Shown: positions 1 to 64,000 of the stretch, in pieces | Layout of the letters: each line of letters begins with the position of its first letter | Numbering within the stretch: the stretch's first letter is position 1 | Origin: Acidobacteriaceae bacterium | GTDB taxonomy: Bacteria; Acidobacteriota; Terriglobia; Terriglobales; Acidobacteriaceae | NCBI GenBank assembly: GCA_003139095.1 | Contig: PLHW01000046.1 | Span: forward strand, 62,001 to 126,000 | DNA length: 64,000 bases | Direction: 5' to 3' | Position numbers and translations under genes: made by a program | The notes under the pieces: model-generated | Told to the model about the DNA's origin: nothing | The model's database searches: none | The model's input: only the letters and a program-made list of their open reading frames with translations

Positions 1-731
1 GTAAAGCCCGGCACGGTTGGAAAGGACTCAATCGAGCCGTCCGCGTATGCCGCGACCAGGGTGGTGTCGTCCTGCGATTCGGCCATCCCATCAATCGCGC
101 CCCCGTTTAGCGGGCTAGCGACCGCCTGTTGTTGGAACGTTAGAGCGCAGGTGTTCTGATTTATGCGCCATACCGTGACGTAGTTCGTTCCAGGAAAAGG
201 AGCCGAGTAGCCGGCGAACAGCGCCGGCAGCTTGTGCCCCGGAGACAGCGCGATCCCATTGAACGGCGGAGTGATCCCGGCGGGGGTGGGATAGCTGGCC
301 ACATACGTCAACGCTCCTGTGCCGGTGTTGATTGTGAACGCGGCAATGTCGCCATTGGGATAGCTGCCGGACGAGAGTTCGCCAACATACAAACAGGGCG
401 GCAGATGCGGTGCATCTGTATTGGCATACAGGGCTTGGTCCTTCAGGGCATCGAAATAGACCGCACTGCTGCTGGTGGGGCTTGTAGACCACGGCGTGCC
501 AAAAATGGGAGTCAGTGTGTTCGGGGGGCCTAATTCAAATCCCCCGACCGCATTCGGGCTGGTGAGGTTGAGGTTGGAGTACACAAACGGGGGTGCTGCC
601 TGCAATGTGGCCGAAAGGAGCGCGACCGTTGCGGCGAGCAGCGACAGGCGGGAACATACTCTGAGAAAACGACTTATTGGGACTATTTCGTGCTTTCCCG
701 TTCTTTGCGACAAGTTGTTAAAGCCTTTCAT
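1..731 (-). CDS. Secreted beta-propeller protein (lactonase/YncE-like), partial
   Basis: Reading leftward from ATG at 731 the frame stays open for 243 codons to the window edge, so the C-terminus is missing. A strong AGGAGG (complement of 737-742) lies just upstream and fixes the start. The N-terminus has a long basic stretch, then a hydrophobic core ending in ATLQAAPPF, which looks like a Sec signal peptide. The rest has blade-like phrases such as LYVGELSSGSYPNGDIAAF, INTGTGALTYV and GIALSPGHK, typical of six- or seven-bladed 'lactonase-like' propellers that in acidobacteria are mostly uncharacterised exported proteins. No catalytic residue can be assigned. Family assignment is by phrase pattern only; the reading frame itself is secure. 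Confidence 0.72.
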   Translation of the reverse strand, partial: MKGFNNLSQRTGKHEIVPISRFLRVCSRLSLLAATVALLSATLQAAPPFVYSNLNLTSPNAVGGFELGPPNTLTPIFGTPWSTSPTSSSAVYFDALKDQALYANTDAPHLPPCLYVGELSSGSYPNGDIAAFTINTGTGALTYVASYPTPAGITPPFNGIALSPGHKLPALFAGYSAPFPGTNYVTVWRINQNTCALTFQQQAVASPLNGGAIDGMAESQDDTTLVAAYADGSIESFPTVPGF

Positions 732-1143
732 AACATCCTCCTGGAGTTAGTTTCCGGCTGGATTTGAAAAGCCGGGCTTCAGCCGGTCGACTTACGGACG
801 ACCATCTGGCCGGCGGCGAGGAGCATGTTACGCCGACGCGCCAGATAGCCATTCCTGCCCTTCACTGGTAAACGCGACGTTCTAAAGATTTCGGGGTCAT
901 TACTTACATCGATAGGCGATCTTGTGATATTGCCCCCGGTCGCTGGGGCGGAAATGGCAATGAATCCCTCTCGGCGAGGCGGATCGCTCAGACACGACCG
1001 CATAATTAGCGGCTGGCGCGTGCTGCGCTGGGGTTCGGATCCTATAGCCGCTGTGGTGGAGAGGATTTTCCCTCACCGGTCCCGGCCCACGTCGCCGCCC
1101 TCCCCTCGAAACTCCCCATCACGACTTGCTTTATACTGAAACG
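732..1143. other. Intergenic region, divergent promoters for propeller gene and miaB
   Basis: About 410 bp without a convincing gene; the short frames here have no ribosome-binding site or recognisable product. It must hold the promoters of the left-facing propeller gene and of miaB. Nothing else stands out apart from the -10-like box right before miaB. Confidence 0.5.
1132..1143 (+). promoter_or_regulatory. -10 box (TATACT) immediately before miaB, leaderless start predicted
   Basis: TATACT at 1132-1137 is followed by only six bases before the ATG at 1144. With normal -10 to +1 spacing transcription would begin on or next to the A of ATG, giving a leaderless mRNA. No Shine-Dalgarno is present before this ATG, which fits. 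No good -35 hexamer is visible. Confidence 0.45.
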
Positions 1144-2544
1144 ATGTCGGGGACCGCTGACAAGACGTTTTACCTGGAGACCTTCGGCTGCCAGATGAAT
1201 GTGCACGACTCCGAAAAGGTGATCGGCACGCTCTTGCAGCAGGGCTATCGCCAGGTGCAAACCGTCGACGAGGCCGGCCTCATCCTTTACAACACCTGCT
1301 CCATTCGCGACAAAGCCGAGCAAAAGGTCTTCAACCGGCTGAACGACTACAAAAAGCTGCGCAAGCAAGGCAAAAAGTTCGGCGTCCTCGGCTGCGTCGC
1401 CCAGCAGGAAGGCGACCGCATTTTTGAAAAAGCCCCGCACGTCGATCTGGTTTGCGGCTCCGCCTCCTACCGCAATCTGCCGCAGATGCTGGTGCAACTG
1501 GAAACCGTGCAGACCGGGGCAGGGAATCGCCTCACCGGACTCGACGATCGCCAGACCGACCTCTGTTTCGAGACCGAATACACCGCCCGCACCAATCCCC
1601 ATCGCGGCTACATCACCATCATCGAAGGCTGCGACAAATTTTGCGCCTATTGCGTCGTGCCCTTTACCCGGGGCAAGGAGCGCAGCCGTACGTCAGGCTC
1701 GGTTCTAGCCGAAGCCCGCCAGCTCGCCGACCTCGGCTATACGGAAATTCAACTCCTCGGGCAAAACGTGAACTCCTACCGCGATCCCGATGAAAAAATG
1801 ACCTTTGCCGAACTCCTCGCTGCCGTCGCAGAGGTCCGCGGCATGCACCGTGTTCGCTTCACTACCTCGCATCCGCGGGACTTCGGTCGTGACATCGTCG
1901 ATGTCATCGATGCCATCCCCGCCCTCTGCGATCACGTTCATCTGCCCGTGCAAAGCGGCTCCACGCGCGTCCTCGATGCCATGCAGCGCCTCTACACCCG
2001 CGATGAATATCTCGAGCGCATCGCCTGGATTCACTCCGCCAAGCGCGACATCTCCATCACGACCGATCTGATCGTCGGCTTTCCCGGCGAGACCGAGCGC
2101 GAATTCGAACAGACCCTCTCACTTCTCGACGAAGTCGGCTACGACAGCGCCTTCACGTTCAAGTACTCGCCCCGCCCCAACACGCCGGCTCTCAAACTCG
2201 ATGACGCCATCCCCGACGAGGAGAAGGCCCGCCGCCTCGCCCTTCTCAACGAGAGGCAGCGACAGATTTCCGCGCGTCGGAATCGGCGTCACCTTGGCGA
2301 AATAGTCGAGGCGATGGTGGAAGGGAAGAACGAAGCCCGCGGTCAGTGGATCGGCCGCACTTCGCAAATTAAGGTTCTGAACTTCACCGCGCCCGAAGGA
2401 ATGCAGCTTAAGGCGGCAAGCTACGTGCAGGTCCAGGTAACAAACAGCTTCCCCAATAGCCTGGGAGGAGAGCTGAAGAGTACAAACATCGAATCGTCCG
2501 AGCAGCGAGTCATCCAGTCATCGAACCAATCCTTCAATGACTAG
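1144..2544 (+). CDS. miaB: tRNA-2-methylthio-N6-dimethylallyladenosine synthase MiaB
   Basis: Radical-SAM methylthiotransferase that adds a 2-methylthio group to i6A37 of tRNAs reading UNN codons. The 466-residue protein has all three expected parts. The N-terminal UPF0004 domain carries cysteines near residues 16, 52 and 84 (ETFGCQMN, NTCS, GCVAQQ), ligands of the auxiliary 4Fe-4S cluster. The radical-SAM motif GCDKFCAYC lies near 162-170. A TRAM domain is C-terminal, followed by a polar tail that runs into repeat-like DNA (SSEQRVIQSSNQSFND). I chose ATG 1144 over the in-frame TTG 1126 because the family starts just before the YLETFGCQMN block and a -10 box overlaps the upstream codons. Identification is firm; only the start and the odd tail are uncertain. 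Confidence 0.96.
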   Translation: MSGTADKTFYLETFGCQMNVHDSEKVIGTLLQQGYRQVQTVDEAGLILYNTCSIRDKAEQKVFNRLNDYKKLRKQGKKFGVLGCVAQQEGDRIFEKAPHVDLVCGSASYRNLPQMLVQLETVQTGAGNRLTGLDDRQTDLCFETEYTARTNPHRGYITIIEGCDKFCAYCVVPFTRGKERSRTSGSVLAEARQLADLGYTEIQLLGQNVNSYRDPDEKMTFAELLAAVAEVRGMHRVRFTTSHPRDFGRDIVDVIDAIPALCDHVHLPVQSGSTRVLDAMQRLYTRDEYLERIAWIHSAKRDISITTDLIVGFPGETEREFEQTLSLLDEVGYDSAFTFKYSPRPNTPALKLDDAIPDEEKARRLALLNERQRQISARRNRRHLGEIVEAMVEGKNEARGQWIGRTSQIKVLNFTAPEGMQLKAASYVQVQVTNSFPNSLGGELKSTNIESSEQRVIQSSNQSFND

Positions 2545-2576
2545 ATGATTCAATGATTAAGTTGTTGAGGGTAGCC

Positions 2577-3062
2577 ATGGAAGTCGAAATGAAAATTCGC
2601 GGCCTGATGATGGACCCGGTTTCCAACATGCCCATCGTCCTGCTCAAAGATGTCGGCAGTGACATCGTGCTTCCCATCTGGGTGGGAGTCTACGAGGCCA
2701 ACGCCATCGCGCTTGAGATCGAAAAGGTCAACACGCCGCGCCCCATGACTCACGACCTCATCAAGAACGTGCTCACCGGACTCGACACGCTCGTTCACAA
2801 AGTGGTGGTCACCGAACTCAAGGACGACACGTTTTATGCCGTCATCTGGCTCGAAAGGGAAGGCCGCGTCGTCAGCGTCGATTCCCGTCCCTCCGATGCC
2901 CTCGCGCTCGCCCTCCGCATGGATTGCCCAATCTTCGTGGAAGAAGAGGTCCTCAAAAGCTCGAAACAGACCGCCAATCCCGCCGACCGCGTCTCCAGCG
3001 AAGAACTCCGCAAGTGGCTCGAAGGCCTCGGCGACGACGATCTAGGCAAATACAAAATGTAA
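2577..3062 (+). CDS. Bifunctional nuclease family protein (DUF151)
   Basis: 161-residue protein beginning MEVEMKIRGLMMDP and continuing SNMPIVLLKD, the hallmark N-terminus of the DUF151/bifunctional-nuclease family, with further family blocks LPIWVGVYEANAIAL and VDSRPSDALALALR. Plant and mycobacterial relatives were reported to have DNase/RNase activity; the role in most bacteria is unknown. The start at 2577 is preferred over the ATG at 2553 because it has a GAGGG just upstream and matches the family start. The gene follows miaB after about 30 bp of repetitive DNA (ATGATT/CAATGA words), so co-transcription is plausible. The C-terminal tail (SSKQTANPADRVSSEELRKW) is the usual acidic/helical extension. 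Confidence 0.9.
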   Translation: MEVEMKIRGLMMDPVSNMPIVLLKDVGSDIVLPIWVGVYEANAIALEIEKVNTPRPMTHDLIKNVLTGLDTLVHKVVVTELKDDTFYAVIWLEREGRVVSVDSRPSDALALALRMDCPIFVEEEVLKSSKQTANPADRVSSEELRKWLEGLGDDDLGKYKM

Positions 3063-3135
3063 AGAATTGCGGAATAGGGAAATTGAGTGATTGGGGAACT
3101 GGTTACGCCTAGCCGCTCTTTCAATTACTCGATTA

Positions 3136-3172
3136 CGAAATTACCAATTACAAATTACGAAATTACAAATTG
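3136..3172 (+). repeat. AT-rich dispersed repeat (ATTACCAATTACAAATT family)
   Basis: The short gene-border segment consists of ATTAC/AAATT words. The 22 bases at 3136-3157 recur exactly, in reverse complement, at 5273-5294 and 18 of them again in direct orientation at 5335-5352. A degenerate relative lies near 24300-24370. Its composition differs sharply from the GC-rich genes around it. Confidence 0.8.
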
Positions 3173-3481
3173 ACTTTGGATTCTGCCGAACAACTCCAGC
3201 GCCTCTACGTAGCCGGCTTCGAACTGCAAACCTTCGACCGCTATCCCAAATGCATTGGCGTAATCCGCGACAACTGCATCGCCCTCCTCGTGCCCGGCGT
3301 AGACGGCCTCCAAATCCTCGGCACCGCCGGCTGGCGCATCGGCGAGGTCATGGGCGTCCTCACCGAAAAAGACGGCCGCCCAGTCTTCCAGGCCAAAACC
3401 GAAATCGTCGACGCCACTCCGGACCGCCTCGAAACCCTCCGCCGATTTCGCGAGGACCTGGCCTCATTCCTCCGCGCCTAA
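3170..3481 (+). CDS. Hypothetical 103-residue protein
   Basis: Open frame from TTG 3170 to the stop at 3481 with coding-like third-position GC. The product is compact and globular-looking (LYVAGFELQTFDRYPKCIGVI, LLVPGVDGLQILGTAGWRIG, FREDLASFLRA), without a signal peptide or membrane segment. I do not recognise a named family. The start is weak: the codon abuts the AT-rich repeat and there is no Shine-Dalgarno, so translation could begin at TTG 3176 or depend on the DUF151 gene upstream. The frame lies in the same direction as its neighbour and the strand is otherwise empty, so I consider it a real gene. Confidence 0.65.
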   Translation: MTLDSAEQLQRLYVAGFELQTFDRYPKCIGVIRDNCIALLVPGVDGLQILGTAGWRIGEVMGVLTEKDGRPVFQAKTEIVDATPDRLETLRRFREDLASFLRA

Positions 3482-3579
3482 AGTCGGCATCACAGGCTCT
3501 AGACCGGCATCACGGTATTAAGCGTGATGACGTAGTGAGGCCATTGACATCACTGCGGATAATCGTGCATCATTGCGGT

Positions 3580-3807
3580 ATGCGCACCACAGTCAATCTC
3601 GATGATGACGTTTTTGACGCGGTCAAACAGTACGCCCAGTCGCGCTCCCTTGCTCTGGGTCAGGCAATTTCAGAACTTGTCCGTCGCGGGATCCACGCGC
3701 CGGTAAAAACTCGTCGCGTAAATGGTCTAGCTGTCTTTGACTTACCTGCAGACGCCGAAACTATCACTTCAGAGCACGTGAAGAGGCTTGAGACCGAAAC
3801 GTGGTGA
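3580..3807 (+). CDS. Antitoxin of a VapBC-type pair (ribbon-helix-helix)
   Basis: 75-residue protein starting MRTTVNLDDDVFDAVKQYA, the classic ribbon-helix-helix pattern (beta strand TTVNLDD then two helices, LGQAISELVRRG). The tail (DLPADAETITSEHVKRLE) is the toxin-neutralising, strand-forming type seen in VapB antitoxins. The next gene is a PIN-domain protein whose start overlaps this stop codon, the usual antitoxin-toxin order. Such antitoxins bind their own promoter, so the operator should lie in 3482-3579; I see no clear palindrome there. Confidence 0.85.
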   Translation: MRTTVNLDDDVFDAVKQYAQSRSLALGQAISELVRRGIHAPVKTRRVNGLAVFDLPADAETITSEHVKRLETETW

Positions 3808-4238
3808 CAAATCTCCTCGACGTAAACCTGCTGATCGCGCTCTTGTGGCCGCCCCACGAGGCGCATTCCAAGGCCCAGCGATGGTTTGCGCGGAACTCCC
3901 ACCACCCTTGGGCGACCTGCGCAATCACTCAGGCTGGCTTTGTCCGGATCGTTTCCAATCCGTCTTTCGCCCGGCACGCCGTCTCGCCCCAGGACGCCTT
4001 AGTGGTCCTTCGGGCCGGCCTTGAACACCCATCGCATCAATTCTGGCCTGATGACATCGATCTTCCCAGCGCGCTCTCATTCCTCACTCGCCCCTTACGC
4101 GGCCGCCAACAGGTGACCGACGCCTACTTGCTCGGCCTTGCAATCCAGAAAAAGGGAAGATTGGTGACATTGGATTCGGGCATTCTGTCCGTGGCAGAGC
4201 ATGACAAGGGAGTCCGCAGCCACTTGGAAGTGATCTGA
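3804..4238 (+). CDS. PIN-domain toxin, VapC family
   Basis: 144-residue PIN-domain protein beginning with the LLDVNLLIALLWPPH strand that carries the first acidic metal ligand. The C-terminal motif VTDAYLLGLAIQKKG plus LVTLDSG supplies the next conserved aspartates. VapC toxins are Mg2+-dependent RNases, often cutting tRNA or rRNA. Either GTG 3801 or GTG 3804 could start; 3804 gives the 4-bp GTGA overlap with the antitoxin stop and so translational coupling. The pair is complete and looks intact. The cellular target cannot be read from sequence. Confidence 0.87.
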   Translation: MTNLLDVNLLIALLWPPHEAHSKAQRWFARNSHHPWATCAITQAGFVRIVSNPSFARHAVSPQDALVVLRAGLEHPSHQFWPDDIDLPSALSFLTRPLRGRQQVTDAYLLGLAIQKKGRLVTLDSGILSVAEHDKGVRSHLEVI

Positions 4239-4325
4239 ATACCGGACGGCCCGAGGTAGGTGCCGAGAGCACCCCCTGGATCGGAATGTACATAATACCT
4301 GTTATCGGACATTACGACTCAACCT

Positions 4326-5255
4326 TTACCAATCTCTGCCGAACCGCCGAGTGGAGTCCCTCGCCTCCTCGACCTCGCGATTCCCCAAAACCATCCCCGC
4401 ATGAAACAGCGTTCCCGCGATCCGCGTCGCAATCGCCACCAACTCCCGCTGTCCGTAAAAAACTTTCACCAGCGGCGCCCGCGACATCTCCGGGAGGTTC
4501 ACCGCCCGCCCAGCCCGAATGAACGCTACCGCCTCGTCGTTCGCCGTCACGCTCGCCATCTCCGGCAACAGCTTTCGCGGATGCACAAAAAGATCCTCCG
4601 CCGTTCCCTGCCGCACCGCCAAGTCCACCGCCTCAAGCCCGTGCGCTTCCGCCAGCCCGAACTCCGCTACCGCCGTTCGCCCTAATCTCGCCAGATGCGC
4701 TCCGCACCCTATCTTCTGTCCCATATCATGCGCAATTGAACGCATGTACGTCCCCGATCCCACCCGCGCCCGAAACGTGACCCAATCCCCCTCCACCTCA
4801 AGAATCGTGAATTCCTTGATTTCTACCGGCACTGCCTTGAGCGCCACCTCACGCTGTTTTCGGGCCAGCTTGTAGGCGGGAACGCCTCCTATTTTCTTCG
4901 CCGAAAATGGCGGCGGCATCTGCTCCACGGTGCCGAGAAAGCTCTCCGCCAGCGCCTCGATCTGCCCTCGTTCCAGCCTCACTTCCTGTGCCGCCGTTGT
5001 CGCCTCGCCGTCCGCATCGTATGTATCCGTCGCAAAGCCAAAGCGAATCTCCCCCTCGTATCCCTTTTCGCAATGCGTGTAAAACTTTGCCAGCCGCGTG
5101 AAGCTCCCCACCACCAGCGGCAGCACTCCCGTCGCCGACGGATCCAGTGTTCCCAGATGCCCGACCGAGCGCTGCCCCAGCATCCTCCGCACGCGGTTCA
5201 CTACGTCGTGCGAAGTCATCCCCGCCGGTTTGTCCACCACCAATACGCCATTCAT
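4326..5255 (-). CDS. truB: tRNA pseudouridine(55) synthase TruB
   Basis: Makes the universal pseudouridine 55 in the T-loop of tRNAs. The 309-residue product begins MNGVLVVDKPAGMTSHDVV and contains the catalytic block VGHLGTLDPSATGVLP with the nucleophilic Asp near residue 38, then KGYEGEIRFG and the GSGTYMRSIAHDMG motif near the middle. The ATG at 5255 matches the family start; the in-frame TTG at 5267 lies in AT-rich repeat DNA and is unlikely. No clear Shine-Dalgarno is visible. The C-terminal region carries the PUA-like tail (VKVFYGQRELVAIAT). It stands alone, not in the usual rbfA-truB-rpsO context. Confidence 0.95.
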   Translation of the reverse strand: MNGVLVVDKPAGMTSHDVVNRVRRMLGQRSVGHLGTLDPSATGVLPLVVGSFTRLAKFYTHCEKGYEGEIRFGFATDTYDADGEATTAAQEVRLERGQIEALAESFLGTVEQMPPPFSAKKIGGVPAYKLARKQREVALKAVPVEIKEFTILEVEGDWVTFRARVGSGTYMRSIAHDMGQKIGCGAHLARLGRTAVAEFGLAEAHGLEAVDLAVRQGTAEDLFVHPRKLLPEMASVTANDEAVAFIRAGRAVNLPEMSRAPLVKVFYGQRELVAIATRIAGTLFHAGMVLGNREVEEARDSTRRFGRDW

Positions 5256-5272
5256 GAATATTTGCAATCTGA

Positions 5273-5352
5273 TAATTTGTAATTGGTAATTTCGAAGGCA
5301 GCAAAACTAAGCGCAATCCCGCGCCGCGGCTCTTAAATTACCAATTACAAAT
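5273..5352. repeat. Inverted pair of the AT-rich dispersed repeat
   Basis: Between truB and the rhomboid gene, 5273-5294 is the exact reverse complement of 3136-3157, and 5335-5352 repeats 18 of those bases in direct orientation. The two copies therefore form an inverted pair around a 40-base GC-rich centre and could fold as one hairpin or act as two separate mobile-like units. Confidence 0.75.
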
Positions 5353-5369
5353 CGCCAATTGCCAATTAA

Positions 5370-6071
5370 ATGATTCCCCTTCGCGACGATCAGCCCAGCT
5401 TCTCCACTCCCTTCATCAGCTATTTTCTGATCGCCCTCAATGTCCTCGTCTTCGCCTGGGAAGTTTCCGTCGGCCTCAACACGCGCGCTTTTCAAGCCTT
5501 TGCATTTCAGTTCGGCCTCGTTCCCCGCCACGCCCTCGCCGTCCTTACCGGCCATTCCCACGACCCGATCGCCACCGCCATTCTGCCCGTCTTCACTTCC
5601 ATGTTCCTGCACGCTTCCTACTGGCACGTCGGTAGCAACATGCTTTTCCTCTGGATCTTCGGCGACAACGTCGAAGACTACCTTGGCCACTTCCGCTATC
5701 TCGTCTTCTACCTCCTCAGCGGACTGGCCGCGGCCATCACGCACGTTCTGCTGAATGCAGATTCCCGTGTCCCCATCATCGGCGCCAGCGGCGCCATCGC
5801 CGGAGTCATGGGCGCCTACTTCATTCTCTACCCGCGCGCCCGCGTCCTCACCTGGTTTCCGCCTATTTTTTTCTTTCACGTTCCCGCCTGGCTCATGCTC
5901 GGCTACTGGTTCTTCATTAACTTCCTGAGCGGCACCGTCACCTCGGCCGAGGCCACCGCCGCCTCCAGCGGCATCGCCTTCTGGGCTCACGTAGGCGGCT
6001 TCGTAGCCGGCATCCTCATGGTAAAAATATTTGCCGAACGTCCCCACCGCTATCGCTACGGCACGTGGTAA
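5370..6071 (+). CDS. Rhomboid family intramembrane serine protease
   Basis: 233-residue polytopic membrane protein. The GASGA motif with the catalytic Ser near residue 140, the partner His near 207 in a late helix (AFWAHVGGFVAG), and the HxxxN oxyanion-type motif (HVGSN, 86-90) mark an active rhomboid that cleaves substrates inside the bilayer. Hydrophobic segments are visible at about 14-32, 70-98, 105-128, 134-155, 165-187 and 203-222. It follows an inverted repeat and has no obvious operon partner. It belongs to the bacterial subgroup starting MIPLRDDQPS, common in acidobacteria and planctomycetes; substrate unknown. Confidence 0.93.
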   Translation: MIPLRDDQPSFSTPFISYFLIALNVLVFAWEVSVGLNTRAFQAFAFQFGLVPRHALAVLTGHSHDPIATAILPVFTSMFLHASYWHVGSNMLFLWIFGDNVEDYLGHFRYLVFYLLSGLAAAITHVLLNADSRVPIIGASGAIAGVMGAYFILYPRARVLTWFPPIFFFHVPAWLMLGYWFFINFLSGTVTSAEATAASSGIAFWAHVGGFVAGILMVKIFAERPHRYRYGTW

Positions 6072-6302
6072 AGCTAGCCGTCAGCTATCAGCCTTGCCTT
6101 CGCCGGAATCACAGGCCCTCCCCAAAAACGCCGCCCAAGAAGTCCTTGACTTAGCGCACCACATCGCCAAGAATTTCATCAGGGTGTGACACCAACCCTC
6201 GACCCCGCCTAGGCGGAGTCAGCATGTAAGTTCTTTGAAAATGAGACTTTGCGGAGAAGGTGGTTTTGGTGCAAGGGGTCACGCCCAAAACCTTCCAGTA
6301 AG

Positions 6303-6432
6303 TCCTTATTCCTCAAAGACCTGGCGGGAACTTCACACGAATGGATTCGCAAGTCTTTGATTTATAAATACTTTACTCGCAAATCCTTATTCCTCAAAGA
6401 CCTGGCGGGAGTGGGTGGCTAAGTCTTTGATT
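6303..6432. repeat. Two tandem hairpin units (27-bp exact repeat plus inverted arms)
   Basis: A 27-base sequence at 6303-6329 recurs exactly at 6384-6410. Each copy contains TCAAAGAC (6313-6320, 6394-6401) and is followed by AAGTCTTTGATT (6351-6362, 6421-6432), whose core GTCTTTGA pairs with it. Each unit is thus a stem of at least 8 bp with a loop of 20-30 bases. Confidence 0.75.
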
Positions 6433-6450
6433 CTAAGAGACCGGGTCTAA

Positions 6451-6472
6451 GGGGGGTAGGGGGGGTAGGGGG
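6451..6472 (+). other. G-tract cluster (G6-TA-G7-TA-G5)
   Basis: Three runs of five to seven G separated by TA. The longer runs can each supply two G-triplets, so an intramolecular G-quadruplex is possible. It follows directly after the tandem hairpin units. Confidence 0.6.
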
Positions 6473-6584
6473 CCACTCGGAGAAATAGCACTAAGACGAT
6501 TTGGGCGTTGACAGCCAATCATTTTTTTTTGAACAAGGCGAAGTGAAGAGGATGTTTAACTGACGGCTGATAGCTGAAAGCCGC

Positions 6585-6926
6585 CTATCTCCGGGGTTCC
6601 GGCGCCGGCCCCGGCGGCAGAATCTCCACTTCGCCCTCGCGTACCTGCCCGCGCGTAACAAACCATACCGCGGCCGTCCACGTCGGCAGCAAGTCCGCGC
6701 CCGGAATCAACTCCGCCGCCAGCGACGGCAAAAACGCCCAGTGCCATCCCAGCAACCGCGTCAGCAGAATCGCCACCAGAATATCCAGCACCGTATCCGC
6801 CGGCGAAATCCCTCCCTCCGCAAACAGCGGAAAAGCCATAATCTGCAGAGCATCCGCGCCCACCGCAATGATCCACGCCAGCCGCGTCTCCGGCTTCATC
6901 GATTTGAAATATTCCAGCAGCGACAT
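6585..6926 (-). CDS. Small membrane protein of unknown function
   Basis: 113 residues. After a short amphipathic start (MSLLEYFKSMKPETRLAW) come two or three hydrophobic stretches (IIAVGADALQIMAFPLF, TVLDILVAILLTRLLGW, AFLPSLAAELIPG) and a Pro/Glu-rich cytoplasmic-looking tail. The segment with the repeated LL-G-W pattern recalls small DUF-type membrane proteins of acidobacteria, but I cannot name the family. It ends next to the repeat region and lies 16 bp downstream of the SDR gene on the same strand, so the two probably share an mRNA. Confidence 0.75.
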   Translation of the reverse strand: MSLLEYFKSMKPETRLAWIIAVGADALQIMAFPLFAEGGISPADTVLDILVAILLTRLLGWHWAFLPSLAAELIPGADLLPTWTAAVWFVTRGQVREGEVEILPPGPAPEPRR

Positions 6927-6941
6927 ACCACAATTCCTCCT

Positions 6942-7649
6942 CTACAGCGGCCCGCCGGATGGCATGATCACCAACTTCTCCACCGTACTGTTCTCCGGCA
7001 GCAGCAGCGCATTCACCACCGCCTGGGCCACCGTTGCCGCCGACATCATTTTCCGCCGCGGCGCCTTCGGCCATATCGTGTTCCATATCCCCGTATCCGT
7101 CGCGCCCGGCATCAGCCCAATCACCCGAATGCCTTTCCCCCTCAACTCATCGCGCAGAGTATCGGTGAAGCCCAGCGCTCCATGTTTCGACGCGTTGTAC
7201 GCCGCCGATCCCGGCCACACCCGCTCCGCCGCCACCGACAAATTATTTACAATCGCACTTCCCCGCTTCATCACCACCAGCCCCGCCTGCGTCATCAAAA
7301 ACATCCCCGTAAGGTTCGTATCGATCACCTCTTGCCACATCGGATACGGCAAGTCGCCCACGCTTCGGTTCGGCTGTCCAACGCCCGCATTATTTATAAG
7401 AAAATCCAGCGGCCGCCGCAGCCCGCGCACCAGCGCAAACAAATAATCCACCGACGCCGGATCGCGCACATCCGAACTCTGCGCCAGCACTCGCGCGCCC
7501 AGTTTCTCGATCTTGCCCGCCGCCCGCGCCAGCGCCGAACCATCGCGCGCCGTCATTACCAGATCGCAACCTTGGCCAGCCAACGCCCCGGCAATCTCAA
7601 ACCCAATTCCCCGGCTCGCTCCCGTAACGAGGGCGAGCCTGCCTCCCAT
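6942..7649 (-). CDS. Short-chain dehydrogenase/reductase (SDR)
   Basis: Classical SDR: Rossmann motif TGASRGIG at the N-terminus, NNAGVG in the middle, NLS catalytic-serine strand, and the YNASK catalytic motif with Tyr and Lys. Length of 235 residues fits the family. I chose ATG 7649 (MGGRLALVTGASRG) over GTG 7673 because it places the first strand at the usual distance. The substrate cannot be read from sequence. It lies 160-190 bp downstream of folE and two PTPS genes on the same strand, so a sepiapterin-reductase-like role in pterin reduction is a testable idea, not a conclusion; most SDRs in such positions act elsewhere. Confidence 0.88.
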   Translation of the reverse strand: MGGRLALVTGASRGIGFEIAGALAGQGCDLVMTARDGSALARAAGKIEKLGARVLAQSSDVRDPASVDYLFALVRGLRRPLDFLINNAGVGQPNRSVGDLPYPMWQEVIDTNLTGMFLMTQAGLVVMKRGSAIVNNLSVAAERVWPGSAAYNASKHGALGFTDTLRDELRGKGIRVIGLMPGATDTGIWNTIWPKAPRRKMMSAATVAQAVVNALLLPENSTVEKLVIMPSGGPL

Positions 7650-7835
7650 TGCCAATTCCCGCTTCTTTTTCACGATGGACCAAGACTAACCCACCTGAAT
7701 GAGCACGCGCCAGCGCCGTCCCCGTTTCCTCCCTGCCCTCCGTGGAGCAAGCTTTTTCTCGACCGCAAATCTGCTCTCGCCCAAAAAGAAAAAGCCGAAC
7801 GCAAAGGCCCGGCCGAATCCCAATCTCAATCCAAC

Positions 7836-8435
7836 TCAAGCCCCGTTCGTCCGCTGCCGTATGAGCGACAAAAATTCCGTGCGCGTCTCCTCTTCGTGCC
7901 GGAAGCATCCCAGCATCGACGACGTCACCGCCGACGAATGCTGCTTCTCAATTCCGCGCATCATCATGCACAAGTGCCGTGCCTCCACCACCACGCCCAC
8001 TCCCTGCGGCTCGACCGCCTTCTGAATCGTCTCCGCAATCTGCGTCGTCAGCCGCTCCTGAATCTGCAGCCGCCGCGAAAACACTTCAATCAGCCGCGGA
8101 ATCTTGCTCAGCCCAATCACCTTCCCCTTGGGAATGTACGCCACGTGCACCTTCCCAAAAAATGGCAGCATGTGGTGCTCGCACAGGCTGAACATCTCAA
8201 TGTCTTTCACGATCACCATCTCGTCGTAATCGACCGTGAACAGCGCCTCCCGCAGCATCGCCTCAGGGTCTTCCTTGTACCCCTTGACCAAAAACTGCAT
8301 CGCCTTCGCCACTCGTTCCGGGGTCCGCATCAGCCCTTCCCGTTCCGGATCCTCCCCCAAACGCGCAATCATCTCCCGCACAAGTTCCTCAAAGCTGGAA
8401 CTGGTAAGGCTGCTCGGTTCGGTAATGGTTTTCAT
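7836..8435 (-). CDS. folE: GTP cyclohydrolase I FolE
   Basis: Converts GTP to 7,8-dihydroneopterin triphosphate, the entry to folate, biopterin and 7-deazapurine pathways. The 199-residue protein carries the zinc ligands Cys85 and His88 in [14 protein letters not shown] and Cys156 in [11 protein letters not shown], plus the substrate-binding QERLT and the [10 protein letters not shown] tail, so it is the zinc-dependent type IA. ATG 8435 is chosen; an upstream in-frame ATG at 8495 would translate the palindromic repeat between this gene and the next. It sits downstream of two 6-pyruvoyltetrahydropterin synthase genes in the same direction, forming a pterin cluster. Confidence 0.96.
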
Positions 8436-8441
8436 AGGTAC

Positions 8442-8502
8442 TGGTCGTTTGTCGATGAACGTTTGTCGTTGGCAAACTCTGTTCGCGAACGACAAACGAC
8501 CA
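8442..8502. repeat. Palindromic spacer between PTPS gene and folE
   Basis: TGGTCGTTTGTCG at 8442-8454 is matched by its exact complement at 8490-8502, with a further GTTTGTCGTTGG copy inside. This 13-bp-stem hairpin fills the whole spacer between the two genes and might process or stabilise the shared mRNA. Confidence 0.7.
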
Positions 8503-8506
8503 ACGA

Positions 8507-8923
8507 CTACCGATTGTTCTCTCCCGTATACTCGAACGAGTTCATCATCGTCTCCTCGATCCGTACCTTCTGTAGATGCGCGCCCCTAAATTCCCGCTTC
8601 ACAATTTCGTAGATCGAGATGCACAGATTTTCCGTAGTCGGAACCTCCGCCGCGAATTCCTCCAGCACATTCAGGTTCTGATGATCGTACCGCTCCAGCA
8701 CATGGCTCCGCACACACTCATCCAGTTCTACCAGATCGCACACCATTCCCGTCCGCTCATCCACCGCCCCGCCGACCGTAACTTCAATAATGTAATTATG
8801 CCCGTGTCCATACGGATTGTTGCACTTCCCATACGTCTCCCGGTTCTCCTCCTCCGTCAACCGCTCGCTGTGCAGCCGGTGCGAGGCCGAAAACATATAC
8901 CGCCGCGTCAAATAAGCCTTCAT
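8507..8923 (-). CDS. 6-pyruvoyltetrahydropterin synthase family protein (copy 1)
   Basis: 138 residues. Zinc-binding histidines are His15 (FSASHRLH) and His40/His42 in [11 protein letters not shown]; Cys34 is the catalytic cysteine and the RYDHQNLN block supplies the Asp-His pair. The Cys-X5-HGH spacing matches the animal PTPS that makes 6-pyruvoyltetrahydropterin, rather than QueD, where the spacing is Cys-X3-HGH. The PTTENL motif is the substrate-pocket signature. The gene overlaps the next PTPS copy by 4 bp (ATGA) and precedes folE. It could serve tetrahydrobiopterin or a related pterin; queuosine synthesis cannot be ruled out from motif alone. Confidence 0.9.
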
Positions 8924-9345
8924 GCTTCTCCAGGACCGTCTTCGCCGAACACGTCCACAAATAGGTCCGGCGTCTCATACACGCGCACCCGATGCAGTTG
9001 TGCTGACTTTAACTTTGGAGCCAGCCGCCTCCAGATCGCAATTGCGATGTTTTCCGTCGTCGGAATCTGAGTCAGAAACTCCGGCACTTCTTTGTTCAGA
9101 AATCGGTGATCCATCGCCTCGAGCACTTCCCTGCTCATAATGTCCTTCAAGTGCTTCAGGTCCACTACGAATCCCGTCGTCGGATCCACCGCGCCCTTCA
9201 CGGTGACTTCCAGCGTGTAATTGTGCCCATGCCCATTCGGATTATTGCACTTGCCAAACACCCGCGCATTCTCCTCCGCCGTGAACGCCGGGTTATGGTA
9301 AAAGTGCGACGCCGAAAATTCAGCCTTGCGCGTGAGATAGACCAT
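8920..9345 (-). CDS. 6-pyruvoyltetrahydropterin synthase family protein (copy 2)
   Basis: 141 residues, paralogous to the following gene. It has His14 (FSASHFYH), Cys33 and His39/His41 in GKCNNPNGHGHNY, a stretch I recall as matching human PTPS, and AMDHRFLN plus PTTENIAI. The Cys-X5-HGH spacing again points to the PTPS-II type. The first gene of an apparent operon: two PTPS copies with a 4-bp overlap, then folE. Why two copies are kept is unclear; they differ enough (for example the loop after HGHNY and the C-terminal PDLFVDVFGED) to suggest different substrates or a heteromer. Confidence 0.9.
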   Translation of the reverse strand: MVYLTRKAEFSASHFYHNPAFTAEENARVFGKCNNPNGHGHNYTLEVTVKGAVDPTTGFVVDLKHLKDIMSREVLEAMDHRFLNKEVPEFLTQIPTTENIAIAIWRRLAPKLKSAQLHRVRVYETPDLFVDVFGEDGPGEA

Positions 9346-9435
9346 AGCCTCGCTTAAACGTTGCTTCGCTCAGATTTTGCTGTGCTTCACTCGCTTTTGG
9401 GTGACGTTTCTTTGGCTGCCGAGGCGGTTTACCGC

Positions 9436-10596
9436 TTAGATAACCGGACTACTCTCAGAGTCGGCTTCAGCCGCCGAGGTGAGATCGCCATTTCCGGGCA
9501 CGCCGTCGTAATGTCGTCCCTTCCATGATACGTTGCCTTTCGAATGCGCCCCCCTCGATCGACACAGGAGATAAGCGAACATTGGGTATCCAGCCATCGT
9601 CCCAAGCACTTCCATATCCCAGGTAAAGTTTGCCCGCCTGAGCCGCTGCCCAATAAAGAGAATCGGACCAATTCCGATCGGCGTCCACCACCAGTGCCTC
9701 GAGACTCCTGCCAGCCTCAGCAAGAAACCATGCGCCCAGGAAAGCGACTCAACCCGGCCCGTCAGCCCCACGCCGACTTCCGTCACCATCGGCCACAATA
9801 AAGCAGACCACGCAAAGCCCCACAGAAGTATCGAGCTCGCGGCCAGCCTCCCCGGCCGCCGAAACAGCAGCGCCAAATTCTTAGTCCACCCCTCGCTCAA
9901 CTGCCCAAAGTTCCGGTACATGCGCGTCCGCACTGCATCCGCCGCATACCGAAATCGAATCCGCCGTCCCGACTTTTTCACCGCCCGCGCCAGCGCCACA
10001 TCCTCCAGCAGGCTATCTGCAATCGCCCGGTGCCCGCCCACCGCCTCATAAGCCTCGCGCCGAATCAAAATATATTGCCCATTCGCTGCCGCAATCGGCG
10101 AAGCCGGATCCGAAACTTTCTTTGGCGGATATTCCCGCGCCAACTCCGCAAACACCACCGGCAGCACGGCCATCTCCCAAAACGTCACCGCAATTTGCTC
10201 CGGCGAATACGACAGCATCTCCGCATCTTCCCTCCGCGCCTCCTCCACCGCCCGCCCCAGAGATCCCGCCACATGCACCGTGTCCGCATCCGTAAACAGC
10301 AGCCACTCCCCGCGCGCCGCAGTCGCTCCCGCTGCCGCCGCATTATTCTTTCCCGTCCAACCTGCCGGCAGCGGCGGCGCGGCCATCACCCGCACGCCCG
10401 CAAAACTCTCCGCGATCGCCCGCGTTCCATCCTTCGATCCGTCATCCACCACAATAATTTCGAGGCTCACTCCCGTCTGCCCCACCAGTGACCACAGGCA
10501 ATCCCCAAGGCTCGCCTCTTCGTTCCGCGCCGGAACAATAATCGATACCACCGGCGTGCCACTCTCCAAACGTTCGCTCGGCGCTGAAACATCCAT
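9436..10596 (-). CDS. Family 2 glycosyltransferase, membrane-associated (HpnB/CrtQ-like)
   Basis: 386 residues. N-terminal GT-A fold: VVSIIVPARNEEASL, VVDDGSKD and the metal-binding FTDADTVH. The GWTGKNNA block after the second strand is characteristic of the GT2 group that includes hopanoid-associated HpnB and carotenoid glucosyltransferases. LLEDVALARAVKKSGRR carries the acceptor-site ED and the downstream membrane segments (about 258-280, 300-345) anchor the enzyme. The acceptor is unknown. The gene is divergent from a TlpA-like lipoprotein with only about 23 bp between start codons, sharing a palindromic promoter. Confidence 0.85.
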   Translation of the reverse strand: MDVSAPSERLESGTPVVSIIVPARNEEASLGDCLWSLVGQTGVSLEIIVVDDGSKDGTRAIAESFAGVRVMAAPPLPAGWTGKNNAAAAGATAARGEWLLFTDADTVHVAGSLGRAVEEARREDAEMLSYSPEQIAVTFWEMAVLPVVFAELAREYPPKKVSDPASPIAAANGQYILIRREAYEAVGGHRAIADSLLEDVALARAVKKSGRRIRFRYAADAVRTRMYRNFGQLSEGWTKNLALLFRRPGRLAASSILLWGFAWSALLWPMVTEVGVGLTGRVESLSWAHGFLLRLAGVSRHWWWTPIGIGPILFIGQRLRRANFTWDMEVLGTMAGYPMFAYLLCRSRGAHSKGNVSWKGRHYDGVPGNGDLTSAAEADSESSPVI

Positions 10597-10603
10597 TGGT
10601 TTT

Positions 10604-10618
10604 TCGCTATTATAGCGA
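10604..10618. promoter_or_regulatory. Palindrome with overlapping divergent -10 boxes
   Basis: TCGCTA-TTA-TAGCGA is a perfect inverted repeat with 6-bp arms. On the + strand it contains TATTAT (10608-10613), six bases before GTG 10620; on the - strand it contains TATAAT (complement of 10609-10614), twelve bases before ATG 10596. Both genes would start at or just inside the transcript start, and only one polymerase could occupy the site at a time. Confidence 0.55.
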
Positions 10619-10619
10619 T

Positions 10620-11120
10620 GTGAGACGAACGTCTATCGCCCTTCGCATTGCATCTCTGATCGCGCTACTCGGATTCCCGGCCTGCTACAGCGGCAATCAT
10701 CCCGGCCGCATCGGTTCCGCCGCCCCCGACTTTACCGTCCAGGATTCCGACCACAAAATTACGCTCAGCCAGTTTCGCGGTCAGGTCGTCGTGCTCAATT
10801 TCTGGGCCACCTGGTGCCCGCCCTGCATCGAAGAAACTCCCGCCCTCGTCCGCATGACGGCACGCATGAAAGATAAAGGAGTGGTCGTCCTCGCCGTCAG
10901 CATCGACGCCGACGATGCCGCCTATCACAAATTCCTCAAAGACTACAGCGTCAACATGGTCACCGTGCGCGACGAATCCCGCAAAGCCAGCGACCTCTAC
11001 GGCACCTTCGGCTGGCCGGAAACCTACATCATCGATCGCCAAGGCATAATCCGCCGCAAATTCATCGGCCCCGTAGACTGGACCAGCCCCGAAATCACCG
11101 ACTACCTAACCAAACTGTAG
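10620..11120 (+). CDS. TlpA-like thioredoxin-fold lipoprotein
   Basis: 166 residues from GTG 10620. The N-terminus MRRTSIALRIASLIALLGFPAC looks like a signal peptide with an imperfect lipobox (Cys22). The thioredoxin-fold part has the redox motif WCPPC (Cys66, Cys69) inside VVLNFWATWCPPC and the cis-proline region GWPETYIID, both typical of TlpA/ResA periplasmic thiol-disulfide oxidoreductases that reduce apocytochrome or copper-site cysteines. An upstream in-frame ATG at 10596 exists but would overlap the shared promoter. The specific redox partner is unknown; no cytochrome maturation genes are nearby. Confidence 0.88.
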   Translation: MRRTSIALRIASLIALLGFPACYSGNHPGRIGSAAPDFTVQDSDHKITLSQFRGQVVVLNFWATWCPPCIEETPALVRMTARMKDKGVVVLAVSIDADDAAYHKFLKDYSVNMVTVRDESRKASDLYGTFGWPETYIIDRQGIIRRKFIGPVDWTSPEITDYLTKL

Positions 11121-11271
11121 CCGCTACGTGACCGGTCCGAGTCGGCAGATTGAAACCGCCCGATTGTAGATCCCTACGCGCCCGCCCACGCCAAACAATA
11201 ATGTGGTATAGTCCGTCCACTACACAACAGTTCTGGGCCCCGACCGTCGCTACACCTCCCTGGAGGAGTCC

Positions 11272-11865
11272 ATGTCTATCGTTCGCGGATCCGCACTTGC
11301 TCTTGCTACCCTCGCGTGCACAGCGGTCCTTATGCTCGGCACCGGGTGCTCGTCATGCTTCACCAAACCCCAGACCGACGAGAGAAAAGGGCCCGATCTG
11401 GTACTCAATCTTGTGGATAGTTCGAATTACCAGAACAATCTTTCGGACATTCCGGCCCAGAGGTTTAACGGATCCGTTCCAGCCTCGCATGTTCCCGGTG
11501 CTAAGCCCAACTACAACTTCGTATTTGGTATTACGACCACCGACCCTGGCGGCATCTCCAGCTTCTACTTCAGCCTGGCCTTCACTGGAGGAAACCCATG
11601 CAATCTGAACGCGGGTGGCTCGGTCACCAATAACATTTCGTCGATTCCAGCTCCCGGGACGATTCCGCCCAGGGCCGACGGAACGGTTCCCAACACATGG
11701 TTCGCGATCGGACTCGACTCGGCGGCGGCAGAGAGGACATTCTGGGAATGCTCCGGCCCCACCTTCGGGAACATTCTCGTACCGGGTCAATACACGATCA
11801 AAGCGCACGCTTCGAACCCTTCCGGTAACAAAAGTGACGCCACCTGGTTGATCGACATACCTTAG
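11272..11865 (+). CDS. Hypothetical exported lipoprotein
   Basis: 197 residues with a clear lipoprotein signal: hydrophobic core ALATLACTAVLML then LGTGC (lipid-attached Cys near residue 26). The mature part is rich in Ser/Asn/Gly and Pro (NYNFVFGITTTDPGGISS, AHASNPSGNKSDATWLIDIP), resembling an Ig-like or beta-sandwich secreted domain. A GGAGGAG lies before ATG 11272 and a TATAGT-like box upstream near 11213. I do not recognise the family. Confidence 0.8.
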   Translation: MSIVRGSALALATLACTAVLMLGTGCSSCFTKPQTDERKGPDLVLNLVDSSNYQNNLSDIPAQRFNGSVPASHVPGAKPNYNFVFGITTTDPGGISSFYFSLAFTGGNPCNLNAGGSVTNNISSIPAPGTIPPRADGTVPNTWFAIGLDSAAAERTFWECSGPTFGNILVPGQYTIKAHASNPSGNKSDATWLIDIP

Positions 11866-11914
11866 AGGCGGCACAGGTTGGATTCGCAATCGGAGCACAT
11901 CAAGTAATCTCAGG

Positions 11915-11946
11915 CCCCTACCGCAAGGGTGGGGGTTGGGTGGGGG
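11915..11946 (+). other. Hairpin followed by a canonical G-quadruplex motif
   Basis: CCCC-T-ACC pairs with GGT-GGGG around GCAAG, and the right arm runs into G3-T-G5-TT-G3-T-G5 (11927-11946) then TTTT. Four G-tracts with short loops meet the standard quadruplex pattern. It lies 50 bp after the lipoprotein stop, so it may act as a transcription stop. Confidence 0.6.
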
Positions 11947-12040
11947 TTTTCCCAGATTCGCGTCCGCCCTGGGACCACTCGCCCGAATCTGAAGTCAAGT
12001 ACGCGCGCGAAATTCGGCTGACTCTTATTGCGCCGCACCG

Positions 12041-14671
12041 CTACAACTTAGCGTTGCGCAGCCGCAGCGAATTCGTAATGACCGACACCGAACTGAAGCT
12101 CATCGCTGCCGCCGCCAGAATCGGACTCAGCAGCACTCCAAAAAATGGATACAGCACCCCCGCCGCAATCGGCACCCCAATCGAGTTATAGACAAACGCA
12201 AAAAATAAATTCTGCCGGATGTTGCGCATCGTCGCCTGGCTCAGCTTCCGGGCACGCAGAATTCCCTCAAGGTCCCCTTTAAGCAGCGTGATCCCGCCGC
12301 TCTCCATCGCAATATCCGTCCCCGTCCCCATCGCAATGCCAACATCCGCCTGCGCCAGCGCCGGCGCATCGTTAATCCCGTCCCCCGCCATCGCGACGAC
12401 CCGACCCTGTTGCTGCAATTTGCGGATGATACTGGCTTTTTGCTCGGGCATCACTTCGGCCTGGAAATTGGAGATGCTGAGCTCGTTAGCAACTTCCGCG
12501 GCAGTAGCGCGGTTATCCCCGGAGAGCATGAAGAGCAGCATTCCCGAGTTCTTCAATTCCTTCAATGTCGCCATGGCAGAAGCCTTGATCGGATCAGCAA
12601 CTGTAAAACCTCCTTCCAAGCGTCCATCGATGGCCAAAAAAAGTGCGGTATCACCTCGCTTTCTCATTGTTTCAGCGATTCCGGGCAGCGGCTTACCCAC
12701 AGTAATTCCCTGCTCCTCTAGAAATCCTGCGTTTCCTACGACCACGCTCTTTCCATCGACTTTACCCATCACACCCTTGCCGGAGACTGAGCGGAAGTTT
12801 TCCGGCTCAGAAAGCAACAACCTGCGTGCGAGTGCTTCATCCACTACCGCACTGCCCAACGGGTGCTCACTCAATCGTTCCAAACTGGCGCCAAGGCGCA
12901 ATAGCTCCGTTTCACCTTTCCCATAGAGCACTTCCACCTCCTTGACACGCGGCTTCCCTTCCGTCAGCGTCCCCGTCTTGTCGAACACAATCGTGTCCAC
13001 CTTCTCCATCGTCTCCAGCGCCTCGGCATTCTTGATCAGCACGCCCGCCTGCGCACCCCGCCCCGTCCCCACCATGATCGCCATCGGCGTCGCGAGTCCC
13101 AGCGCGCATGGACACGCAATAATCAGCACCGCCACCGCATTCACAATGGCATGCGCAAATCGCGGCTCCGGCCCAAACACCGCCCATGCGATGAATGTCA
13201 CCACCGCAACGCCGATCACCGCCGGCACAAACCATTCCGCCACGCGGTCCGCCAGTCGCTGAATCGGCGCCCGCGTCCGCTGCGCCTGGCTCACCATCTG
13301 CACGATCTGCGCCAGCATCGTCTCGCTGCCCACTCGCTCCGCCCGCATCACCAGCGCGCCCGTCCCATTCACCGTCGCCCCAATCACCCGCGCGCCGCTT
13401 CCCTTCTCCACCGGCATCGACTCGCCCGTAATCATCGACTCATCCACCGCGCTCGCACCGTCGAGTACCACGCCGTCGACCGGAATTTTTTCTCCCGGTC
13501 GCACCCGCAACTTCTCCCCAGCTTTCACATCCTCCAGCCGAATATCGCGTTCCGACCCATCGTCGGCGATCACGCGCGCCATCTTCGGACTCAAATCCAG
13601 CAGCGCCCGAATCGCGCTCGACGTCTGGCTTCGCGCCCGCAATTCCAAAACTTGTCCCAGCAACACCAGCGTCACAATCGCCGCCGCCGCCTCGAAATAA
13701 ACATCAGGTCGATCACCCATCCCGCCCGAAGATATCGTCCGGAACGACATCGGAAAAATCTGCGGGAACAACGTTGCCACTACGCTATACAGGTATGCCA
13801 CTCCCGTCCCCATCGCGATCAGCGTGAACATATTTGTGCTGCGATTGACGATCGACGCCCACCCGCGCTGGAAAAATGGCCAGCCGCACCACAGCACCAC
13901 CGGCGTCGCTAGCATCAACTCCACCCACGGCAGAATCGATCGCGACGAAATTTCAATCGGTCGATTCCACAGCTCAATTCCGAAACTGAAACCCATTCGC
14001 AGGTTCGGCCAGATCATGCTCCCCATCGCGATCGCCAGCAACGGCGCCGTCAGCCCCACTCCAATCCAGAATCGCCGCGTCATGTCGCGCAGTTCAGGAT
14101 TTTCTTCCTCCACCGTCCCGTCGCCCGCCTCCAACGCCATTCCGCAGATTGGGCAACTTCCCGGCTCCGCTCGCACAATTTCCGGATGCATCGGACAGGT
14201 GTACTCGGTTTTCTTCGCGGCCAGCCCCGGTGATTCCGGCTCCAATGCCATTCCACATTTCGGGCACGGCCCCGGCCCAATCTGCCGCACCCCCGCACAC
14301 ATCGGGCAAATGTAAACGCGCCCCTCGCTCGCTCCCGCTGAACCCGCACGGCCCGCGCGCTCCCCCTCCCCATGAGCCGCCGGCGTCGTACTCGGCGCCG
14401 CCGCCTTCCCCATCCCCTGCATTCCAATCGACACCAATCCAGCCCCGCCGCCCATCGGTTTCGGCGGCCCTGCCAGTACGCCCGCCGCATCAGCCTCAAA
14501 CCTCTTCAAGCACGCGGCGCAGCAGAAAAAATACTCCTGCCCCGCGTGCTCGGTCTTAAACCGTGCCGTCGCCCGATCCACCTTCATCCCGCACACCGGA
14601 TCGACCGCCATGGCCGCCCCCGCCCTTCCCTGTTCCATCATTTCGCCTACAAGTCCTTGGAGAAATCCCAT
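12041..14671 (-). CDS. copA: Copper-type P1B ATPase with YHS and zinc-ribbon-like metal domains
   Basis: About 876 residues. N-terminal YHS domain (VDPVCGMKV near 23, CCAACLKRF near 51), then two heavy-metal-binding segments of the CPxC type (YICPMCAG...CPKCGMALE and YTCPMHPE...CPICGMALE, about 118-175). The ATPase core has eight hydrophobic helices, the metal-selecting CPC in [11 protein letters not shown] (about 519), the phosphorylated [10 protein letters not shown] (about 565), SGDNRATA and [14 protein letters not shown] with these domains points to Cu(I) export. The start is uncertain: ATG 14671, or a later ATG in the MAVDPVCGM block. It is divergent from a small HMA-like gene. No copper regulator (CueR/CsoR) is visible beside it. 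Confidence 0.92.
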
Positions 14672-14749
14672 CCTTATTAGATACTCAATTCGAGTTCGCT
14701 CACGGTACACTCAAACTGTCATTCTAGATTGATGAACTTGGGAGGGGAA

Positions 14750-14977
14750 ATGACTTACCTCGAAGCGGCGTTCCGCTATCTGTCCATGCCCGGCGAAAAC
14801 GAGTTGCGCGCCATCGACAGTGTCCGCGAGGTTTATGGCATCCAGCGCATTCAGTTCAACGAGAAAGACCGCACCGTCCGCGTCCTCTACGACGCCTCAC
14901 GCCTCAAAGCCGACGCCGTCGCCAAACTTCTCCGCCAGGCCGGCATCGACGTCCAGGAACAATTAGTTCTCGCCTAG
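14750..14977 (+). CDS. Small HMA-like fold protein lacking the CxxC motif
   Basis: 75 residues starting at ATG 14750 behind a strong GGGAGGGG; an upstream in-frame codon at 14729 has no such site. The pattern RAIDSVREVYGIQRIQFNEKDRTVRVLYDASRLKADAVAKLLRQAGIDV follows the beta-alpha-beta-beta-alpha-beta order of heavy-metal-associated domains, including the 'adaVakllrqaGi' helix, but there is no cysteine at all in the protein, so it cannot bind metal by the classic CxxC. Divergent from the copper ATPase with about 80 bp between starts, so a regulatory or docking role is possible. Confidence 0.75.
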   Translation: MTYLEAAFRYLSMPGENELRAIDSVREVYGIQRIQFNEKDRTVRVLYDASRLKADAVAKLLRQAGIDVQEQLVLA

Positions 14978-15502
14978 ATTTTTTTAATCGGATTTGATTC
15001 AGGAAATAATCCTTGGGGCATGCGTGCGAATTCCGCGCAGATGAGTTTAGGAGGTGGGGGAGGGCCTATCTAAAGCCGAAATGCTCGCAACGCAAAATGC
15101 AATGGGGCATTCAGAAAGACCTCTGGCCGAAGTATTTTCCGGAATGCCCCGTTGCGCGCCACTTCGTCTACCGTGAACAGAAGCAGTTCAACTGCCATCT
15201 GTAAAGTATTGGCCCCGCTCAGCCTATGCACGTCCGATAGGTAGCTTTTTCGCGCACACCGGAAAACTTTACCCTGCCCTTTGCCACAAGAATTGCGTTC
15301 TCGTCCCCGCCTCGCCTACCACGCTCCTCCTAAAGACTTCCCGTATACCCCCTATCCCAAACGCGTTGCGCGGCGCCCGCTTCACCGCTCACTGTGGTTC
15401 GCGACTCCGGAGTTGTGACTACGAACCAACTCCGCCCACCTCGCCGCGTCTCGAATTCCCCTCCGCTCAACTCCGTCTCTCTTGATACAATAAAAAAACC
15501 GC
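14978..15502. other. Intergenic region with a long palindrome
   Basis: About 525 bp before tRNA-Arg. CAATGGGGCATTC at 15100-15112 pairs with GAATGCCCCGTTG at 15142-15154 (one G-T pair), a 13-bp stem with a 29-base loop. A 63-residue frame (15013-15204) spans this palindrome and I do not think it is a gene. A TACAAT box at 15486-15491 lies about 11 bases before the tRNA. Confidence 0.5.
15486..15491 (+). promoter_or_regulatory. -10 box (TACAAT) before tRNA-Arg
   Basis: TACAAT sits 11 bases upstream of the mature tRNA end, in an otherwise A-rich stretch. A matching -35 hexamer is not evident. Confidence 0.4.
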
Positions 15503-15579
15503 GGGCCCGTAGCTCAGCTGGATAGAGCACTTCGCTACGAACGAAGGGGTCGGGAGTTCGAATCTCTCCGGGCCCGCCA
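15503..15579 (+). tRNA. tRNA-Arg (anticodon ACG)
   Basis: Complete cloverleaf. Acceptor GGGCCCG pairs with CGGGCCC; D stem GCTC/GAGC; anticodon stem CTTCG/CGAAG with loop CTACGAA giving ACG; T stem GGGAG/CTCTC around TTCGAAT; discriminator G and an encoded CCA. Anticodon ACG is normally edited to ICG and reads CGU, CGC and CGA. Confidence 0.97.
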
Positions 15580-15878
15580 TTTCCCAATTTCTTCCTCGCC
15601 ACTTATCCCACGCACACACCTTCGGGCCCCGTCGAAGAATACGGTCCCATCCACAACCATTTCCTCTACGCACTATCCCGCAAAAGCCCTCTCCTCTCCG
15701 CTCCGCGCCATCAAGACCAATTCGCCTCAAGCCCCACGCAAGCTCCTCCCCGAGTTGCTTTCCCGGCAGAAAACGTTAAGATACTGGTCTATCTCGCGCG
15801 CTCGCGATGTGGGTGCCAACCTACTTTCATTTACATCCCTCCCCGTTGGCGACGCTTACGCGCGAACCGGAGGTCTCT

Positions 15879-17264
15879 ATGCGCCGTTCCATCGTCGGTC
15901 TCGCCACTCTCCTCCTGCTGCTCGTCTCCGCCAGCGTCTGCCGGGCCAGCACACCCACCGTGCTCTATAACTTTTGTTCTGTGGGGGAATGTCTCGACGG
16001 CTCCCATCCCGTTGGCGACCTCGTCTCCGACGAAAACGGAAATCTCTACGGCACCACCTCTGCCGGAGGCTCCAACAATCTCGGCACAGTCTTCGCCCTC
16101 TGCGCTCCCGGCGCCCTCGCGCCCCCGGTTTGCGCCGGCTCTTTAACGTATACCGAGATCGTCCTGCACAGTTTCACGGGCAGCCCCGCCGACGGCGCCA
16201 CTCCTCTGGCCGGCCTCGTCTACGAGCAAATTTCCGGCAATCTCTACGGCACCACCTCCGCCGGAGGGTCCGGTTCTTGTAGCGGCGGTTGTGGCACCGT
16301 CTTCGCCATCAACTCCGATGGCGGCACTCTCACCGTGCTCCACAATTTTCTCGGCGGCACCGACGGCGCCACCCCCAAAGCTGAACTTTTGGAGGACAGC
16401 TTCGGAAATTTCTATGGCACCACCAGTCTCGGAGGTTCCGGCAGTTGTGGCCAAGGTTGCGGCACGGTCTTTACCCTGAATCCCGGCAGCAGCACTTACA
16501 CCGTGATCTACTCGCTTCACGGGTCCCCTGATGGCGCCAACGCCGTCGCCGGCCTGGCCTTTGACTCCACCGGCAACCTCTGGGGCACGGCAAAGAACGG
16601 CGGAAAAGCGAACCTTGGTTCGATCTTCGAACTAACCACCGGCGGCACTCTTGTCTATACGCGCAGTTTTGCTGGCAAAACCGACGGCGCCAATCCCGCC
16701 GCCGCTCTCGCCTTTGACCCCGCCATCGGCGCGCTCGGCACCTTCTACGGCACCACCGAGGCCGGCGGCGCTCCTTTCTGCAGCGGCGGGTGCGGTACCG
16801 TTTTCGAATTGCAGCCGCACACCATGGGAAGTCCCGCCTACAACAACTTCTATCAATTCACCGGTGCCGGCCCCGCCCGCACTGGGTCCGCCCCCATCGC
16901 CCGTCTCACCGTCGACACCGGCATGGGCGATGAACTCCAGCACTATGTCTATGGCACCGCCAGCCTCGGAGGCAAAAATACCGGTGCCTGCCCATCCTCC
17001 GGCTGCGGCACGGCCTTCCTCATTTGTCCTCCCACGATTTCCTGCCCTGTCATCAAACGCGAGACCACTCTCTTCGCCTTCGACGGCACCCACGGCGCCA
17101 ATCCCGCCTCCTCATTACTGATCGATCTTTCGCTTCTGCCACAGTCCCACGAAAACACCAGGTTCCCTCCGCCCGGGAGGCCCCAGTGCACTTCCAACTG
17201 TATTGGGACTGGACAAAATGACGGCGAGAATGGCGGAGGCGTTGTAGTCGCCCTAACCGACTAA
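15879..17264 (+). CDS. GloVer-repeat exported protein (choice-of-anchor tandem repeat)
   Basis: 461 residues. ATG 15879 follows GGAGG directly; an in-frame ATG at 15807 lacks a site. Signal peptide: MRRSIVGLATLLLLLVSASVCRAS. The mature protein is about nine tandem copies of a 40-60-residue unit with the phrases 'LYGTTSAGGS', 'CGTVF', 'VLHSFTG...DGA.P' (the GloVer repeat, TIGR03803). These proteins are thought to form a beta-propeller or solenoid on the cell surface and are multiplied in acidobacteria and Solibacter-type genomes. No anchor or catalytic motif is visible. Function unknown. Confidence 0.92.
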   Translation: MRRSIVGLATLLLLLVSASVCRASTPTVLYNFCSVGECLDGSHPVGDLVSDENGNLYGTTSAGGSNNLGTVFALCAPGALAPPVCAGSLTYTEIVLHSFTGSPADGATPLAGLVYEQISGNLYGTTSAGGSGSCSGGCGTVFAINSDGGTLTVLHNFLGGTDGATPKAELLEDSFGNFYGTTSLGGSGSCGQGCGTVFTLNPGSSTYTVIYSLHGSPDGANAVAGLAFDSTGNLWGTAKNGGKANLGSIFELTTGGTLVYTRSFAGKTDGANPAAALAFDPAIGALGTFYGTTEAGGAPFCSGGCGTVFELQPHTMGSPAYNNFYQFTGAGPARTGSAPIARLTVDTGMGDELQHYVYGTASLGGKNTGACPSSGCGTAFLICPPTISCPVIKRETTLFAFDGTHGANPASSLLIDLSLLPQSHENTRFPPPGRPQCTSNCIGTGQNDGENGGGVVVALTD

Positions 17265-17387
17265 ACTTACCGTTGCCGCGCCGGAGAGGGTGTTGTGTGG
17301 TGAGCTAACTAACTCGTGAACTGACTTTGCTCGTTGAGGTGATGGGGCTATGCCTCGTCCGCCCCATCCCCAACAAACTTCCTTCCC

Positions 17388-20300
17388 CTACTCCAAGCTC
17401 TTCACCCGCGCATACTCCCTCTTCGCCTCCGAAACCATCGCAAAATTCGCATCCGCATCCTTCCAAATCCCGAGCAGCTTCTGGTATTCATTTCGAGCCT
17501 TCTCCGTCTCGCCCATCCCTGCATACGCCTTCGCCAGTTGGAATTCCGCCAACACTCCCAACGGAAAATTCCACACCAGTCCCCGGTGCTCGACAATCTT
17601 CTCGAACTCCTCCTCCGCTCTCTCCCACTGCCCCAATTGAACGTATGCCTCACCCCGCAGGTATACCGGATACATAGACGCGCCCACGGGCGAGTACGGT
17701 GGTACGCCGCCTCCCAGTTCGTACGGAATCGCTGCCTGCAAATCGTTCACCGCCACGGCCGGCCTGCGCTTTGACAATTCGATCGCTGCCCGAATACTAG
17801 GCAGCCAGTAACTCACCAACAGCGTGTCGCTCGGGAATCGTTTCTGAAGGCTGCCTGCGATCCTCTCCGCTCGTCGTACATCGCCCGCCCGCGCGAACGC
17901 CATAGCCGCGGCGATCTGAATATTTCGGCTCGAGACTAGCCCCAGCGCCGCCGTCGCATGTTTTCTCGCTTCTGCCCCATTGCCAAACTCCGCCTCCCGC
18001 ATCGCCTCCGTCGCTTCTCCGGCCGCGCCCGTCTCCTTGTCGCCGCTGGATACCGCCACCCCCACTACCCGTCGTGACAGTTCCCGCGCCTTCTCCATTC
18101 GTCCGTAAAACGCTTCGCTGTCGGATTCGCTCGATAGAACGGTAGATTCGTTCTCCGAGTTCCCTTGTGCCGCCAATATGCAACGCTCCATTTCCCGATT
18201 ATCGCTTTGCAAAAATGCCAGTTGATAGTAATTCTCCAGCAGCGGTCCATCCAGCTTCCGCGCCCGCGCCTCATCCAGAATCCCTCTGGCCTCGTCCAGA
18301 CGGTTTAAGTTGACGTAATCGGATGACACTACGCCATAGACCAGAGAACTGTCCTTCTTAAGCGCGAATCCCTCGAGATCATTCCTCAAAGCCTCCTCCA
18401 GATGCCCCAGGTTGAGCGCGATTAACCCTAGGTCCACGTGAGGTGTCGGATCTCCCGGATATAACTGCTTCCATTGATAGAGCGTCTGCGCCGCTTTCTC
18501 CATTTCTCCTGTCACATTCGTGTAGTAACTCGCATCAATCGAAAACCGCTCTCGCTCCGTAACTTTGTCCCGAAGTTGATAGGCCCGCGTGATGTACTCT
18601 GCGCACAGCGCCGCTTCGTTTCGATTGCAATACAAGATCCCTAAATCCAAGCTCGCCCATGCGAAGTTCGGATCTAACTCCAGCGCCCGCTTGAACTGGG
18701 GAATTGCCGCCGCCCCCTGCGATCGAAATGTCTTTTCCGCCAGGCCATACGCCTGCAGCGCCTCCAGCGACGATGTCGTTGCCTGCTCCAGCGGCGTATT
18801 GTGCTCTTGAATCGACGCCAGCGACTCGCCCAGTTTGTTGCGCATGTTCTTCGCAACTTCGTGCAGCTTCCCCAGCACCCTTTCCCGCCGGTCCGCCTCC
18901 GCCTGCTCTACGTCCAGCGTCTCCCCGTTTTCGCAATTCTCCGCCTTCAGTGTGATCGCGTAACTGCTCCCAATATTCGCAATCGAGCCCAGCAACATCG
19001 CCTTGCTTCCTGCCCGCTGGCACACCTCGCGCGTAATCTCCGGCGTCAGCGCTGTCTCCGCCCCGCGCCCCATGTACCGCAGTTGCCGGTTGATCACATC
19101 GTCGGACAGCAAATTCAAAAATGGCGACTGGCTCAAATCCGCCGCCAGTCCTGCCTTCAGCGCATCCCCCAGAACCGGATCGCCCGCCGCGTTCCGAAAA
19201 TCGCCCAGTACAATCGTATCTTTCTCCGTGAGCTTCGGCCGCCGCGACCGCCAAACCGCCGTCGCTCCAATCGCCAGCGCGATCACGATCGCGCACACCA
19301 TCCCGATCAGCAGCCGCTGGTTCCGCGATCGCAATCGCCGCACATTATCCAGCAGCGGCTTCGCATGTTGTGCCGATTCCAGTTCCCGGTCCAGGTTCTC
19401 AATCGCGCCGCGTATCTCGGCCGCGCTTTGCCAGCGCTTCTCTCGATCCTTCTCCAGCGCCCTGCAAATAATCTGCTCGAACTCTGGCGGCAGATCCACC
19501 CTCGCCACGTGCGGGCTCTCCGCTTCGCGATTCAAAATTGCCTGGCACGCTTCATGCGCATTCTTCCCACGAAACGGCAGAACCCCAGTCGCCATCTCGT
19601 ACAGCACGATCCCGAATGAAAACAAATCCGTGCGCGAATCCAGCGCCTCGCCCCGCACCTGCTCCGGAGACATATACGCCGCCGTCCCCACCAGCGCCCC
19701 AGCCGCCGTCAGTTGCTCGTTCAGCGCGTCGTTCCCCCCGTCCGCTGCCTCGTTCCGAGCTGTCGGCGTCGGCACCCCCTTCGCCAGCCCAAAGTCCAGA
19801 ATCTTCGCGTGCCCCCGCGTCGTAACAAATATGTTGATGGATTTGATATCCCGATGAAAAACGCCCGCCCCGTGCGCCGCATCCAGCGCGTCCGCGATCT
19901 CCGTCGCCAGCCGCAGCAGCGTCTCCAGCTCCAGCTGCTTTCCCGAAATTTTCTTCTTCAGGGTCTCGCCCTCCAGATACTCCATGGCGATAAACCCCTG
20001 CCCCTGGTGTTCTCCGATTTCATACACCGTGCAAATGTTGGGATGATTCAACGCCGACGCCGCCTGCGCCTCGCGTCGCAATCGAGTCCGCGATTGCGGG
20101 TCAAGCGCCATTCGCGTGGGCAGGAACTTCAATGCCACGCTGCGTCGCAACTCATTGTCTTCCGCCTTGTACACCTCGCCCATTCCGCCCGCCGCCACGA
20201 AATGGGTAATCCTGAATCGCCCGCTGATCAGTTCCCCCGGCTCGAATCGCGCCGGCTCCGCCGACTCCTTCTTTCCAACCGATGCCAGCGCCGGTTCCGA

Positions 20301-20471
20301 AAGAAAACTATCCGCCTCGCGGAACTCCGCCAGCAATCTCTCCACTTCCTTGCGAATTTCCTGGTCAGGGGTTTCCTGTTGTAGAAACGCCGCTACGTCC
20401 TGAGGGGCTAACTCCTGAGCGGCCTCGAAAAGAACCTTAACGGTTTCCCATCTCTCCCGCGACAGCGTCAT
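17388..20471 (-). CDS. Ser/Thr protein kinase with transmembrane helix and TPR region
   Basis: 1027 residues. An N-terminal helical segment (1-80) is followed by a kinase domain: glycine loop AAGGMGEVY near 94-101, VALKF Lys115, catalytic HRDIK 206-210 and DFG 226-228, [10 protein letters not shown] activation segment. The usual HRDIKPxN is HRDIKSIN here. A single transmembrane helix ([17 protein letters not shown], near 395) leads to a large extracytoplasmic part of TPR-like helices ending YARVKSLE. Such Hanks-type kinases in acidobacteria are often paired with ECF sigma factors. The start codon lies inside the 3' end of the ECF sigma gene, overlapping by 35 bp, so the pair should be translated together and probably form one signalling unit. 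Confidence 0.94.
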
Positions 20472-21147
20472 ACGCCGGTTTCAGCTCTCCGTGCAGCCAT
20501 GCCTTGGCCACACTCCAGTCGCGCTTCACCGTCTTCGGTGAAACGCCCAGCACCTCGGCCGCTTCCTCCACCGTCAGCCCCGCAAAAAATCGCAGCTCTA
20601 CGATTCTCGCCTGCCGCGCATCCAGCGCCGCCAATTTTTCCAGCGCCCCATCCAGTTCCACTAACGCTGTTGCCTGCCCCGGAGCGAAGACCAGCGCTTC
20701 GTCGAGCGACACCATCTGCTGCCCGCCGCCCCGCTTCTCTCGCAAATGTCCGCGCGCGTGATCCAGCAGCACTCGCCGCATCAAGTGCGCCGCGATCCCA
20801 AAAAAATGCGCCCGGCTCTGCCAGTTCACCGAGCGCTGCTCCACCAGTTTCATATACGCTTCATGCACCAGCGCCGTCGTTTGCAGCGTGTGGTCTTCGC
20901 GTTCCCGCCGCATGTAGCGCCCGGCCAATCTGCGCAACTCGTCGTAAACCAGCGGCATCAACTGGTCTGCCGCTTCTTGCTTTCCGTGCGCCAGTTCTTC
21001 CAGCAGCAACGTCACTTCGCCTGACTCGTGGGATAACCCGCGTGGTGACGAAGCTCCGTCCTCTCCCGGTTCCTGTGCTACCGGCGCTTCGTCCCGGGGT
21101 ATATTGGCTCCGCCCTCCATCTCCGGTTTTCTATCCTCACCATCCAT
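20437..21147 (-). CDS. ECF sigma factor (ECF43-like, kinase-linked)
   Basis: 236 residues. After an acidic, Pro-rich N-terminus (first 45 residues) comes the sigma region 2 ([48 protein letters not shown]) and region 4 ([35 protein letters not shown]). This is the RNA-polymerase sigma family TIGR02999 common in acidobacteria and planctomycetes, usually coupled to a Ser/Thr kinase rather than an anti-sigma factor. The following kinase gene overlaps its end, supporting activation by phosphorylation. Confidence 0.93.
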
Positions 21148-21462
21148 CTCGCCTCACCCTCGATGGAATCATCGCGGTTGCTGCCGCCGCGCAAGTTCCT
21201 GGGTCGCTTGGAATCATTCGCGAATCCCCGCAACGTCCAGCACCTCGGCCAAGTTTGGTGACACATTCTATCCCACTCTCCACCCCTCCGCCTCAGCGTT
21301 TTTGGCCCACCACCCGCATGACCCCATTTTCCCCGCAACGTCGCGTTTACCTGTGAACGACGAAAAGAGGATCGCTCGGACATTCTGTGGCTCACTCCCA
21401 CACTTCTCCCTCCCGCCCGATCCCCAATTCACAGCCGCTTGCGGCTCAAGGAGGAATGACCA
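21148..21462. other. Divergent intergenic region
   Basis: About 315 bp between the left-facing sigma factor gene and a right-facing secreted protein gene. Short frames here have no ribosome site. On the minus strand a TAGAAT-like box lies near 21265. An AAGGAGGAA at 21449-21457 is the ribosome site of the next gene. Confidence 0.4.
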
Positions 21463-22290
21463 ATGAACTCGAATACGCAACAAACTCTCAATGGTGCCCT
21501 GAAGTCGCTCGCGGGCACTCACTCGGGCGCTCCCTCGGCCCGTCAACCCAGAAAACTTTTCCCGGCGATTCTGTCGGCGCTCTACCTCACCGTTGTCTTG
21601 GCAGGCGCTTCCACCAGCTTCGCTCAGGACTTAGCCAAATTCCCTGCATCCCTCGCGCGTCATTCGGCCTCCTGTTCGGCCACCGAATCCGAATCCGGCC
21701 AATGCCAGCACCAGGACGAAAAGGGCCGTCCTCTCGCCAATGCCAAAAACATCTTCACCAACTTTGGCAAGGGCGGCAACCTGTTCGACTCCACCGCGGG
21801 TTTGCCTATCTCCGGCCCCAGTTCGTCGTCCGGCACCCAGGCCGTCGGCTTTCCCTTTACTCCCAAGGCCGATGCCACCATGCAGGGACTCGAGCTTCCC
21901 CTCTGGTGGGGTGGCGGCAGCAATAGCGTCGACATCTGCCTTTACGCCGATGTGGATGGCCTTCCCGGCGTGATTATTGAGTGCGTCACTGCTTACAACC
22001 TCTATCCCTTCGGAGGCTTCATCTATCCCAATTGCTTCTGGCCTCTGATTCATCCCATCGATCCCTGGCCGTGCTTCTGCTGGAACGTGATTGGCTGGGA
22101 TCCCTACCCCTTGCTCCGCGGCACCCGATACTGGATCGTCGTCTACCCCGACTTCTATGAGCCGGACTTCTACGGCGGCTGGTACCTTACTGCCTCGCAC
22201 ACCGTCGGCGAGTACGCCACCTTCGACGGCACCGCATGGACCGGGCAGAAAGGAGACGTCCCGGCGGTGGCCGTCGCCGGTACCAACTAA
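21463..22290 (+). CDS. Exported protein with choice-of-anchor-R-like domain
   Basis: 275 residues. A long N-terminus then a hydrophobic core (FPAILSALYLTVVLAGAS) ending SFAQDL, a signal peptide. The mature protein has NIFTNFGKGGNLFDS, QAVGFPFTPKADATMQGLELPL and SNSVDICLYADVDGLPG, the pattern of the choice-of-anchor R / 'DUF11-like' exported beta-sandwich proteins. The middle is Trp/Tyr/Cys-rich (CFWPLIHPIDPWPCFCWNV). A strong Shine-Dalgarno marks ATG 21463. It precedes the tyrosinase gene by 270 bp on the same strand; a functional link is only conjecture. Confidence 0.78.
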   Translation: MNSNTQQTLNGALKSLAGTHSGAPSARQPRKLFPAILSALYLTVVLAGASTSFAQDLAKFPASLARHSASCSATESESGQCQHQDEKGRPLANAKNIFTNFGKGGNLFDSTAGLPISGPSSSSGTQAVGFPFTPKADATMQGLELPLWWGGGSNSVDICLYADVDGLPGVIIECVTAYNLYPFGGFIYPNCFWPLIHPIDPWPCFCWNVIGWDPYPLLRGTRYWIVVYPDFYEPDFYGGWYLTASHTVGEYATFDGTAWTGQKGDVPAVAVAGTN

Positions 22291-22560
22291 CGGTCTCTTA
22301 GAGTAACCGCTCTAAGCTCGCGAAAAGCTGTCCGTCACCGGGGGAGCGCAGCCAACCTCTGCGCTCCCGCGAACCGGCCCCAACGCGCGGTGGATGCCAA
22401 CTCACTTGACAACCACCCGCTTCGGGGTCATTATGGCGCGCATTCGGGTGAGGACTATACCTTCCCTTGGCTCGCCCGAACTCACCAGTCGTCACCGTTT
22501 CTCCGGGCCCCCGGACTGCGCTACCGCGCACTCCCATTTCGATTGCAGAGAGGACACACC

Positions 22561-24063
22561 ATGAAATACCCAAATCAATCTCGTCGTCGATTCTTGACTA
22601 CCCTGGGAGCCACTGCCGGCGTCACGCTCGCCGGTAAGTCGCTCTTCAACATCGATAAGGTTTTTGCCACCACACCCTACACCCGCCTCAATCTCGCCGG
22701 GCTCACCCTCAGCAGCCCAACCATTGTGTCCTACATCGCCGGCGTTACGGCCATGCAGGCCTTGCCCCTCACCGATCAGCGCAGTTGGGCATATCAGGCT
22801 GCCATTCATGGAACCACGATGAGTGGAATGATGCCCGACTGGAACACCTGCTCCCACAGCACCTTCGAACTCAACTTCTTCTGGGCCTGGCATCGCATGT
22901 ATCTCTACTGGTTTGAGCGCATTGTCCGCAGCTTGTCCGGCGACCCTACCTTTGCCTTGCCCTACTGGGACTGGCAGGCCAATCCCTATTTGCCCCCCAT
23001 GTTCCAGAACCCGCCTACTGGTAGTCCGATCCTTCACGTTGCCGCCCGTAATGCGTCGATCAACAACGGCACCAGCAACGTCGGCGTCTTGACTCCGGGC
23101 GTCAATAACGCTTTCGCCCAGCCTATTTTCGAATACACCTCGGTTGACGGCGCAGACCAACTCATCCAGTTGCCGCACAACCAGGTGCATGGCATGGTGG
23201 GCGGAATCATGGGCAGCACTCTAACTGCCGCCCAGGATCCTGTTTTCTTTGTCCATCACGCCAACGTCGATCGCCTGTGGGATCTCTGGCTCGCTAACAA
23301 CTCGCTCAACGCCGATCCCACCTCCGATTCCATCTGGGGCGGGACCAGCTTCGGCTTCTTTGATGAGAACGCAAACGCAGTGAGTATGACTCCATGCGAC
23401 GTTCTCCGTGCCGCCCAGCAACTCAACTACATTTATGACACTGAGCCCGCGCAGGTCGAGCAATACTGTGGCAACACTCAGCCTTGTTCCAGCAGCTACA
23501 CTGTTTTGGTCGACAACTGTATCCAGAAGCCCCCCTTCTACCTCAACCAGGGAGGCTACTACGGCTACTACCAGTTCCCCATCAGTTATCAGCTGGGGCA
23601 GCAGATCTACGGCTACCTCCAGAACCCCTACAACACCGTCTACCTTTCGCATTACGGCATCACTTGCCCGACTCAACCCGGTGTTTATTGGGACGTCTAC
23701 CTCGGCCTTCCCGTGGGCTCCAAGCCAAATCGTGAGAGTCCCTACTACGTCGGCAGCTACGCCATTTATGGCGCCGGCATTGCCGATCAACCACCCGATG
23801 GCGATGATCCCGCAGAATTCAGCGTTCCCGTCAACACCGCGATCCTCGCCGCCCTCAAGAAACTGCCCAAAGGCGGTAACATCCCGGTCTCGTTCTACAC
23901 CTACGGTCCTCCACGTACCACCGCGCAGGGTCCCGCGCAAAAGGCGACCGTAACTATCCAGTCGGCCCAGCTAACGCTCCAGACCGTAACTCCAACCGGC
24001 CGCGCCGCCGGCCATAAAGATGAGAAGAAACAAGAAAAGAAGGTAATCGCCACGCTAACCTAA
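22561..24063 (+). CDS. Tyrosinase / polyphenol oxidase, Tat-exported
   Basis: 500 residues from ATG 22561, preceded by GAGAGGA. Tat signal with SRRRFL at 7-12 and the hydrophobic GATAGVTLAG. Binuclear type-3 copper site: CuA histidines near 83, 99 and 111 (AAIHG, CSHSTFE, AWHRMYLYWFE), DWQANPYLP, and CuB LPHNQVHGMVGG with FFVHHANVDRLWDLW. It would oxidise phenols to quinones in the periplasm or outside. The C-terminal 200 residues, after the copper core, are Tyr/Gly-rich and unlike a plain tyrosinase; they may cover the active site as in plant polyphenol oxidase. Upstream in-frame codons at 22390 are not part of the gene. No caddie-type (MelC1) gene is adjacent. Confidence 0.9.
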   Translation: MKYPNQSRRRFLTTLGATAGVTLAGKSLFNIDKVFATTPYTRLNLAGLTLSSPTIVSYIAGVTAMQALPLTDQRSWAYQAAIHGTTMSGMMPDWNTCSHSTFELNFFWAWHRMYLYWFERIVRSLSGDPTFALPYWDWQANPYLPPMFQNPPTGSPILHVAARNASINNGTSNVGVLTPGVNNAFAQPIFEYTSVDGADQLIQLPHNQVHGMVGGIMGSTLTAAQDPVFFVHHANVDRLWDLWLANNSLNADPTSDSIWGGTSFGFFDENANAVSMTPCDVLRAAQQLNYIYDTEPAQVEQYCGNTQPCSSSYTVLVDNCIQKPPFYLNQGGYYGYYQFPISYQLGQQIYGYLQNPYNTVYLSHYGITCPTQPGVYWDVYLGLPVGSKPNRESPYYVGSYAIYGAGIADQPPDGDDPAEFSVPVNTAILAALKKLPKGGNIPVSFYTYGPPRTTAQGPAQKATVTIQSAQLTLQTVTPTGRAAGHKDEKKQEKKVIATLT

Positions 24064-24156
24064 AAATCGCCAATGCTAAAGCGCCCGCGCAGGGGCAGCC
24101 ACCCCCCGGCTGTCCCGCGCAGGCAAGAAGATAGCAGGCACAAAGATAACGTGTAG

Positions 24157-24176
24157 CGCGGGCGCCCCCGCTCGCG
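24157..24176. repeat. CGCGGGCG-type short palindrome
   Basis: CGCGGGCG-CCCC-CGCTCGCG, with one G-T mismatch, just downstream of the tyrosinase gene. The same palindrome in perfect form occurs at 56366-56385, also after a gene. The surrounding GTAGCGCGGGCG wording is shared. Confidence 0.6.
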
Positions 24177-24350
24177 GCCATTGACTTTGAACCGGCAGGT
24201 AAATGCCAAGACTCGCCGTGCCGCCCTCAATCAAAAGCCAGGATTCCGCAGTCTACCCAGTGGTATAAGGCCCCATGTAACCCCGAAACCGCAGTCTCCC
24301 AATCACAAACTACCCAGTTACAAATTTACCCAATCTCTAAATTCCCCAAA

Positions 24351-25397
24351 TCACAAATTACAAATTTCCCTGAGCTTCTCCCGGTTCCGCCCAAAGTCCC
24401 CCACTTCCCGAGCCGCCTCCTGCGCCGGCAAAAGCCGCGTCTCGCAACCGTTTTCCAGCCCGCCCATCATCTCCCGCACCAACTCCCGCAGCCGCACCGT
24501 ATCGAAAATGGTCACGCACGAATTTGGATATAGTCGCAAATTCAGCGAGCTGTTATCGCTGAAAATCCCCGGCCTCCCCAGCGCCGCCGCCAAGAACGTA
24601 ACCCGCCCTAGAATGCTCCCCGCCGTCAGGTTGATCACCCCGTCGCATTCCCCCAGAAGCCGCACGAATGCCCGGTACCCGCGCTTCCCCTCCAGCACAA
24701 ACGGCAGTCCCTCTGCGAACCGCGTCGCTCCATACTTCTCCCGATCCGTATCGTTGTACACGAACGTATGGAACGTAATCCGCTCTCGCACCGAAGCTGG
24801 CAACTCCCCGAACACGTCCGCCAGCACTCCCTTCACCACAAACGGATGGTTTACAACTATGTCGCCAAAGCACATGGGCACCTGCACCAGTATCTTGTGC
24901 TGTCCCGGCAGGGCCGCACCCCCCAGTTTCCGCGTAGCCTCAAAGTCGTACGGCCACGGAATCACCACCGCCCGCTCCCGCCCAATCAACCCGTCGCAAA
25001 ATGTCTTCAGCTCGGGGGCGTACGCCCACACATGTCGCGCCCCGCTCAAAATGCGCTTCACCCGCCCCAGCTTCTCGTCCGTCAAATCCCGCGACAGAAT
25101 CGCCGGCGGCCCCGGAATCACCGCCACCGGAGGATCCCCCGCCTCCACCAGTGTCTCCAGATACCTCAACTGGCTGTCCGACCCCTGCAACTCCGCCAGC
25201 ATCAGGTCATATTTCCCGCGCCCAACCCGCTCCTCCTCGCCCACGAAATCAAACTTGTCAGCGAGCATCAGCGCCAGGCAATACACGTCTGGATAAATGA
25301 CGCCCTCGAGGCGCATCTTCACGTACTTCGCATTCAGTCGCTGTCTGCGCCACCAAGCGCGCTGGCCGGTGACGAAGCCTATGCGCAATCCGCTCAC
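24351..25397 (-). CDS. Putative glycosyltransferase of the polysaccharide locus
   Basis: 348 residues, GT-B-like length. It opens MSGLRIGFVTGQRAWWRRQ and has alternating strand/helix blocks (LVQVPMCFGDIVVNH, GVINLTAGSILGRVTFLAAALGRPGIFS) reminiscent of the nucleotide-sugar-binding half of GT-B enzymes, but no textbook EX7E motif, so the call rests on context. Its start overlaps the preceding CgeB-like gene by 4 bp (ATGA) on the same strand, an operon of three transferases. The activity is not certain. Confidence 0.62.
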   Translation of the reverse strand: MSGLRIGFVTGQRAWWRRQRLNAKYVKMRLEGVIYPDVYCLALMLADKFDFVGEEERVGRGKYDLMLAELQGSDSQLRYLETLVEAGDPPVAVIPGPPAILSRDLTDEKLGRVKRILSGARHVWAYAPELKTFCDGLIGRERAVVIPWPYDFEATRKLGGAALPGQHKILVQVPMCFGDIVVNHPFVVKGVLADVFGELPASVRERITFHTFVYNDTDREKYGATRFAEGLPFVLEGKRGYRAFVRLLGECDGVINLTAGSILGRVTFLAAALGRPGIFSDNSSLNLRLYPNSCVTIFDTVRLRELVREMMGGLENGCETRLLPAQEAAREVGDFGRNREKLREICNL

Positions 25398-26479
25398 CGC
25401 GAACTCCCCGAATCAAATCCCACTCCGCACGCCCGCAACACTTCCGCCGCTCGCACATCATAGGTTTGCGCCGCCGCCAATCGCGCTCCATTCTTCCGCA
25501 GCCGCGCGCGCAACTCGCGATCCCGCAACAGCACATCGAGCTTCTCGTCGATCTCTTCTGGCGACCGATAGTACAGCGCAGCCTCGCCCTCCGGAAAAAA
25601 TTCGTCCTGCGCCGCCGAATAGCGCCCCAGCATCACGCCTCCGCTTGCCGGAACCTCAAACGTCCGCATATTCGGCCCACCCAGGTTCTCGGCATTCAGC
25701 ACGTTCAGCGACACATGCGCGCGCGTACAAATCTCGGCAAAGCCCTTTCCCCAGACCGGAGCATGCACGCGATGTTGTCCTCCCGCCTCTCGCCATTTTC
25801 GCGGCCAGTTGTTCCCCCAAATCGCGATTTTGTGCCGCCGTATCGCCGCCACTTCATCGCAGCGCGCCCGCGTATACGTCGCCACAAAGGCGACATCATG
25901 CACCGTATTGCAAAGTTCGCACGGCACTCCCTCGCCATCGTGCAACTCCCCAACCTCCTGCGGACGAAACAACTCCGGATCGACCGCGAACGGCAGATAC
26001 TGCGCTTCAACGCCATCGTTCCGCAGGCGCGCTACCAGGCTCTTCTCCCACATCCACACGATGCTGTACTCGCGGAACACTTCGATCAGATCCCGCCGCT
26101 GCGCCGATGCCTCTCGCGGATCCCACCGGATCCCAATGTAAGGATGATCCGGATAGTGGTTCACGAATGCCACGCCTGTTGACTTCCGTATCCGCCGCAC
26201 CGTCTCCGGATGAAAGAAGGTACACTTCACCGCAAAAATCAGCGCCGGCTGCACCTGCTCCGCGACCGCACTCGCCTCCCGGTTCACCGCATCCCACAAG
26301 AAAGATCGCAGCGCCCGCCGCAGAATTCGATTGCCCGTAAAGCGGCTTGCCTGCAACATGGCGCGCTCCGAGTCGAACCGCACCACGTCCATCCCCAGCC
26401 GCTCAAACGCCCGCGCATAGCTCTCGGCAAGCGCCCCTTCATTCACCGGTCCGATCACCAGCACCTTGCGGTTCGTCAT
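25394..26479 (-). CDS. CgeB-like glycosyltransferase
   Basis: 361 residues. Starts with a KVLVIGPVNEGALAESYARAF strand typical of CgeB/DUF3880 transferases; the C-terminal half has VSLNVLNAENLGGPNMRTFEVPASGGVMLGRY and the LYYRSPEEIDEKLDVLLRD segment diagnostic of the CgeB-type C-terminal glycosyltransferase domain. The acceptor is unknown. Middle gene of three left-facing transferases, 4-bp overlap downstream and 9 bp from the upstream gene. Confidence 0.82.
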   Translation of the reverse strand: MTNRKVLVIGPVNEGALAESYARAFERLGMDVVRFDSERAMLQASRFTGNRILRRALRSFLWDAVNREASAVAEQVQPALIFAVKCTFFHPETVRRIRKSTGVAFVNHYPDHPYIGIRWDPREASAQRRDLIEVFREYSIVWMWEKSLVARLRNDGVEAQYLPFAVDPELFRPQEVGELHDGEGVPCELCNTVHDVAFVATYTRARCDEVAAIRRHKIAIWGNNWPRKWREAGGQHRVHAPVWGKGFAEICTRAHVSLNVLNAENLGGPNMRTFEVPASGGVMLGRYSAAQDEFFPEGEAALYYRSPEEIDEKLDVLLRDRELRARLRKNGARLAAAQTYDVRAAEVLRACGVGFDSGSSR

Positions 26480-26488
26480 TCGGAGAAA

Positions 26489-27841
26489 CTACTCATCGGT
26501 AGAACATTGCTTTTCCGCAGAATGTTCCAGATCGTTTGGCGCATGAGCCAGCACACTCTGATTCCGCAATGCCGACTCCGCTTTCGCAATCGAGAAGTGC
26601 CGCAGGAAAGTGTCACGTGCCGCCTCGCCCAGCAACTTGCGGCGACCAGCATCGCCCAGCAATTCAACAATGGCAGCGGCAAAATCGTCAGGCTTGGACC
26701 GTACAATGATGTCCCGGCCATCCGCTACCGCCAAACCATCCACCAGTTCAGGCGAAGCCACCACGGCTTTCCCGTGCGCCATCGCCTCAATCAGTTTCAA
26801 TGGCACTCCGCCGCGGATGAACACAGGCAGCGCCAGCACAGCGCAATCCTCCATAAATCGGCCCGCGTCCCCGACTCGCCCCAATATCTCCACGCCCGGC
26901 ACTCTCCGCAGCTTAGCCGCAACATCATCCGGCATGTGCGCGCCCGCCAGACGCAACACGGCGTTTGGCCACGCCGCAAGCACGTGCGGAAACACTTCCT
27001 CCACCAAAAACTCCGCCGCCTGCAAATTGGGTGTGTATGAGTACGTGCCAATGAATCCAATCACCGCTTCCGAAGGCGGCGCAAAGGGCCGAATCGCTTT
27101 CTCATCGAGGCAGTTCGGTATAACCAGCACGCGCACGCCCGGTGCAATCCGCTGAAACTCGGTCGCCTCAGCCGCCGACGTGCACCACAATTCATCGCAT
27201 CGCTTCAAGAAGATTCGTTCCTGCGCGCGGCATGCAAGGTAATTAGCAAACAGGCTGAGCTTGCCCCCGCGGCCAGAAAGGTTCTTAAGAAATGAAGCAC
27301 TAAGGTTCGTCAGCACGTCCGCTGCGTCCACAACCACACCGAACCCTGCCTTCCGCAGCGCCGTCGTGTAATGCATGAGCATCGAGGGCAGAATTACGAA
27401 ATCCGCGCCCAGCCTTCGCGCCCCCGCCAGGATAATTTTCTCCGCCCCAACCCGATCGTACGACATCGAAAACGGATACGAGTGCCCCGGCACGCGAAGC
27501 GCGCCGCGCACCAGGAAATCAAGCTTGTAGCCGATCAACGCCGCAGTCGAGAACTCTTGATGCGGAAACCGCCGCCCGCCATGCCTCACCTCATCGCACA
27601 TCGCCGCCAGCGGAGCCGACTCGACCGGCGCGGTCTCGCGTTCCTCGGTCGAGAAATAAAGCAGCGCGCTGAAACACCCGAGCCGACGAACCAGATCCAG
27701 GTTGCTAACCATCCGCAGGTGCAATCCGGTCGTTGCCGGAAACGGAAAATCCGGCAGCACGGTTAGCACGCGGACCTGCCTCGCGCCAGGTCTGTTGAGG
27801 GCCGCGGTCGCTTCCGAGATGCACTCTTCCCTGCTATTCAT
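26489..27841 (-). CDS. Family 4 glycosyltransferase (GT-B)
   Basis: 450 residues from ATG 27841; an in-frame ATG at 27997 would add a 52-residue tail with no conservation. N-terminal RVLTVLPDFPFPATTG is the GT-B donor-domain start; the C-terminal half has GVPLKLIEAMAHGKAVVAS with the EX7E motif and ELLGDAGRRKLLGEAARDTF. Probably adds a sugar to the lipid-linked repeat unit. First gene of the left-facing trio; 324 bp away the rightward half of the locus begins. Confidence 0.85.
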   Translation of the reverse strand: MNSREECISEATAALNRPGARQVRVLTVLPDFPFPATTGLHLRMVSNLDLVRRLGCFSALLYFSTEERETAPVESAPLAAMCDEVRHGGRRFPHQEFSTAALIGYKLDFLVRGALRVPGHSYPFSMSYDRVGAEKIILAGARRLGADFVILPSMLMHYTTALRKAGFGVVVDAADVLTNLSASFLKNLSGRGGKLSLFANYLACRAQERIFLKRCDELWCTSAAEATEFQRIAPGVRVLVIPNCLDEKAIRPFAPPSEAVIGFIGTYSYTPNLQAAEFLVEEVFPHVLAAWPNAVLRLAGAHMPDDVAAKLRRVPGVEILGRVGDAGRFMEDCAVLALPVFIRGGVPLKLIEAMAHGKAVVASPELVDGLAVADGRDIIVRSKPDDFAAAIVELLGDAGRRKLLGEAARDTFLRHFSIAKAESALRNQSVLAHAPNDLEHSAEKQCSTDE

Positions 27842-28165
27842 CCGCTGATCGCAAAGACAATCTGCGCGTCCGGAACTTGCCGCGGGAGAACGCTTCCAGA
27901 GGATTCGTTCGGCAATTCGCAACGCTTCGCTCCATGATAACAGCCGCGCAAAATGCCGTATTTCTTGCCCTTGCGCCGGCAAGAGCCTGCCCAACATGGT
28001 TCCACCGCAGCGTTGAAGGATACCGTCAGTCGCCCAATCGCCTGTGCTAAACTACGAGGTTGCGCGGGCATTCTCCCCTGAATTCGGCAGGAGTGGAAGC
28101 ACGTTCCTCTGACCTGAATCGATCCGCGGCAGGTTAAATCCCACTTCGATCACTAGAGAAAAACT
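27842..28165. promoter_or_regulatory. Divergent control region of the polysaccharide locus
   Basis: 324 bp between left- and right-facing parts of the locus. On the + strand TGC-TAAACT (28048-28053, extended -10) is the best promoter candidate for gmd, leaving a leader of over 100 bases. The leader has no classic attenuator. I see no clear operator palindrome. Confidence 0.4.
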
Positions 28166-29221
28166 TTGGCTAATCAGAAGCGTGCACTCATTACCGGCAT
28201 TTCCGGCCAGGACGGAAGTTACCTCTCCGAACTTCTGCTCGAAAAAGGCTACGAGGTTCACGGCATTGTCCGTCGCGTTGCCATCGAAGATCCGCAGCAC
28301 CGCTTGTCCCGCATCCATCACCTGCTCGGCAGAATTCATCTTCACGCCGCATCGCTTGAAAGTTATCCCAGCCTGATGAAGGTCGTCGCCGCCGTCCAGC
28401 CCGAGGAGGTCTACCATCTCGCGGCGCAAAGTTACGTCGGCTATTCCTTTGAAGACGAGTTCTCCACCTTCGAGACCAATGTCAACGGCACTCACTATCT
28501 GCTCTCAGCCTGCCGCGACGTCGTGCCGCACGCGCGTTTTTATTTCGCTGGATCGAGCGAAATGTTCGGCTCCGCGCCCGCTCCGCAAAACGAGCAGACC
28601 GCGTTTCGCCCGCGTTCGGCCTATGGCATCTCCAAAGTTGCGGGCTACCACCTGACGCGAAACTATCGTGAGGCGTATAAGCTTCACGCCTCCTGCGGCA
28701 TGCTTTACAACCACGAATCGCCGCGCCGCGGCATGGAATTCGTCACCCGCAAAATCACCTCGCTCGCCGCGCAAATCAAGCTCGGGCTCGCAACCGAGAT
28801 TCGCCTCGGCAATCCCGAGGCCAAGCGCGACTGGGGACACGCCCGCGAATACGTTGAGGCCATGTGGCGCATGCTTCAGCAGGAGACGCCCGACGATTAT
28901 GTCATCGCCACCGGCGAAACTCATTCCGTGCGCGAGTTCTTGGAGTGCGCCTTCGGCCTGCTCGACCTCGATCCTTATAAGTATCTGGTGCTCGACGAGC
29001 GATTCATCCGCCCCGCCGAGGTTGACGTGTTATTGGGAGACACGAGCAAAGCGCGCCAGCATTTGGGCTGGTCTTCTCAAACCGCCTTTCGCGATCTGGT
29101 GCGCGACATGGTGGAGTCCGATCTCAAACTTTACTCCCATTGCGAAACCCGCGAGATCCAGGCCGCGACTGCCGTTCGCGAAACACTTCCCGGCCTGCAA
29201 CCAGTCATCGCGAAGAGATGA
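28166..29221 (+). CDS. gmd: GDP-mannose 4,6-dehydratase
   Basis: Makes GDP-4-keto-6-deoxy-D-mannose, precursor of GDP-fucose, GDP-rhamnose and similar sugars. 351 residues from TTG 28166: NADP-binding ITGISGQDGSYL, the SYVGYSFEDEF and SSEMFG blocks, the catalytic YGISK (Tyr/Lys), NHESPRRG and RDWGHAREYVEAMW are all family marks. TTG has no strong Shine-Dalgarno but the product starts at the family start. No GDP-fucose synthase or reductase (WcaG/Rmd) is in the window, so the final sugar is unknown. Confidence 0.95.
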   Translation: MANQKRALITGISGQDGSYLSELLLEKGYEVHGIVRRVAIEDPQHRLSRIHHLLGRIHLHAASLESYPSLMKVVAAVQPEEVYHLAAQSYVGYSFEDEFSTFETNVNGTHYLLSACRDVVPHARFYFAGSSEMFGSAPAPQNEQTAFRPRSAYGISKVAGYHLTRNYREAYKLHASCGMLYNHESPRRGMEFVTRKITSLAAQIKLGLATEIRLGNPEAKRDWGHAREYVEAMWRMLQQETPDDYVIATGETHSVREFLECAFGLLDLDPYKYLVLDERFIRPAEVDVLLGDTSKARQHLGWSSQTAFRDLVRDMVESDLKLYSHCETREIQAATAVRETLPGLQPVIAKR

Positions 29222-29231
29222 CTGGGAAGAG

Positions 29232-30833
29232 ATGACGGCAAAGATCGCTCAGCCCGCGTCGCCGAAAGATCCTCCGGCAATGAACGACCCTCCGCTGCTT
29301 CCAGGCGATGACTTGCCCAAAGAAACGGGTGACATCGCCGATGCTTGCGCCGCCGTGCCCTCCTCCACCGGTTTTCGCGCGCTGCTGCAAACCCTATTTC
29401 GCGGAAAGATCACGGGTGCCGCCATCGCCCTCGTCATCCGGCAACTCGCCGTCATGGTGCTCAGCGTCGGCTCGAGCGTCGCCGTCTCGCGCTGGATCGG
29501 CCCCGAAGTCGTTGGCCGCTTCGCCATTTTGATCTTCGTCACGCAAGGCATTCTCGGCTACTTCGGCGACCTCGGCTTAAAAGCTGCACTGATCCGTAAG
29601 CGCGGCGATCTGGAGCCCGCCGAACTTGCCAGCGCCAACAAAATTGTCTTCGGGATCTCGTGTATCTTTGCCGTCGTCATCGGCGCGCTCCTGCCCGTCG
29701 CCCTTCGCCTGGTCAAACTCGGGCCGGAGAACTATCTGCCAGCGGCAATCTTTCTTCTGCTGCTCATCGTCCGCAATCAGCGCATCGTGCCTCTCGCGAT
29801 CCTCGAGCGCGCCATGCGCTTCAAGGTAGTCAGCGCGGTCGAAGCCACCGAGAGCCTCATTTACACCGTGCTGCTCGCGACGCTGGCCTTTCTCCACAAA
29901 GGCATCTGGTGCTACGTCGTCGCGATGGGGTTTCGCGACCTTTTCGGAAGCATCGCCTTTAACCTCATCGCTCGCCCACCCTGGCGCCGCTTTTCATGGG
30001 CGTCGCTTCGCCCGCACGTTGGCTTCAGTCTCGTCTATCAAGGCGGATCGCTGCTCAACATGATCACGCTCGCCTTTCCGCCCATCATGATTGCGCGCCT
30101 GCTCGGCAAGAACGAGGTCGGATACGTCTCCTGGGCCTCCACGCTTTCGCTTTATCCGCTCGTCATCTGCAACGCCATGACGCGCATTTATCTCCCGGCC
30201 TTCAGCGACGCGGCCGCCGACTTCGCGCTGCTGCGCTCGCGCGTGGAAAAATCCCTTCGCATCAATGCTAGTATTGCCTGGCCTGCTTGCGCCGTGCTCG
30301 CCAGCCTCAGCACTCCCATCATCGCTTACATCTTCACGACGAAGTGGTTTCCCGCGCAACCCCTGCTCTATGCGTATTGCGTCAATGCGGTAATGACCGC
30401 AGTCGGCCTGCCTCTGACGGAACTTTTTTTCTCGCAGAACGACGCATGGTTCAACCTGCGCCTCTGCTTATGGTGGACAATTCCCACGTGGACCCTCGGC
30501 ACATACGCGGTCTATCACAACGGACTCGTCGGCTTCGCAATTTTCCAAGCCGCGCTCCAAAGCACGTGGCTGCTCGCCTTCGTGCACGCCCGCAGGCTCG
30601 AAGGACTGAAACTTCTCGCGCCGCTGCGCGAGCCGCTGATTTTGAGCGCCGCCCTGGTCGCCGCCAATCTGCTCCTACTCCGTCTTCACGCGATTTCCTC
30701 GTTTTTCCAGTTGGCAGTGGCGCTCGCGGTGGAGGGCATTCTCTGTGGCATGTTTTTGCTGCGCATGCTTCTTAGCTGGCGATTGGCTGGCACGCCAATG
30801 CCGGCGGCTTCGGCCCCGGCGGAGATAGGCTAA
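29232..30833 (+). CDS. Lipid-linked oligosaccharide flippase (Wzx-like)
   Basis: 533 residues, about twelve hydrophobic segments. Core sequence GKITGAAIALVIRQLAVMVLSVGSSVAVSRWIGPEVVGRFAILIFVTQGILG is the typical N-terminus of MOP-superfamily oligosaccharide flippases, with an N-terminal 45-residue polar tail rich in Pro/Asp. ATG 29232 starts 10 bp after gmd; an ATG at 29281 is an alternative. In the locus it would flip the repeat unit across the inner membrane. Confidence 0.9.
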   Translation: MTAKIAQPASPKDPPAMNDPPLLPGDDLPKETGDIADACAAVPSSTGFRALLQTLFRGKITGAAIALVIRQLAVMVLSVGSSVAVSRWIGPEVVGRFAILIFVTQGILGYFGDLGLKAALIRKRGDLEPAELASANKIVFGISCIFAVVIGALLPVALRLVKLGPENYLPAAIFLLLLIVRNQRIVPLAILERAMRFKVVSAVEATESLIYTVLLATLAFLHKGIWCYVVAMGFRDLFGSIAFNLIARPPWRRFSWASLRPHVGFSLVYQGGSLLNMITLAFPPIMIARLLGKNEVGYVSWASTLSLYPLVICNAMTRIYLPAFSDAAADFALLRSRVEKSLRINASIAWPACAVLASLSTPIIAYIFTTKWFPAQPLLYAYCVNAVMTAVGLPLTELFFSQNDAWFNLRLCLWWTIPTWTLGTYAVYHNGLVGFAIFQAALQSTWLLAFVHARRLEGLKLLAPLREPLILSAALVAANLLLLRLHAISSFFQLAVALAVEGILCGMFLLRMLLSWRLAGTPMPAASAPAEIG

Positions 30834-30875
30834 CCGGCTGACCGGACGCAGAGTACGGCGAACTGACAAGAACCT

Positions 30876-32069
30876 ATGAGCCTCGCGACTCCAATCCGCA
30901 TTGGCATTGACGGCCGCATCCTCATGCATTATGAAATGCGCGGTTTTGCCCGCTACACCGTCGAGATTTTCCGCGCCATGAAAGAGATTGCCGGCGATCG
31001 CATCGCACTCTACTCGTTTTCTCCCGGACCTCTCGCGGCGGAATTCCTCGCCGAGCTCGATTTGACGCCGCTGGTCTCCCCTGTCCGGCGAGAGATTTTG
31101 TGGGAACAGATCGAGCTTCCCAGACAGCTTCGCCAGCACGAAATCGACGTCTTCCACGCCACCGCGAATCGCGGCCTTCCCCTTGCGCGTACGTGCAAAT
31201 ATGTACTGACCTGCCACGACATCATCGATCGCCTGCCCGCCCACTGCCACGGCGAGCACTGGCGCGGGGCTCTGCGAAAGCGGTATGCCGATTTTATTTC
31301 CCGCCGTAGCGCCGACAAGTACATTACCGTCTCCAACTTCTCGAAGCAGGACTTATGCCGATTTCACGGCCTCGCCAGCGATCGCGTCGTGGTGATCTAC
31401 AACGCGGCACATCCCCGCTTCTATGCAACGCTGCCGCCCGCCCAGTTGGCGCAAGTGCGCGGCAAATACCACCTTCCCGCTAATTATTTTTTGTTTCTGG
31501 GCGGTTTTGATGAGCGCAAAAATGTAACCACGCTCCTCGACGCCTTTGCCCAGTTACCCACCGACGTTCCTCCGCTCGTTTTGGCGGGCGAACACAAATG
31601 GGGTTTCAAGGAAATCGCTGCCAAGATTCACGCGCTCGGCCTCTCGCAGCGGGTATTCTGCCCTGACAATCTTGCCGACGACGATTTGCCAGCCGTTTAT
31701 CAAAGTGCCGTTGCACTGGTCCATCCCTCGCTTTACGAAGGCTTCGGCTTGCAACTCGTCGAGGCGATGGCCTCCGGCATTCCCGTGCTGGCTTCCAATT
31801 CCACCAGCCTCCCCGAAGTGCTGGGTGGCTGCGGATTACTCTTCGATCCCGAGGATGCATCTTCGATCGCGCGGCAGATGGGGCGAGTCGCCCGCGACTC
31901 CGGTCTGCGCGGAACGAAGGCCCACGAGGGCTGCCAGCGGGCTACGCTTTTCTCTTGGCGCAAGGCCGCCGAGCAAACGCTGAATGTCTACCTTGGCCTG
32001 CTCGGACGGGGTGATTTCGCTTCCTTGGCAAACCGCTCCCTCTCGACCGTCTCGGAGGCGCGCCGATGA
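30876..32069 (+). CDS. Family 4 glycosyltransferase
   Basis: 397 residues. Opens with IRIGIDGRILMHYEMRGFARYTVE, and the C-terminal half has FLFLGGFDERKNVTTLLDAF, ALVHPSLYEGFGLQLVEAMASGIPVLAS (EX7E) and SLPEVLGGCGLLFDPED, all classic GT4. Probable mannosyl- or related transferase acting on the lipid-linked repeat. It overlaps the next gene by 4 bp. Confidence 0.93.
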   Translation: MSLATPIRIGIDGRILMHYEMRGFARYTVEIFRAMKEIAGDRIALYSFSPGPLAAEFLAELDLTPLVSPVRREILWEQIELPRQLRQHEIDVFHATANRGLPLARTCKYVLTCHDIIDRLPAHCHGEHWRGALRKRYADFISRRSADKYITVSNFSKQDLCRFHGLASDRVVVIYNAAHPRFYATLPPAQLAQVRGKYHLPANYFLFLGGFDERKNVTTLLDAFAQLPTDVPPLVLAGEHKWGFKEIAAKIHALGLSQRVFCPDNLADDDLPAVYQSAVALVHPSLYEGFGLQLVEAMASGIPVLASNSTSLPEVLGGCGLLFDPEDASSIARQMGRVARDSGLRGTKAHEGCQRATLFSWRKAAEQTLNVYLGLLGRGDFASLANRSLSTVSEARR

Positions 32070-33265
32070 GAATCATCGTCGTCACCCCTGCCGTCCCCCA
32101 TCCTTTCGGCGACACCGCCGCGCGCTGGTTCTACGTCTTGATCACCGAGTTGGCCGCCCGCGGGCACGAAGTGATTGCGCTCGCCGCGACGGAAGAGCCG
32201 GAGACTCGCGTCGCCGAAGCCCGCCAATGGCTGGCGAAACACGAGGGCCGGCTCACTCTCCGCATTCATCGCCTGCAAGTCGATCCGCGAATTATGCGTC
32301 GCAAATGGCAAAATCTGCTGCGCCCTCGCAGCGAGATGATTCAGGACCAGGAGTTTACCCAAATACTCCGCGACGAACTCGCCAAGGGCTACGACGTTCT
32401 CCACCTCGAGCAGATGGCAACGGGATGGCTCGGCGTCAACGTGCCGCGCGCGCTTCTCAACGTACACTTCTTCGATGTCATCGACTGGGCCGGCAAGAAA
32501 AATGAAACTCTCTCCGACCGCAAAGCGCTCTGGCAAGCGCAGCGCGCCACACGTTACTTGCTGCGCGCAATCCCCGACGTCCGCCTTCTAACGCCCCGCC
32601 TCCGGGAAGCGGCCACGGCCATCAATCCGCGAGGCCGTTACTGGGTCGTTCCCCTGGCGCTCGATATCTCTCTCTACCAGTTGCAGCCGCCCACAATCGA
32701 ACCAATTGTCGGACTCATCGGCTCCATGCACTGGGAACCATCGCGATCCGCCGCCGAGCGCCTGATCACCCGCATCTGGCCCCTCGTAAAGCAGCGCGTT
32801 CCGAACGCCCGGCTTCTCATCGCCGGTTGGAACGCCCGCAAATACCTCGGCCAGTACGCTTCAACGCCGGATGTCACCTTGACGGGGAATCTATCTCACC
32901 CAACCGATTTTTTTTCGCAGGCCGCGGTCATGGTCTACGCTCCGTCGCACGGCAGCGGAATGAAAGTGAAGGTCATGGAGGCCATGGCCTACGGTGTCCC
33001 CGTCGTCACGACGAGCGAAGGCGTCGAAGGCATCGACTACGTGAACGGCCGACATTGCTGGGTTGCCGAAGCCGACGGGGCTCTCGCCGCCCACACCTGC
33101 CAGTTGCTCGAAAACCCTGCCGAGCGCCAAAGCATCCGCACAGCCGCTCGCGCCCTCATCGAAGAACGTTACTCGCCGCGTCCGGTGGTTGATAAAATGA
33201 TCGCCGTCTACGGGCAACTGCAACCCGCGCCACGCGCGCACTCTCAGGCCTCTCTATGTATCTGA
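32066..33265 (+). CDS. Family 4 glycosyltransferase
   Basis: 399 residues, second GT4 in tandem. RIIVVTPAVPHPFGDTAARWFY start, GLIGSMHWEPSRSAAERLI and IVYAPSHGSGMKVKVMEAMAYGVPVVTT (EX7E-like KVKVMEAMAYG) identify the family; DYVNGRHCWVAEADG follows. ATG lies within an ATGA overlap with the preceding transferase, and its end overlaps the FkbM gene by 10 bp, so all three are translationally coupled. Confidence 0.9.
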   Translation: MRIIVVTPAVPHPFGDTAARWFYVLITELAARGHEVIALAATEEPETRVAEARQWLAKHEGRLTLRIHRLQVDPRIMRRKWQNLLRPRSEMIQDQEFTQILRDELAKGYDVLHLEQMATGWLGVNVPRALLNVHFFDVIDWAGKKNETLSDRKALWQAQRATRYLLRAIPDVRLLTPRLREAATAINPRGRYWVVPLALDISLYQLQPPTIEPIVGLIGSMHWEPSRSAAERLITRIWPLVKQRVPNARLLIAGWNARKYLGQYASTPDVTLTGNLSHPTDFFSQAAVMVYAPSHGSGMKVKVMEAMAYGVPVVTTSEGVEGIDYVNGRHCWVAEADGALAAHTCQLLENPAERQSIRTAARALIEERYSPRPVVDKMIAVYGQLQPAPRAHSQASLCI

Positions 33266-34098
33266 AAAGCGTCCGGCTGTTGGGGTCTCTTATGCTGCGC
33301 TTCCGCAATGGCTCCACGTTGATCCGCCAAATGCGCGCCGGCCAGCCTTGCGACGAATTGGTCCTCTGGGATGGCACGCGCATCGCGCACCCCGCCAGAC
33401 GTCATGGCCTGCTCGAAGCCGTGCAGGAGATCTGGATCGAACAGACTTACACGGCCGGCTTCTATCGACCACGCGACGGAGATGTCATCGTTGACGCTGG
33501 CGCGAACATCGGCTTATTCGCGATTTACATCGCCCGTCAAAATCCAAAATGCACTGTGCACGCACTCGAGCCCTTCGCCGAAAATTTCAATGTCCTCGAA
33601 GCGAATATTCTCGCCGCTCGCGCCTCAAACATAACCTGCCATAAGGCCGCTCTAGGCGCGGATTTCGGCCGCGGCGAAATGAAGGCCGTGGGTGCCCGCT
33701 CGCTCGATCACGTGTTGCGCGGGGACGCTCGCGACCGATACAAGCCCGACGACAAACAAAGGAATGACGTGGGATCGAAACCCACCAACGCCGTGCCATC
33801 TCCAAACTCTATTTCCATCATTCCCCTCTCCGGCGTTTTCGATCTAACCCACACCAGCGACGTCGATTTCCTCAAGGTCGATATCGAAGGCTCCGAGCAC
33901 GACGTCTTCGCCAACGCCGCGCCGGAAATTCTGCGCCGCTTCAAGCGAATAGCCTTGGAGTACCACGACCAACTCGTCCCCGGAACCCTCGCCATCTTGC
34001 GACGCGTCCTCGCTCCCACTCACGAACTCATAATCTACCCTTCAAAGCTAGAAGGCTGCGGCATCCTTCGCGCTCGCCTCCGCGATCTGCGGCCCTAA
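33256..34098 (+). CDS. FkbM family SAM-dependent methyltransferase
   Basis: 280 residues. The SAM motif VIVDAGANIGLFAIYIA and the FkbM marks HALEPFAENFNVLEANI and DFLKVDIEGSEHDVF are clear; these enzymes methylate sugar hydroxyls. Between these motifs lies a charged, low-complexity insert (RGDARDRYKPDDKQRN) of about 25 residues that typical FkbM proteins lack. Probably caps or decorates the polysaccharide. Confidence 0.88.
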   Translation: MYLKSVRLLGSLMLRFRNGSTLIRQMRAGQPCDELVLWDGTRIAHPARRHGLLEAVQEIWIEQTYTAGFYRPRDGDVIVDAGANIGLFAIYIARQNPKCTVHALEPFAENFNVLEANILAARASNITCHKAALGADFGRGEMKAVGARSLDHVLRGDARDRYKPDDKQRNDVGSKPTNAVPSPNSISIIPLSGVFDLTHTSDVDFLKVDIEGSEHDVFANAAPEILRRFKRIALEYHDQLVPGTLAILRRVLAPTHELIIYPSKLEGCGILRARLRDLRP

Positions 34099-34239
34099 TA
34101 GGCCCTAATAAATCCCTCGAAAAGCTCTTCGCCCCGTTGTACAATTAGCGGTTCGCATCGCGCGTCCCCCAGGGTGAGTCTGCTGTTCCCAGCCAGCCTA
34201 TAACGCGAATTGCCAGCGTGAATGGAGCCGTCTATCTAA

Positions 34240-36507
34240 ATGCAGTTCGACAATTCCGTAAAGACATTGGTGCCCCAAAACGCTGAGCTTCGCCCTTCAT
34301 CGGGCAACCACGGCTCGTTCCCATCTCATGATCCGTCGGTCCGTGGAATTCCGAGCATCTGGGATTACTGGCCGATCCTGGTCCGCCACAAATGGACCAT
34401 CTTGTCGGTCATGCTTGTCACCATCGTCGGCGGCGCCGTCCTTTCCTTCTCCGCAACCCCAATTTACGAGGCGAAAGGCCAGATCGCCATCAACCGCGAA
34501 GGCGCGGAAACCGCCGGCATGAAGAACTCGGACGGCAGCGGAAACGATTCCGCCGACGACTACATGGTCGCGATGGATACTCAGACGCATGTTCTCGAAA
34601 GCGACGTAATCGCCAAACTCGTCCTCCGCAAGCTCAATCTGGATTCCAATCCGGCCTTCGCCGGCAAGATCGCCTCGCCCGCCCCCAGTGCGGCCGATGC
34701 TTCCACTGTCGATTCTCGTGCCATCGAACCGCATCGCGAAGCAATGCTGGTCAATAAGTTCCACGCGTCTCTCCAGGTAAGTTCCATTCCCCGAACGCGT
34801 ATCCTCGAACTACGCTTCGCCAGCTCTGATCCAAACGTCGCCGCCAAGGCCGTCAATAGTCTCATTGACACTTACATCGAGCAGAATTACAAAACCCGCC
34901 TCGATGCCACCACACGCACCGCCGACTGGCTCACTCAACAACTCTCGGAGCTTCAACTCAAGGTGGAAGAGTCGCAGGAAAAACTCGTTCGCTATCAAAA
35001 AGAACACGGGATCCTCGGCATCGACGAGAAAGAAAACATCATCACCTCCAAGCTCAATGAGCTGAACAAAGAGTTGACCGCCGCCGAAGCCGACCGCATG
35101 CAGAAGGAATCGATCTATCGCATGGCCGGTTCCGGCGATCCCGAACTGCTGTCGAGTCTCGACCCGTCCAGCCCGTTGATCAAGCTTCGGGCGCAAGAGG
35201 AAGATCTTCACCGCCAGATTGCGCAGGCCAGCGTTCACTTTACGCCGTCCTATCCCAAGCTACAGGAACTCAACGGTGAACTCGACGCGGTCCAGACTGA
35301 CATCAAAACCGAAATCAGCCGCCTGTCTATCAAGTACAAAAAGGATTACCTCGCCGCGCTCGAACACGAAAAACTTCTGCGCGGCTCGCTCGAAAATCAG
35401 AAAACCGACGCCAATCAGCTCAACGAAAGCGCCATCGAATACAGCCTTCTCAAGCGCGATGTGGATAGCAACCGCCAGCTCTATGAAGGCCTGTTGCAGA
35501 AGTTGAAGGAAGCCGGCGTCATGACCGGTCTGCGCTCCAGCAATGTGCGCATCGTCGATCCCGCCTCCACTCCAACCTCGCCGTCCTCGCCTAACATTCC
35601 CCGCAATCTTCTGCTATCCGTGCTCATGGGTCTGGCGGGCGGTGTCGCGCTCGCCTTCGTTCTCGAGTCGCGCGACGACGCCGTGCATTCGCTCGAGCAG
35701 GCGGAGATGATCTCCGGTCTGCCGTCGCTCGCCATCGTTCCGCTGGAGACGCCTTCGAATCGTCTGCTTCCCGCCTCGCGGCGTCTGCCAAAAACTCCCG
35801 CAGCCCTGGCTACCGCGCTCCAGCCGAAATCCGAAATTGCCGAAGCCTACCGCGGCCTCCGCACCTCCATCCTCCTCTCCAGAATGGGCAAGTCCGCCAA
35901 AGTGCTAATGGTGACCAGTCCCCTGCCGCAGGAAGGCAAAACAACAACCAGCGTCAACCTGTCCATCGCGCTCTCGCAAAAAGGAGCGCGCGTTCTCCTC
36001 ATCGAAGGCGACATGCGCCGCGCCAGCATCTCGCAAATTTTTGAACTCAAATCCAACGGCGGCCTCAGCACAGTCCTCGCCAACAGTCTCGACGTTCACA
36101 CCGCTCTGCAATCGGTCCCCGGGCTTCCGAATCTCACCGTGTTGCCCGCCGGCCCCGTCGCTCTTTATCCATCGGAGATGCTTGCTTCCGCGCACATGCG
36201 CGACTTGCTCGCCAGCATGCGCCAGGAGTTCGACCACATCATCATTGACACGCCTCCCGTGCTCAGCGTTACCGATGCCGCCCTGCTCTCCGCCTACGCC
36301 GATTCGACTCTGCTCGTCATCCGTTCCGGCAGCACCAACAAAGCCGCTCTGCGCCGCGCTCGCGACGTGCTCGCTCAGGTCGATGCCCGCGTCCTCGGTG
36401 TAATCCTTAACGCCGCCGATTTCATGGATCCGGATCGTTACTACTATGGCGACCGATATGGCGGATACCACGAACGCGCCTCCGCCCATACCGCCAGCCT
36501 GGACTAA
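34240..36507 (+). CDS. Polysaccharide co-polymerase fused to a tyrosine autokinase (BY-kinase)
   Basis: 755 residues. Wzz-type N-terminal part: transmembrane helix near 52-72 (TILSVMLVTIVGGAVLSF), long coiled-coil with LSELQLKVEESQEKLVRYQ and LNKELTAAEAD, and a second transmembrane helix near 460 (LLLSVLMGLAGGVALAFVLE). Cytoplasmic BY-kinase: Walker A PQEGKTTTS (about 565), RVLLIEGDMRRAS, DHIIIDTPPVLSVTDA, and a C-terminal tyrosine cluster DRYYYGDRYGGYH, the autophosphorylation tail. Controls chain length and polymerisation of the surface glycan. It ends 2 bp before the next gene. Confidence 0.95.
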   Translation: MQFDNSVKTLVPQNAELRPSSGNHGSFPSHDPSVRGIPSIWDYWPILVRHKWTILSVMLVTIVGGAVLSFSATPIYEAKGQIAINREGAETAGMKNSDGSGNDSADDYMVAMDTQTHVLESDVIAKLVLRKLNLDSNPAFAGKIASPAPSAADASTVDSRAIEPHREAMLVNKFHASLQVSSIPRTRILELRFASSDPNVAAKAVNSLIDTYIEQNYKTRLDATTRTADWLTQQLSELQLKVEESQEKLVRYQKEHGILGIDEKENIITSKLNELNKELTAAEADRMQKESIYRMAGSGDPELLSSLDPSSPLIKLRAQEEDLHRQIAQASVHFTPSYPKLQELNGELDAVQTDIKTEISRLSIKYKKDYLAALEHEKLLRGSLENQKTDANQLNESAIEYSLLKRDVDSNRQLYEGLLQKLKEAGVMTGLRSSNVRIVDPASTPTSPSSPNIPRNLLLSVLMGLAGGVALAFVLESRDDAVHSLEQAEMISGLPSLAIVPLETPSNRLLPASRRLPKTPAALATALQPKSEIAEAYRGLRTSILLSRMGKSAKVLMVTSPLPQEGKTTTSVNLSIALSQKGARVLLIEGDMRRASISQIFELKSNGGLSTVLANSLDVHTALQSVPGLPNLTVLPAGPVALYPSEMLASAHMRDLLASMRQEFDHIIIDTPPVLSVTDAALLSAYADSTLLVIRSGSTNKAALRRARDVLAQVDARVLGVILNAADFMDPDRYYYGDRYGGYHERASAHTASLD

Positions 36508-36509
36508 TA

Positions 36510-37760
36510 GTGACGCGGCCCGATCGCACTCTTCAGGCGAATATTCTTTTAGTGCTCTTCTGCGCGTCATTCCTCTCTGTTTACTGCACGCGAGTGGTGC
36601 GCGTATATCTCGCGCAGCGTTCCGCAGAATCGATTGACATCGCGGGCCTCGAGCGCGCCATCCGCCTCGTTCCCGATAATGCGATGTTTCCTCACCTGCT
36701 CGGCCTCCAGTTTTCCGCGCGCGAACAGGATTCCACCACAGCAATCGCAAACCTGCGCCAGGCGGTCCGGCTGAATCCATATAGCGGCCGCTATTGGCTC
36801 GATCTTGCAGCCGCATATCAGCAGGCGGGCAACGCCGTAGCCCAGAACGACGCGGTGCAATCCGCCCTCGCTGCCGAACCCGGTAGCCCCGAGATCGCCG
36901 CCGAAGCCGCGCAATATTTTCTAGCGTCCGCTGATTGGGATCGAGCCTTGCCCCTCGTTCGTCAAGCACTGGAAAAAAATCCACAAGCTGCCCCGGGCCT
37001 TCTCCTTGAGTGCTGGCGCGCCACGCACGACGCAAGCCTCTTGTTGGCCCGCGCAATTCCCGCCGACCCGGAAATTCAATTGGCGTTTTTGCGGCTTTTG
37101 ACCGGGCAAAAAGAAAAATCTTCAGCCGCTTTGGTGTGGCAGCATCTCGTCGCCTCCGGCATTTCCTTCCCGCCCCAACTCGCCACTTTTTATCTCGACG
37201 ACCTCGTGCGCGAGCACGACGTACCGGCGTTCGCCCGCGCCTGGCGTGGTCTTGCGAGCCTCGCGCCCTTGCTTCAGCGCTATCTGCCAACTGACAATCT
37301 CATCGTCAATGGCAGCTTCGAGCAGCCCATCTTGAACTACGGCCTCGACTGGCGCCACGAGTCCTCCGAACACGTCGTGGCCGGAATTGACGAAGCCATA
37401 GCGCACTCTGGCCTCCATTCGCTCGCCCTGTCTTACGACGGCAATCCCGCGTACCTTGCCGGCTGGTCGCAGTTCGTGCCGGTGCAGGCAGACAGCACCT
37501 ATGAGTTCAGCGCCTGGATCAAAAGCGAAAATCTGACCACTTCGAGCGGCCCCCGACTCGCGATTTCCGATGCCTACAGCGGCGCGAACCTCTTACTTAT
37601 GGATGATGTTCTCGACACCCATCCCTGGCATCGGGTCGCCGGAACATTCCAAGTCCCCGCGGGTACGGAATTGGTCGTAACACAAATTACGCGCGCGCCC
37701 GCAAATACAAAGATCAAAGGCCGTCTCTGGGTCGACGACCTGCGCCTGGAGAGGAAATAA
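36510..37760 (+). CDS. TPR protein with C-terminal carbohydrate-binding-like domain
   Basis: 416 residues from GTG 36510, immediately after the kinase stop. A short membrane anchor (ILLVLFCASFLSVYC) near residues 11-26, TPR helices to about 230, then a beta-sandwich beginning NLIVNGSFEQPILNYGLDW that resembles family 4/9 carbohydrate-binding modules (SGLHSLALSYDG, FVPVQADSTYEFSAWIKSE, WVDDLRLE). It probably contacts the growing polysaccharide outside the inner membrane. The fusion of TPR and CBM-like parts in a BY-kinase operon is unusual in well-studied species. Confidence 0.82.
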   Translation: MTRPDRTLQANILLVLFCASFLSVYCTRVVRVYLAQRSAESIDIAGLERAIRLVPDNAMFPHLLGLQFSAREQDSTTAIANLRQAVRLNPYSGRYWLDLAAAYQQAGNAVAQNDAVQSALAAEPGSPEIAAEAAQYFLASADWDRALPLVRQALEKNPQAAPGLLLECWRATHDASLLLARAIPADPEIQLAFLRLLTGQKEKSSAALVWQHLVASGISFPPQLATFYLDDLVREHDVPAFARAWRGLASLAPLLQRYLPTDNLIVNGSFEQPILNYGLDWRHESSEHVVAGIDEAIAHSGLHSLALSYDGNPAYLAGWSQFVPVQADSTYEFSAWIKSENLTTSSGPRLAISDAYSGANLLLMDDVLDTHPWHRVAGTFQVPAGTELVVTQITRAPANTKIKGRLWVDDLRLERK

Positions 37761-37807
37761 CCGATCGGGAAATAGTTCTCAGGAATTCTGCGCTGACGAG
37801 ATTACTC

Positions 37808-39094
37808 ATGCACTCCGCACCCGCCATTGAAGGAGCATCCACAGCCGTAACCACCGTGAGTATCCGCGAGCGCTTCGAGCGCGCTCTCCATCGCGCCCTG
37901 TTCGCAGCCCTGGTTGCGACGTTAATCTTCGGCCCACTAGCCCTCGGCATCGTTCAAGATTGGTCCACTGCTGTCTTAGAATTGGCTGCCGCCGCTCTCT
38001 TGCCGCTCTGGCTGGCATGGCGCCTCGTGGCCACACCGGCAAGGCCAATTCGTTGGAGCCCGCTTTTCCCACCAATGCTCCTCATACTCTGCGTTGCGAT
38101 AATCCAAATCCTGTTCCATCGCACCGCGTATCTTAATGACACGCTCTCCGAACTCTGGCTCTGTCTCGCCTACGGAATCCTCGCGTTCGTCGCCGCCCAA
38201 CTCCTCCGCCACGCTTATCTGTTGCTCTTTGCGAAGTGTGCTGCGCTGTTCGCATCGCTCTATGCCGTATTCGCCGTCCTCCAGGGCCTTACGTCAAACG
38301 GCAGAATTTATTGGCTCATCAAGCCGCACGCCGGCAGCGTGTACGGCAGCTACGTCAATCACAACCACTACGCCGGATTCATGGAGCTGCTTCTCCCCAC
38401 CGCGCTCGTCCTCGCCCTCGAACCCGCTCTGCGTCGCGAAAAGCGCTTCCTCCTCGCATTCTCCACCATCGTCATGGCCGCCTCCATCTTTCTCTCCCAA
38501 TCGCGCGGCGGAATGATCGCGCTCATCGCGGAAATGCTCTTCCTCGGTCTCATTTGGATGATCCAATTCTCGCCCACCAAGTCCGCCATCATCTTCTTCG
38601 TATTTTGTCTCGCCACCGCCCTCGCTCTCGTCCGCATTGCACCGCAGCAAATCGCCAGCCGCATCGCCGACTTTTCCGACCCGGCGCGCCTGCAAATCCA
38701 CCGCGACTCTTTTCGTATGTTCGCCGCTCACCCGTTTCTTGGCAGTGGCCTCGGCACCTTCCCCACCGTCTTTCCTCATTACCGCGTGTTCTACGACGGC
38801 TTCATCGTCAATCACGCCCACGACGACTACCTTGAACTCCTGCTCGACGCCGGTTCACTCGGCTTCGCCGCGGCCGTCTGGTTTCTCGTCGCACTCTACC
38901 GCAACGGCCTCCGCAACCTGCGTCTCGCAAAAGTCTCATCCAGTGCGCGCATCGCTGCCGCGGCGCTCGCCGGCTGTACCGGTTTGCTGGTTCACAGTTT
39001 TCTGGACTTCAATCTCCACATCCCCGCCAATGCCGCCTGGTTCTACGTGCTCTGCATTCTCGCCAGCTCCCCGCTGTCGCATAACAAAGCGTAG
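37808..39094 (+). CDS. O-antigen ligase / polymerase family protein
   Basis: 428 residues with about ten to eleven hydrophobic helices and the central SQSRGGMIALIAE motif, then the periplasmic loop GSGLGTFPTVFPHYR and VNHAHDDYLELLLDAGSLG, the Wzy_C signature shared by O-antigen ligases and polysaccharide polymerases. Which of the two it is cannot be told from sequence. Closes the locus; ribosome site is weak, AGGAG-like bases lie only after the ATG, and a start at ATG 37808 is assumed. Confidence 0.87.
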   Translation: MHSAPAIEGASTAVTTVSIRERFERALHRALFAALVATLIFGPLALGIVQDWSTAVLELAAAALLPLWLAWRLVATPARPIRWSPLFPPMLLILCVAIIQILFHRTAYLNDTLSELWLCLAYGILAFVAAQLLRHAYLLLFAKCAALFASLYAVFAVLQGLTSNGRIYWLIKPHAGSVYGSYVNHNHYAGFMELLLPTALVLALEPALRREKRFLLAFSTIVMAASIFLSQSRGGMIALIAEMLFLGLIWMIQFSPTKSAIIFFVFCLATALALVRIAPQQIASRIADFSDPARLQIHRDSFRMFAAHPFLGSGLGTFPTVFPHYRVFYDGFIVNHAHDDYLELLLDAGSLGFAAAVWFLVALYRNGLRNLRLAKVSSSARIAAAALAGCTGLLVHSFLDFNLHIPANAAWFYVLCILASSPLSHNKA

Positions 39095-39302
39095 ATTTTC
39101 ACCAACGTCGTTCCCCGCGCAGTTCTCCCAATCCGACCACGACCTACGATTCCCGCTAGTTCTTAGGCGTTCGCAATAGCACTTCTCGCTCTATTTCTCG
39201 CTCTCAAACGGGTGTAAACTCTTTCCCGCAGTGGTTAGCCTTCTGGTATCGTCCCCCACCAGAAACACCTTCCACCTAACTGTGGTCTGAAAAGGAGAAT
39301 TC

Positions 39303-41567
39303 ATGATTCGAAGAGCAAGCACCTTCTTGCTTATTGCCGTCGCATTCGTGTCGGTCGTAAGCGTTGTCTCTCAGGCGCAATCGCAGGCGCTGTTAACCCG
39401 TCACACGCGCGACGCAGTGATCCATGGTGAAGCCCAATCCCTCGGCCGCCTTCCTGCCTCCGAAACCCTGCACCTCGACGTCATGTTGGCGCTCCGCCAC
39501 CAGCCTGAACTCGAAAACTTTCTCCAGGAACTCTACGATCCTTCCAGTTCTTCGTATCGCCATTTCCTCACAGTTGAGGAATTCACCGCGCGGTTTGGAC
39601 CGAGCCAGGAAGAATATGACCAGGTCATTCGGTTCGCGAAGCAAAACGGCTTCCAGATCGTTGGCGATGAAGCGCGCAATCGCATGGTCATTTCGATGAA
39701 GGGCACCGTGGCTAACATCGAGAAGGCCTTCCATGTACAACTCGGCGTCTATCAGCACCCCAGGGAAGACCGCACTTTCTACGCCCCGGATCGCGAACCC
39801 TCCGTCGATCTACCGTTCCAGCTCTGGCACGTTGACGGCCTCGATAATTTCTCGATCCCACGTCCCGCTTTCACGCGGACAAACGGGCAGGCGAAATCTA
39901 ACGCGACGGTTGGCTCCGGCCCGGGTGCATCCTTTCTGGGTAGCGACATGCGAGCTGCCTACTACGGCACCGGATCCCTCAATGGCGCCGGCCAGACACT
40001 CGGCTTGTTCGAGCTGGAGGGTACCGATCTAGCTGACTTGAACACTTACTACGCCAACGTTCACCAAACCCTCAATGTCCCCATCACTCTGTTTTCTGTG
40101 GGCGGAGCCAAAACTAGCTGCACCGAACCAGGCTGCGACGACACTGAACAAACCCTCGACATGACCCAGGCTCTCGGCATGGCGCCGAATCTCGCCAGCC
40201 TGGTCATGTACATCGGAAACTCCGAGACTCCCATTTTCAACGCGATGGCAACCGCCAGCCCGCTGAATGCCCAACTCAGCTGTTCTTGGTACTGGAATCC
40301 CGCGGACCCCAAAACACTTGATCCAATCTTCCAGGAGTTCGCAGCTCAGGGCCAGAATTTGTTTGACGCGGCTGGCGACGATCATGACTGGCAGGAGAGC
40401 GGTTCGATCTGGCCCGCTGACGATGCCTATCTGGTTTCCGTTGGCGGAACAGATTTAGAGACGCAAAGCGCAGGCGGCCCGTGGAAGTCGGAAACCGCAT
40501 GGTCAGACGGCGGCGGCGGTGTCTCACCGAACAACATTCCGATTCCTTCCTGGCAGGTCGCAACCGCGGCCGGTTGCGCGAAGTGTTCGCAAACTCTGCG
40601 CAATGGTCCCGACGTTTCGGCCAACTCGAACTTTACGTTCTACGTTTGTGCCGACCAGGCGCCCTGCACTGAGAATGAATACGGTGGAACCAGCTTCGCC
40701 GCTCCCATGTGGGCCGGCTATCTGGCTCTAGCCAACCAACAGGGTGAGGCCAGCGGCAATCCCCCGCTCGGCTTTGTCAACCCGGCAATCTACGCCATCG
40801 GCTTGAGCGGGAGCTACACCACTGACTTCCACGACATCACTAGTGGCAGCAATGGCTATCCCGCCACCACCGGCTACGACCTGGCTACGGGCTGGGGCAG
40901 CCCGAATGGGCCCAACCTCATCAACGCTCTCACCCAACCGGCTGGCCCGTCGTTCACGCTAACCGCCAATCCAAGCTCGCTAACCGTTCAGCAAGGCACT
41001 CAGGGAACCAGCACAATCACAGTCGTGCCGGCTGATGGCTTCAACGGCAGCGTCACCTTGTCGGCCTCCAACCTGCCCAACGGGGTCACCGCGGCCTTCA
41101 ATCCGAATCCTACCAGCACCACCAGCACGCTCACCCTGACCGCCGCAGCCGGCGCTGCGACCGGTACTTCAACTATCGCGATTAACGGGGTATCCGGCAG
41201 TTTGACCGGCCAGACCAATATTCAGCTCACGGTCACCGCCAGCGGCCCGATCGTCTCCCTCAATCCCACTTCGCTGGCCTGGGGCAAGGTCGGGGTCGGC
41301 AAGACGGGCGGCGCAAAAACCGTCACCGTCACCAACACCGGCGGTTCCACGCTCAACATCACAAGCATCGCGACCTCTGGCGACTTTGCGCTGAAGGCAT
41401 TCTCATCGAAGACCAAGTGCGGCAGCACGCTCGCTGTAAATGCTAGCTGCATCGTCAAGGTAAGCTTCACGCCAACGCAAACAGGTCTGCGCACCGGCAA
41501 CCTGTCCTTCACGGACAATGCTCCCGGCAGTCCACAAAACGTGGCCTTGTCCGGGACTGGAAAATAG
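39303..41567 (+). CDS. S53 family peptidase (kumamolisin/sedolisin) with Ig-like domains
   Basis: 754 residues behind AAAAGGAGAA. Signal peptide (LLIAVAFVSVVSVVSQAQS) then the activation propeptide (ASETLHLDVMLALRHQPELENFLQ, FGPSQEEYDQVIRFAKQNGF). Catalytic set: TEQTLDMTQALG carries the Glu and Asp, GDDHDWQ stands where SGDxG is usual, and YGGTSFAAPMWAG holds the nucleophilic Ser; FHDITSGSNGYPATTGYD is the calcium site. The tail holds an Ig-like repeat (SFTLTANPSSLTVQQGTQG) and a choice-of-anchor D segment (LAWGKVGVGKTGG). An extracellular acid protease. Confidence 0.93.
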   Translation: MIRRASTFLLIAVAFVSVVSVVSQAQSQALLTRHTRDAVIHGEAQSLGRLPASETLHLDVMLALRHQPELENFLQELYDPSSSSYRHFLTVEEFTARFGPSQEEYDQVIRFAKQNGFQIVGDEARNRMVISMKGTVANIEKAFHVQLGVYQHPREDRTFYAPDREPSVDLPFQLWHVDGLDNFSIPRPAFTRTNGQAKSNATVGSGPGASFLGSDMRAAYYGTGSLNGAGQTLGLFELEGTDLADLNTYYANVHQTLNVPITLFSVGGAKTSCTEPGCDDTEQTLDMTQALGMAPNLASLVMYIGNSETPIFNAMATASPLNAQLSCSWYWNPADPKTLDPIFQEFAAQGQNLFDAAGDDHDWQESGSIWPADDAYLVSVGGTDLETQSAGGPWKSETAWSDGGGGVSPNNIPIPSWQVATAAGCAKCSQTLRNGPDVSANSNFTFYVCADQAPCTENEYGGTSFAAPMWAGYLALANQQGEASGNPPLGFVNPAIYAIGLSGSYTTDFHDITSGSNGYPATTGYDLATGWGSPNGPNLINALTQPAGPSFTLTANPSSLTVQQGTQGTSTITVVPADGFNGSVTLSASNLPNGVTAAFNPNPTSTTSTLTLTAAAGAATGTSTIAINGVSGSLTGQTNIQLTVTASGPIVSLNPTSLAWGKVGVGKTGGAKTVTVTNTGGSTLNITSIATSGDFALKAFSSKTKCGSTLAVNASCIVKVSFTPTQTGLRTGNLSFTDNAPGSPQNVALSGTGK

Positions 41568-41897
41568 ACCATAAGCAGAAACCGCGGCTCTCCGCGTTTA
41601 ACCCTCATGGGCGGGACCTCAGGTCCCGCCCATTTGGCTTACCCCAAGATGATTTTTCAGGAATTCTCTCGACCCTCAGACCGGAATTTCGAAAACACCG
41701 CTGACGCCGGCTGTGCTCATGCCCACGCATCACGGATAAAGGTCCCTCCGATGGCGCAAGAATCTGCATACCAACGCCTCCACACAACGCCCGTCAGTCG
41801 ATTGGTTCCTCCGGCACGATAATCGCGCCATAATCTCATTGACGGCCAACCCAAGCCCATCTATCATTAGCCGTTTACTTGAGCACTGGAGTGAATC
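41568..41897. other. Intergenic region with a perfect palindrome
   Basis: About 330 bp after the S53 gene. ATGGGCGGGACCT at 41607-41619 is mirrored exactly at 41621-41633 with one base (C) between. The stem is 13 bp, with no real loop, so it could form a cruciform or terminator; no T-run follows. The rest has no gene. Confidence 0.6.
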
Positions 41898-42539
41898 ATG
41901 TCTCGTAATGTCACGCGCAATTTCATTGTCTGCCTGGCAATCGTCGTTCTGCTGCCCGGCCTCGTTCTCGCCGCTGATGGCGCTATGGCTCATCCCTACG
42001 GTCCGGCGTGGCTCAACGGCACTACACTCGAGCATGCTTCCGCAATTTTCCCCGGCGACCTGGTGCAAACCAAGTTCGGCTCCGTCCTCAAAATTGACGC
42101 CTCCGGATCCAGTCTGAGCGTTCTTTCCAATTCTCTGCTCAAATTCAACGGTGACTCCGCCGCGCTCGACCACGGCAGCGCCCGTCTAAAAACTTCCACC
42201 GCGATGGCTGTGCGTGCCGGCAACGTCACCGTTGTCCCCGCCTCCAGCACACTCACGGAATTTGAAATCACCCGCTCTTCCGGTACCGTCCAGGTCGTCG
42301 CCCTGAAAGGCGATCTCAAGATCAGCAACGGCTCCGAGAACAAAACTCTCCTCCAGGGCCAGCAGGCCACGCAACCCGCTTCCGATAGCGCTCAAGCTTT
42401 ATCGGGTGGCGATGGCGCGACCCTTGCCAGGGCGAAGAATCCGGCTTTCAACATCGAAGCCGCCAAGTCCCCCGTCTCAACCCCTCCTGTTAAGATTCAC
42501 GAAGAGGCGGGAGCAAAAGGCAGCCCCATCAAACCGTAG
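41898..42539 (+). CDS. Exported FecR-like domain protein
   Basis: 213 residues. Signal peptide MSRNVTRNFIVCLAIVVLLPGLVLAAD. Mature region has YGPAWLNGTTLEHASAIFPGDLVQTKFGSVLKI, close in layout to FecR-type 'NG..l..g..l..GD.v.T...g.a.l' repeats, and a second round STLTEFEITRSSGTVQVVALKGDLKI. A Ser/Ala/Thr-rich tail (about 60 residues) follows. FecR-like periplasmic proteins sense polymers or siderophores; no sigma factor or TonB receptor is adjacent. Confidence 0.75.
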   Translation: MSRNVTRNFIVCLAIVVLLPGLVLAADGAMAHPYGPAWLNGTTLEHASAIFPGDLVQTKFGSVLKIDASGSSLSVLSNSLLKFNGDSAALDHGSARLKTSTAMAVRAGNVTVVPASSTLTEFEITRSSGTVQVVALKGDLKISNGSENKTLLQGQQATQPASDSAQALSGGDGATLARAKNPAFNIEAAKSPVSTPPVKIHEEAGAKGSPIKP

Positions 42540-42628
42540 TTGTTTGAAATTGCTGGCGGAGCAATTCCCCTACTCACCCGAATCTCGCTCCGCAGCAAAG
42601 ATGTCTCGGGGAAAGCCCTGCAATCGCG

Positions 42629-45600
42629 CTAGCTCTTCCCCGCTCCCGGCTTGAAGATCATCCCTTCCCGCGCCTTCCCGTTCATCACCACCAGCAGCGA
42701 ATCTTCAAACCGCAAATGTCGCACGCATCCCCGCTCTTCCACCGCCGCTTGCTCGCTCAGCCATTCCCAATCCACCGACCCTTCGCCCGCATCCGGATTC
42801 ACCGTGAAATATCCCACCTGAAACGCCATCAGGTTCTGGAAAAAGTGGCTGCCCTGCGACGGGATCACGCGAAAGTCCCGGAACCCCGCCTCCACAATCA
42901 CCCGCGCCCCCGAAATCTCGTCCCACTCCACCGGAATCCCCAGCCACGGATCGTTTGATCCCAGTCGCCCCACTCCGATCAGCATATACAGCCGGTTCTC
43001 CAGCGCCAGCTTCGTATTGAAGTGCGCCACCGACTCCGCCACTTCCTGGCTGCGCCCGCGTTCGAAGCGATGAAAATCTACCACCACCACATCGCGCAGA
43101 TTTTGCACGCGCCCATTGCCCAGCACCATCGCACTGCGGCAGATCAGATCCTTCGCATCCACATCCCCCATCCGCAGTTCATCGCCCTCGCGCGAAAGCA
43201 CCAGCGGCCGTATCTGCAAAAATCCAAACTCCGCCATCCCGCCCGCTTCTCCCGGCAGGCTCACCGCAAACTCAATCTCCACCGGTTGCCCCAGCGCCTC
43301 TTCCCCCACCTTCGCCAGTTGCTCCAGAATCGGAGCCAGCGGAAAATAATCGTGCTTCAGCACCGGAGCAAACGTCACAATGCGCGCCCCCGGCCGGCTC
43401 ATCCCGTCATACACCGCATCGTTGTCGCGGCTGTAAGTCGAAGCCACCGCCTGCAGAGTCCCATCCTCCTCCGCCGCCCGCAACGGGTACCGCGCCTCCC
43501 GCAACTCGCTCAGCGCGCCATGCAGCATCGGATCTTCGCAAATCAAATCTTCCCCAGTCGAGTCATTTCCCTTCGTACTGTCCGCACTCGAGTTCAACTC
43601 GCCCGAATCCGCACTCGCCCCGCCCCGCGCATGATTCATCTCCAGCGCCCAAAACTCCGACTGCGAATTCGACAGTATGTCTTTCACCGACGAAAACTGC
43701 ACCACGTTCTGCGGATACTTCGGACAAAACGTCATGCTCTTCCCGCCCTCCACCACTTCCCTGCCCATTCCCAGCGCGACCGCCGCAATTCCATCCTCCG
43801 GCGCCATCGGCGGCACCGGATAAAAATTCCGCGACCGTACCACTCCCGAAAAGTCCGGATAGAAACGCTCCCCGCGCGCCCTGCCCACCACCTGTTGCAC
43901 AATCACCGCCATCTTTTCTTCTTCCGTGCGATATGGCGTCGCGCGCACGTACGCCTTCGCGTGCTGGCTGAAGGTCGAAGCATAGGTCCGCTGAATCGCC
44001 TCCGTCAGCCGCGCCAGCCGCACCTGCAAATCCGCCTGATGATTTCCCAGCATGAAGGTTTCATACACGCCCGTGAACGGCTGGTATTGCGAATCCTCCA
44101 GCAGGCTTGACGACCGCACCGCCAGCGGCCATTTCACTTCGTTGAGAAATGCGATCAGATCGTGCCGCAAGAATGCCGGCAGCGGCGCCCCCAGAAACCT
44201 TCGCTGAATCTCCGCGTCGTCCTTGCAGTGAATCGCAAAATCCAGCAGGTTGTTCTCCGCCAGAAAGCGGTCGAACACATCCGTGCTCAACACCAGCGCC
44301 GTCGGCACGCTCACCTTCACTCCCGGAAATCTCTTCGAAAATCGCCGCTTGTAAAGCAGGTGCCGCACAAACCCCAGCCCGCGCGCCTTCCCGCCCAGCG
44401 AGCCCGCCCCAACGCGCAGAAAAAATGCGTCCCCCGCTTTAAACGTGTTCGCATTGAAATCGCCGATCAGGAACTCGCTCTGCTCCCGCCGGTACTCGTT
44501 GATCGAGTGGATCAAGTCCTGCCGCAGCGCCTCCATACTCGGAAAGTCCGAGACTTTCCGCGGCCGCAGTTTTTGCGCCACTGCAAATTCCGTTCTCGCC
44601 GTCAGCCACCGCGAAAAATGATTTCTCTGACTGTGATAAACCAGGCTCTCCACCGGAACGGTGTGCAGTTGCGCCTCCAGCGCGTTCATGTCGCTCGCCC
44701 GTGCCACCTCCGTTCCATCCGGCATGCGAAAAATAAAATCCCCAAACGCGCACTGCTTCGTCAGCAATCGCCGGAAATCGCGCAGAAACGTCGGCGACCG
44801 CTTCTGGAGAAACGCAAATCCCTCCGCATGCGCCCGCGCCCGATATTCCGTGTGGCTCGAGTGCAGCACAATCGGCACATCCGGAACCGACTCGCGAATC
44901 AAGTGCGCCAGCTCAAATCCCGCGTTCTCATCCGGCGCTCCGCCCCGCGGAAACTGCACGTCCGAAACCACCGCCAGCAAATTCTCGCGAAACTCCATCG
45001 CCTGCCGCGCCGCATCCTCGTAGTCCGAGCACAGCAGGATCTTCGGCCTCGCCCTCTGCCGCACCAGCTTGTGCGCCACGTTGATCCCCTCGCGAATCAC
45101 CCGCCGCGACTGGTTGATCAGCTCCGTATAAATCACCGGCAGAATCGACGAGTAATACCGGATGTTGTCTTCCACCACCAGCAGCACCGGCACGCCCAGC
45201 GTCTGCACATCGTTTCGTACGTTGCGCTTGTCCTCCACGTACTTCACGATCGCGATCAGAATGCGCGCATTCCCCTGCCACAAAAAAATCCGGTCGATCT
45301 CCGTCTCCGGGTTCCGCGCTATAAAACTCTTCACCTCGCGGTAGTCGTACGCCAGCACTACCACCGGAATATCGCGCCCCAGCTTTTTGACTTCCCGCGC
45401 CAGTTGCGCCGCATTCATGTCGCCGACCGCCAGGTTCGTCACAATCAGATTGAAACGTTCCTGCGAGCGCGCCAACTCCAGCGCCTGCGAACAACTCGCA
45501 ACGTGAGTAATTCCCGGAATCTGTTGTAGGTTTAACTCGCGCGATTCACCAATCAGCAGTTCATTTAGCCGCCCGTCCTCGCGCAAAATGAAAGAGTCGT

Positions 45601-45712
45601 AAAGGTTGGTGACCAGCAGGACGTCCTGCACCCGAAACGGCATCAGCCGCTCGAACCCCTCAACCGGATCCTCGACATCAAACGCCAGTTCCGTCTCTTC
45701 GATCGCGCTCAT
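42629..45712 (-). CDS. Receiver-like / PEP-pyruvate-binding (ATP-grasp) fusion protein
   Basis: 1027 residues. Two receiver-like alpha/beta segments: about 25-165 (VLLVTNLYDSFILRE, LIVTNLAVGDMNA, IPVVVLAYD) and about 172-310 (VLLVVEDNIRYY, VVSDVQFPRGGAPDEN, IVLHSSH). The latter keeps a central Asp where receivers are phosphorylated. From about 435 comes the ATP-grasp domain of PPDK/PEP synthase (GAGSLGGKARGLGFV, PLAVRSSSLLEDSQYQPFTG, FLQIRPL). The phosphohistidine and PEP-barrel domains of PEP synthase are absent. An acidic, Ser-rich insert lies between about 690 and 720. Likely a regulatory or nucleotide-binding protein; activity unknown. Confidence 0.82.
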   Translation of the reverse strand: MSAIEETELAFDVEDPVEGFERLMPFRVQDVLLVTNLYDSFILREDGRLNELLIGESRELNLQQIPGITHVASCSQALELARSQERFNLIVTNLAVGDMNAAQLAREVKKLGRDIPVVVLAYDYREVKSFIARNPETEIDRIFLWQGNARILIAIVKYVEDKRNVRNDVQTLGVPVLLVVEDNIRYYSSILPVIYTELINQSRRVIREGINVAHKLVRQRARPKILLCSDYEDAARQAMEFRENLLAVVSDVQFPRGGAPDENAGFELAHLIRESVPDVPIVLHSSHTEYRARAHAEGFAFLQKRSPTFLRDFRRLLTKQCAFGDFIFRMPDGTEVARASDMNALEAQLHTVPVESLVYHSQRNHFSRWLTARTEFAVAQKLRPRKVSDFPSMEALRQDLIHSINEYRREQSEFLIGDFNANTFKAGDAFFLRVGAGSLGGKARGLGFVRHLLYKRRFSKRFPGVKVSVPTALVLSTDVFDRFLAENNLLDFAIHCKDDAEIQRRFLGAPLPAFLRHDLIAFLNEVKWPLAVRSSSLLEDSQYQPFTGVYETFMLGNHQADLQVRLARLTEAIQRTYASTFSQHAKAYVRATPYRTEEEKMAVIVQQVVGRARGERFYPDFSGVVRSRNFYPVPPMAPEDGIAAVALGMGREVVEGGKSMTFCPKYPQNVVQFSSVKDILSNSQSEFWALEMNHARGGASADSGELNSSADSTKGNDSTGEDLICEDPMLHGALSELREARYPLRAAEEDGTLQAVASTYSRDNDAVYDGMSRPGARIVTFAPVLKHDYFPLAPILEQLAKVGEEALGQPVEIEFAVSLPGEAGGMAEFGFLQIRPLVLSREGDELRMGDVDAKDLICRSAMVLGNGRVQNLRDVVVVDFHRFERGRSQEVAESVAHFNTKLALENRLYMLIGVGRLGSNDPWLGIPVEWDEISGARVIVEAGFRDFRVIPSQGSHFFQNLMAFQVGYFTVNPDAGEGSVDWEWLSEQAAVEERGCVRHLRFEDSLLVVMNGKAREGMIFKPGAGKS

Positions 45713-45945
45713 AGTTCGCTCACGCTCAGATTTCTACCGCGCTGAAGATGGTGCCGATTGTAGCAAGCAGGCGAGTCCAAAGGTTGTGATTGCGATCGGG
45801 TTCTCAACTTCGCAACGGAAATGAAGAGCGACCCGCGGTGGGCAAAACATCCTCATGACCCAAACGCCTCGGCGATCGCCGCTGTTTGCATGCAGGCCGG
45901 TCCGTGCGCCGGCGAGCGCGTGTGGTTTGCAAAGATTCGCGCCGC

Positions 45946-46194
45946 CTATCCCTGCTTCAATTTCAGTTTGCTCTTATTTTCTTCTAGAAAGGCCCGCAGT
46001 TCGGTCGCCGCGTCCAGCAACCGCGTCCATTGCTCGTAATACAACGTTACCGGAAACCGCCCCAACCCATACACGCTCACGCCGCCTTTTTCGCTCACGC
46101 GAAACTCCATCACGCCGCTTCGCTTCTTGGTCTCGACCTGCTTCTCCAGTTCCTGCAACTTCGCTTTCAACTCGTCGTATGTCGGCTCTGCCAT
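45946..46194 (-). CDS. Conserved small protein of unknown function
   Basis: 82 residues with a coiled-coil N-terminus (YDELKAKLQELEKQVETK), then a compact strand-like block (GVMEFRVSEKGGVSVYGLGRFPVTLYYEQW) and a final helix (LLDAATELRAFLEENKSKL). The middle block is strongly patterned and I believe this is a widespread small hypothetical family, possibly nucleic-acid or ribosome related. GAGGAG lies before ATG 46194. Confidence 0.8.
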   Translation of the reverse strand: MAEPTYDELKAKLQELEKQVETKKRSGVMEFRVSEKGGVSVYGLGRFPVTLYYEQWTRLLDAATELRAFLEENKSKLKLKQG

Positions 46195-46415
46195 AATTGC
46201 TCCTCGCTATGACTTCTTCTCCATCATAGGTTTGCGACCCTGCCTTCGTCGAGGCGCGGCTCTCGCCAGTTGTCCGGAACGCGGCGCAACCGCCGCTCCG
46301 CCCAGACGTGAAAAACTCTTCACATCCGCAACCTCGCCACGAACCTATACGCCATCTCTATCCCTATCAGTGACTTGCATGAAGATTATCTTATTTGGAA
46401 TGGCCCGGGAAATGC

Positions 46416-46421
46416 TAAAAT
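46416..46421 (+). promoter_or_regulatory. Extended -10 box (TGC-TAAAAT)
   Basis: TAAAAT with the TGN extension 44 bases before GTG 46465. TTGGAA at 46395-46400 could be a -35 with 15-bp spacing, slightly short. It supports the small membrane-protein gene downstream. Confidence 0.45.
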
Positions 46422-46464
46422 AAAGCTCAGAACGTTCAGCTAACCATTCTCAAAGGGGATTTCC

Positions 46465-46617
46465 GTGAACAGTAAAAAGAAGTCGTTGCTAGAAAGCCTG
46501 CCGGTCCTGTTGCTGCTTGGCCTGTTAGCCGGTGCCATCGGCGGCCTCGGCATTGGCGCCCTCCAGCTCCACTCCTTGCAGACCGCATCCTCATCCTCGA
46601 CGACTCCGGGCAAGTAG
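46465..46617 (+). CDS. 50-residue small membrane protein
   Basis: GTG 46465 follows AAAGGGGAT by five bases. The product is a basic N-terminus (MNSKKKSLLESLP), one hydrophobic helix with a glycine zipper (LLLLGLLAGAIGGLGIGAL) and a Ser/Thr-rich tail of about 14 residues. A promoter-like box sits upstream. No family can be given; the combination of promoter, ribosome site and helix makes a real gene likely. It is much shorter than most annotation cut-offs. Confidence 0.55.
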   Translation: MNSKKKSLLESLPVLLLLGLLAGAIGGLGIGALQLHSLQTASSSSTTPGK

Positions 46618-46787
46618 GAGCCGATCCCTGTTTCTGCCGGGGCACACCCCTCCCCGCGCTATATCCATTGTGTCGGCTCGCACTCTCAAACTTGCCGAAA
46701 TAGACAAGCCTGTTCCCACGCGGTCAAACCGCGCCCGCCCATAAAATATCTGTGGATAAGATTGCCGAGCCTGAGATTCTGCCGAGA

Positions 46788-46862
46788 TGGAGCGGGAGAC
46801 CGGGATCGAACCGGCGACATCCAGCTTGGGAAGCTGGCGTTCTACCACTGAACTACTCCCGC
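46788..46862 (-). tRNA. tRNA-Gly (anticodon CCC)
   Basis: Reading leftward: acceptor GCGGGAG/CTCCCGC, D arm GTTC..GAAC, anticodon stem CCAGC/GCTGG with loop TTCCCAA giving CCC, T arm GCCGG-TTCGATC-CCGGT, discriminator T and encoded CCA. All stems pair. It reads GGG glycine codons. Confidence 0.97.
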
Positions 46863-46926
46863 TCAACTTCGCTAGACTATCACTCCACCCGCTTCAAAAC
46901 AACGTGGCTCACACCCGCACACATCC

Positions 46927-47739
46927 CTAACGTTGACTCCCATACAGCGGCGTTGACAGCGACTCCGGCGCCACCCGTACTCCCGCCGGCCGAATCCCCT
47001 TCGCCTCCACAATCGACCATCGCCAATCTTCATCAGCCCCCGGCGTCACGCCCACATACTCGCGCAGGCTCGACCGTCCAAACGGCTTCGTCTCGGTTTT
47101 CAGGTGAAACATTAACGTCACATCCGAGTGCCGCTCAAGAGTCGCCGTTGCCCCGCTTGCCGCTGCCGGTACCACCCGCGCCCGCGCCGCCAATTCCGCA
47201 TCCTCTCCCGGCCTGCGTTCCAGCGTCAGTGCAATCGTGATCTCCCGCAGCTCCCAATCCGTTCCGTTGAATACTTCCAGTTGTAGATTATCCTCACGAA
47301 TCGATCCCGGCCCATCCACTTTCACCAGTTCTTCCAGCGGCAAGTCCTCCACCAGCACCGGCTTCACAATCAATGAGCTCGCATGGGCGTTGAATGACAT
47401 GCTGCACATTACATCCGGCGACGACACGTTCAAGCGGTTGCCCGTCGCATCCAGCGAGAGCACCGTTTTGTCCTGCGCGACTGGCTTCAGCTTTGCCTTG
47501 TCCTCCATCACCTGCGAGAGATTGTCGTTGTCAATCAGCACCGTTCCTCGCGACCCCGCGGGCACAACTTGTGGTCCGTCCGGCACCTGCTGTTCCGCCT
47601 GCCGCTGCGCCTTCTCCTTCCGCAAATTGCGCGCCAAGTCCCCCAGCGACGGCTCTTCCTCCTGCGCCCGCCCCGCAACAGGGCACACCATCGCCAGCAG
47701 CCCGATCAAAACCAGAGATGTGATCTTGGATGAAATCAT
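46927..47739 (-). CDS. Exported protein of unknown function
   Basis: 270 residues from ATG 47739 (longer starts to 47793 exist). The signal peptide MISSKITSLVLIGLLAMVCPVAGRAQ is followed by a charged helical stretch (LGDLARNLRKEKAQRQAEQ) and a beta-rich C-terminal part with LQLEVFNGTDWELREITIALTLE and TLMFHLKTETK. No family recognised; 'LARNLRKEKAQRQAE' is common in acidobacterial exported proteins. Start is ambiguous because no ribosome site is clear. Confidence 0.7.
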   Translation of the reverse strand: MISSKITSLVLIGLLAMVCPVAGRAQEEEPSLGDLARNLRKEKAQRQAEQQVPDGPQVVPAGSRGTVLIDNDNLSQVMEDKAKLKPVAQDKTVLSLDATGNRLNVSSPDVMCSMSFNAHASSLIVKPVLVEDLPLEELVKVDGPGSIREDNLQLEVFNGTDWELREITIALTLERRPGEDAELAARARVVPAAASGATATLERHSDVTLMFHLKTETKPFGRSSLREYVGVTPGADEDWRWSIVEAKGIRPAGVRVAPESLSTPLYGSQR

Positions 47740-47900
47740 TTTTATAAAAAGGACGAACGAAAGCCGCATCGCGCCCACCATCACGGCGCACACTTAGCCC
47801 ACTTCTAGTTTGCGGCGGAACGTAACAGGAAGGAAGTTACCAAAGCCAAACCAAAGTCCTACGACTTCCGGAAACGAAAGTCTAAAACTCCAATGAAAAA

Positions 47901-47954
47901 AGGGCAGGACGCGCTCAGATCGAAGCGACGCGCAACGGGGCGCGTTCCTGCCCT
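47901..47954. repeat. Inverted repeat, AGGGCAGGACGCG type
   Basis: AGGGCAGGACGCG (47901-47913) pairs with CGCGTTCCTGCCCT (47941-47954), one bulged T; the 27-base loop has GCG/CGC words. It looks like a dispersed intergenic element, or a terminator for a transcript in either direction. Confidence 0.6.
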
Positions 47955-47971
47955 ACGAAAAACTCAATCAT

Positions 47972-48094
47972 CTACAGCAGGCCAGAACTGCGTAGACGGT
48001 GAACCGGGTCCGTCGCCGGGACGGCCTGACGTTTAAAAACCCAGCGCGCTACTGCGATTCCTAATGCGGCGTAGCAAAGATGCCAGATCTTCAT
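47972..48094 (-). CDS. Candidate 40-residue small protein
   Basis: ATG 48094 has GGGGAG upstream; the product MKIWHLCYAALGIAVARW has a short hydrophobic start, then KRQAVPATDPVHRLRSSGLL. Supported only by the ribosome site and the start's composition. Could be chance. Confidence 0.3.
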   Translation of the reverse strand: MKIWHLCYAALGIAVARWVFKRQAVPATDPVHRLRSSGLL

Positions 48095-48425
48095 AGTTCG
48101 CTCCCCACGCCGGACCCAGCTTGGGGAGTGATACGCGGGTCCCGCCGTGAACCAAACTTAACCTTGTTCCATCGCGAGGTCCAGTCCACGAATGTGCTAT
48201 GACCCTGCCCAAAAGGTCATCGCGCAGGTAACTTCTGGCAGATAAGGAAGATTTTACGCGGGAAAAACCGCCGCGCCCCGCGTCGCAAGAGATCAAACAA
48301 AGAAAAGATTGCAGGAAGGGAAGATTGAATGAAGGAAAGAGAAGTCCGCAATCTGCCAAGGCCCGCGCGCCAAGCGAAAAGGAACTGCGGTTCTAGCTCA
48401 ACACTCGGAACTCGCGACTCGAAGC

Positions 48426-49583
48426 TCACTCAATCCACCCGCCCCCCACCACCACGTCCCCATCGTAAAAAACCGCTGCCTGCCCCGGAGTCACCGCCCG
48501 CTGCGCCTCATCGAACGTCACCACAACTTCATCCGGCCCAGCGCTCTCAATCACCGCCGCCGCCGGCGCATGCTTATGCCGAATCTTCACCCCAACCCGC
48601 ATCGGCCCATCAATCGCCGCAACAGAAATCAAATTCACCCGCCGCGCCCGCAGCGTCCGCGTATAAAGCTCCTCGTCCCGTCCCACCACCACCTGCCGCG
48701 TATCGTTGTTGATCTGGATCACATAAAGCGGCGACCCCGTCGCCACGCCCAGCCCCTTCCGCTGCCCAACCGTAAAGTTGTGCACGCCCGCATGCTCCCC
48801 AATCACCGCGCCGTCGGTGGTCACCATCTCGCCGCCCACATCCAGTCGCGCCTCCGCGCCCTGCTCCGCCAGATACGCATCCAGAAACTTCTTGTAATCG
48901 CCGCCCGGAACAAAACATATTTCCTGCGAGTCCGGCTTCTCTGCAATCACAAGATTGTACGTACGCGCCAGCTCCCGCACCTCCGGCTTCGTCATCCCGC
49001 CCAAGGGAAATAAAGTCCGCGCCAGCTGCTCCTGCGTCAGCCCAAACAAAAAATAAGTCTGATCCTTCGATCGATCGACCGGTCTCTTCAGTAGCCACCG
49101 CCCGCCAGCGTCGTCAAATGCGACCTGCGCATAATGCCCGGTAGCAATCCGCTCTGCCCCAATCTGCCGCGCCACAATGAGTAGCTGGTCAAACTTCAAG
49201 TGATTGTTGCAAAGACTGCAAGGAATCGGCGTGCGCCCCGCCAGATACTCCTCCACAAAAGGCCGCACCACCTCGCGCTCAAACCGCTCTTCATGATTGA
49301 CGACGTAATACGGAATCCCAATCGTCTCCGCCACCCGCCGCGCATCATACACATCGTCCAGCGAACAGCACCGCCCCGTCGTCGGGGCCCCCAGCGAGCC
49401 CGCTTTTGGCTTGCTGGGGTGATTGACCGACTCCGGCATCCCCTCATGCCCAGCCAGCCGCCGCTGGTTCCAAAGCTGCATCGTGAGGCCGATAACGTTG
49501 TGCCCCTCCGCCCGCAGCATAGCCGCCACCGTAGAAGAGTCCACCCCTCCCGACATAGCCACGGCAATAGTTTCTGAAACCAA
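48426..49583 (-). CDS. mnmA: tRNA 2-thiouridine(34) synthase MnmA
   Basis: Adds sulfur at U34 of Lys, Glu and Gln tRNAs. 385 residues from TTG 49583 (GGGAGATGGAGC upstream); the longer open frame upstream reads into a repeat. ATP PP-loop SGGVDSS at 11-17, catalytic LCN cysteine near 125 (PIPCSLCNNHLKF), KDQTYFLF, SQEICFVP (second catalytic Cys, about 220) and HNFTVGQRKGLG. Between the PP-loop part and RCCSLDDVYDARR, where most relatives have a short loop, about 20 residues (MPESVNHPSKPKAGSLGAP) are encoded by a palindromic element. The sulfur donor, a cysteine desulfurase, is encoded next door. Confidence 0.95.
   Translation of the reverse strand: MVSETIAVAMSGGVDSSTVAAMLRAEGHNVIGLTMQLWNQRRLAGHEGMPESVNHPSKPKAGSLGAPTTGRCCSLDDVYDARRVAETIGIPYYVVNHEERFEREVVRPFVEEYLAGRTPIPCSLCNNHLKFDQLLIVARQIGAERIATGHYAQVAFDDAGGRWLLKRPVDRSKDQTYFLFGLTQEQLARTLFPLGGMTKPEVRELARTYNLVIAEKPDSQEICFVPGGDYKKFLDAYLAEQGAEARLDVGGEMVTTDGAVIGEHAGVHNFTVGQRKGLGVATGSPLYVIQINNDTRQVVVGRDEELYTRTLRARRVNLISVAAIDGPMRVGVKIRHKHAPAAAVIESAGPDEVVVTFDEAQRAVTPGQAAVFYDGDVVVGGGWIE
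49389..49419. repeat. Palindromic element inside mnmA
   Basis: CCCCAGCGAGCC (49389-49400) and GGCTTGCTGGGG (49408-49419) form a 12-bp stem with one mismatch around CGCTTTT. It lies in frame within mnmA and encodes the extra loop residues PSKPKAGSLGAP. Confidence 0.75.
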
Positions 49584-49608
49584 AGCTCCATCTCCCAAAA
49601 ACCAAACC

Positions 49609-49650
49609 GTCATCCTGAGCGAAGCGAGCCCCGCGGAGTCGAAGGACCCC
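49609..49650 (+). repeat. GTCATCCTGAGCGAAG dispersed repeat
   Basis: Single copy upstream of mnmA, with the trailing GAGTCGAAGGACCCC found also in the tandem array at 59702-59855. This word family is widespread in bacterial genomes and often yields spurious 'CHPERSE' translations. Confidence 0.8.
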
Positions 49651-49745
49651 AGCACACTAAACCTCACACAGCCGCGTCAAGGTGTTCTCCCCGCGCGCTC
49701 GATTGCAAGCATACCGCGAGATAACTCTCGATTCGATACCACGAC

Positions 49746-51041
49746 CTAGCTTGCTGCTCGCGGCTCGAGGCTCGCAGCTCCCCTCCACACCGGCGACAAC
49801 TCTCGCAACCGCGCCACCGTCTCCGGCACCACCGCCAGCGCAAACTCCACATCCTCCGCCGAATTCATCTTTCCCAGACTAAACCGAATACTCCCCCGAG
49901 CCCGTTCAGCCGTCATCCCCATGGCCATCAGAACATGCGAAGGCTCAATCGCCCCCGAAGAACAAGCCGCCCCGGTAGACACCGCCAGCCCCTTCAAATC
50001 CAGAGCAATCACCAAAGCCTCGCCATCAATCCCCTCAAAATAAATATTCGAAGTATTCGGCACTCGCAACGGAAGCCCCGATCCCTTCAAATTCTCAAGC
50101 GAGCGATCATTCTTATCGGAACCATGAGGGCGCCCCACACATCGCGCCGTTTGAGATGTGTGGGTGCCGACACCATTCACCCCACAAGCCTCAATCGCAA
50201 GCAACTCCCCCTCCAGCCGATCCCGCAGCGCCGCCATCTTCAAATCGTCCCCGCGCTCCAGTCCCGCCCGCGCCAACTCCGCCGCTGCTCCCAATCCCAC
50301 AATCCCCGGAACATTCTCCGTCCCCGCCCTCCGCGACCGCTCATGCCGCCCGCCATGCATCTGCGCCTCAAGCTCCGTCCCCTTCCGGACATAAAGCGCC
50401 CCCACTCCCTGCGGCCCATGCAGCTTATGCGCCGAAAGAGTCAGCAAATCGCATCCAACCTCATCCACTCGCACACGAATCTTCCCCGCCGCCTGCACCG
50501 CGTCCGTGTGAAAATAAACGTCGGCCTCGCGCGCAATCGACCCAATCTCCCCAACCGGCTGCACCATCCCGGTTTCATTATTCGCCATCATGATCGAGAT
50601 CAACCGAGTCGAAGACCGCAACGCCCGCCGCACATCCTCCGGGTCGACCACCCCACTCGCATCCACCGGCACATAAGTTACCGCGCATCCCTGCGACTCC
50701 AGCCGCCGGCAAGCATTCAAAACCGCGTGGTGCTCAATCGTCGAAGTGATAATGTGATCGCCATTGCCAATCACCCCGGCCCGCGCATGCCCGGCCACAC
50801 CAAACACGGCCAGGTTATCCGCTTCCGTCCCGCCGCTGGTAAACACTATCTCCGATGCCCGCGCCCCAATCAGCGCGGCCACGCTCTCCCGAGCCCGCTC
50901 CACCGCCCCCCGCGTCTGCTGTCCATGCGAATGAATCGACGAGGCATTCCCAAAGCGCTCCGCAAAATACGGCCGCATCGCCTCCAATACCTCCGGCAGC
51001 ACCGGAGTAGTGGCGTTGTTGTCGAGATAAACTCGCCCCAT
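49746..51041 (-). CDS. Cysteine desulfurase (IscS/NifS family)
   Basis: PLP enzyme releasing sulfur from cysteine as a persulfide. 431 residues from ATG 51041 (GGAGG five bases upstream; longer starts to 51155 are not conserved). Marks: YLDNNATTP, EHHAV His104, SAHKLHGP with PLP Lys206, catalytic Cys360 in TGAACSSGAIEPSH. Between the RLEGELLAIEACGVNG strand and RVPNTSNIYFEGIDG the family has about five residues; here about 35 residues (291-325, including SQTARCVGRPHGSDK) are encoded by a palindromic insertion. It should pass sulfur to MnmA, encoded 160 bp downstream. Confidence 0.94.
   Translation of the reverse strand: MGRVYLDNNATTPVLPEVLEAMRPYFAERFGNASSIHSHGQQTRGAVERARESVAALIGARASEIVFTSGGTEADNLAVFGVAGHARAGVIGNGDHIITSTIEHHAVLNACRRLESQGCAVTYVPVDASGVVDPEDVRRALRSSTRLISIMMANNETGMVQPVGEIGSIAREADVYFHTDAVQAAGKIRVRVDEVGCDLLTLSAHKLHGPQGVGALYVRKGTELEAQMHGGRHERSRRAGTENVPGIVGLGAAAELARAGLERGDDLKMAALRDRLEGELLAIEACGVNGVGTHTSQTARCVGRPHGSDKNDRSLENLKGSGLPLRVPNTSNIYFEGIDGEALVIALDLKGLAVSTGAACSSGAIEPSHVLMAMGMTAERARGSIRFSLGKMNSAEDVEFALAVVPETVARLRELSPVWRGAASLEPRAAS
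50129..50168. repeat. Palindromic element inside the cysteine desulfurase gene
   Basis: CCCACACATC (50134-50143) and GATGTGTGGG (50155-50164) form a perfect 10-bp stem, extended by GGCGCC/TGCC near-matches on both sides, with loop GCGCCGTTTGA. It sits in frame and accounts for part of the extra residues. Confidence 0.75.
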
Positions 51042-51147
51042 CATGACCTCCATTGTACCGGTATGACGGGGTCGGAAACGTGCGGCGAGCACCCCTAGCG
51101 TGCGCCGAGAGCCCATAAATGGAAGGATCTGCTTTCGAGCCTCTAAA

Positions 51148-51177
51148 TTCTGCAATCTGACCTCTTACCTCTAACCT
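51148..51177. repeat. ACCTCT-type repeat, copy 1
   Basis: A 30-base segment after the cysteine desulfurase start region, containing CTGACCTCTTACCTCTAACC, recurs at 54778-54807 with 27 of 30 bases identical. It is made of TACCTCT/GACCTC words of period 8-9. Confidence 0.75.
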
Positions 51178-51180
51178 ACC

Positions 51181-52317
51181 CTACCTCTCCTCCATCCCCA
51201 CCCACTTCTGCGGATACGCCGGCCCCACATACTCCGCCCGCGGCCGGATCAGCCGGTTATCGTCCAGTTGCTCGATCACGTGCGCCGTCCACCCGCTCAC
51301 CCGCGACACCGCGAAAATCGGCGTGAACAAATCCACATCGATTCCCAGCGTGTGATACGTCGACGCCGAATAAAAATCCACGTTCGCATTCAGCTGCTTG
51401 TCGACGTTTATAAACTCTTCGATCTTCCGCGAATACTCAAACCACTTCGGATTTCCGCTCGACGTTCCCAGGTCCTGCGACATCTTTCTCAAGTGCGTCG
51501 CCCGCGGATCCTCCGTGTGATACACGCGATGTCCAAACCCCGGCACCTTCTTTTTCTGCCCCAGCATCCCCTTCACATACTCCACCGGGTCCGCGCCCAC
51601 CGCATCGATCTCCATCAGAATCTTGAATACCGCCTCATTCGCTCCCCCATGCAGCGGCCCTTTCAGCGTCCCGATCGCCGACGTGACCGCCGAATGCATA
51701 TCCGACAACGTCGCCGCCGTCACGCGCGCCGCAAAGGTCGACGCATTCAGCTCATGGTCCGCATGCAATATCAGCGCAATATCGAACGCCCGCTCCGCCG
51801 TATCCGTCGGCGCCGCGCCGTTCAGCATCAGCAAAAAATTCGCCGCATGCGACAGCGCCCGGTCCGGCTCCACCAGCGGCTTCCCCTTCCGTATCCGGTC
51901 GTAATTCGCCACCAGCATCGAGATCTGCGACGTCAGCCGGATCGCCTTGTTCACGTTCGCGTCATGATCGTTCTTCGCCGCCTCCGGATCGTAGTACGAC
52001 AGCGTCGAGGTCAGCGTCCGCAGCATATCCATCGGCGAAACATGCCGCGGCACCAGTTGCAGCCGGTAGATGATCGACGAATCTAGCTTCCGCTCCTCCG
52101 CCATCCGCCACTTCAGTTGCCGCAACTCATCGGCCTTAGGCAGCCGCCCATACCACAGCAGGTAGCAGACCTCCTCAAACGTGGAGTTGTCCGCCAACTC
52201 ATGTATATCGATCCCGCGATACGCCAGCACGCCCGCCTCGCCATCGATGTAGCAAATTCCCGAGGTGGTCGCAACCACCCCCTCCAACCCCTTCGATGCA
52301 TGTTCAACGTTCGACAT
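51181..52317 (-). CDS. Citrate synthase
   Basis: Condenses oxaloacetate and acetyl-CoA (or propionyl-CoA). 378 residues, the shorter 'Gram-positive/archaeal' type. ATG 52317 follows GAGGA. His in ADHELNAST, the substrate block GPLHGGANEAV and GFGHRVYHTEDPRA, catalytic Asp in NANVDFYSASTYHTLG, and C-terminal AHVIEQLDDNRLIRPRAEYVG are all present. It could be a citrate or 2-methylcitrate synthase; context does not decide. Confidence 0.94.
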   Translation of the reverse strand: MSNVEHASKGLEGVVATTSGICYIDGEAGVLAYRGIDIHELADNSTFEEVCYLLWYGRLPKADELRQLKWRMAEERKLDSSIIYRLQLVPRHVSPMDMLRTLTSTLSYYDPEAAKNDHDANVNKAIRLTSQISMLVANYDRIRKGKPLVEPDRALSHAANFLLMLNGAAPTDTAERAFDIALILHADHELNASTFAARVTAATLSDMHSAVTSAIGTLKGPLHGGANEAVFKILMEIDAVGADPVEYVKGMLGQKKKVPGFGHRVYHTEDPRATHLRKMSQDLGTSSGNPKWFEYSRKIEEFINVDKQLNANVDFYSASTYHTLGIDVDLFTPIFAVSRVSGWTAHVIEQLDDNRLIRPRAEYVGPAYPQKWVGMEER

Positions 52318-52711
52318 GATTCCTCACCCGCCACTTGAAGACTGAACGACCTTAAATTAAAAGACTGAAACTGGAAGACTGAAGCTGAAAGACTGAAGCT
52401 GAAAGCAACCTTCTTTTATACCCGAATGAAGTCTCCCTTGCCACGGAGAACGTACCACCGGCGCGATTCTCCCGCGCCTGACGTAGCAACAACGGATTCC
52501 CACGTGGATGGGGTAAGGGGTTTCCCGCGCCCTCATTCTCCCCAAAAATGTTTGAGGCTCCCAAACACGAATGGACCCGCGCCTTCACCGACCAAACAAG
52601 GTAGCCCGTGTTTCTCCACACTGCTGGAACGTTCGTATCCACGTTGAGGTCTTAGCTCGCGGGCTCGGAGCTCGAAGCTCACTGCTCCTTTTGTGTATAC
52701 TCTTTTCCCAC
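52318..52711. other. Divergent intergenic region with tandem repeats
   Basis: About 390 bp. Just upstream of the citrate synthase start, 52336-52411 is a degenerate tandem repeat of the words AGACTGAA and AGCTGAA. Near 52655-52690 there is a GAGCTC/GAAGCTC microrepeat. A TATACT box at 52696-52701 precedes the S9 peptidase start. Confidence 0.55.
52696..52711 (+). promoter_or_regulatory. -10 box (TATACT) near the S9 peptidase start
   Basis: TGTGTATACT ends at 52701 and the ATG is at 52712, leaving a leader of only about three or four bases if transcription starts at the usual distance. No Shine-Dalgarno is present. It resembles the miaB and TlpA arrangements. Confidence 0.45.
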
Positions 52712-54739
52712 ATGAGTCCCCGAAGCCTGTCCCTGCTGCTCCTTCTCCTTCTTCCCGCCGCTCACGCCCAAAATCCGCCAAAATCCGCGCACTCCGCAGC
52801 AAATGAAGTTGTCAGCCCGGAGCGATCCGCCCGCGTAGCCGCCGCCCTCGACTCCCTACCCACCCCTCGCAGAGTCGACCAGGCCGCCATCTCCCCCGAC
52901 GGCACCGAAGTCGCCTGCATCATCAACGGTGAACTCTCCGTCATCACATTAGAAGACGGCGCCTCCCATCCCATAGCCGACGGCCAGCGCATGACCCGCG
53001 AAGTCACCTGGTCCCCCGACAGCCGCCACCTCGCCTGGCTCCTCGACCAGCCCGGCGACGTCCCCGCCGCGCAGCTTTGGACCGACTCCTCCGGCGGCGC
53101 CGCCCCCGTCAAGCTCGCCGATCTCAAAGGCTACGCTCAAACCCCGCGCTACTCGCCCGATGGCGCCAAGCTCTCCGTCCTCTTCATCGAAGGCATGCCC
53201 CGCATTGCCGGCCCGCTCCAGCCCATGACCCCGCTCGCGGGCGTTGTCGGCGAAAAAATCTTCGAGCAGCGCATCGCCGTCGTCGATCTCGCCACCGCGC
53301 ACCTCACTCAGGCCACTCCGCCCGATGTCTACATCTACGAGTACGACTGGACTCCCGACTCCAAATCCTGGGCCGCTACCGCCGCTCACGGCTCCGGCGA
53401 CAACAATTGGTGGATCGCCCGCCTCTACTCCATCGCCGCCGCCACCGGCCAGATGCGCGAACTCTACCAGCCCAAACTGCAAATCGCCGACCCGCACGTT
53501 TCCCCTGACGGCAAATTCGTCGCCTTCATCCAAGGCCTAATGAGCGACCAAGGCGGCACCGGCGGCGACGTCTACATCGTCCCTCTCACCGGCGGCGACG
53601 CGCGCAATCTCACGCCCGGCATCAAAGCCTCTCCCGCGTCCCTAGCCTGGACCGCTCCCGATCGCATCGCCATCTTCGCCATTGTCGACGGAAATTCCGG
53701 CTACGCCTCCATCACCACTGCCGGACTTCCCGAAGCCTCTCCATGGCATGGCTGGACCGGCGAAGAGCTCATTGGCCCCACCGGCGACGGCTGGACCATC
53801 GGCGCTTCCTTCTCGCGCGACGGCTCCGTCACCGCCGTCGTCCGCCAATCCGCCAGCGAACCTCCTGAAATCTGGGCCGGTCCCATCGGCAAGTGGCAGC
53901 AACTCACGCACGTAAACGATGACATCCAACCCACCTGGGGCGAGAGTCGCAACCTTCACTGGCTCACCAACGGTCCCGGCGGAGACATGCACGTCGAAGG
54001 CTGGCTCATGCTCCCCGCCAACTACAACAAATCCAAAAAGTATCCGCTGCTCGTCAGCGTGCACGGCGGTCCGTCGTCGGCCTGCATGTCCAAATGGCCC
54101 GCCGGCCCCATGAACGGGGCGGCGGCCGCCTCGCTCCTCGGCTGGTTCGTTCTCTGCCCCAATCCGCGCGGCAGCTACGGACAAGGCGCGTCCTTCACCG
54201 AGGGCAATGTCAAAGATTTCGGCGGCGGCGACTACCGCGACATCATGGCTGGCGTCGATGCCGTCATCAAAGACTATCCAATCGACACCCGCCGCATCGG
54301 CCTCAAAGGCCACAGCTATGGCGGCTTCATGACCATGTGGATGGAGACCCAGACCTCGCGCTTCACCGCCGCCGTTGCCGGCGCCGGCATCTGCGACTGG
54401 CTCAGCTACTACGGCCTCAATGATATCGACGAGTGGATGCTCCCCTTCTTCGGCGCCTCCATCTACGACGATCCCGCCGTCTATCAGAAATCAGACCCGC
54501 TCCACTTCTTCAAGAACGTCAAAACGCCCACGCTCATTCTCGTCGGAGATCGCGACGGCGAAGTTCCCATGGAGCAGTCCGTCGAGTGGTATCACGCCCT
54601 CCAGACCCTGAAAGTTCCCACCCAACTCGTCGTCTATCCCAACGAAGGCCACATCTTCTTCCGCTCCGCCGACGCCAGCGACTACACCCTCCGCATGCTC
54701 CAATGGCTCGACCACTGGTTCCAGAAAGCCGCCCCATAG
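52712..54739 (+). CDS. S9 family prolyl-oligopeptidase-like serine peptidase, exported
   Basis: 675 residues from ATG 52712. Signal peptide SLSLLLLLLLPAAHAQ. N-terminal beta-propeller (WD40-like PD40 repeats: 'ISPDGTEVACII', 'WSPDSRHLAWL', 'YSPDGAKLSVLF', 'VSPDGKFVAFI'). C-terminal alpha/beta hydrolase: GHSYGGFMTMW (Ser), GDRDGEVP (Asp) and NEGHIFFR (His), the triad of acylaminoacyl-peptidase/DPP-type enzymes. Substrates unknown. A longer frame starting at 52571 reads through the promoter region and is not used. Confidence 0.92.
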   Translation: MSPRSLSLLLLLLLPAAHAQNPPKSAHSAANEVVSPERSARVAAALDSLPTPRRVDQAAISPDGTEVACIINGELSVITLEDGASHPIADGQRMTREVTWSPDSRHLAWLLDQPGDVPAAQLWTDSSGGAAPVKLADLKGYAQTPRYSPDGAKLSVLFIEGMPRIAGPLQPMTPLAGVVGEKIFEQRIAVVDLATAHLTQATPPDVYIYEYDWTPDSKSWAATAAHGSGDNNWWIARLYSIAAATGQMRELYQPKLQIADPHVSPDGKFVAFIQGLMSDQGGTGGDVYIVPLTGGDARNLTPGIKASPASLAWTAPDRIAIFAIVDGNSGYASITTAGLPEASPWHGWTGEELIGPTGDGWTIGASFSRDGSVTAVVRQSASEPPEIWAGPIGKWQQLTHVNDDIQPTWGESRNLHWLTNGPGGDMHVEGWLMLPANYNKSKKYPLLVSVHGGPSSACMSKWPAGPMNGAAAASLLGWFVLCPNPRGSYGQGASFTEGNVKDFGGGDYRDIMAGVDAVIKDYPIDTRRIGLKGHSYGGFMTMWMETQTSRFTAAVAGAGICDWLSYYGLNDIDEWMLPFFGASIYDDPAVYQKSDPLHFFKNVKTPTLILVGDRDGEVPMEQSVEWYHALQTLKVPTQLVVYPNEGHIFFRSADASDYTLRMLQWLDHWFQKAAP

Positions 54740-54777
54740 CCAGTCTCGATAGGGTCACTTCGCGCCAAAGATTTTAC

Positions 54778-54807
54778 TTCTGCAATCCGACCTCATACCT
54801 CTGACCT
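54778..54807. repeat. ACCTCT-type repeat, copy 2
   Basis: Second copy of the 30-base repeat at 51148-51177, with three differences, between the S9 peptidase and the alpha/beta hydrolase gene. Confidence 0.75.
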
Positions 54808-54919
54808 CAAACCCCGGTTGACAAAATTCCCCCAACAGTCCAATCTGGTTGACACTTTTGCTCGGCGCTCCAGCCGCCGAGTCGTGTCTCAATATCTAAC
54901 TCACCGGAAGGAACAACCG

Positions 54920-56305
54920 ATGCCAAACGTCGCCAAGAGAACACTGTCGTTCACCCTCGCCGCCATCGTAATCGCCCTGCTCCCCACTCTCGCAGCCGCC
55001 CAAAAGCACATCACCGGCACCCTCCCCGACGGCGCCACCTACGTTATCGATACCCCGGCAACTTGGAATGGCACGCTCCTTCTTTACAGTCACGGGTACG
55101 TCGCCCCCGGCTCCTCCAATCCCGCCCTCGATGTCAGCGATCCCCTTACCGGCGCCTACCTGCTCGCCAACGGCTATGCTCTCGCCGGTTCCTCCTACGC
55201 CACCACCGGATGGGCCGTCCAGTACGCCATCCCCGACCAGTTTTCCACCCTTCAGGTCTTCATCAACGACGTTGGCACTCCCACCACTACCATCGCCTGG
55301 GGACATTCCCTCGGCGGCATGGTCACCGCCGGCCTCGTGCAAAACTATCCCACTACATTTAACGCCGCCCTTCCCATGTGCGGAGTCGTCGGCGGCGCCG
55401 TCGGCACCTGGGATCAGGGTCTGGACGGCGAGTTTGCCTTCAACACGCTGGTTGCAGGCGGCTCGCTTCAGGTCGTCGACATCACCAACCCCACCCTCAA
55501 CCTCACCGCCGCCGAAACCTTTCTCGTCGAAGCTCAGTCCACTCCCCAGGGTCAAGCGCGCATCGCTCTCACCGCCGCCCTCGGCGATACTCCCGGCTGG
55601 TATGACCCCACATCTCCCGAGCCCGCCCCCACCGATTACACCACTCGCGAAGCCAATCAGTTTTCGTGGATGGAGAATGTGGACTTCCCCTTCGTCTTCG
55701 ATTTCCGCGCCGATCTCGAATCCAAAGCCGGTGGCAATCCCTCCTTCAACAACGGCATCAACTATGCCAAGCAACTCAAAGCTTCCGTCGACTACGCCGA
55801 AGTCCAGGCTCTCTACACGGCCGCCGGACTCGACCTTGCCACCGATCTTGCAACCTTGGCCAATGCCTCCAGAATTACCGCCGATCCCGGCGCCTTGTCC
55901 TACCTCAAGCAGAACATCATCTACAACGGCCAACTCCCCATCCCCGTCCTCACCATGCACACTACCGGCGATGGCCTCGTCGCCGTGCAGGAGGAGCAAG
56001 CCTACGCATCCGTGGCCACCAAAGCCAAAGACCAGGCGAACCTGAAAGAAATTTTCGTCCACCGCGCCGGCCACTGCGAATTCAGCCCCGCCGAAATGCT
56101 GACCGCTCTCCAATCGCTCGAAACCCGCCTCAAAGGCGGCAAGTGGAAGGGCCTGAGCCCAACCACTCTCAACAACGAGGCAAATGCGTACGGGCCCGTC
56201 TACAACGTAATCGACGTGAACGGCCAAGTCGTTTCCGCCCCTCCGGCCTTCGAAACCTACAAGCCCGCAAAATTCCTCCGCCCCTACGACGCCTTCACCA
56301 AGTAG
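54920..56305 (+). CDS. Exported alpha/beta hydrolase
   Basis: 461 residues from ATG 54920, behind GGAAGGAA. Signal peptide (TLAAIVIALLPTLAAAQ). Alpha/beta fold: GTLLLYSHGYV strand, nucleophile GHSLGGMV, HTTGDGLVAVQE (Asp region) and HRAGHCEFSP (His). The mature start (KHITGTLPDGATYVIDTPATWNG) recalls esterases/depolymerases. Could be a polyester or feruloyl-type esterase; substrate unclear. A longer upstream frame at 54818 lacks support. Confidence 0.85.
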   Translation: MPNVAKRTLSFTLAAIVIALLPTLAAAQKHITGTLPDGATYVIDTPATWNGTLLLYSHGYVAPGSSNPALDVSDPLTGAYLLANGYALAGSSYATTGWAVQYAIPDQFSTLQVFINDVGTPTTTIAWGHSLGGMVTAGLVQNYPTTFNAALPMCGVVGGAVGTWDQGLDGEFAFNTLVAGGSLQVVDITNPTLNLTAAETFLVEAQSTPQGQARIALTAALGDTPGWYDPTSPEPAPTDYTTREANQFSWMENVDFPFVFDFRADLESKAGGNPSFNNGINYAKQLKASVDYAEVQALYTAAGLDLATDLATLANASRITADPGALSYLKQNIIYNGQLPIPVLTMHTTGDGLVAVQEEQAYASVATKAKDQANLKEIFVHRAGHCEFSPAEMLTALQSLETRLKGGKWKGLSPTTLNNEANAYGPVYNVIDVNGQVVSAPPAFETYKPAKFLRPYDAFTK

Positions 56306-56514
56306 AGTAGTAGCAAGAAGTTTGTGGCTTGGGCTGTTGCTTTTTCTGTTGAATTTGCTATGGAGCGCGGGCGTCCTCGCCCGCGACTCTTGCAGCTGGT
56401 TTTGCTTATGCAGTTATCGTTGGTCTTGGTGTTGCTCTCGCAGCAGACAGTGCCGCAGTCGACTTGCAGCCCAGCTTCTCTCCGTGTCTCCGTGCCTCCG
56501 TGGTGAAAACGACA
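56306..56514. other. Convergent intergenic region with palindrome
   Basis: CGCGGGCG-TCCT-CGCCCGCG (56366-56385) is a perfect 8-bp-stem palindrome in a GGAGCGCGGGCG context, the same family as at 24157-24176. It could end transcription from both sides. No gene is seen. Confidence 0.55.
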
Positions 56515-57711
56515 TCACACCGGCACCGCCGTCTTCCTCTTCGGATTAAAAAATGGCAACCCCACCACCGTCGCGGTAGTCTTCCGCCGCTGCGCCTCGA
56601 TCGTCAACTCCATCTGCAACTTCGTCCCCACCTTCGCGTACTCGCTCCCGACGCTAGCCAGCGCAATCAACTTCTTCAGCAGCGGAGAAAACGCCGTCGT
56701 CGTCGCCTTCCCCACCTGTCCATCGCCCGAATACACCGGCACCGCCACCCGCGAAGCCTGACTCGGCGCCGCCGGAGACAATCCAAACTTATCGAATTGC
56801 TCTTCCACCTCCACCCAATCCACTTCCAGTCCCACCAACTGCCGCGCCACGCCCCGCTTGTTGTCCTCGGCCAGCGCCCGCTTCCCAATAAAATTTTCTT
56901 TCTCCAAGTGCACCATCTTCCCGAACCCCAGCTCATACGGCGAAAACTTCTGCGCCGGAATCAGCGCCTTCTTCGAGCTTGTGTAGTCCACCTCAATTAG
57001 CAGCAGCCCAGCCTCCACGCGCGCCACATCGAGCGCCAGCATCCCCGCCGCGTGAATATCGAACTGTTTTCCCTTCTCCATCAGCGCGTCCCAAACCTTC
57101 ACGGCATCGTTCCACGGAATCCAAATCTCGTACCCCAAATCCCCCGTATATCCCGTCCGCGAAATATCCACCGGCACGCCCGCAATCGTCCCGCTCGTCT
57201 TCCGAAAATATTTCAGATTCGCAATGTCCGCCTCCGCCACCGTTTTCAGCAGCCGAGCCGATGCCGGCCCTTGCAGCGCCAGCGCCGCCGTCTGCTCTGA
57301 AATATCTTCGATCTGCACGTCCATATTTACGCCGCACTGCCGGAACCACCGCAAACTCGGGTCGGCCGCCGTCCACCGGTATTTATTTTCTTCCAGCCGC
57401 GTGATCGTCCCATCGTCGATCACCTTGCCCTCTTCATCGCACCAGCACGCGTAAATCACCTGCCCCACCGCAACTTTATTGATGTCGCGCGTGATCACCC
57501 GATTGACCAGCTTCGTCGCATCCTTCCCCGTGATCAGATATTTGTACAGCGGCGAAATATCGATCAGCGCGCAAGCATTCCGAATCGCGTTGTACTCATG
57601 CTCATGGTGCACCTCATACACGCTGACCGTGTAATACCCCGACCACTCCCGGTAATTCAGGCTGTGGCAAAGCGCAAACGTTCTCTCATGAAACGCAGTT
57701 CCAATCGGCAA
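56515..57711 (-). CDS. GcvT-like aminomethyltransferase
   Basis: 398 residues from TTG 57711, with GGGGAG six bases upstream. Folate-binding family like glycine-cleavage T protein: SLYKYLITGKDATKLVNRVITRDI-like N-terminus with RDINKVAVGQ, DDGTITRLEENKYRWTA, ALQGPASARLL, SRTGYTGDLGYEIW, and YTSSKKALIPAQKFSPYELGFGKMV. Distinct from GcvT of the glycine cleavage complex, which travels with GcvH/GcvP; those are not here. It is likely a THF-dependent demethylase or aminomethyl transferase acting on a methylated amine. It lies next to two flavoproteins and purU. Confidence 0.87.
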   Translation of the reverse strand: MPIGTAFHERTFALCHSLNYREWSGYYTVSVYEVHHEHEYNAIRNACALIDISPLYKYLITGKDATKLVNRVITRDINKVAVGQVIYACWCDEEGKVIDDGTITRLEENKYRWTAADPSLRWFRQCGVNMDVQIEDISEQTAALALQGPASARLLKTVAEADIANLKYFRKTSGTIAGVPVDISRTGYTGDLGYEIWIPWNDAVKVWDALMEKGKQFDIHAAGMLALDVARVEAGLLLIEVDYTSSKKALIPAQKFSPYELGFGKMVHLEKENFIGKRALAEDNKRGVARQLVGLEVDWVEVEEQFDKFGLSPAAPSQASRVAVPVYSGDGQVGKATTTAFSPLLKKLIALASVGSEYAKVGTKLQMELTIEAQRRKTTATVVGLPFFNPKRKTAVPV

Positions 57712-58029
57712 GTCAGTCTCCCCGCTATGTTCTGAAGGCTGGATTATATGTGCGCGCTTCCCCGGCGAGCAACATACCTATTCCCATTTTTCAAGCGACA
57801 ACTTCGCGCCTCTCACATAGAATGATTGCCTGATGTCCCGCCTCATCCAATGGTCCGTCCTCCCCAGTGGCCTCTAAGCCGCCGCAGTGGTATCGTACGT
57901 CTGAACTTTCTTGTTGCTTGAAGTATTGATCCCGCTCCCCCGTTTTCGGCAGCCTGAATTAGATCGACGCCTAAGAGCCAAATGCCAGAGACTTGGAGCT
58001 GAGAGCTTGGAGCTTGGAGCTATTAGCTA
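57712..58029. other. Divergent intergenic region
   Basis: 318 bp between the left-facing GcvT-like gene and a right-facing flavoprotein gene. Bases 57990-58028 are tandem GAGCTTG/GGAGCT words, a degenerate repeat ending at the start codon. No clear promoter pair is visible. Confidence 0.45.
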
Positions 58030-59619
58030 GTGGCTACTAACTACGACATCATCGTGATCGGCGGCGGCCACAACGGCCTCACCAACGCCGCCTATCTCGC
58101 CAAGGCCGGCAAAAGAGTCCTCGTCCTCGAGCGTCGCCATGTCCTCGGCGGCGCGGCCTGCACCGAAGAAGTTTTCCCCGGCTTCAAATTTTCCGTCTGC
58201 TCCTACGTCGTCTCGCTCCTCCGCCCCGAAATCATTCGCGACCTCGATCTCCCCCGCCACGGCCTTGAAATCCTCCCGCTCGATGGCACCTTCACCCCCA
58301 TGCCCAGCGGTGATTATCTCTGGCGCGTCAACGATCACGGCAAAACGCATCGCGAAATCGCCCGCCACTCGCGCGTCGACGCCGAGGCCTACGACGAATT
58401 CGGCAAAGCCATGCAGGCCATGTGCCGCTTCGTCAAGCCCATCCTCAGCATGATCCCGCCCGACCCCTCCACCCTCAACCCGCGCGAACTGATGAAGCTC
58501 CTCTTCATCGGCCGCCGCTTCCAGGGCATGTCGAGCGACGACAAATACAACCAGGTCCAGCTCATGACCATGAGTGCCGTCGACTTCCTCGACCAGTGGT
58601 TTGAGACCGACGTGCTCAAAGCCACCATGTCCGCCTCCGGCATCATCGGCACTTTCCTCGGCGTCCGCTCGCCCGGCACCGCCTATGTTCTCCTCCATCA
58701 CTACATGGGCGAGATCGACGGCGCATTCCGCGCCTGGGGATTCGCCCGCGGCGGCACCGGCGCAATCTCAAACGCCATCGCCGGCGCGGCCCGCGAAGCC
58801 GGAGTCGAAATTCGCACCGAAGCCGCCATCGCGCAAATCCTCGTCAAAAATAACCGCGCCTACGGAGTCGTCCTCGCGAACGGCGACGAAATTCACGCCA
58901 GCGTGATCTCCTCCAGCGTCGACCCGCGCCTCACCTTCACCAAAATGATCGCCCCCGGCCATCTCCCCGACGAATTTCTCGAAGGCGTGAACCGTTACAA
59001 ATTCCGCGGCTCCTCCGGCAAAGTCAACATGGCCCTCAGCGGCCTGCCCAATTTCAAATGTCTCCCCGGCATCGGCGCGCATCTCCGCGGCGCCATGTCC
59101 ATCTCTCCCAGCGTCGACTACATGGAAAAGGCATACGACGAAGCCAAGTACGGCCACTGGTCCTCGCGCCCCTACATCGACATGGTCATCCCCACGCTCA
59201 CTGACACGTCGCTCGCTCCGCCCGGCAAGCACATCCTCTCCTGCTTCGTGCAGTACGCGCCCTACAAGCTCGCGCCCGGCCTCGACTGGGACACCGAAAA
59301 AGAAAAATTTGGCGACAACGTCGTCAACACCATCTCCGAATACGCGCCCAACATTAGAGACATCATCCTGCATCGCCAGGTTGTCACTCCGCTCGATCTC
59401 GAGCGCGAATGGGGCCTAAGCGAGGGCAACATTTTTCAAGGCGAGCTTTCGCTCGAGCAATTATTTTTCCTGCGCCCCGTCGCCGGCTGGGCGCAATTCC
59501 GCTCGCCCATAAAAAATCTCTACATGTGCGGATCGGCCACACACCCGGGCGGCGGCATCATGGGCGGCCCCGGCCGTTTAGCCGCCCTTGAAATCCTGAA
59601 AGACGCAAAAGCCTCATGA
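58030..59619 (+). CDS. PYROXD2/CrtI-like FAD-dependent oxidoreductase (copy 1)
   Basis: 529 residues from GTG 58030. Rossmann motif IIVIGGGHNGLTNAAYLAKAG with VLVLERRHVLGGAAC at the N-terminus, the VDYME/PYIDMVIP middle, and a C-terminal GSATHPGGGIMGGPG loop of the phytoene-desaturase-like family; the 'FRAWGFARGGTGAISNAIAGAA' stretch is typical of PYROXD2-type enzymes. Not a bacterial phytoene desaturase by context, as no carotenoid genes are here. Substrate unknown; neighbours suggest an amine or methylated compound. Confidence 0.84.
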   Translation: MATNYDIIVIGGGHNGLTNAAYLAKAGKRVLVLERRHVLGGAACTEEVFPGFKFSVCSYVVSLLRPEIIRDLDLPRHGLEILPLDGTFTPMPSGDYLWRVNDHGKTHREIARHSRVDAEAYDEFGKAMQAMCRFVKPILSMIPPDPSTLNPRELMKLLFIGRRFQGMSSDDKYNQVQLMTMSAVDFLDQWFETDVLKATMSASGIIGTFLGVRSPGTAYVLLHHYMGEIDGAFRAWGFARGGTGAISNAIAGAAREAGVEIRTEAAIAQILVKNNRAYGVVLANGDEIHASVISSSVDPRLTFTKMIAPGHLPDEFLEGVNRYKFRGSSGKVNMALSGLPNFKCLPGIGAHLRGAMSISPSVDYMEKAYDEAKYGHWSSRPYIDMVIPTLTDTSLAPPGKHILSCFVQYAPYKLAPGLDWDTEKEKFGDNVVNTISEYAPNIRDIILHRQVVTPLDLEREWGLSEGNIFQGELSLEQLFFLRPVAGWAQFRSPIKNLYMCGSATHPGGGIMGGPGRLAALEILKDAKAS

Positions 59620-59662
59620 CCTCCAGATGATCTCCAAACAAACAACCCGACCGCGTCCTCCA

Positions 59663-59855
59663 GAGCGAAGTAAGGTGAGCCAGGGAAACAAGGAGACAAC
59701 CCATCTCTGTCATCCTGAGCGAAGTAAGATGAGCCGGGGGTCAACTCATCTCTGTCATCCTGAGCGAAGTGAGGTGAGCAAGGGGACAAATCATCTCTGT
59801 CATCCTGAGCGAAGTGAGGTGAGCGCAGCGAGCCGAACGAAGTCGAAGGACCCCT
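59663..59855. repeat. Tandem GTCATCCTGAGCGAAG repeats, about 45-bp period
   Basis: Copies begin CATCTCTGTCATCCTGAGCG at 59702, 59747 and 59792 (exact 45-bp spacing), with a degenerate unit before 59702. The last continues into GTCGAAGGACCCC. A single relative is at 49609-49650. Confidence 0.85.
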
Positions 59856-59912
59856 ACACCATTTCCGTCTTAGCGCCGCTGCAAGGCGTTCTCCCGATAA
59901 TGCGGGCGTTTG

Positions 59913-59943
59913 ATCTTGATTTTGATTTTGATTTTGATTTTGA
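59913..59943 (+). repeat. TTTTGA hexamer repeat
   Basis: About five consecutive hexamer copies (GATTTT units) starting at 59913, a simple-sequence tract upstream of the second flavoprotein gene. It could vary in copy number. Confidence 0.75.
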
Positions 59944-59977
59944 CGTTGCACTTCGGCAGTGAGGCACAAAAGAGCCA

Positions 59978-61594
59978 ATGCCCAATTCGCGCGACATCCT
60001 GATCATCGGCGCCGGACACAACGGCCTGGTCGCCGCCTTCTATCTCGCCAAAGCCGGATTCAAGCCGCTAGTCCTCGAGCGCCGCGCCCAGGTCGGCGGC
60101 GCCGCCATCACCGAAGAATTTCACCCCGGCTTCCGCTGCTCCACGCTCGCGCACTCCGCCGGCCCGCTCCGCCCCGACATCGTCCGCGACATGCAACTCG
60201 CGCGCCACGGCCTGAAATTTGCGCCCTCCGAAATCAGCACTGTCTCCCTAACCCCCGACGGCCGCGCCCTCGTCCTCCACTCCGACTCAAACAAATCCGC
60301 GCAGGAAATAAGTCAGTGGTCCCCGAAAGACGCCGCCGCCTATGCCGATTTCGCCGCCGCCCTCGCAAAAATAAGTAAGGTCATCGCCGAAGCCCTCGCC
60401 CTCACGCCCCCCAACATCGACAATCCCTCCAGCGGTGATCTCTGGGGCATGCTCAAAACCGGGCGCTCCATCCGCAACCTCGGCAAAAAAGATCTTTACC
60501 GCGTCCTCCGCTGGGGCCCCATGGCCGTCGCCGACTTAGTCGCCGAATTTTTTGACACCGAGCCTCTCCGCGCCACCATCGCCGCCCGCGGCATCTTCGG
60601 CACTTTCCTCGGCCCCTGGTCCGCCGGCAGCGCGCTAGTGCTTCTCATCCGCGCCGCCGCCGATCCCACTCCCGCCGGCACTCCTCAATTCCCCATCGGC
60701 GGAGCCGGAGCCATCACTGCCGCCATGGCCGCCGCCGCCCAAGAAGCCGGTGCAGAAATCCGCACCAACGCTGCCGTCGAACAAGTCCTTATCAAAGACG
60801 GCGTCGCCACCGCCGTAGTCCTCGCTAACGGCGAAGAAATCCCCGCCCGCGCCATCGTCTCCAACGCCGATCCCCGCCGCACCTTCATGTGTCTCGTTGA
60901 TCCCATTCATCTCCCGCCCGACTTCGTGCAAAAAATCAAGAACTTTCGCTGCGCCGGCACCGTCGCCAAAATCAATCTCGCCCTCTCCGCCCTCCCCGAC
61001 TTCACCGCCCTAAAATCCCGCGCCGCCGAAACTCCCAACCTCCTCGCGTCCCGCCTCCAAGTCTCCCCCGAAATCGACTACCTAGAGCGCGCCTTCGACG
61101 AATCCAAATACGGCAGCTTCTCCCGCGCTCCATATCTCGAAATCGCCTTCCCCTCGCTCTCCGATCCTTCCCTCGCCCCCGCCGGCCAGCACGTCATGTC
61201 CATCTACGTGCAATACGCCCCGTTCAATCTCAAAGCCGCCGACGGAACCAAATCCCCCGCCAACTGGGAATCCCAGCGCAAGGCGCTCGGCGAAACCGTC
61301 GTAAAAACCATCGCCCACTACGCCCCCGACCTCCCGCAAAAAATCCTTCGCCATCAAATCATCACTCCGCAGGATCTCGAAGACACCTACGGCCTCACCG
61401 GCGGCCACATTTTCCACGGAGAACTCGCACTCGACCAATTCTTCACCATGCGCCCGCTCCTCGACTGGGCCCGTTACAAAACGCCGATCGACAGACTCTT
61501 CCTCTGCGGCAGCGGCACCCATCCCGGCACTGGCCTAACTGGAGCCTCCGGCGCCAACGCCGCCCGCGAAATCCTAAAGACACTCAAAAAATAA
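59978..61594 (+). CDS. PYROXD2/CrtI-like FAD-dependent oxidoreductase (copy 2)
   Basis: 538 residues, paralogous to the preceding gene. IIGAGHNGLVAAFYLAKAGF Rossmann motif, LVLERRAQVGGAAI, ARGIFGTFLGPWSAGSAL, and a C-terminal GSGTHPGTGLTGASGANAAREIL loop. Tandem duplicate with different middle parts (LGKKDLYRVLRWGP), so substrate differs or the pair forms a complex. Followed by a strong terminator at 61837-61870. Confidence 0.84.
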   Translation: MPNSRDILIIGAGHNGLVAAFYLAKAGFKPLVLERRAQVGGAAITEEFHPGFRCSTLAHSAGPLRPDIVRDMQLARHGLKFAPSEISTVSLTPDGRALVLHSDSNKSAQEISQWSPKDAAAYADFAAALAKISKVIAEALALTPPNIDNPSSGDLWGMLKTGRSIRNLGKKDLYRVLRWGPMAVADLVAEFFDTEPLRATIAARGIFGTFLGPWSAGSALVLLIRAAADPTPAGTPQFPIGGAGAITAAMAAAAQEAGAEIRTNAAVEQVLIKDGVATAVVLANGEEIPARAIVSNADPRRTFMCLVDPIHLPPDFVQKIKNFRCAGTVAKINLALSALPDFTALKSRAAETPNLLASRLQVSPEIDYLERAFDESKYGSFSRAPYLEIAFPSLSDPSLAPAGQHVMSIYVQYAPFNLKAADGTKSPANWESQRKALGETVVKTIAHYAPDLPQKILRHQIITPQDLEDTYGLTGGHIFHGELALDQFFTMRPLLDWARYKTPIDRLFLCGSGTHPGTGLTGASGANAAREILKTLKK

Positions 61595-61758
61595 GATGTG
61601 ATTATCGGCGGGGGCGAATAGACGGCGCAAGCTTGCGCAAACAGCCTGTTTGCTCCAACTGCCGTGCGAACCTCACGCGGCTCATCAGCCCAATCCCCGA
61701 ATTCCACAGTGAGCAATTTTGAACAGATTTCCAAATTCGTGGGCTTGTAGTTTGATTA

Positions 61759-61819
61759 CCACGGGCTGTGCGGCCCCCCGTGGCCGTTTGCCCCTACGAG
61801 CTGTGCGGCCCTCTCGTGG
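61759..61819 (+). ncRNA. Two tandem hairpins, same loop, covarying stems (candidate RNA motif)
   Basis: Copy 1: CCACGGG/CCCGTGG (61759-61765, 61777-61783), loop CTGTGCGGCCC. Copy 2: CTACGAG/CTCGTGG (61794-61800, 61813-61819, one G-U pair), same loop plus one T. The stems differ at four of 14 positions yet still pair, the loop is unchanged, and both are followed by CGTTTGC. Confidence 0.45.
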
Positions 61820-61836
61820 TCGTTTGCTCCAATCAG

Positions 61837-61870
61837 TGGCACAGCCTAGGTGATGGCTGTGCCATTTTTT
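61837..61870 (+). terminator. Rho-independent terminator
   Basis: TGGCACAGCC (61837-61846) and GGCTGTGCCA (61855-61864) form a perfect 10-bp stem with an 8-base loop followed by six Ts. It would stop the flavoprotein transcript or a short RNA carrying the tandem hairpins. Confidence 0.88.
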
Positions 61871-61986
61871 CTGGCAGACGACCGATTTACACCGGATGAC
61901 CAGCGAGACGACTCGCCGCAGCCAAGCGAGGACGTATGCCCCGCAAGTCGTTCTTTTCCGTCCTGAGAGCAACCAGCTGCTTCGGG

Positions 61987-61992
61987 CATAAT
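61987..61992 (+). promoter_or_regulatory. -10 box (CATAAT) for the small Cys/His gene
   Basis: CATAAT ends five bases before ATG 61998, which has no ribosome site. This is again the leaderless pattern. Confidence 0.4.
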
Positions 61993-61997
61993 AGGAT

Positions 61998-62225
61998 ATG
62001 TTGCGCGAACTCGTGTGGGTGGACCGACCGCTGTTTCGTGGTTGGGGATGCTCCCAGTGTGCGTGGGTATTCAATGCTGTCGGGCCGCCAGTAGGCGACA
62101 CCTTAGATGCCATGAAGCAGAGCTTCGAAGCACTCCCCGATAAAGAGTTCGCCTCGCATGTTTGCTCCAAACACCCGCTAACACCAAAGTCGAAGAGCCT
62201 CACCCCGCGTAATCATCCACCTTAG
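61998..62225 (+). CDS. Small Cys/His-rich protein (acidobacterial family)
   Basis: 75 residues. The pattern GWGCSQCAWVFNAVGPP and FASHVCSKHP gives CxxC and HxC..H, suggesting a zinc-binding fold. I recall similar small proteins (WVDRP.F.GW.CS.CAWVF) repeated in acidobacteria, with unknown function. It lies inside the segment flanked by 20-base direct repeats, with a -10 box right before the start, and could be a small mobile-like cassette. Confidence 0.65.
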   Translation: MLRELVWVDRPLFRGWGCSQCAWVFNAVGPPVGDTLDAMKQSFEALPDKEFASHVCSKHPLTPKSKSLTPRNHPP

Positions 62226-62594
62226 TTCCTTCAAGAGTGAGCAATTTTGAACAGACCGCCCGTTAGCCAAACAGTGAAACTGCTTACCACCAACAATCCT
62301 AGATTGTTGACATGCAGGCCAGCGCATCGAATCTCTCTCCAAGCTCGCGCTGGCCTTTTTTGCTTGACGCCTCGCTACTGTCGCAAAATCGCGATTACAC
62401 TCAAAATGGCCCCACTCGAAACCAGTCTGTGCCTGAGACGTTGCCTCTCACCCAGATTGCCTGCAAGATCGAGTCAAGCCGTTAAATCGCAGCATGCCAA
62501 AAAACGCTTGCCTGCGTGTCCTCTCTGGTAATCGAGTTTTAAGGTTTTGCCGTGAAAACTCCGCGCCCCTGTGGTAAGCCTTTCTTATAAACCC
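62226..62594. other. Intergenic region with two hairpins
   Basis: 369 bp. Holds the right 20-base direct repeat, a perfect 8-bp palindrome CAACAATC-CTA-GATTGTTG (62291-62309) and a terminator at 62316-62361. No gene. Confidence 0.55.
62316..62361 (+). terminator. Rho-independent terminator
   Basis: AGGCCAGCGC (62316-62325) and GCGCTGGCCT (62347-62356) form a 10-bp GC-rich stem with a 21-base loop, followed by a run of six Ts ending at 62361. It would end the small Cys/His transcript. Confidence 0.85.
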
Positions 62595-63452
62595 ATGCAC
62601 AACTCCGCCATCCTTCTCGTCTCCTGTCCCGACGCCAAAGGCATCGTCGCCTCCATCGCCGACTTCATCTTCAAAAACAACGGCAACATTCTCACCAATG
62701 ACGAGCACGGCGACGAGGCCTCCCGCCTCTTCCTCACCCGCATCGAGTTCGACATCTCCAACTTCACATTCCCTCTCGCCGACTTCGCCTCCCACTTCTC
62801 CTCCGTCGCCCGCAACTTCCAAATGGATTGGCGTCTCGCCCTCTCCTCCGAGCGTCCGCGCCTCGCCATCTTCGTCTCCAAGTACGACCATTGCCTGCAA
62901 GACCTCCTTTACCGCCATCAAAGCGGCGAGCTCCGCTGCGACATCCCCCTCATCGTCTCCAATCATCCCGACAATCAGCGCATCGCCGACTTCTATCGCA
63001 TCCCGTTCTTTTTCTTCCCCGTCACCAAAGACAACAAAGCCGAGTCCGAGCGCCGCCAACTCGCCCTCCTCCGCGAGCACAAATGTTCCGTCGCCGTCCT
63101 CGCCCGCTACATGCAAATTCTCTCCCCCGAATTCATCGCTGCTCTCGGCTCGCAAAACGTCATCAACATTCACCACTCCTTCCTTCCCGCCTTCATCGGC
63201 TCCAAGCCCTACCATCAAGCCTTCCAGCGCGGAGTCAAAATCATCGGCGCCACCGCTCACTACGTCACCCAAATCCTCGACGACGGCCCCATCATCGAGC
63301 AGGATGTCGTCCGCATCTATCACCGCGACTCCGTCGACGACCTTATCCAGAAAGGTCGCGACCTCGAAAAAATCGTTCTCTCCCGCGCCGTCCGCTGGCA
63401 CGTAGAAAATCGCATCCTCCTCTACGGCACCAAAACCGTAGTCTTCCAATAA
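62595..63452 (+). CDS. purU: Formyltetrahydrofolate deformylase PurU
   Basis: Hydrolyses 10-formyl-THF to formate and THF. 285 residues from ATG 62595: N-terminal ACT domain (ILLVSCPDAKGIVASIADFI, NNGNILTNDEHGDEAS) and C-terminal formyltransferase-like domain with ISNHPDN-like VSNHPDNQRIADFY, LARYMQILS, NIHHSFLPAFIGSKPYHQAF, GATAHYVTQILDDGPIIEQDV (catalytic His-Asp). A start at 62571 is possible. It balances folate one-carbon pools, fitting the GcvT-like and flavoprotein neighbours. Confidence 0.95.
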   Translation: MHNSAILLVSCPDAKGIVASIADFIFKNNGNILTNDEHGDEASRLFLTRIEFDISNFTFPLADFASHFSSVARNFQMDWRLALSSERPRLAIFVSKYDHCLQDLLYRHQSGELRCDIPLIVSNHPDNQRIADFYRIPFFFFPVTKDNKAESERRQLALLREHKCSVAVLARYMQILSPEFIAALGSQNVINIHHSFLPAFIGSKPYHQAFQRGVKIIGATAHYVTQILDDGPIIEQDVVRIYHRDSVDDLIQKGRDLEKIVLSRAVRWHVENRILLYGTKTVVFQ

Positions 63453-63732
63453 TCCCCGCAGCCCGCGCCCAGACCGAACACTAGATCGACGAATGACTAC
63501 AATCGCGCGCGCTTCAGCCCCCCGCCCCAGTTGTTGTTCTTGCTGATGCCGTTGTTGATTCCCCCGTCCAACCCCGCACCGCGCCGTGGAATCTTGAGCT
63601 GAGAGCTGAGAGCTCAAGAACTGACGTACAAGTTCCGTCACCTCCGTAACCCTCTAATTAATTGCGCCCGCCTTTACTTTCAGTTTTACTAGAGCTTGTC
63701 CCTCGCGCTGTCCGATCTCATAAGGAGCTGGT
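63453..63732. other. Intergenic region with a CTTGAGCT palindrome
   Basis: 280 bp with CTTGAGCT (63593-63600) and AGCTCAAG (63611-63618) around GAGAGCTGAG, another GAGCT microrepeat. An AAGGAG at 63723-63728 precedes the next start. Confidence 0.5.
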
Positions 63733-64000
63733 TTGATCGAGGACTTAAACTGGGAGCTTGCTTTACTGGCCACCGTCCAGGCCTTCTATCAGCGCCTCCT
63801 CGGCGACCAGCTTGGCGGAGAACTCCCCGCCCCCGCCGACCTCTCGCACCATGCCATCTCCCACGCCACCGACCTTCGCCTCACCCTCCGCAAAATGTCG
63901 CTCTGGGTGCAGCTTCTCGACATGGCCATCACTCCCGCCATGCTTCGCACCGGCCTCAAGCCCGACCTCGACGCCGAAGTTGCCGAGGCGCTCCTCCGCC
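63733..64000 (+). CDS. Hypothetical protein, 5' end only
   Basis: TTG 63733 behind AAGGAG opens an uninterrupted frame to the window edge (89 codons). The product begins MIEDLNWELALLATVQAFYQRL and is helical (AISHATDLRLTLRKMSLWVQLLDMAI). No family is recognised; the rest is outside the window. Confidence 0.6.
   Translation, partial: MIEDLNWELALLATVQAFYQRLLGDQLGGELPAPADLSHHAISHATDLRLTLRKMSLWVQLLDMAITPAMLRTGLKPDLDAEVAEALLR

Follow-up and report, generated by a model that had tools for sequence, protein, structure and literature searches.

A short repeated hairpin, apparently spread by its own small transposase, is read through as loops in acidobacterial enzymes

A short repeated hairpin, apparently mobilised by a small transposase of its own, is read through as additional loops in the enzymes of an acidobacterium from soil. 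The example from which this picture emerges is a cysteine desulfurase gene in a stretch of 64,000 nucleotides from an Acidobacteriaceae bacterium (assembly GCA_003139095.1, contig PLHW01000046.1, positions 62,001 to 126,000; hereafter the window). The extra segment of this gene is very probably a copy of an acidobacterial, RAYT-associated REP family which has an unusual 5' foot and which inserts in frame into loops. REPs carry the word extragenic in their name, although some enter genes. The genome contains a family of these repeats, with copies around each of the three RAYT genes found in it and with in-frame copies in enzymes, and in relatives the same sites are found empty, filled by alternative hairpins or, in one case, occupied by an eroded copy.

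The desulfurase gene (49746–51041, minus strand) encodes a protein of 431 amino acids of the IscS/NifS type (Pfam Aminotran_5, 1.1e-84), which scores 501 bits against the TIGR03402 FeS_nifS model, below the model's cut-off of 531. Between the nearly invariant N289-G290 and the invariant R326 it carries a loop of 35 residues (residues 291–325; 50067–50171, minus strand) where most relatives have 4. The alignment comprises 110 rows, made up of the window and 109 loci and excluding L019, which is the window itself; the loop has 4 residues in 95 of these rows, 3 in two and more than 4 in 13, such that the excess in the window over the usual length is 31 residues (93 nt). The initial annotation had described some 30 extra residues at this place and an in-frame palindromic insertion in an enzyme otherwise intact, including Lys206 and Cys360. 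The alignment bears out both the added residues and the absence of the insertion from most relatives, and with 95 of 110 rows at 4 residues the opposite case, in which most close relatives share the residues but lack the palindrome, does not apply. K206 and C360 are both invariant across 50 aligned sequences and, since these two residues are intact, the desulfurase is probably active; the other insert-bearing enzymes presumably remain active likewise.

A structure model had been proposed with that annotation as a means of judging whether the loop is exposed. The AlphaFold2 model (50 sequences) has a mean pLDDT of 82.7, with 252 of the 431 residues at 90 or above, and its fold agrees with that of E. 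coli IscS (1p3w; TM 0.82/0.91). Residues 293–321, by contrast with this confident fold, fall below a pLDDT of 50. Low confidence of this kind is that of a disordered loop and suggests that the insert is flexible, and this and the other insert-bearing loops are presumably exposed at the protein surface.

Within the loop, the repeated unit is a REP-like element at 50128–50164 (plus strand, model R1, see below), in which the head GGGCGC leads into the hairpin CCCACACATCGC / GAGATGTGTGGG, head and gene lying on opposite strands. The perfect 10-bp palindrome reported initially is present at its place, the two arms (50134–50143 and 50155–50164, 10 nt each) being 100% complementary, and the near-matches reported to flank it combine with it into one unit of 37 bp, made of a 6-nt head and a 12-pair stem of which 11 pairs are formed in the IscS copy. 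It is the sole perfect one of the two inverted repeats listed for 49700–51200 (at least 10 nt, within 60 nt), and its pattern, allowing up to 3 mismatches, occurs a single time in the window and in 0 of 100 shuffles. Model R1 gives the element 52 bits (E 7.2e-11, window search), a score to be read with the element itself among the model's training rows; the best four other genome matches to the stretch are 84–90% identical. The remainder of the loop DNA, about 60 nt without the hairpin (50067–50127, minus strand), matches other parts of the genome weakly at most (best E 0.08), on which ground it was rejected as a second repeat. A regulatory RNA of a known family was likewise rejected, Rfam having no match at E<=1 in 48000–51500.

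Across the genome the head GGGTGCCCCA was counted 40 times, as against 2 occurrences of the reversed control, and in most of the copies inspected it is followed by a strong hairpin. From 18 equally long copies, that of IscS included, a covariance model (R1) was built, and its genome search returned 80 matches (E<=0.01) in 77 distinct places, which is a lower bound because 150 of 3288 candidates were scored. The element is therefore one of a family repeated in at least 77 places, other genes among them, which upholds its reading as a mobile-looking repeat and goes against that of an insert unique to this one site. Covariation in the stems is evident in three measures, none of which was reached by any of 500 shuffles, namely the share of paired cells (98.1%), the number of stem cells changed on both sides (32) and the covariation score (0.417, versus 0.141 in shuffles). 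Two other measures, the number of pairs with a change on each side and that of further pair types, lie within the range of the shuffles (55/500 and 189/500, respectively).

The architecture of the family is a 5' foot, mostly GGTG, followed by a hairpin usually of 12 pairs which starts with CCCA and ends with TGGG, the ends of the stem being conserved and its middle variable. Of the copies, 73 are 34 nt or longer; 54 of these have the foot GGTG, 7 have GCTG and 12 have another sequence, a count which leans to GGTG because model R1 was built from GGTG-type copies. Neither GTAG nor GTGG stands at the foot in any of these 73, nor does CGTC, which is found directly before the head in one of them. 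The flanks, read by eye, established no target-site rule and no duplication. Adaptation to coding through avoidance of stop codons was considered and rejected: the 77 copies have on average 4.52 of 6 frames open, as compared with 4.34 in 500 shuffles, 27 of which were as high, and 4.65 in random 37-mers from the window. Five identical copies of 35 nt with the foot GGCTG form a subfamily, the places of which include C24, C47:9235, C47:13839 and C56:14552.

A second copy, overlooked initially, lies in the adjoining gene downstream of the desulfurase. This gene, mnmA, encodes the tRNA 2-thiouridine synthase (48426–49580, minus strand, start codon approximate) and scores 430.6 bits against NCBIfam NF001138, the cut-off of which is 284. 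Its in-frame insert of 45 nt, or 15 residues (49380–49424, minus strand, ends to within a few bases), is missing from all 78 other aligned loci, and empty-site DNA is seen in 5 relatives. Here the element runs from 49383 to 49419 on the plus strand with the degenerate head CGGGGC, before which stands CGTC (this copy is not one of the 73). Model R1, with this copy outside its training set, scores it at 25.4 bits (window search, E 2.3e-4), which is below the genome-wide threshold, so that it is not counted among the 77 places. Nearby, at 49611–49650, and again at 59711–59830, the window has repeats of another type, CATCCTGAGCGAAG..., and a string related to these stands in frame in the MoeA gene of L238, where it is translated as LSERSESKG.

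Eight of the 77 places fall inside genes supported by a domain match, those for IscS, UbiD, MoeA (two), the linker of an E2 acyltransferase, a GFO/IDH/MocA oxidoreductase and RAYT (two), to which the mnmA copy is to be added as a further in-frame case. The count covers domain-backed genes, and other places may still be coding; open reading frames lacking a Pfam match (L168, L193, L214, L169 and L221) and copies close to a potential start codon (L189, L197 and L202) were excluded from it. In UbiD the best domain stretch begins at residue 239, directly after the element, and in MoeA one copy is in the MoeA_N match and the other in the MoCF_biosynth match. The E2 copy occupies the linker that joins the E3-binding domain to the catalytic domain, and the GFO/IDH/MocA oxidoreductase has one in-frame copy.

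RAYT proteins are HuH single-strand transposases, and repeat copies that flank a RAYT gene on both sides are the usual mark of its substrate. The genome has three Y1_Tnp genes, on contigs C56, C9 and C47, of which two score above the NCBIfam cut-off for REP-associated tyrosine transposases, while the third has an internal stop and scores 68 over the part tested, the cut-off being 80. Elements were found on both sides of all three. By comparison, and with orientation ignored, a gene thrown at random is flanked on each side by a place no more than 700 nt away with a frequency of 0.015% (~0.00015). The copies form an inverted pair around the C56 gene (13868 plus, 14552 minus) and around the C9 gene (115869 plus, 116540 minus). 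At C47 inversion is doubtful, the sole opposite copy, 12875 (plus), being weak (27.6 bits) and the others running mostly one way. The copies flanking the intact C56 gene are of the weaker GGCTG type (32.1 and 27.5 bits), the one at C56:14552 belonging to the subfamily of identical copies. The C47 gene (the L161/L227 reading frame) contains in-frame copies between its HuH and Y motifs, and the region G000:C47:12359-14071 has elements densely set around and inside the RAYT gene, partly in tandem and read as repeated GAPFKPGF peptides. The dipeptide WQ is present in two of the three RAYT sequences and WE in the third. In genome G017 a model match falls, by coordinates alone, inside a Y1_Tnp gene. 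The genus members G004 and G008 gave no Y1_Tnp match despite having elements, both genomes being incomplete.

The same loops were compared across relatives. Among the 13 rows with more than 4 residues in the IscS loop, hairpins are present in the window, L020 and L021, and the loop DNA of L049 and L099 equals that of L020 and L021, with which they are probably the same genomes. The hairpin of L020 is of the type of the window, and L021 has a different stem at the same site. L025 (with L050) has 8 residues at this position, versus 16 residues and a hairpin in its sister L021; being 24 nt shorter, this remnant reads as an eroded copy which was shortened in frame. No hairpin was seen by eye in the six other long IscS loops (9–12 residues). 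In a tree of 32 IscS rows, the insert-free L060 groups with the window and L020 (95/86), which implies either two insertions or one insertion and a loss; a single insertion without loss is disfavoured by this placement, which does not decide between the other two. The end branch of the window in this tree is 0.25, longer than the 0.088 of its sister L020.

In MoeA, among 27 aligned genus loci, some of which are pieces of one gene, hairpins are present at the first site in L229–L232 and at the second in L229, the remaining loci having either a short loop or a longer one. Among 21 GFO loci the hairpins of L303–L308 join the window genome's own copy; stems are short in five (own, L303, L304, L305 and L307) and long in two (L306 and L308), and the other 15 loci have a short loop in the protein alignment, which for L322 stops before it. 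Of 25 UbiD loci, L257 and L266 have other hairpins of the family kind, that of L266 with the foot GCTG, and L258, L260 and L264 have in the same loop an in-frame, GTAG-tagged hairpin repeat (GTAGGGACGG...), such that the UbiD loop holds three different family-kind stems and a GTAG-tagged hairpin across orthologues. Several further UbiD rows have similar peptides which the search pattern missed. The UbiD copy of G008 was found independently by model R1. G010 (21 versus 4 in the control) and G003 (21 versus 3) are enriched in the 11-mer of the GTAG-tagged repeat, which shows no enrichment in the genome of the window (1 versus 3).

With 111 candidates scored per genome, model R1 at E<=1e-4 has matches in all 37 genomes from the same bacterial family and in 3 of 24 outside it (G038 with 12, G055 with 3 and G058 with 1), and the head pattern gives the same trend in a count in which one place may count twice. 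In another family of the class, at G055:C1:581284-581950, two inverted GGTGCCCCA heads enclose a Y1_Tnp match.

The variety of stems at single loops could also be produced by a host process, such as template switching or gene conversion between palindromes, which would copy hairpins at the loops and exchange their stems, leaving the RAYT a minor part. The arms that differ together in the short and long stems of the GFO loop would fit with such copying, as would the assortment of hairpins in UbiD, the two stems in IscS and the prevailing single direction of the copies at C47. An identical picture would, however, be left if a small number of tolerant loops received insertions again and again, and the presence of copies on both sides of every RAYT gene found argues against a host process, which we regard as improbable. 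More improbable again is retention of the inserts for a function, as mRNA hairpins controlling expression or as loops altering partner binding: IscS and MnmA act in the same sulfur-transfer pathway and have adjoining copies, and the same loop is occupied in several species, but the enzymes hit share no pathway, the IscS loop is modelled at low confidence, L025 appears to have lost most of its copy in frame and Rfam has no match in the region.

The reading as a RAYT-associated REP family is the one we prefer. According to it, the cognate RAYT would be the likely mover of the hairpin, which would be cut as a single strand, perhaps under the guidance of the foot, and then joined to the DNA of another site. 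Selection would remove copies that disable a gene, and those kept would be the ones that fall in a surface loop, contain no stop codon and have an overall length that is a multiple of three. Such copies would add extra, probably unstructured and presumably neutral residues, which may later erode through in-frame deletion. A wider form of this proposal, which we hold as tentative and on balance doubtful, is that a REP family with a new guide foot repeatedly targets, or re-targets, the same orthologous loops, resident copies exchanging their stems whole and acting as a continuing source of loop diversity family-wide. If true, a domesticated transposase system would be generating ongoing variation in the loops of housekeeping proteins throughout an entire bacterial family. 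The finding of the same loops empty, filled, differently filled and eroded in one genus makes the order and fate of insertions testable, and genus relatives provide naturally occurring enzyme pairs that differ in whether the loop is present. Moreover, alignments and structure models of proteins from this acidobacterial group would include transposon-derived segments.

The family resembles the GTAG REPs and REPtrons in being a short hairpin, one end of which bears an unpaired tag, present in many copies and around RAYT genes. A 2013 study (PMC3733652) describes intragenic REPs in several species of other phyla, a likeness shared by those acidobacterial copies that stand in frame in genes of known proteins, and groups acidobacterial tyrosine transposases as flanked by terminal inverted repeats, not by GTAG REPs; with these inverted repeats the present family may or may not be identical. 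The present family differs from the GTAG REPs in its mostly GGTG foot, in its occurrence in Acidobacteriota and in having different stems in the same loop across species. In a 2018 study (PMC6006769), RAYT genes of TnpA_REP subclass 2.4 contain in-frame REPs with GT[AG]G feet; one of our three genes, that on C47, is similar in having an in-frame REP between its HuH and Y motifs, and the family differs in its mostly GGTG foot. The initial annotation had compared the insert with the palindromic elements (RPEs) of Rickettsia. The resemblance stands in so far as palindromic DNA is read in frame inside unrelated housekeeping proteins, and is not supported as close kinship, the acidobacterial family having its own foot and stems and surrounding RAYT genes; the RPEs serve as an analogy. 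The intragenic REPs of Rickettsia conorii are, in PMC3733652, equated with RPE-4 and RPE-6 and tied to a CGTC tag, repeats with this tag having no association with transposase genes. Because the foot differs, the acidobacterial family is best placed as a variant of the REP/RAYT system which is neither a canonical GTAG REP nor an RPE. The earlier suggestion that no such insertions are described for this lineage agrees with the absence of any report of intragenic REPs in Acidobacteriota among the literature matches listed, with most subscription papers outside that scope, although the two studies provide precedents for the kind. In other words, insertions of this kind are already published, and what is new to us is the foot, the phylum and the recurrence of the family in the same loops.
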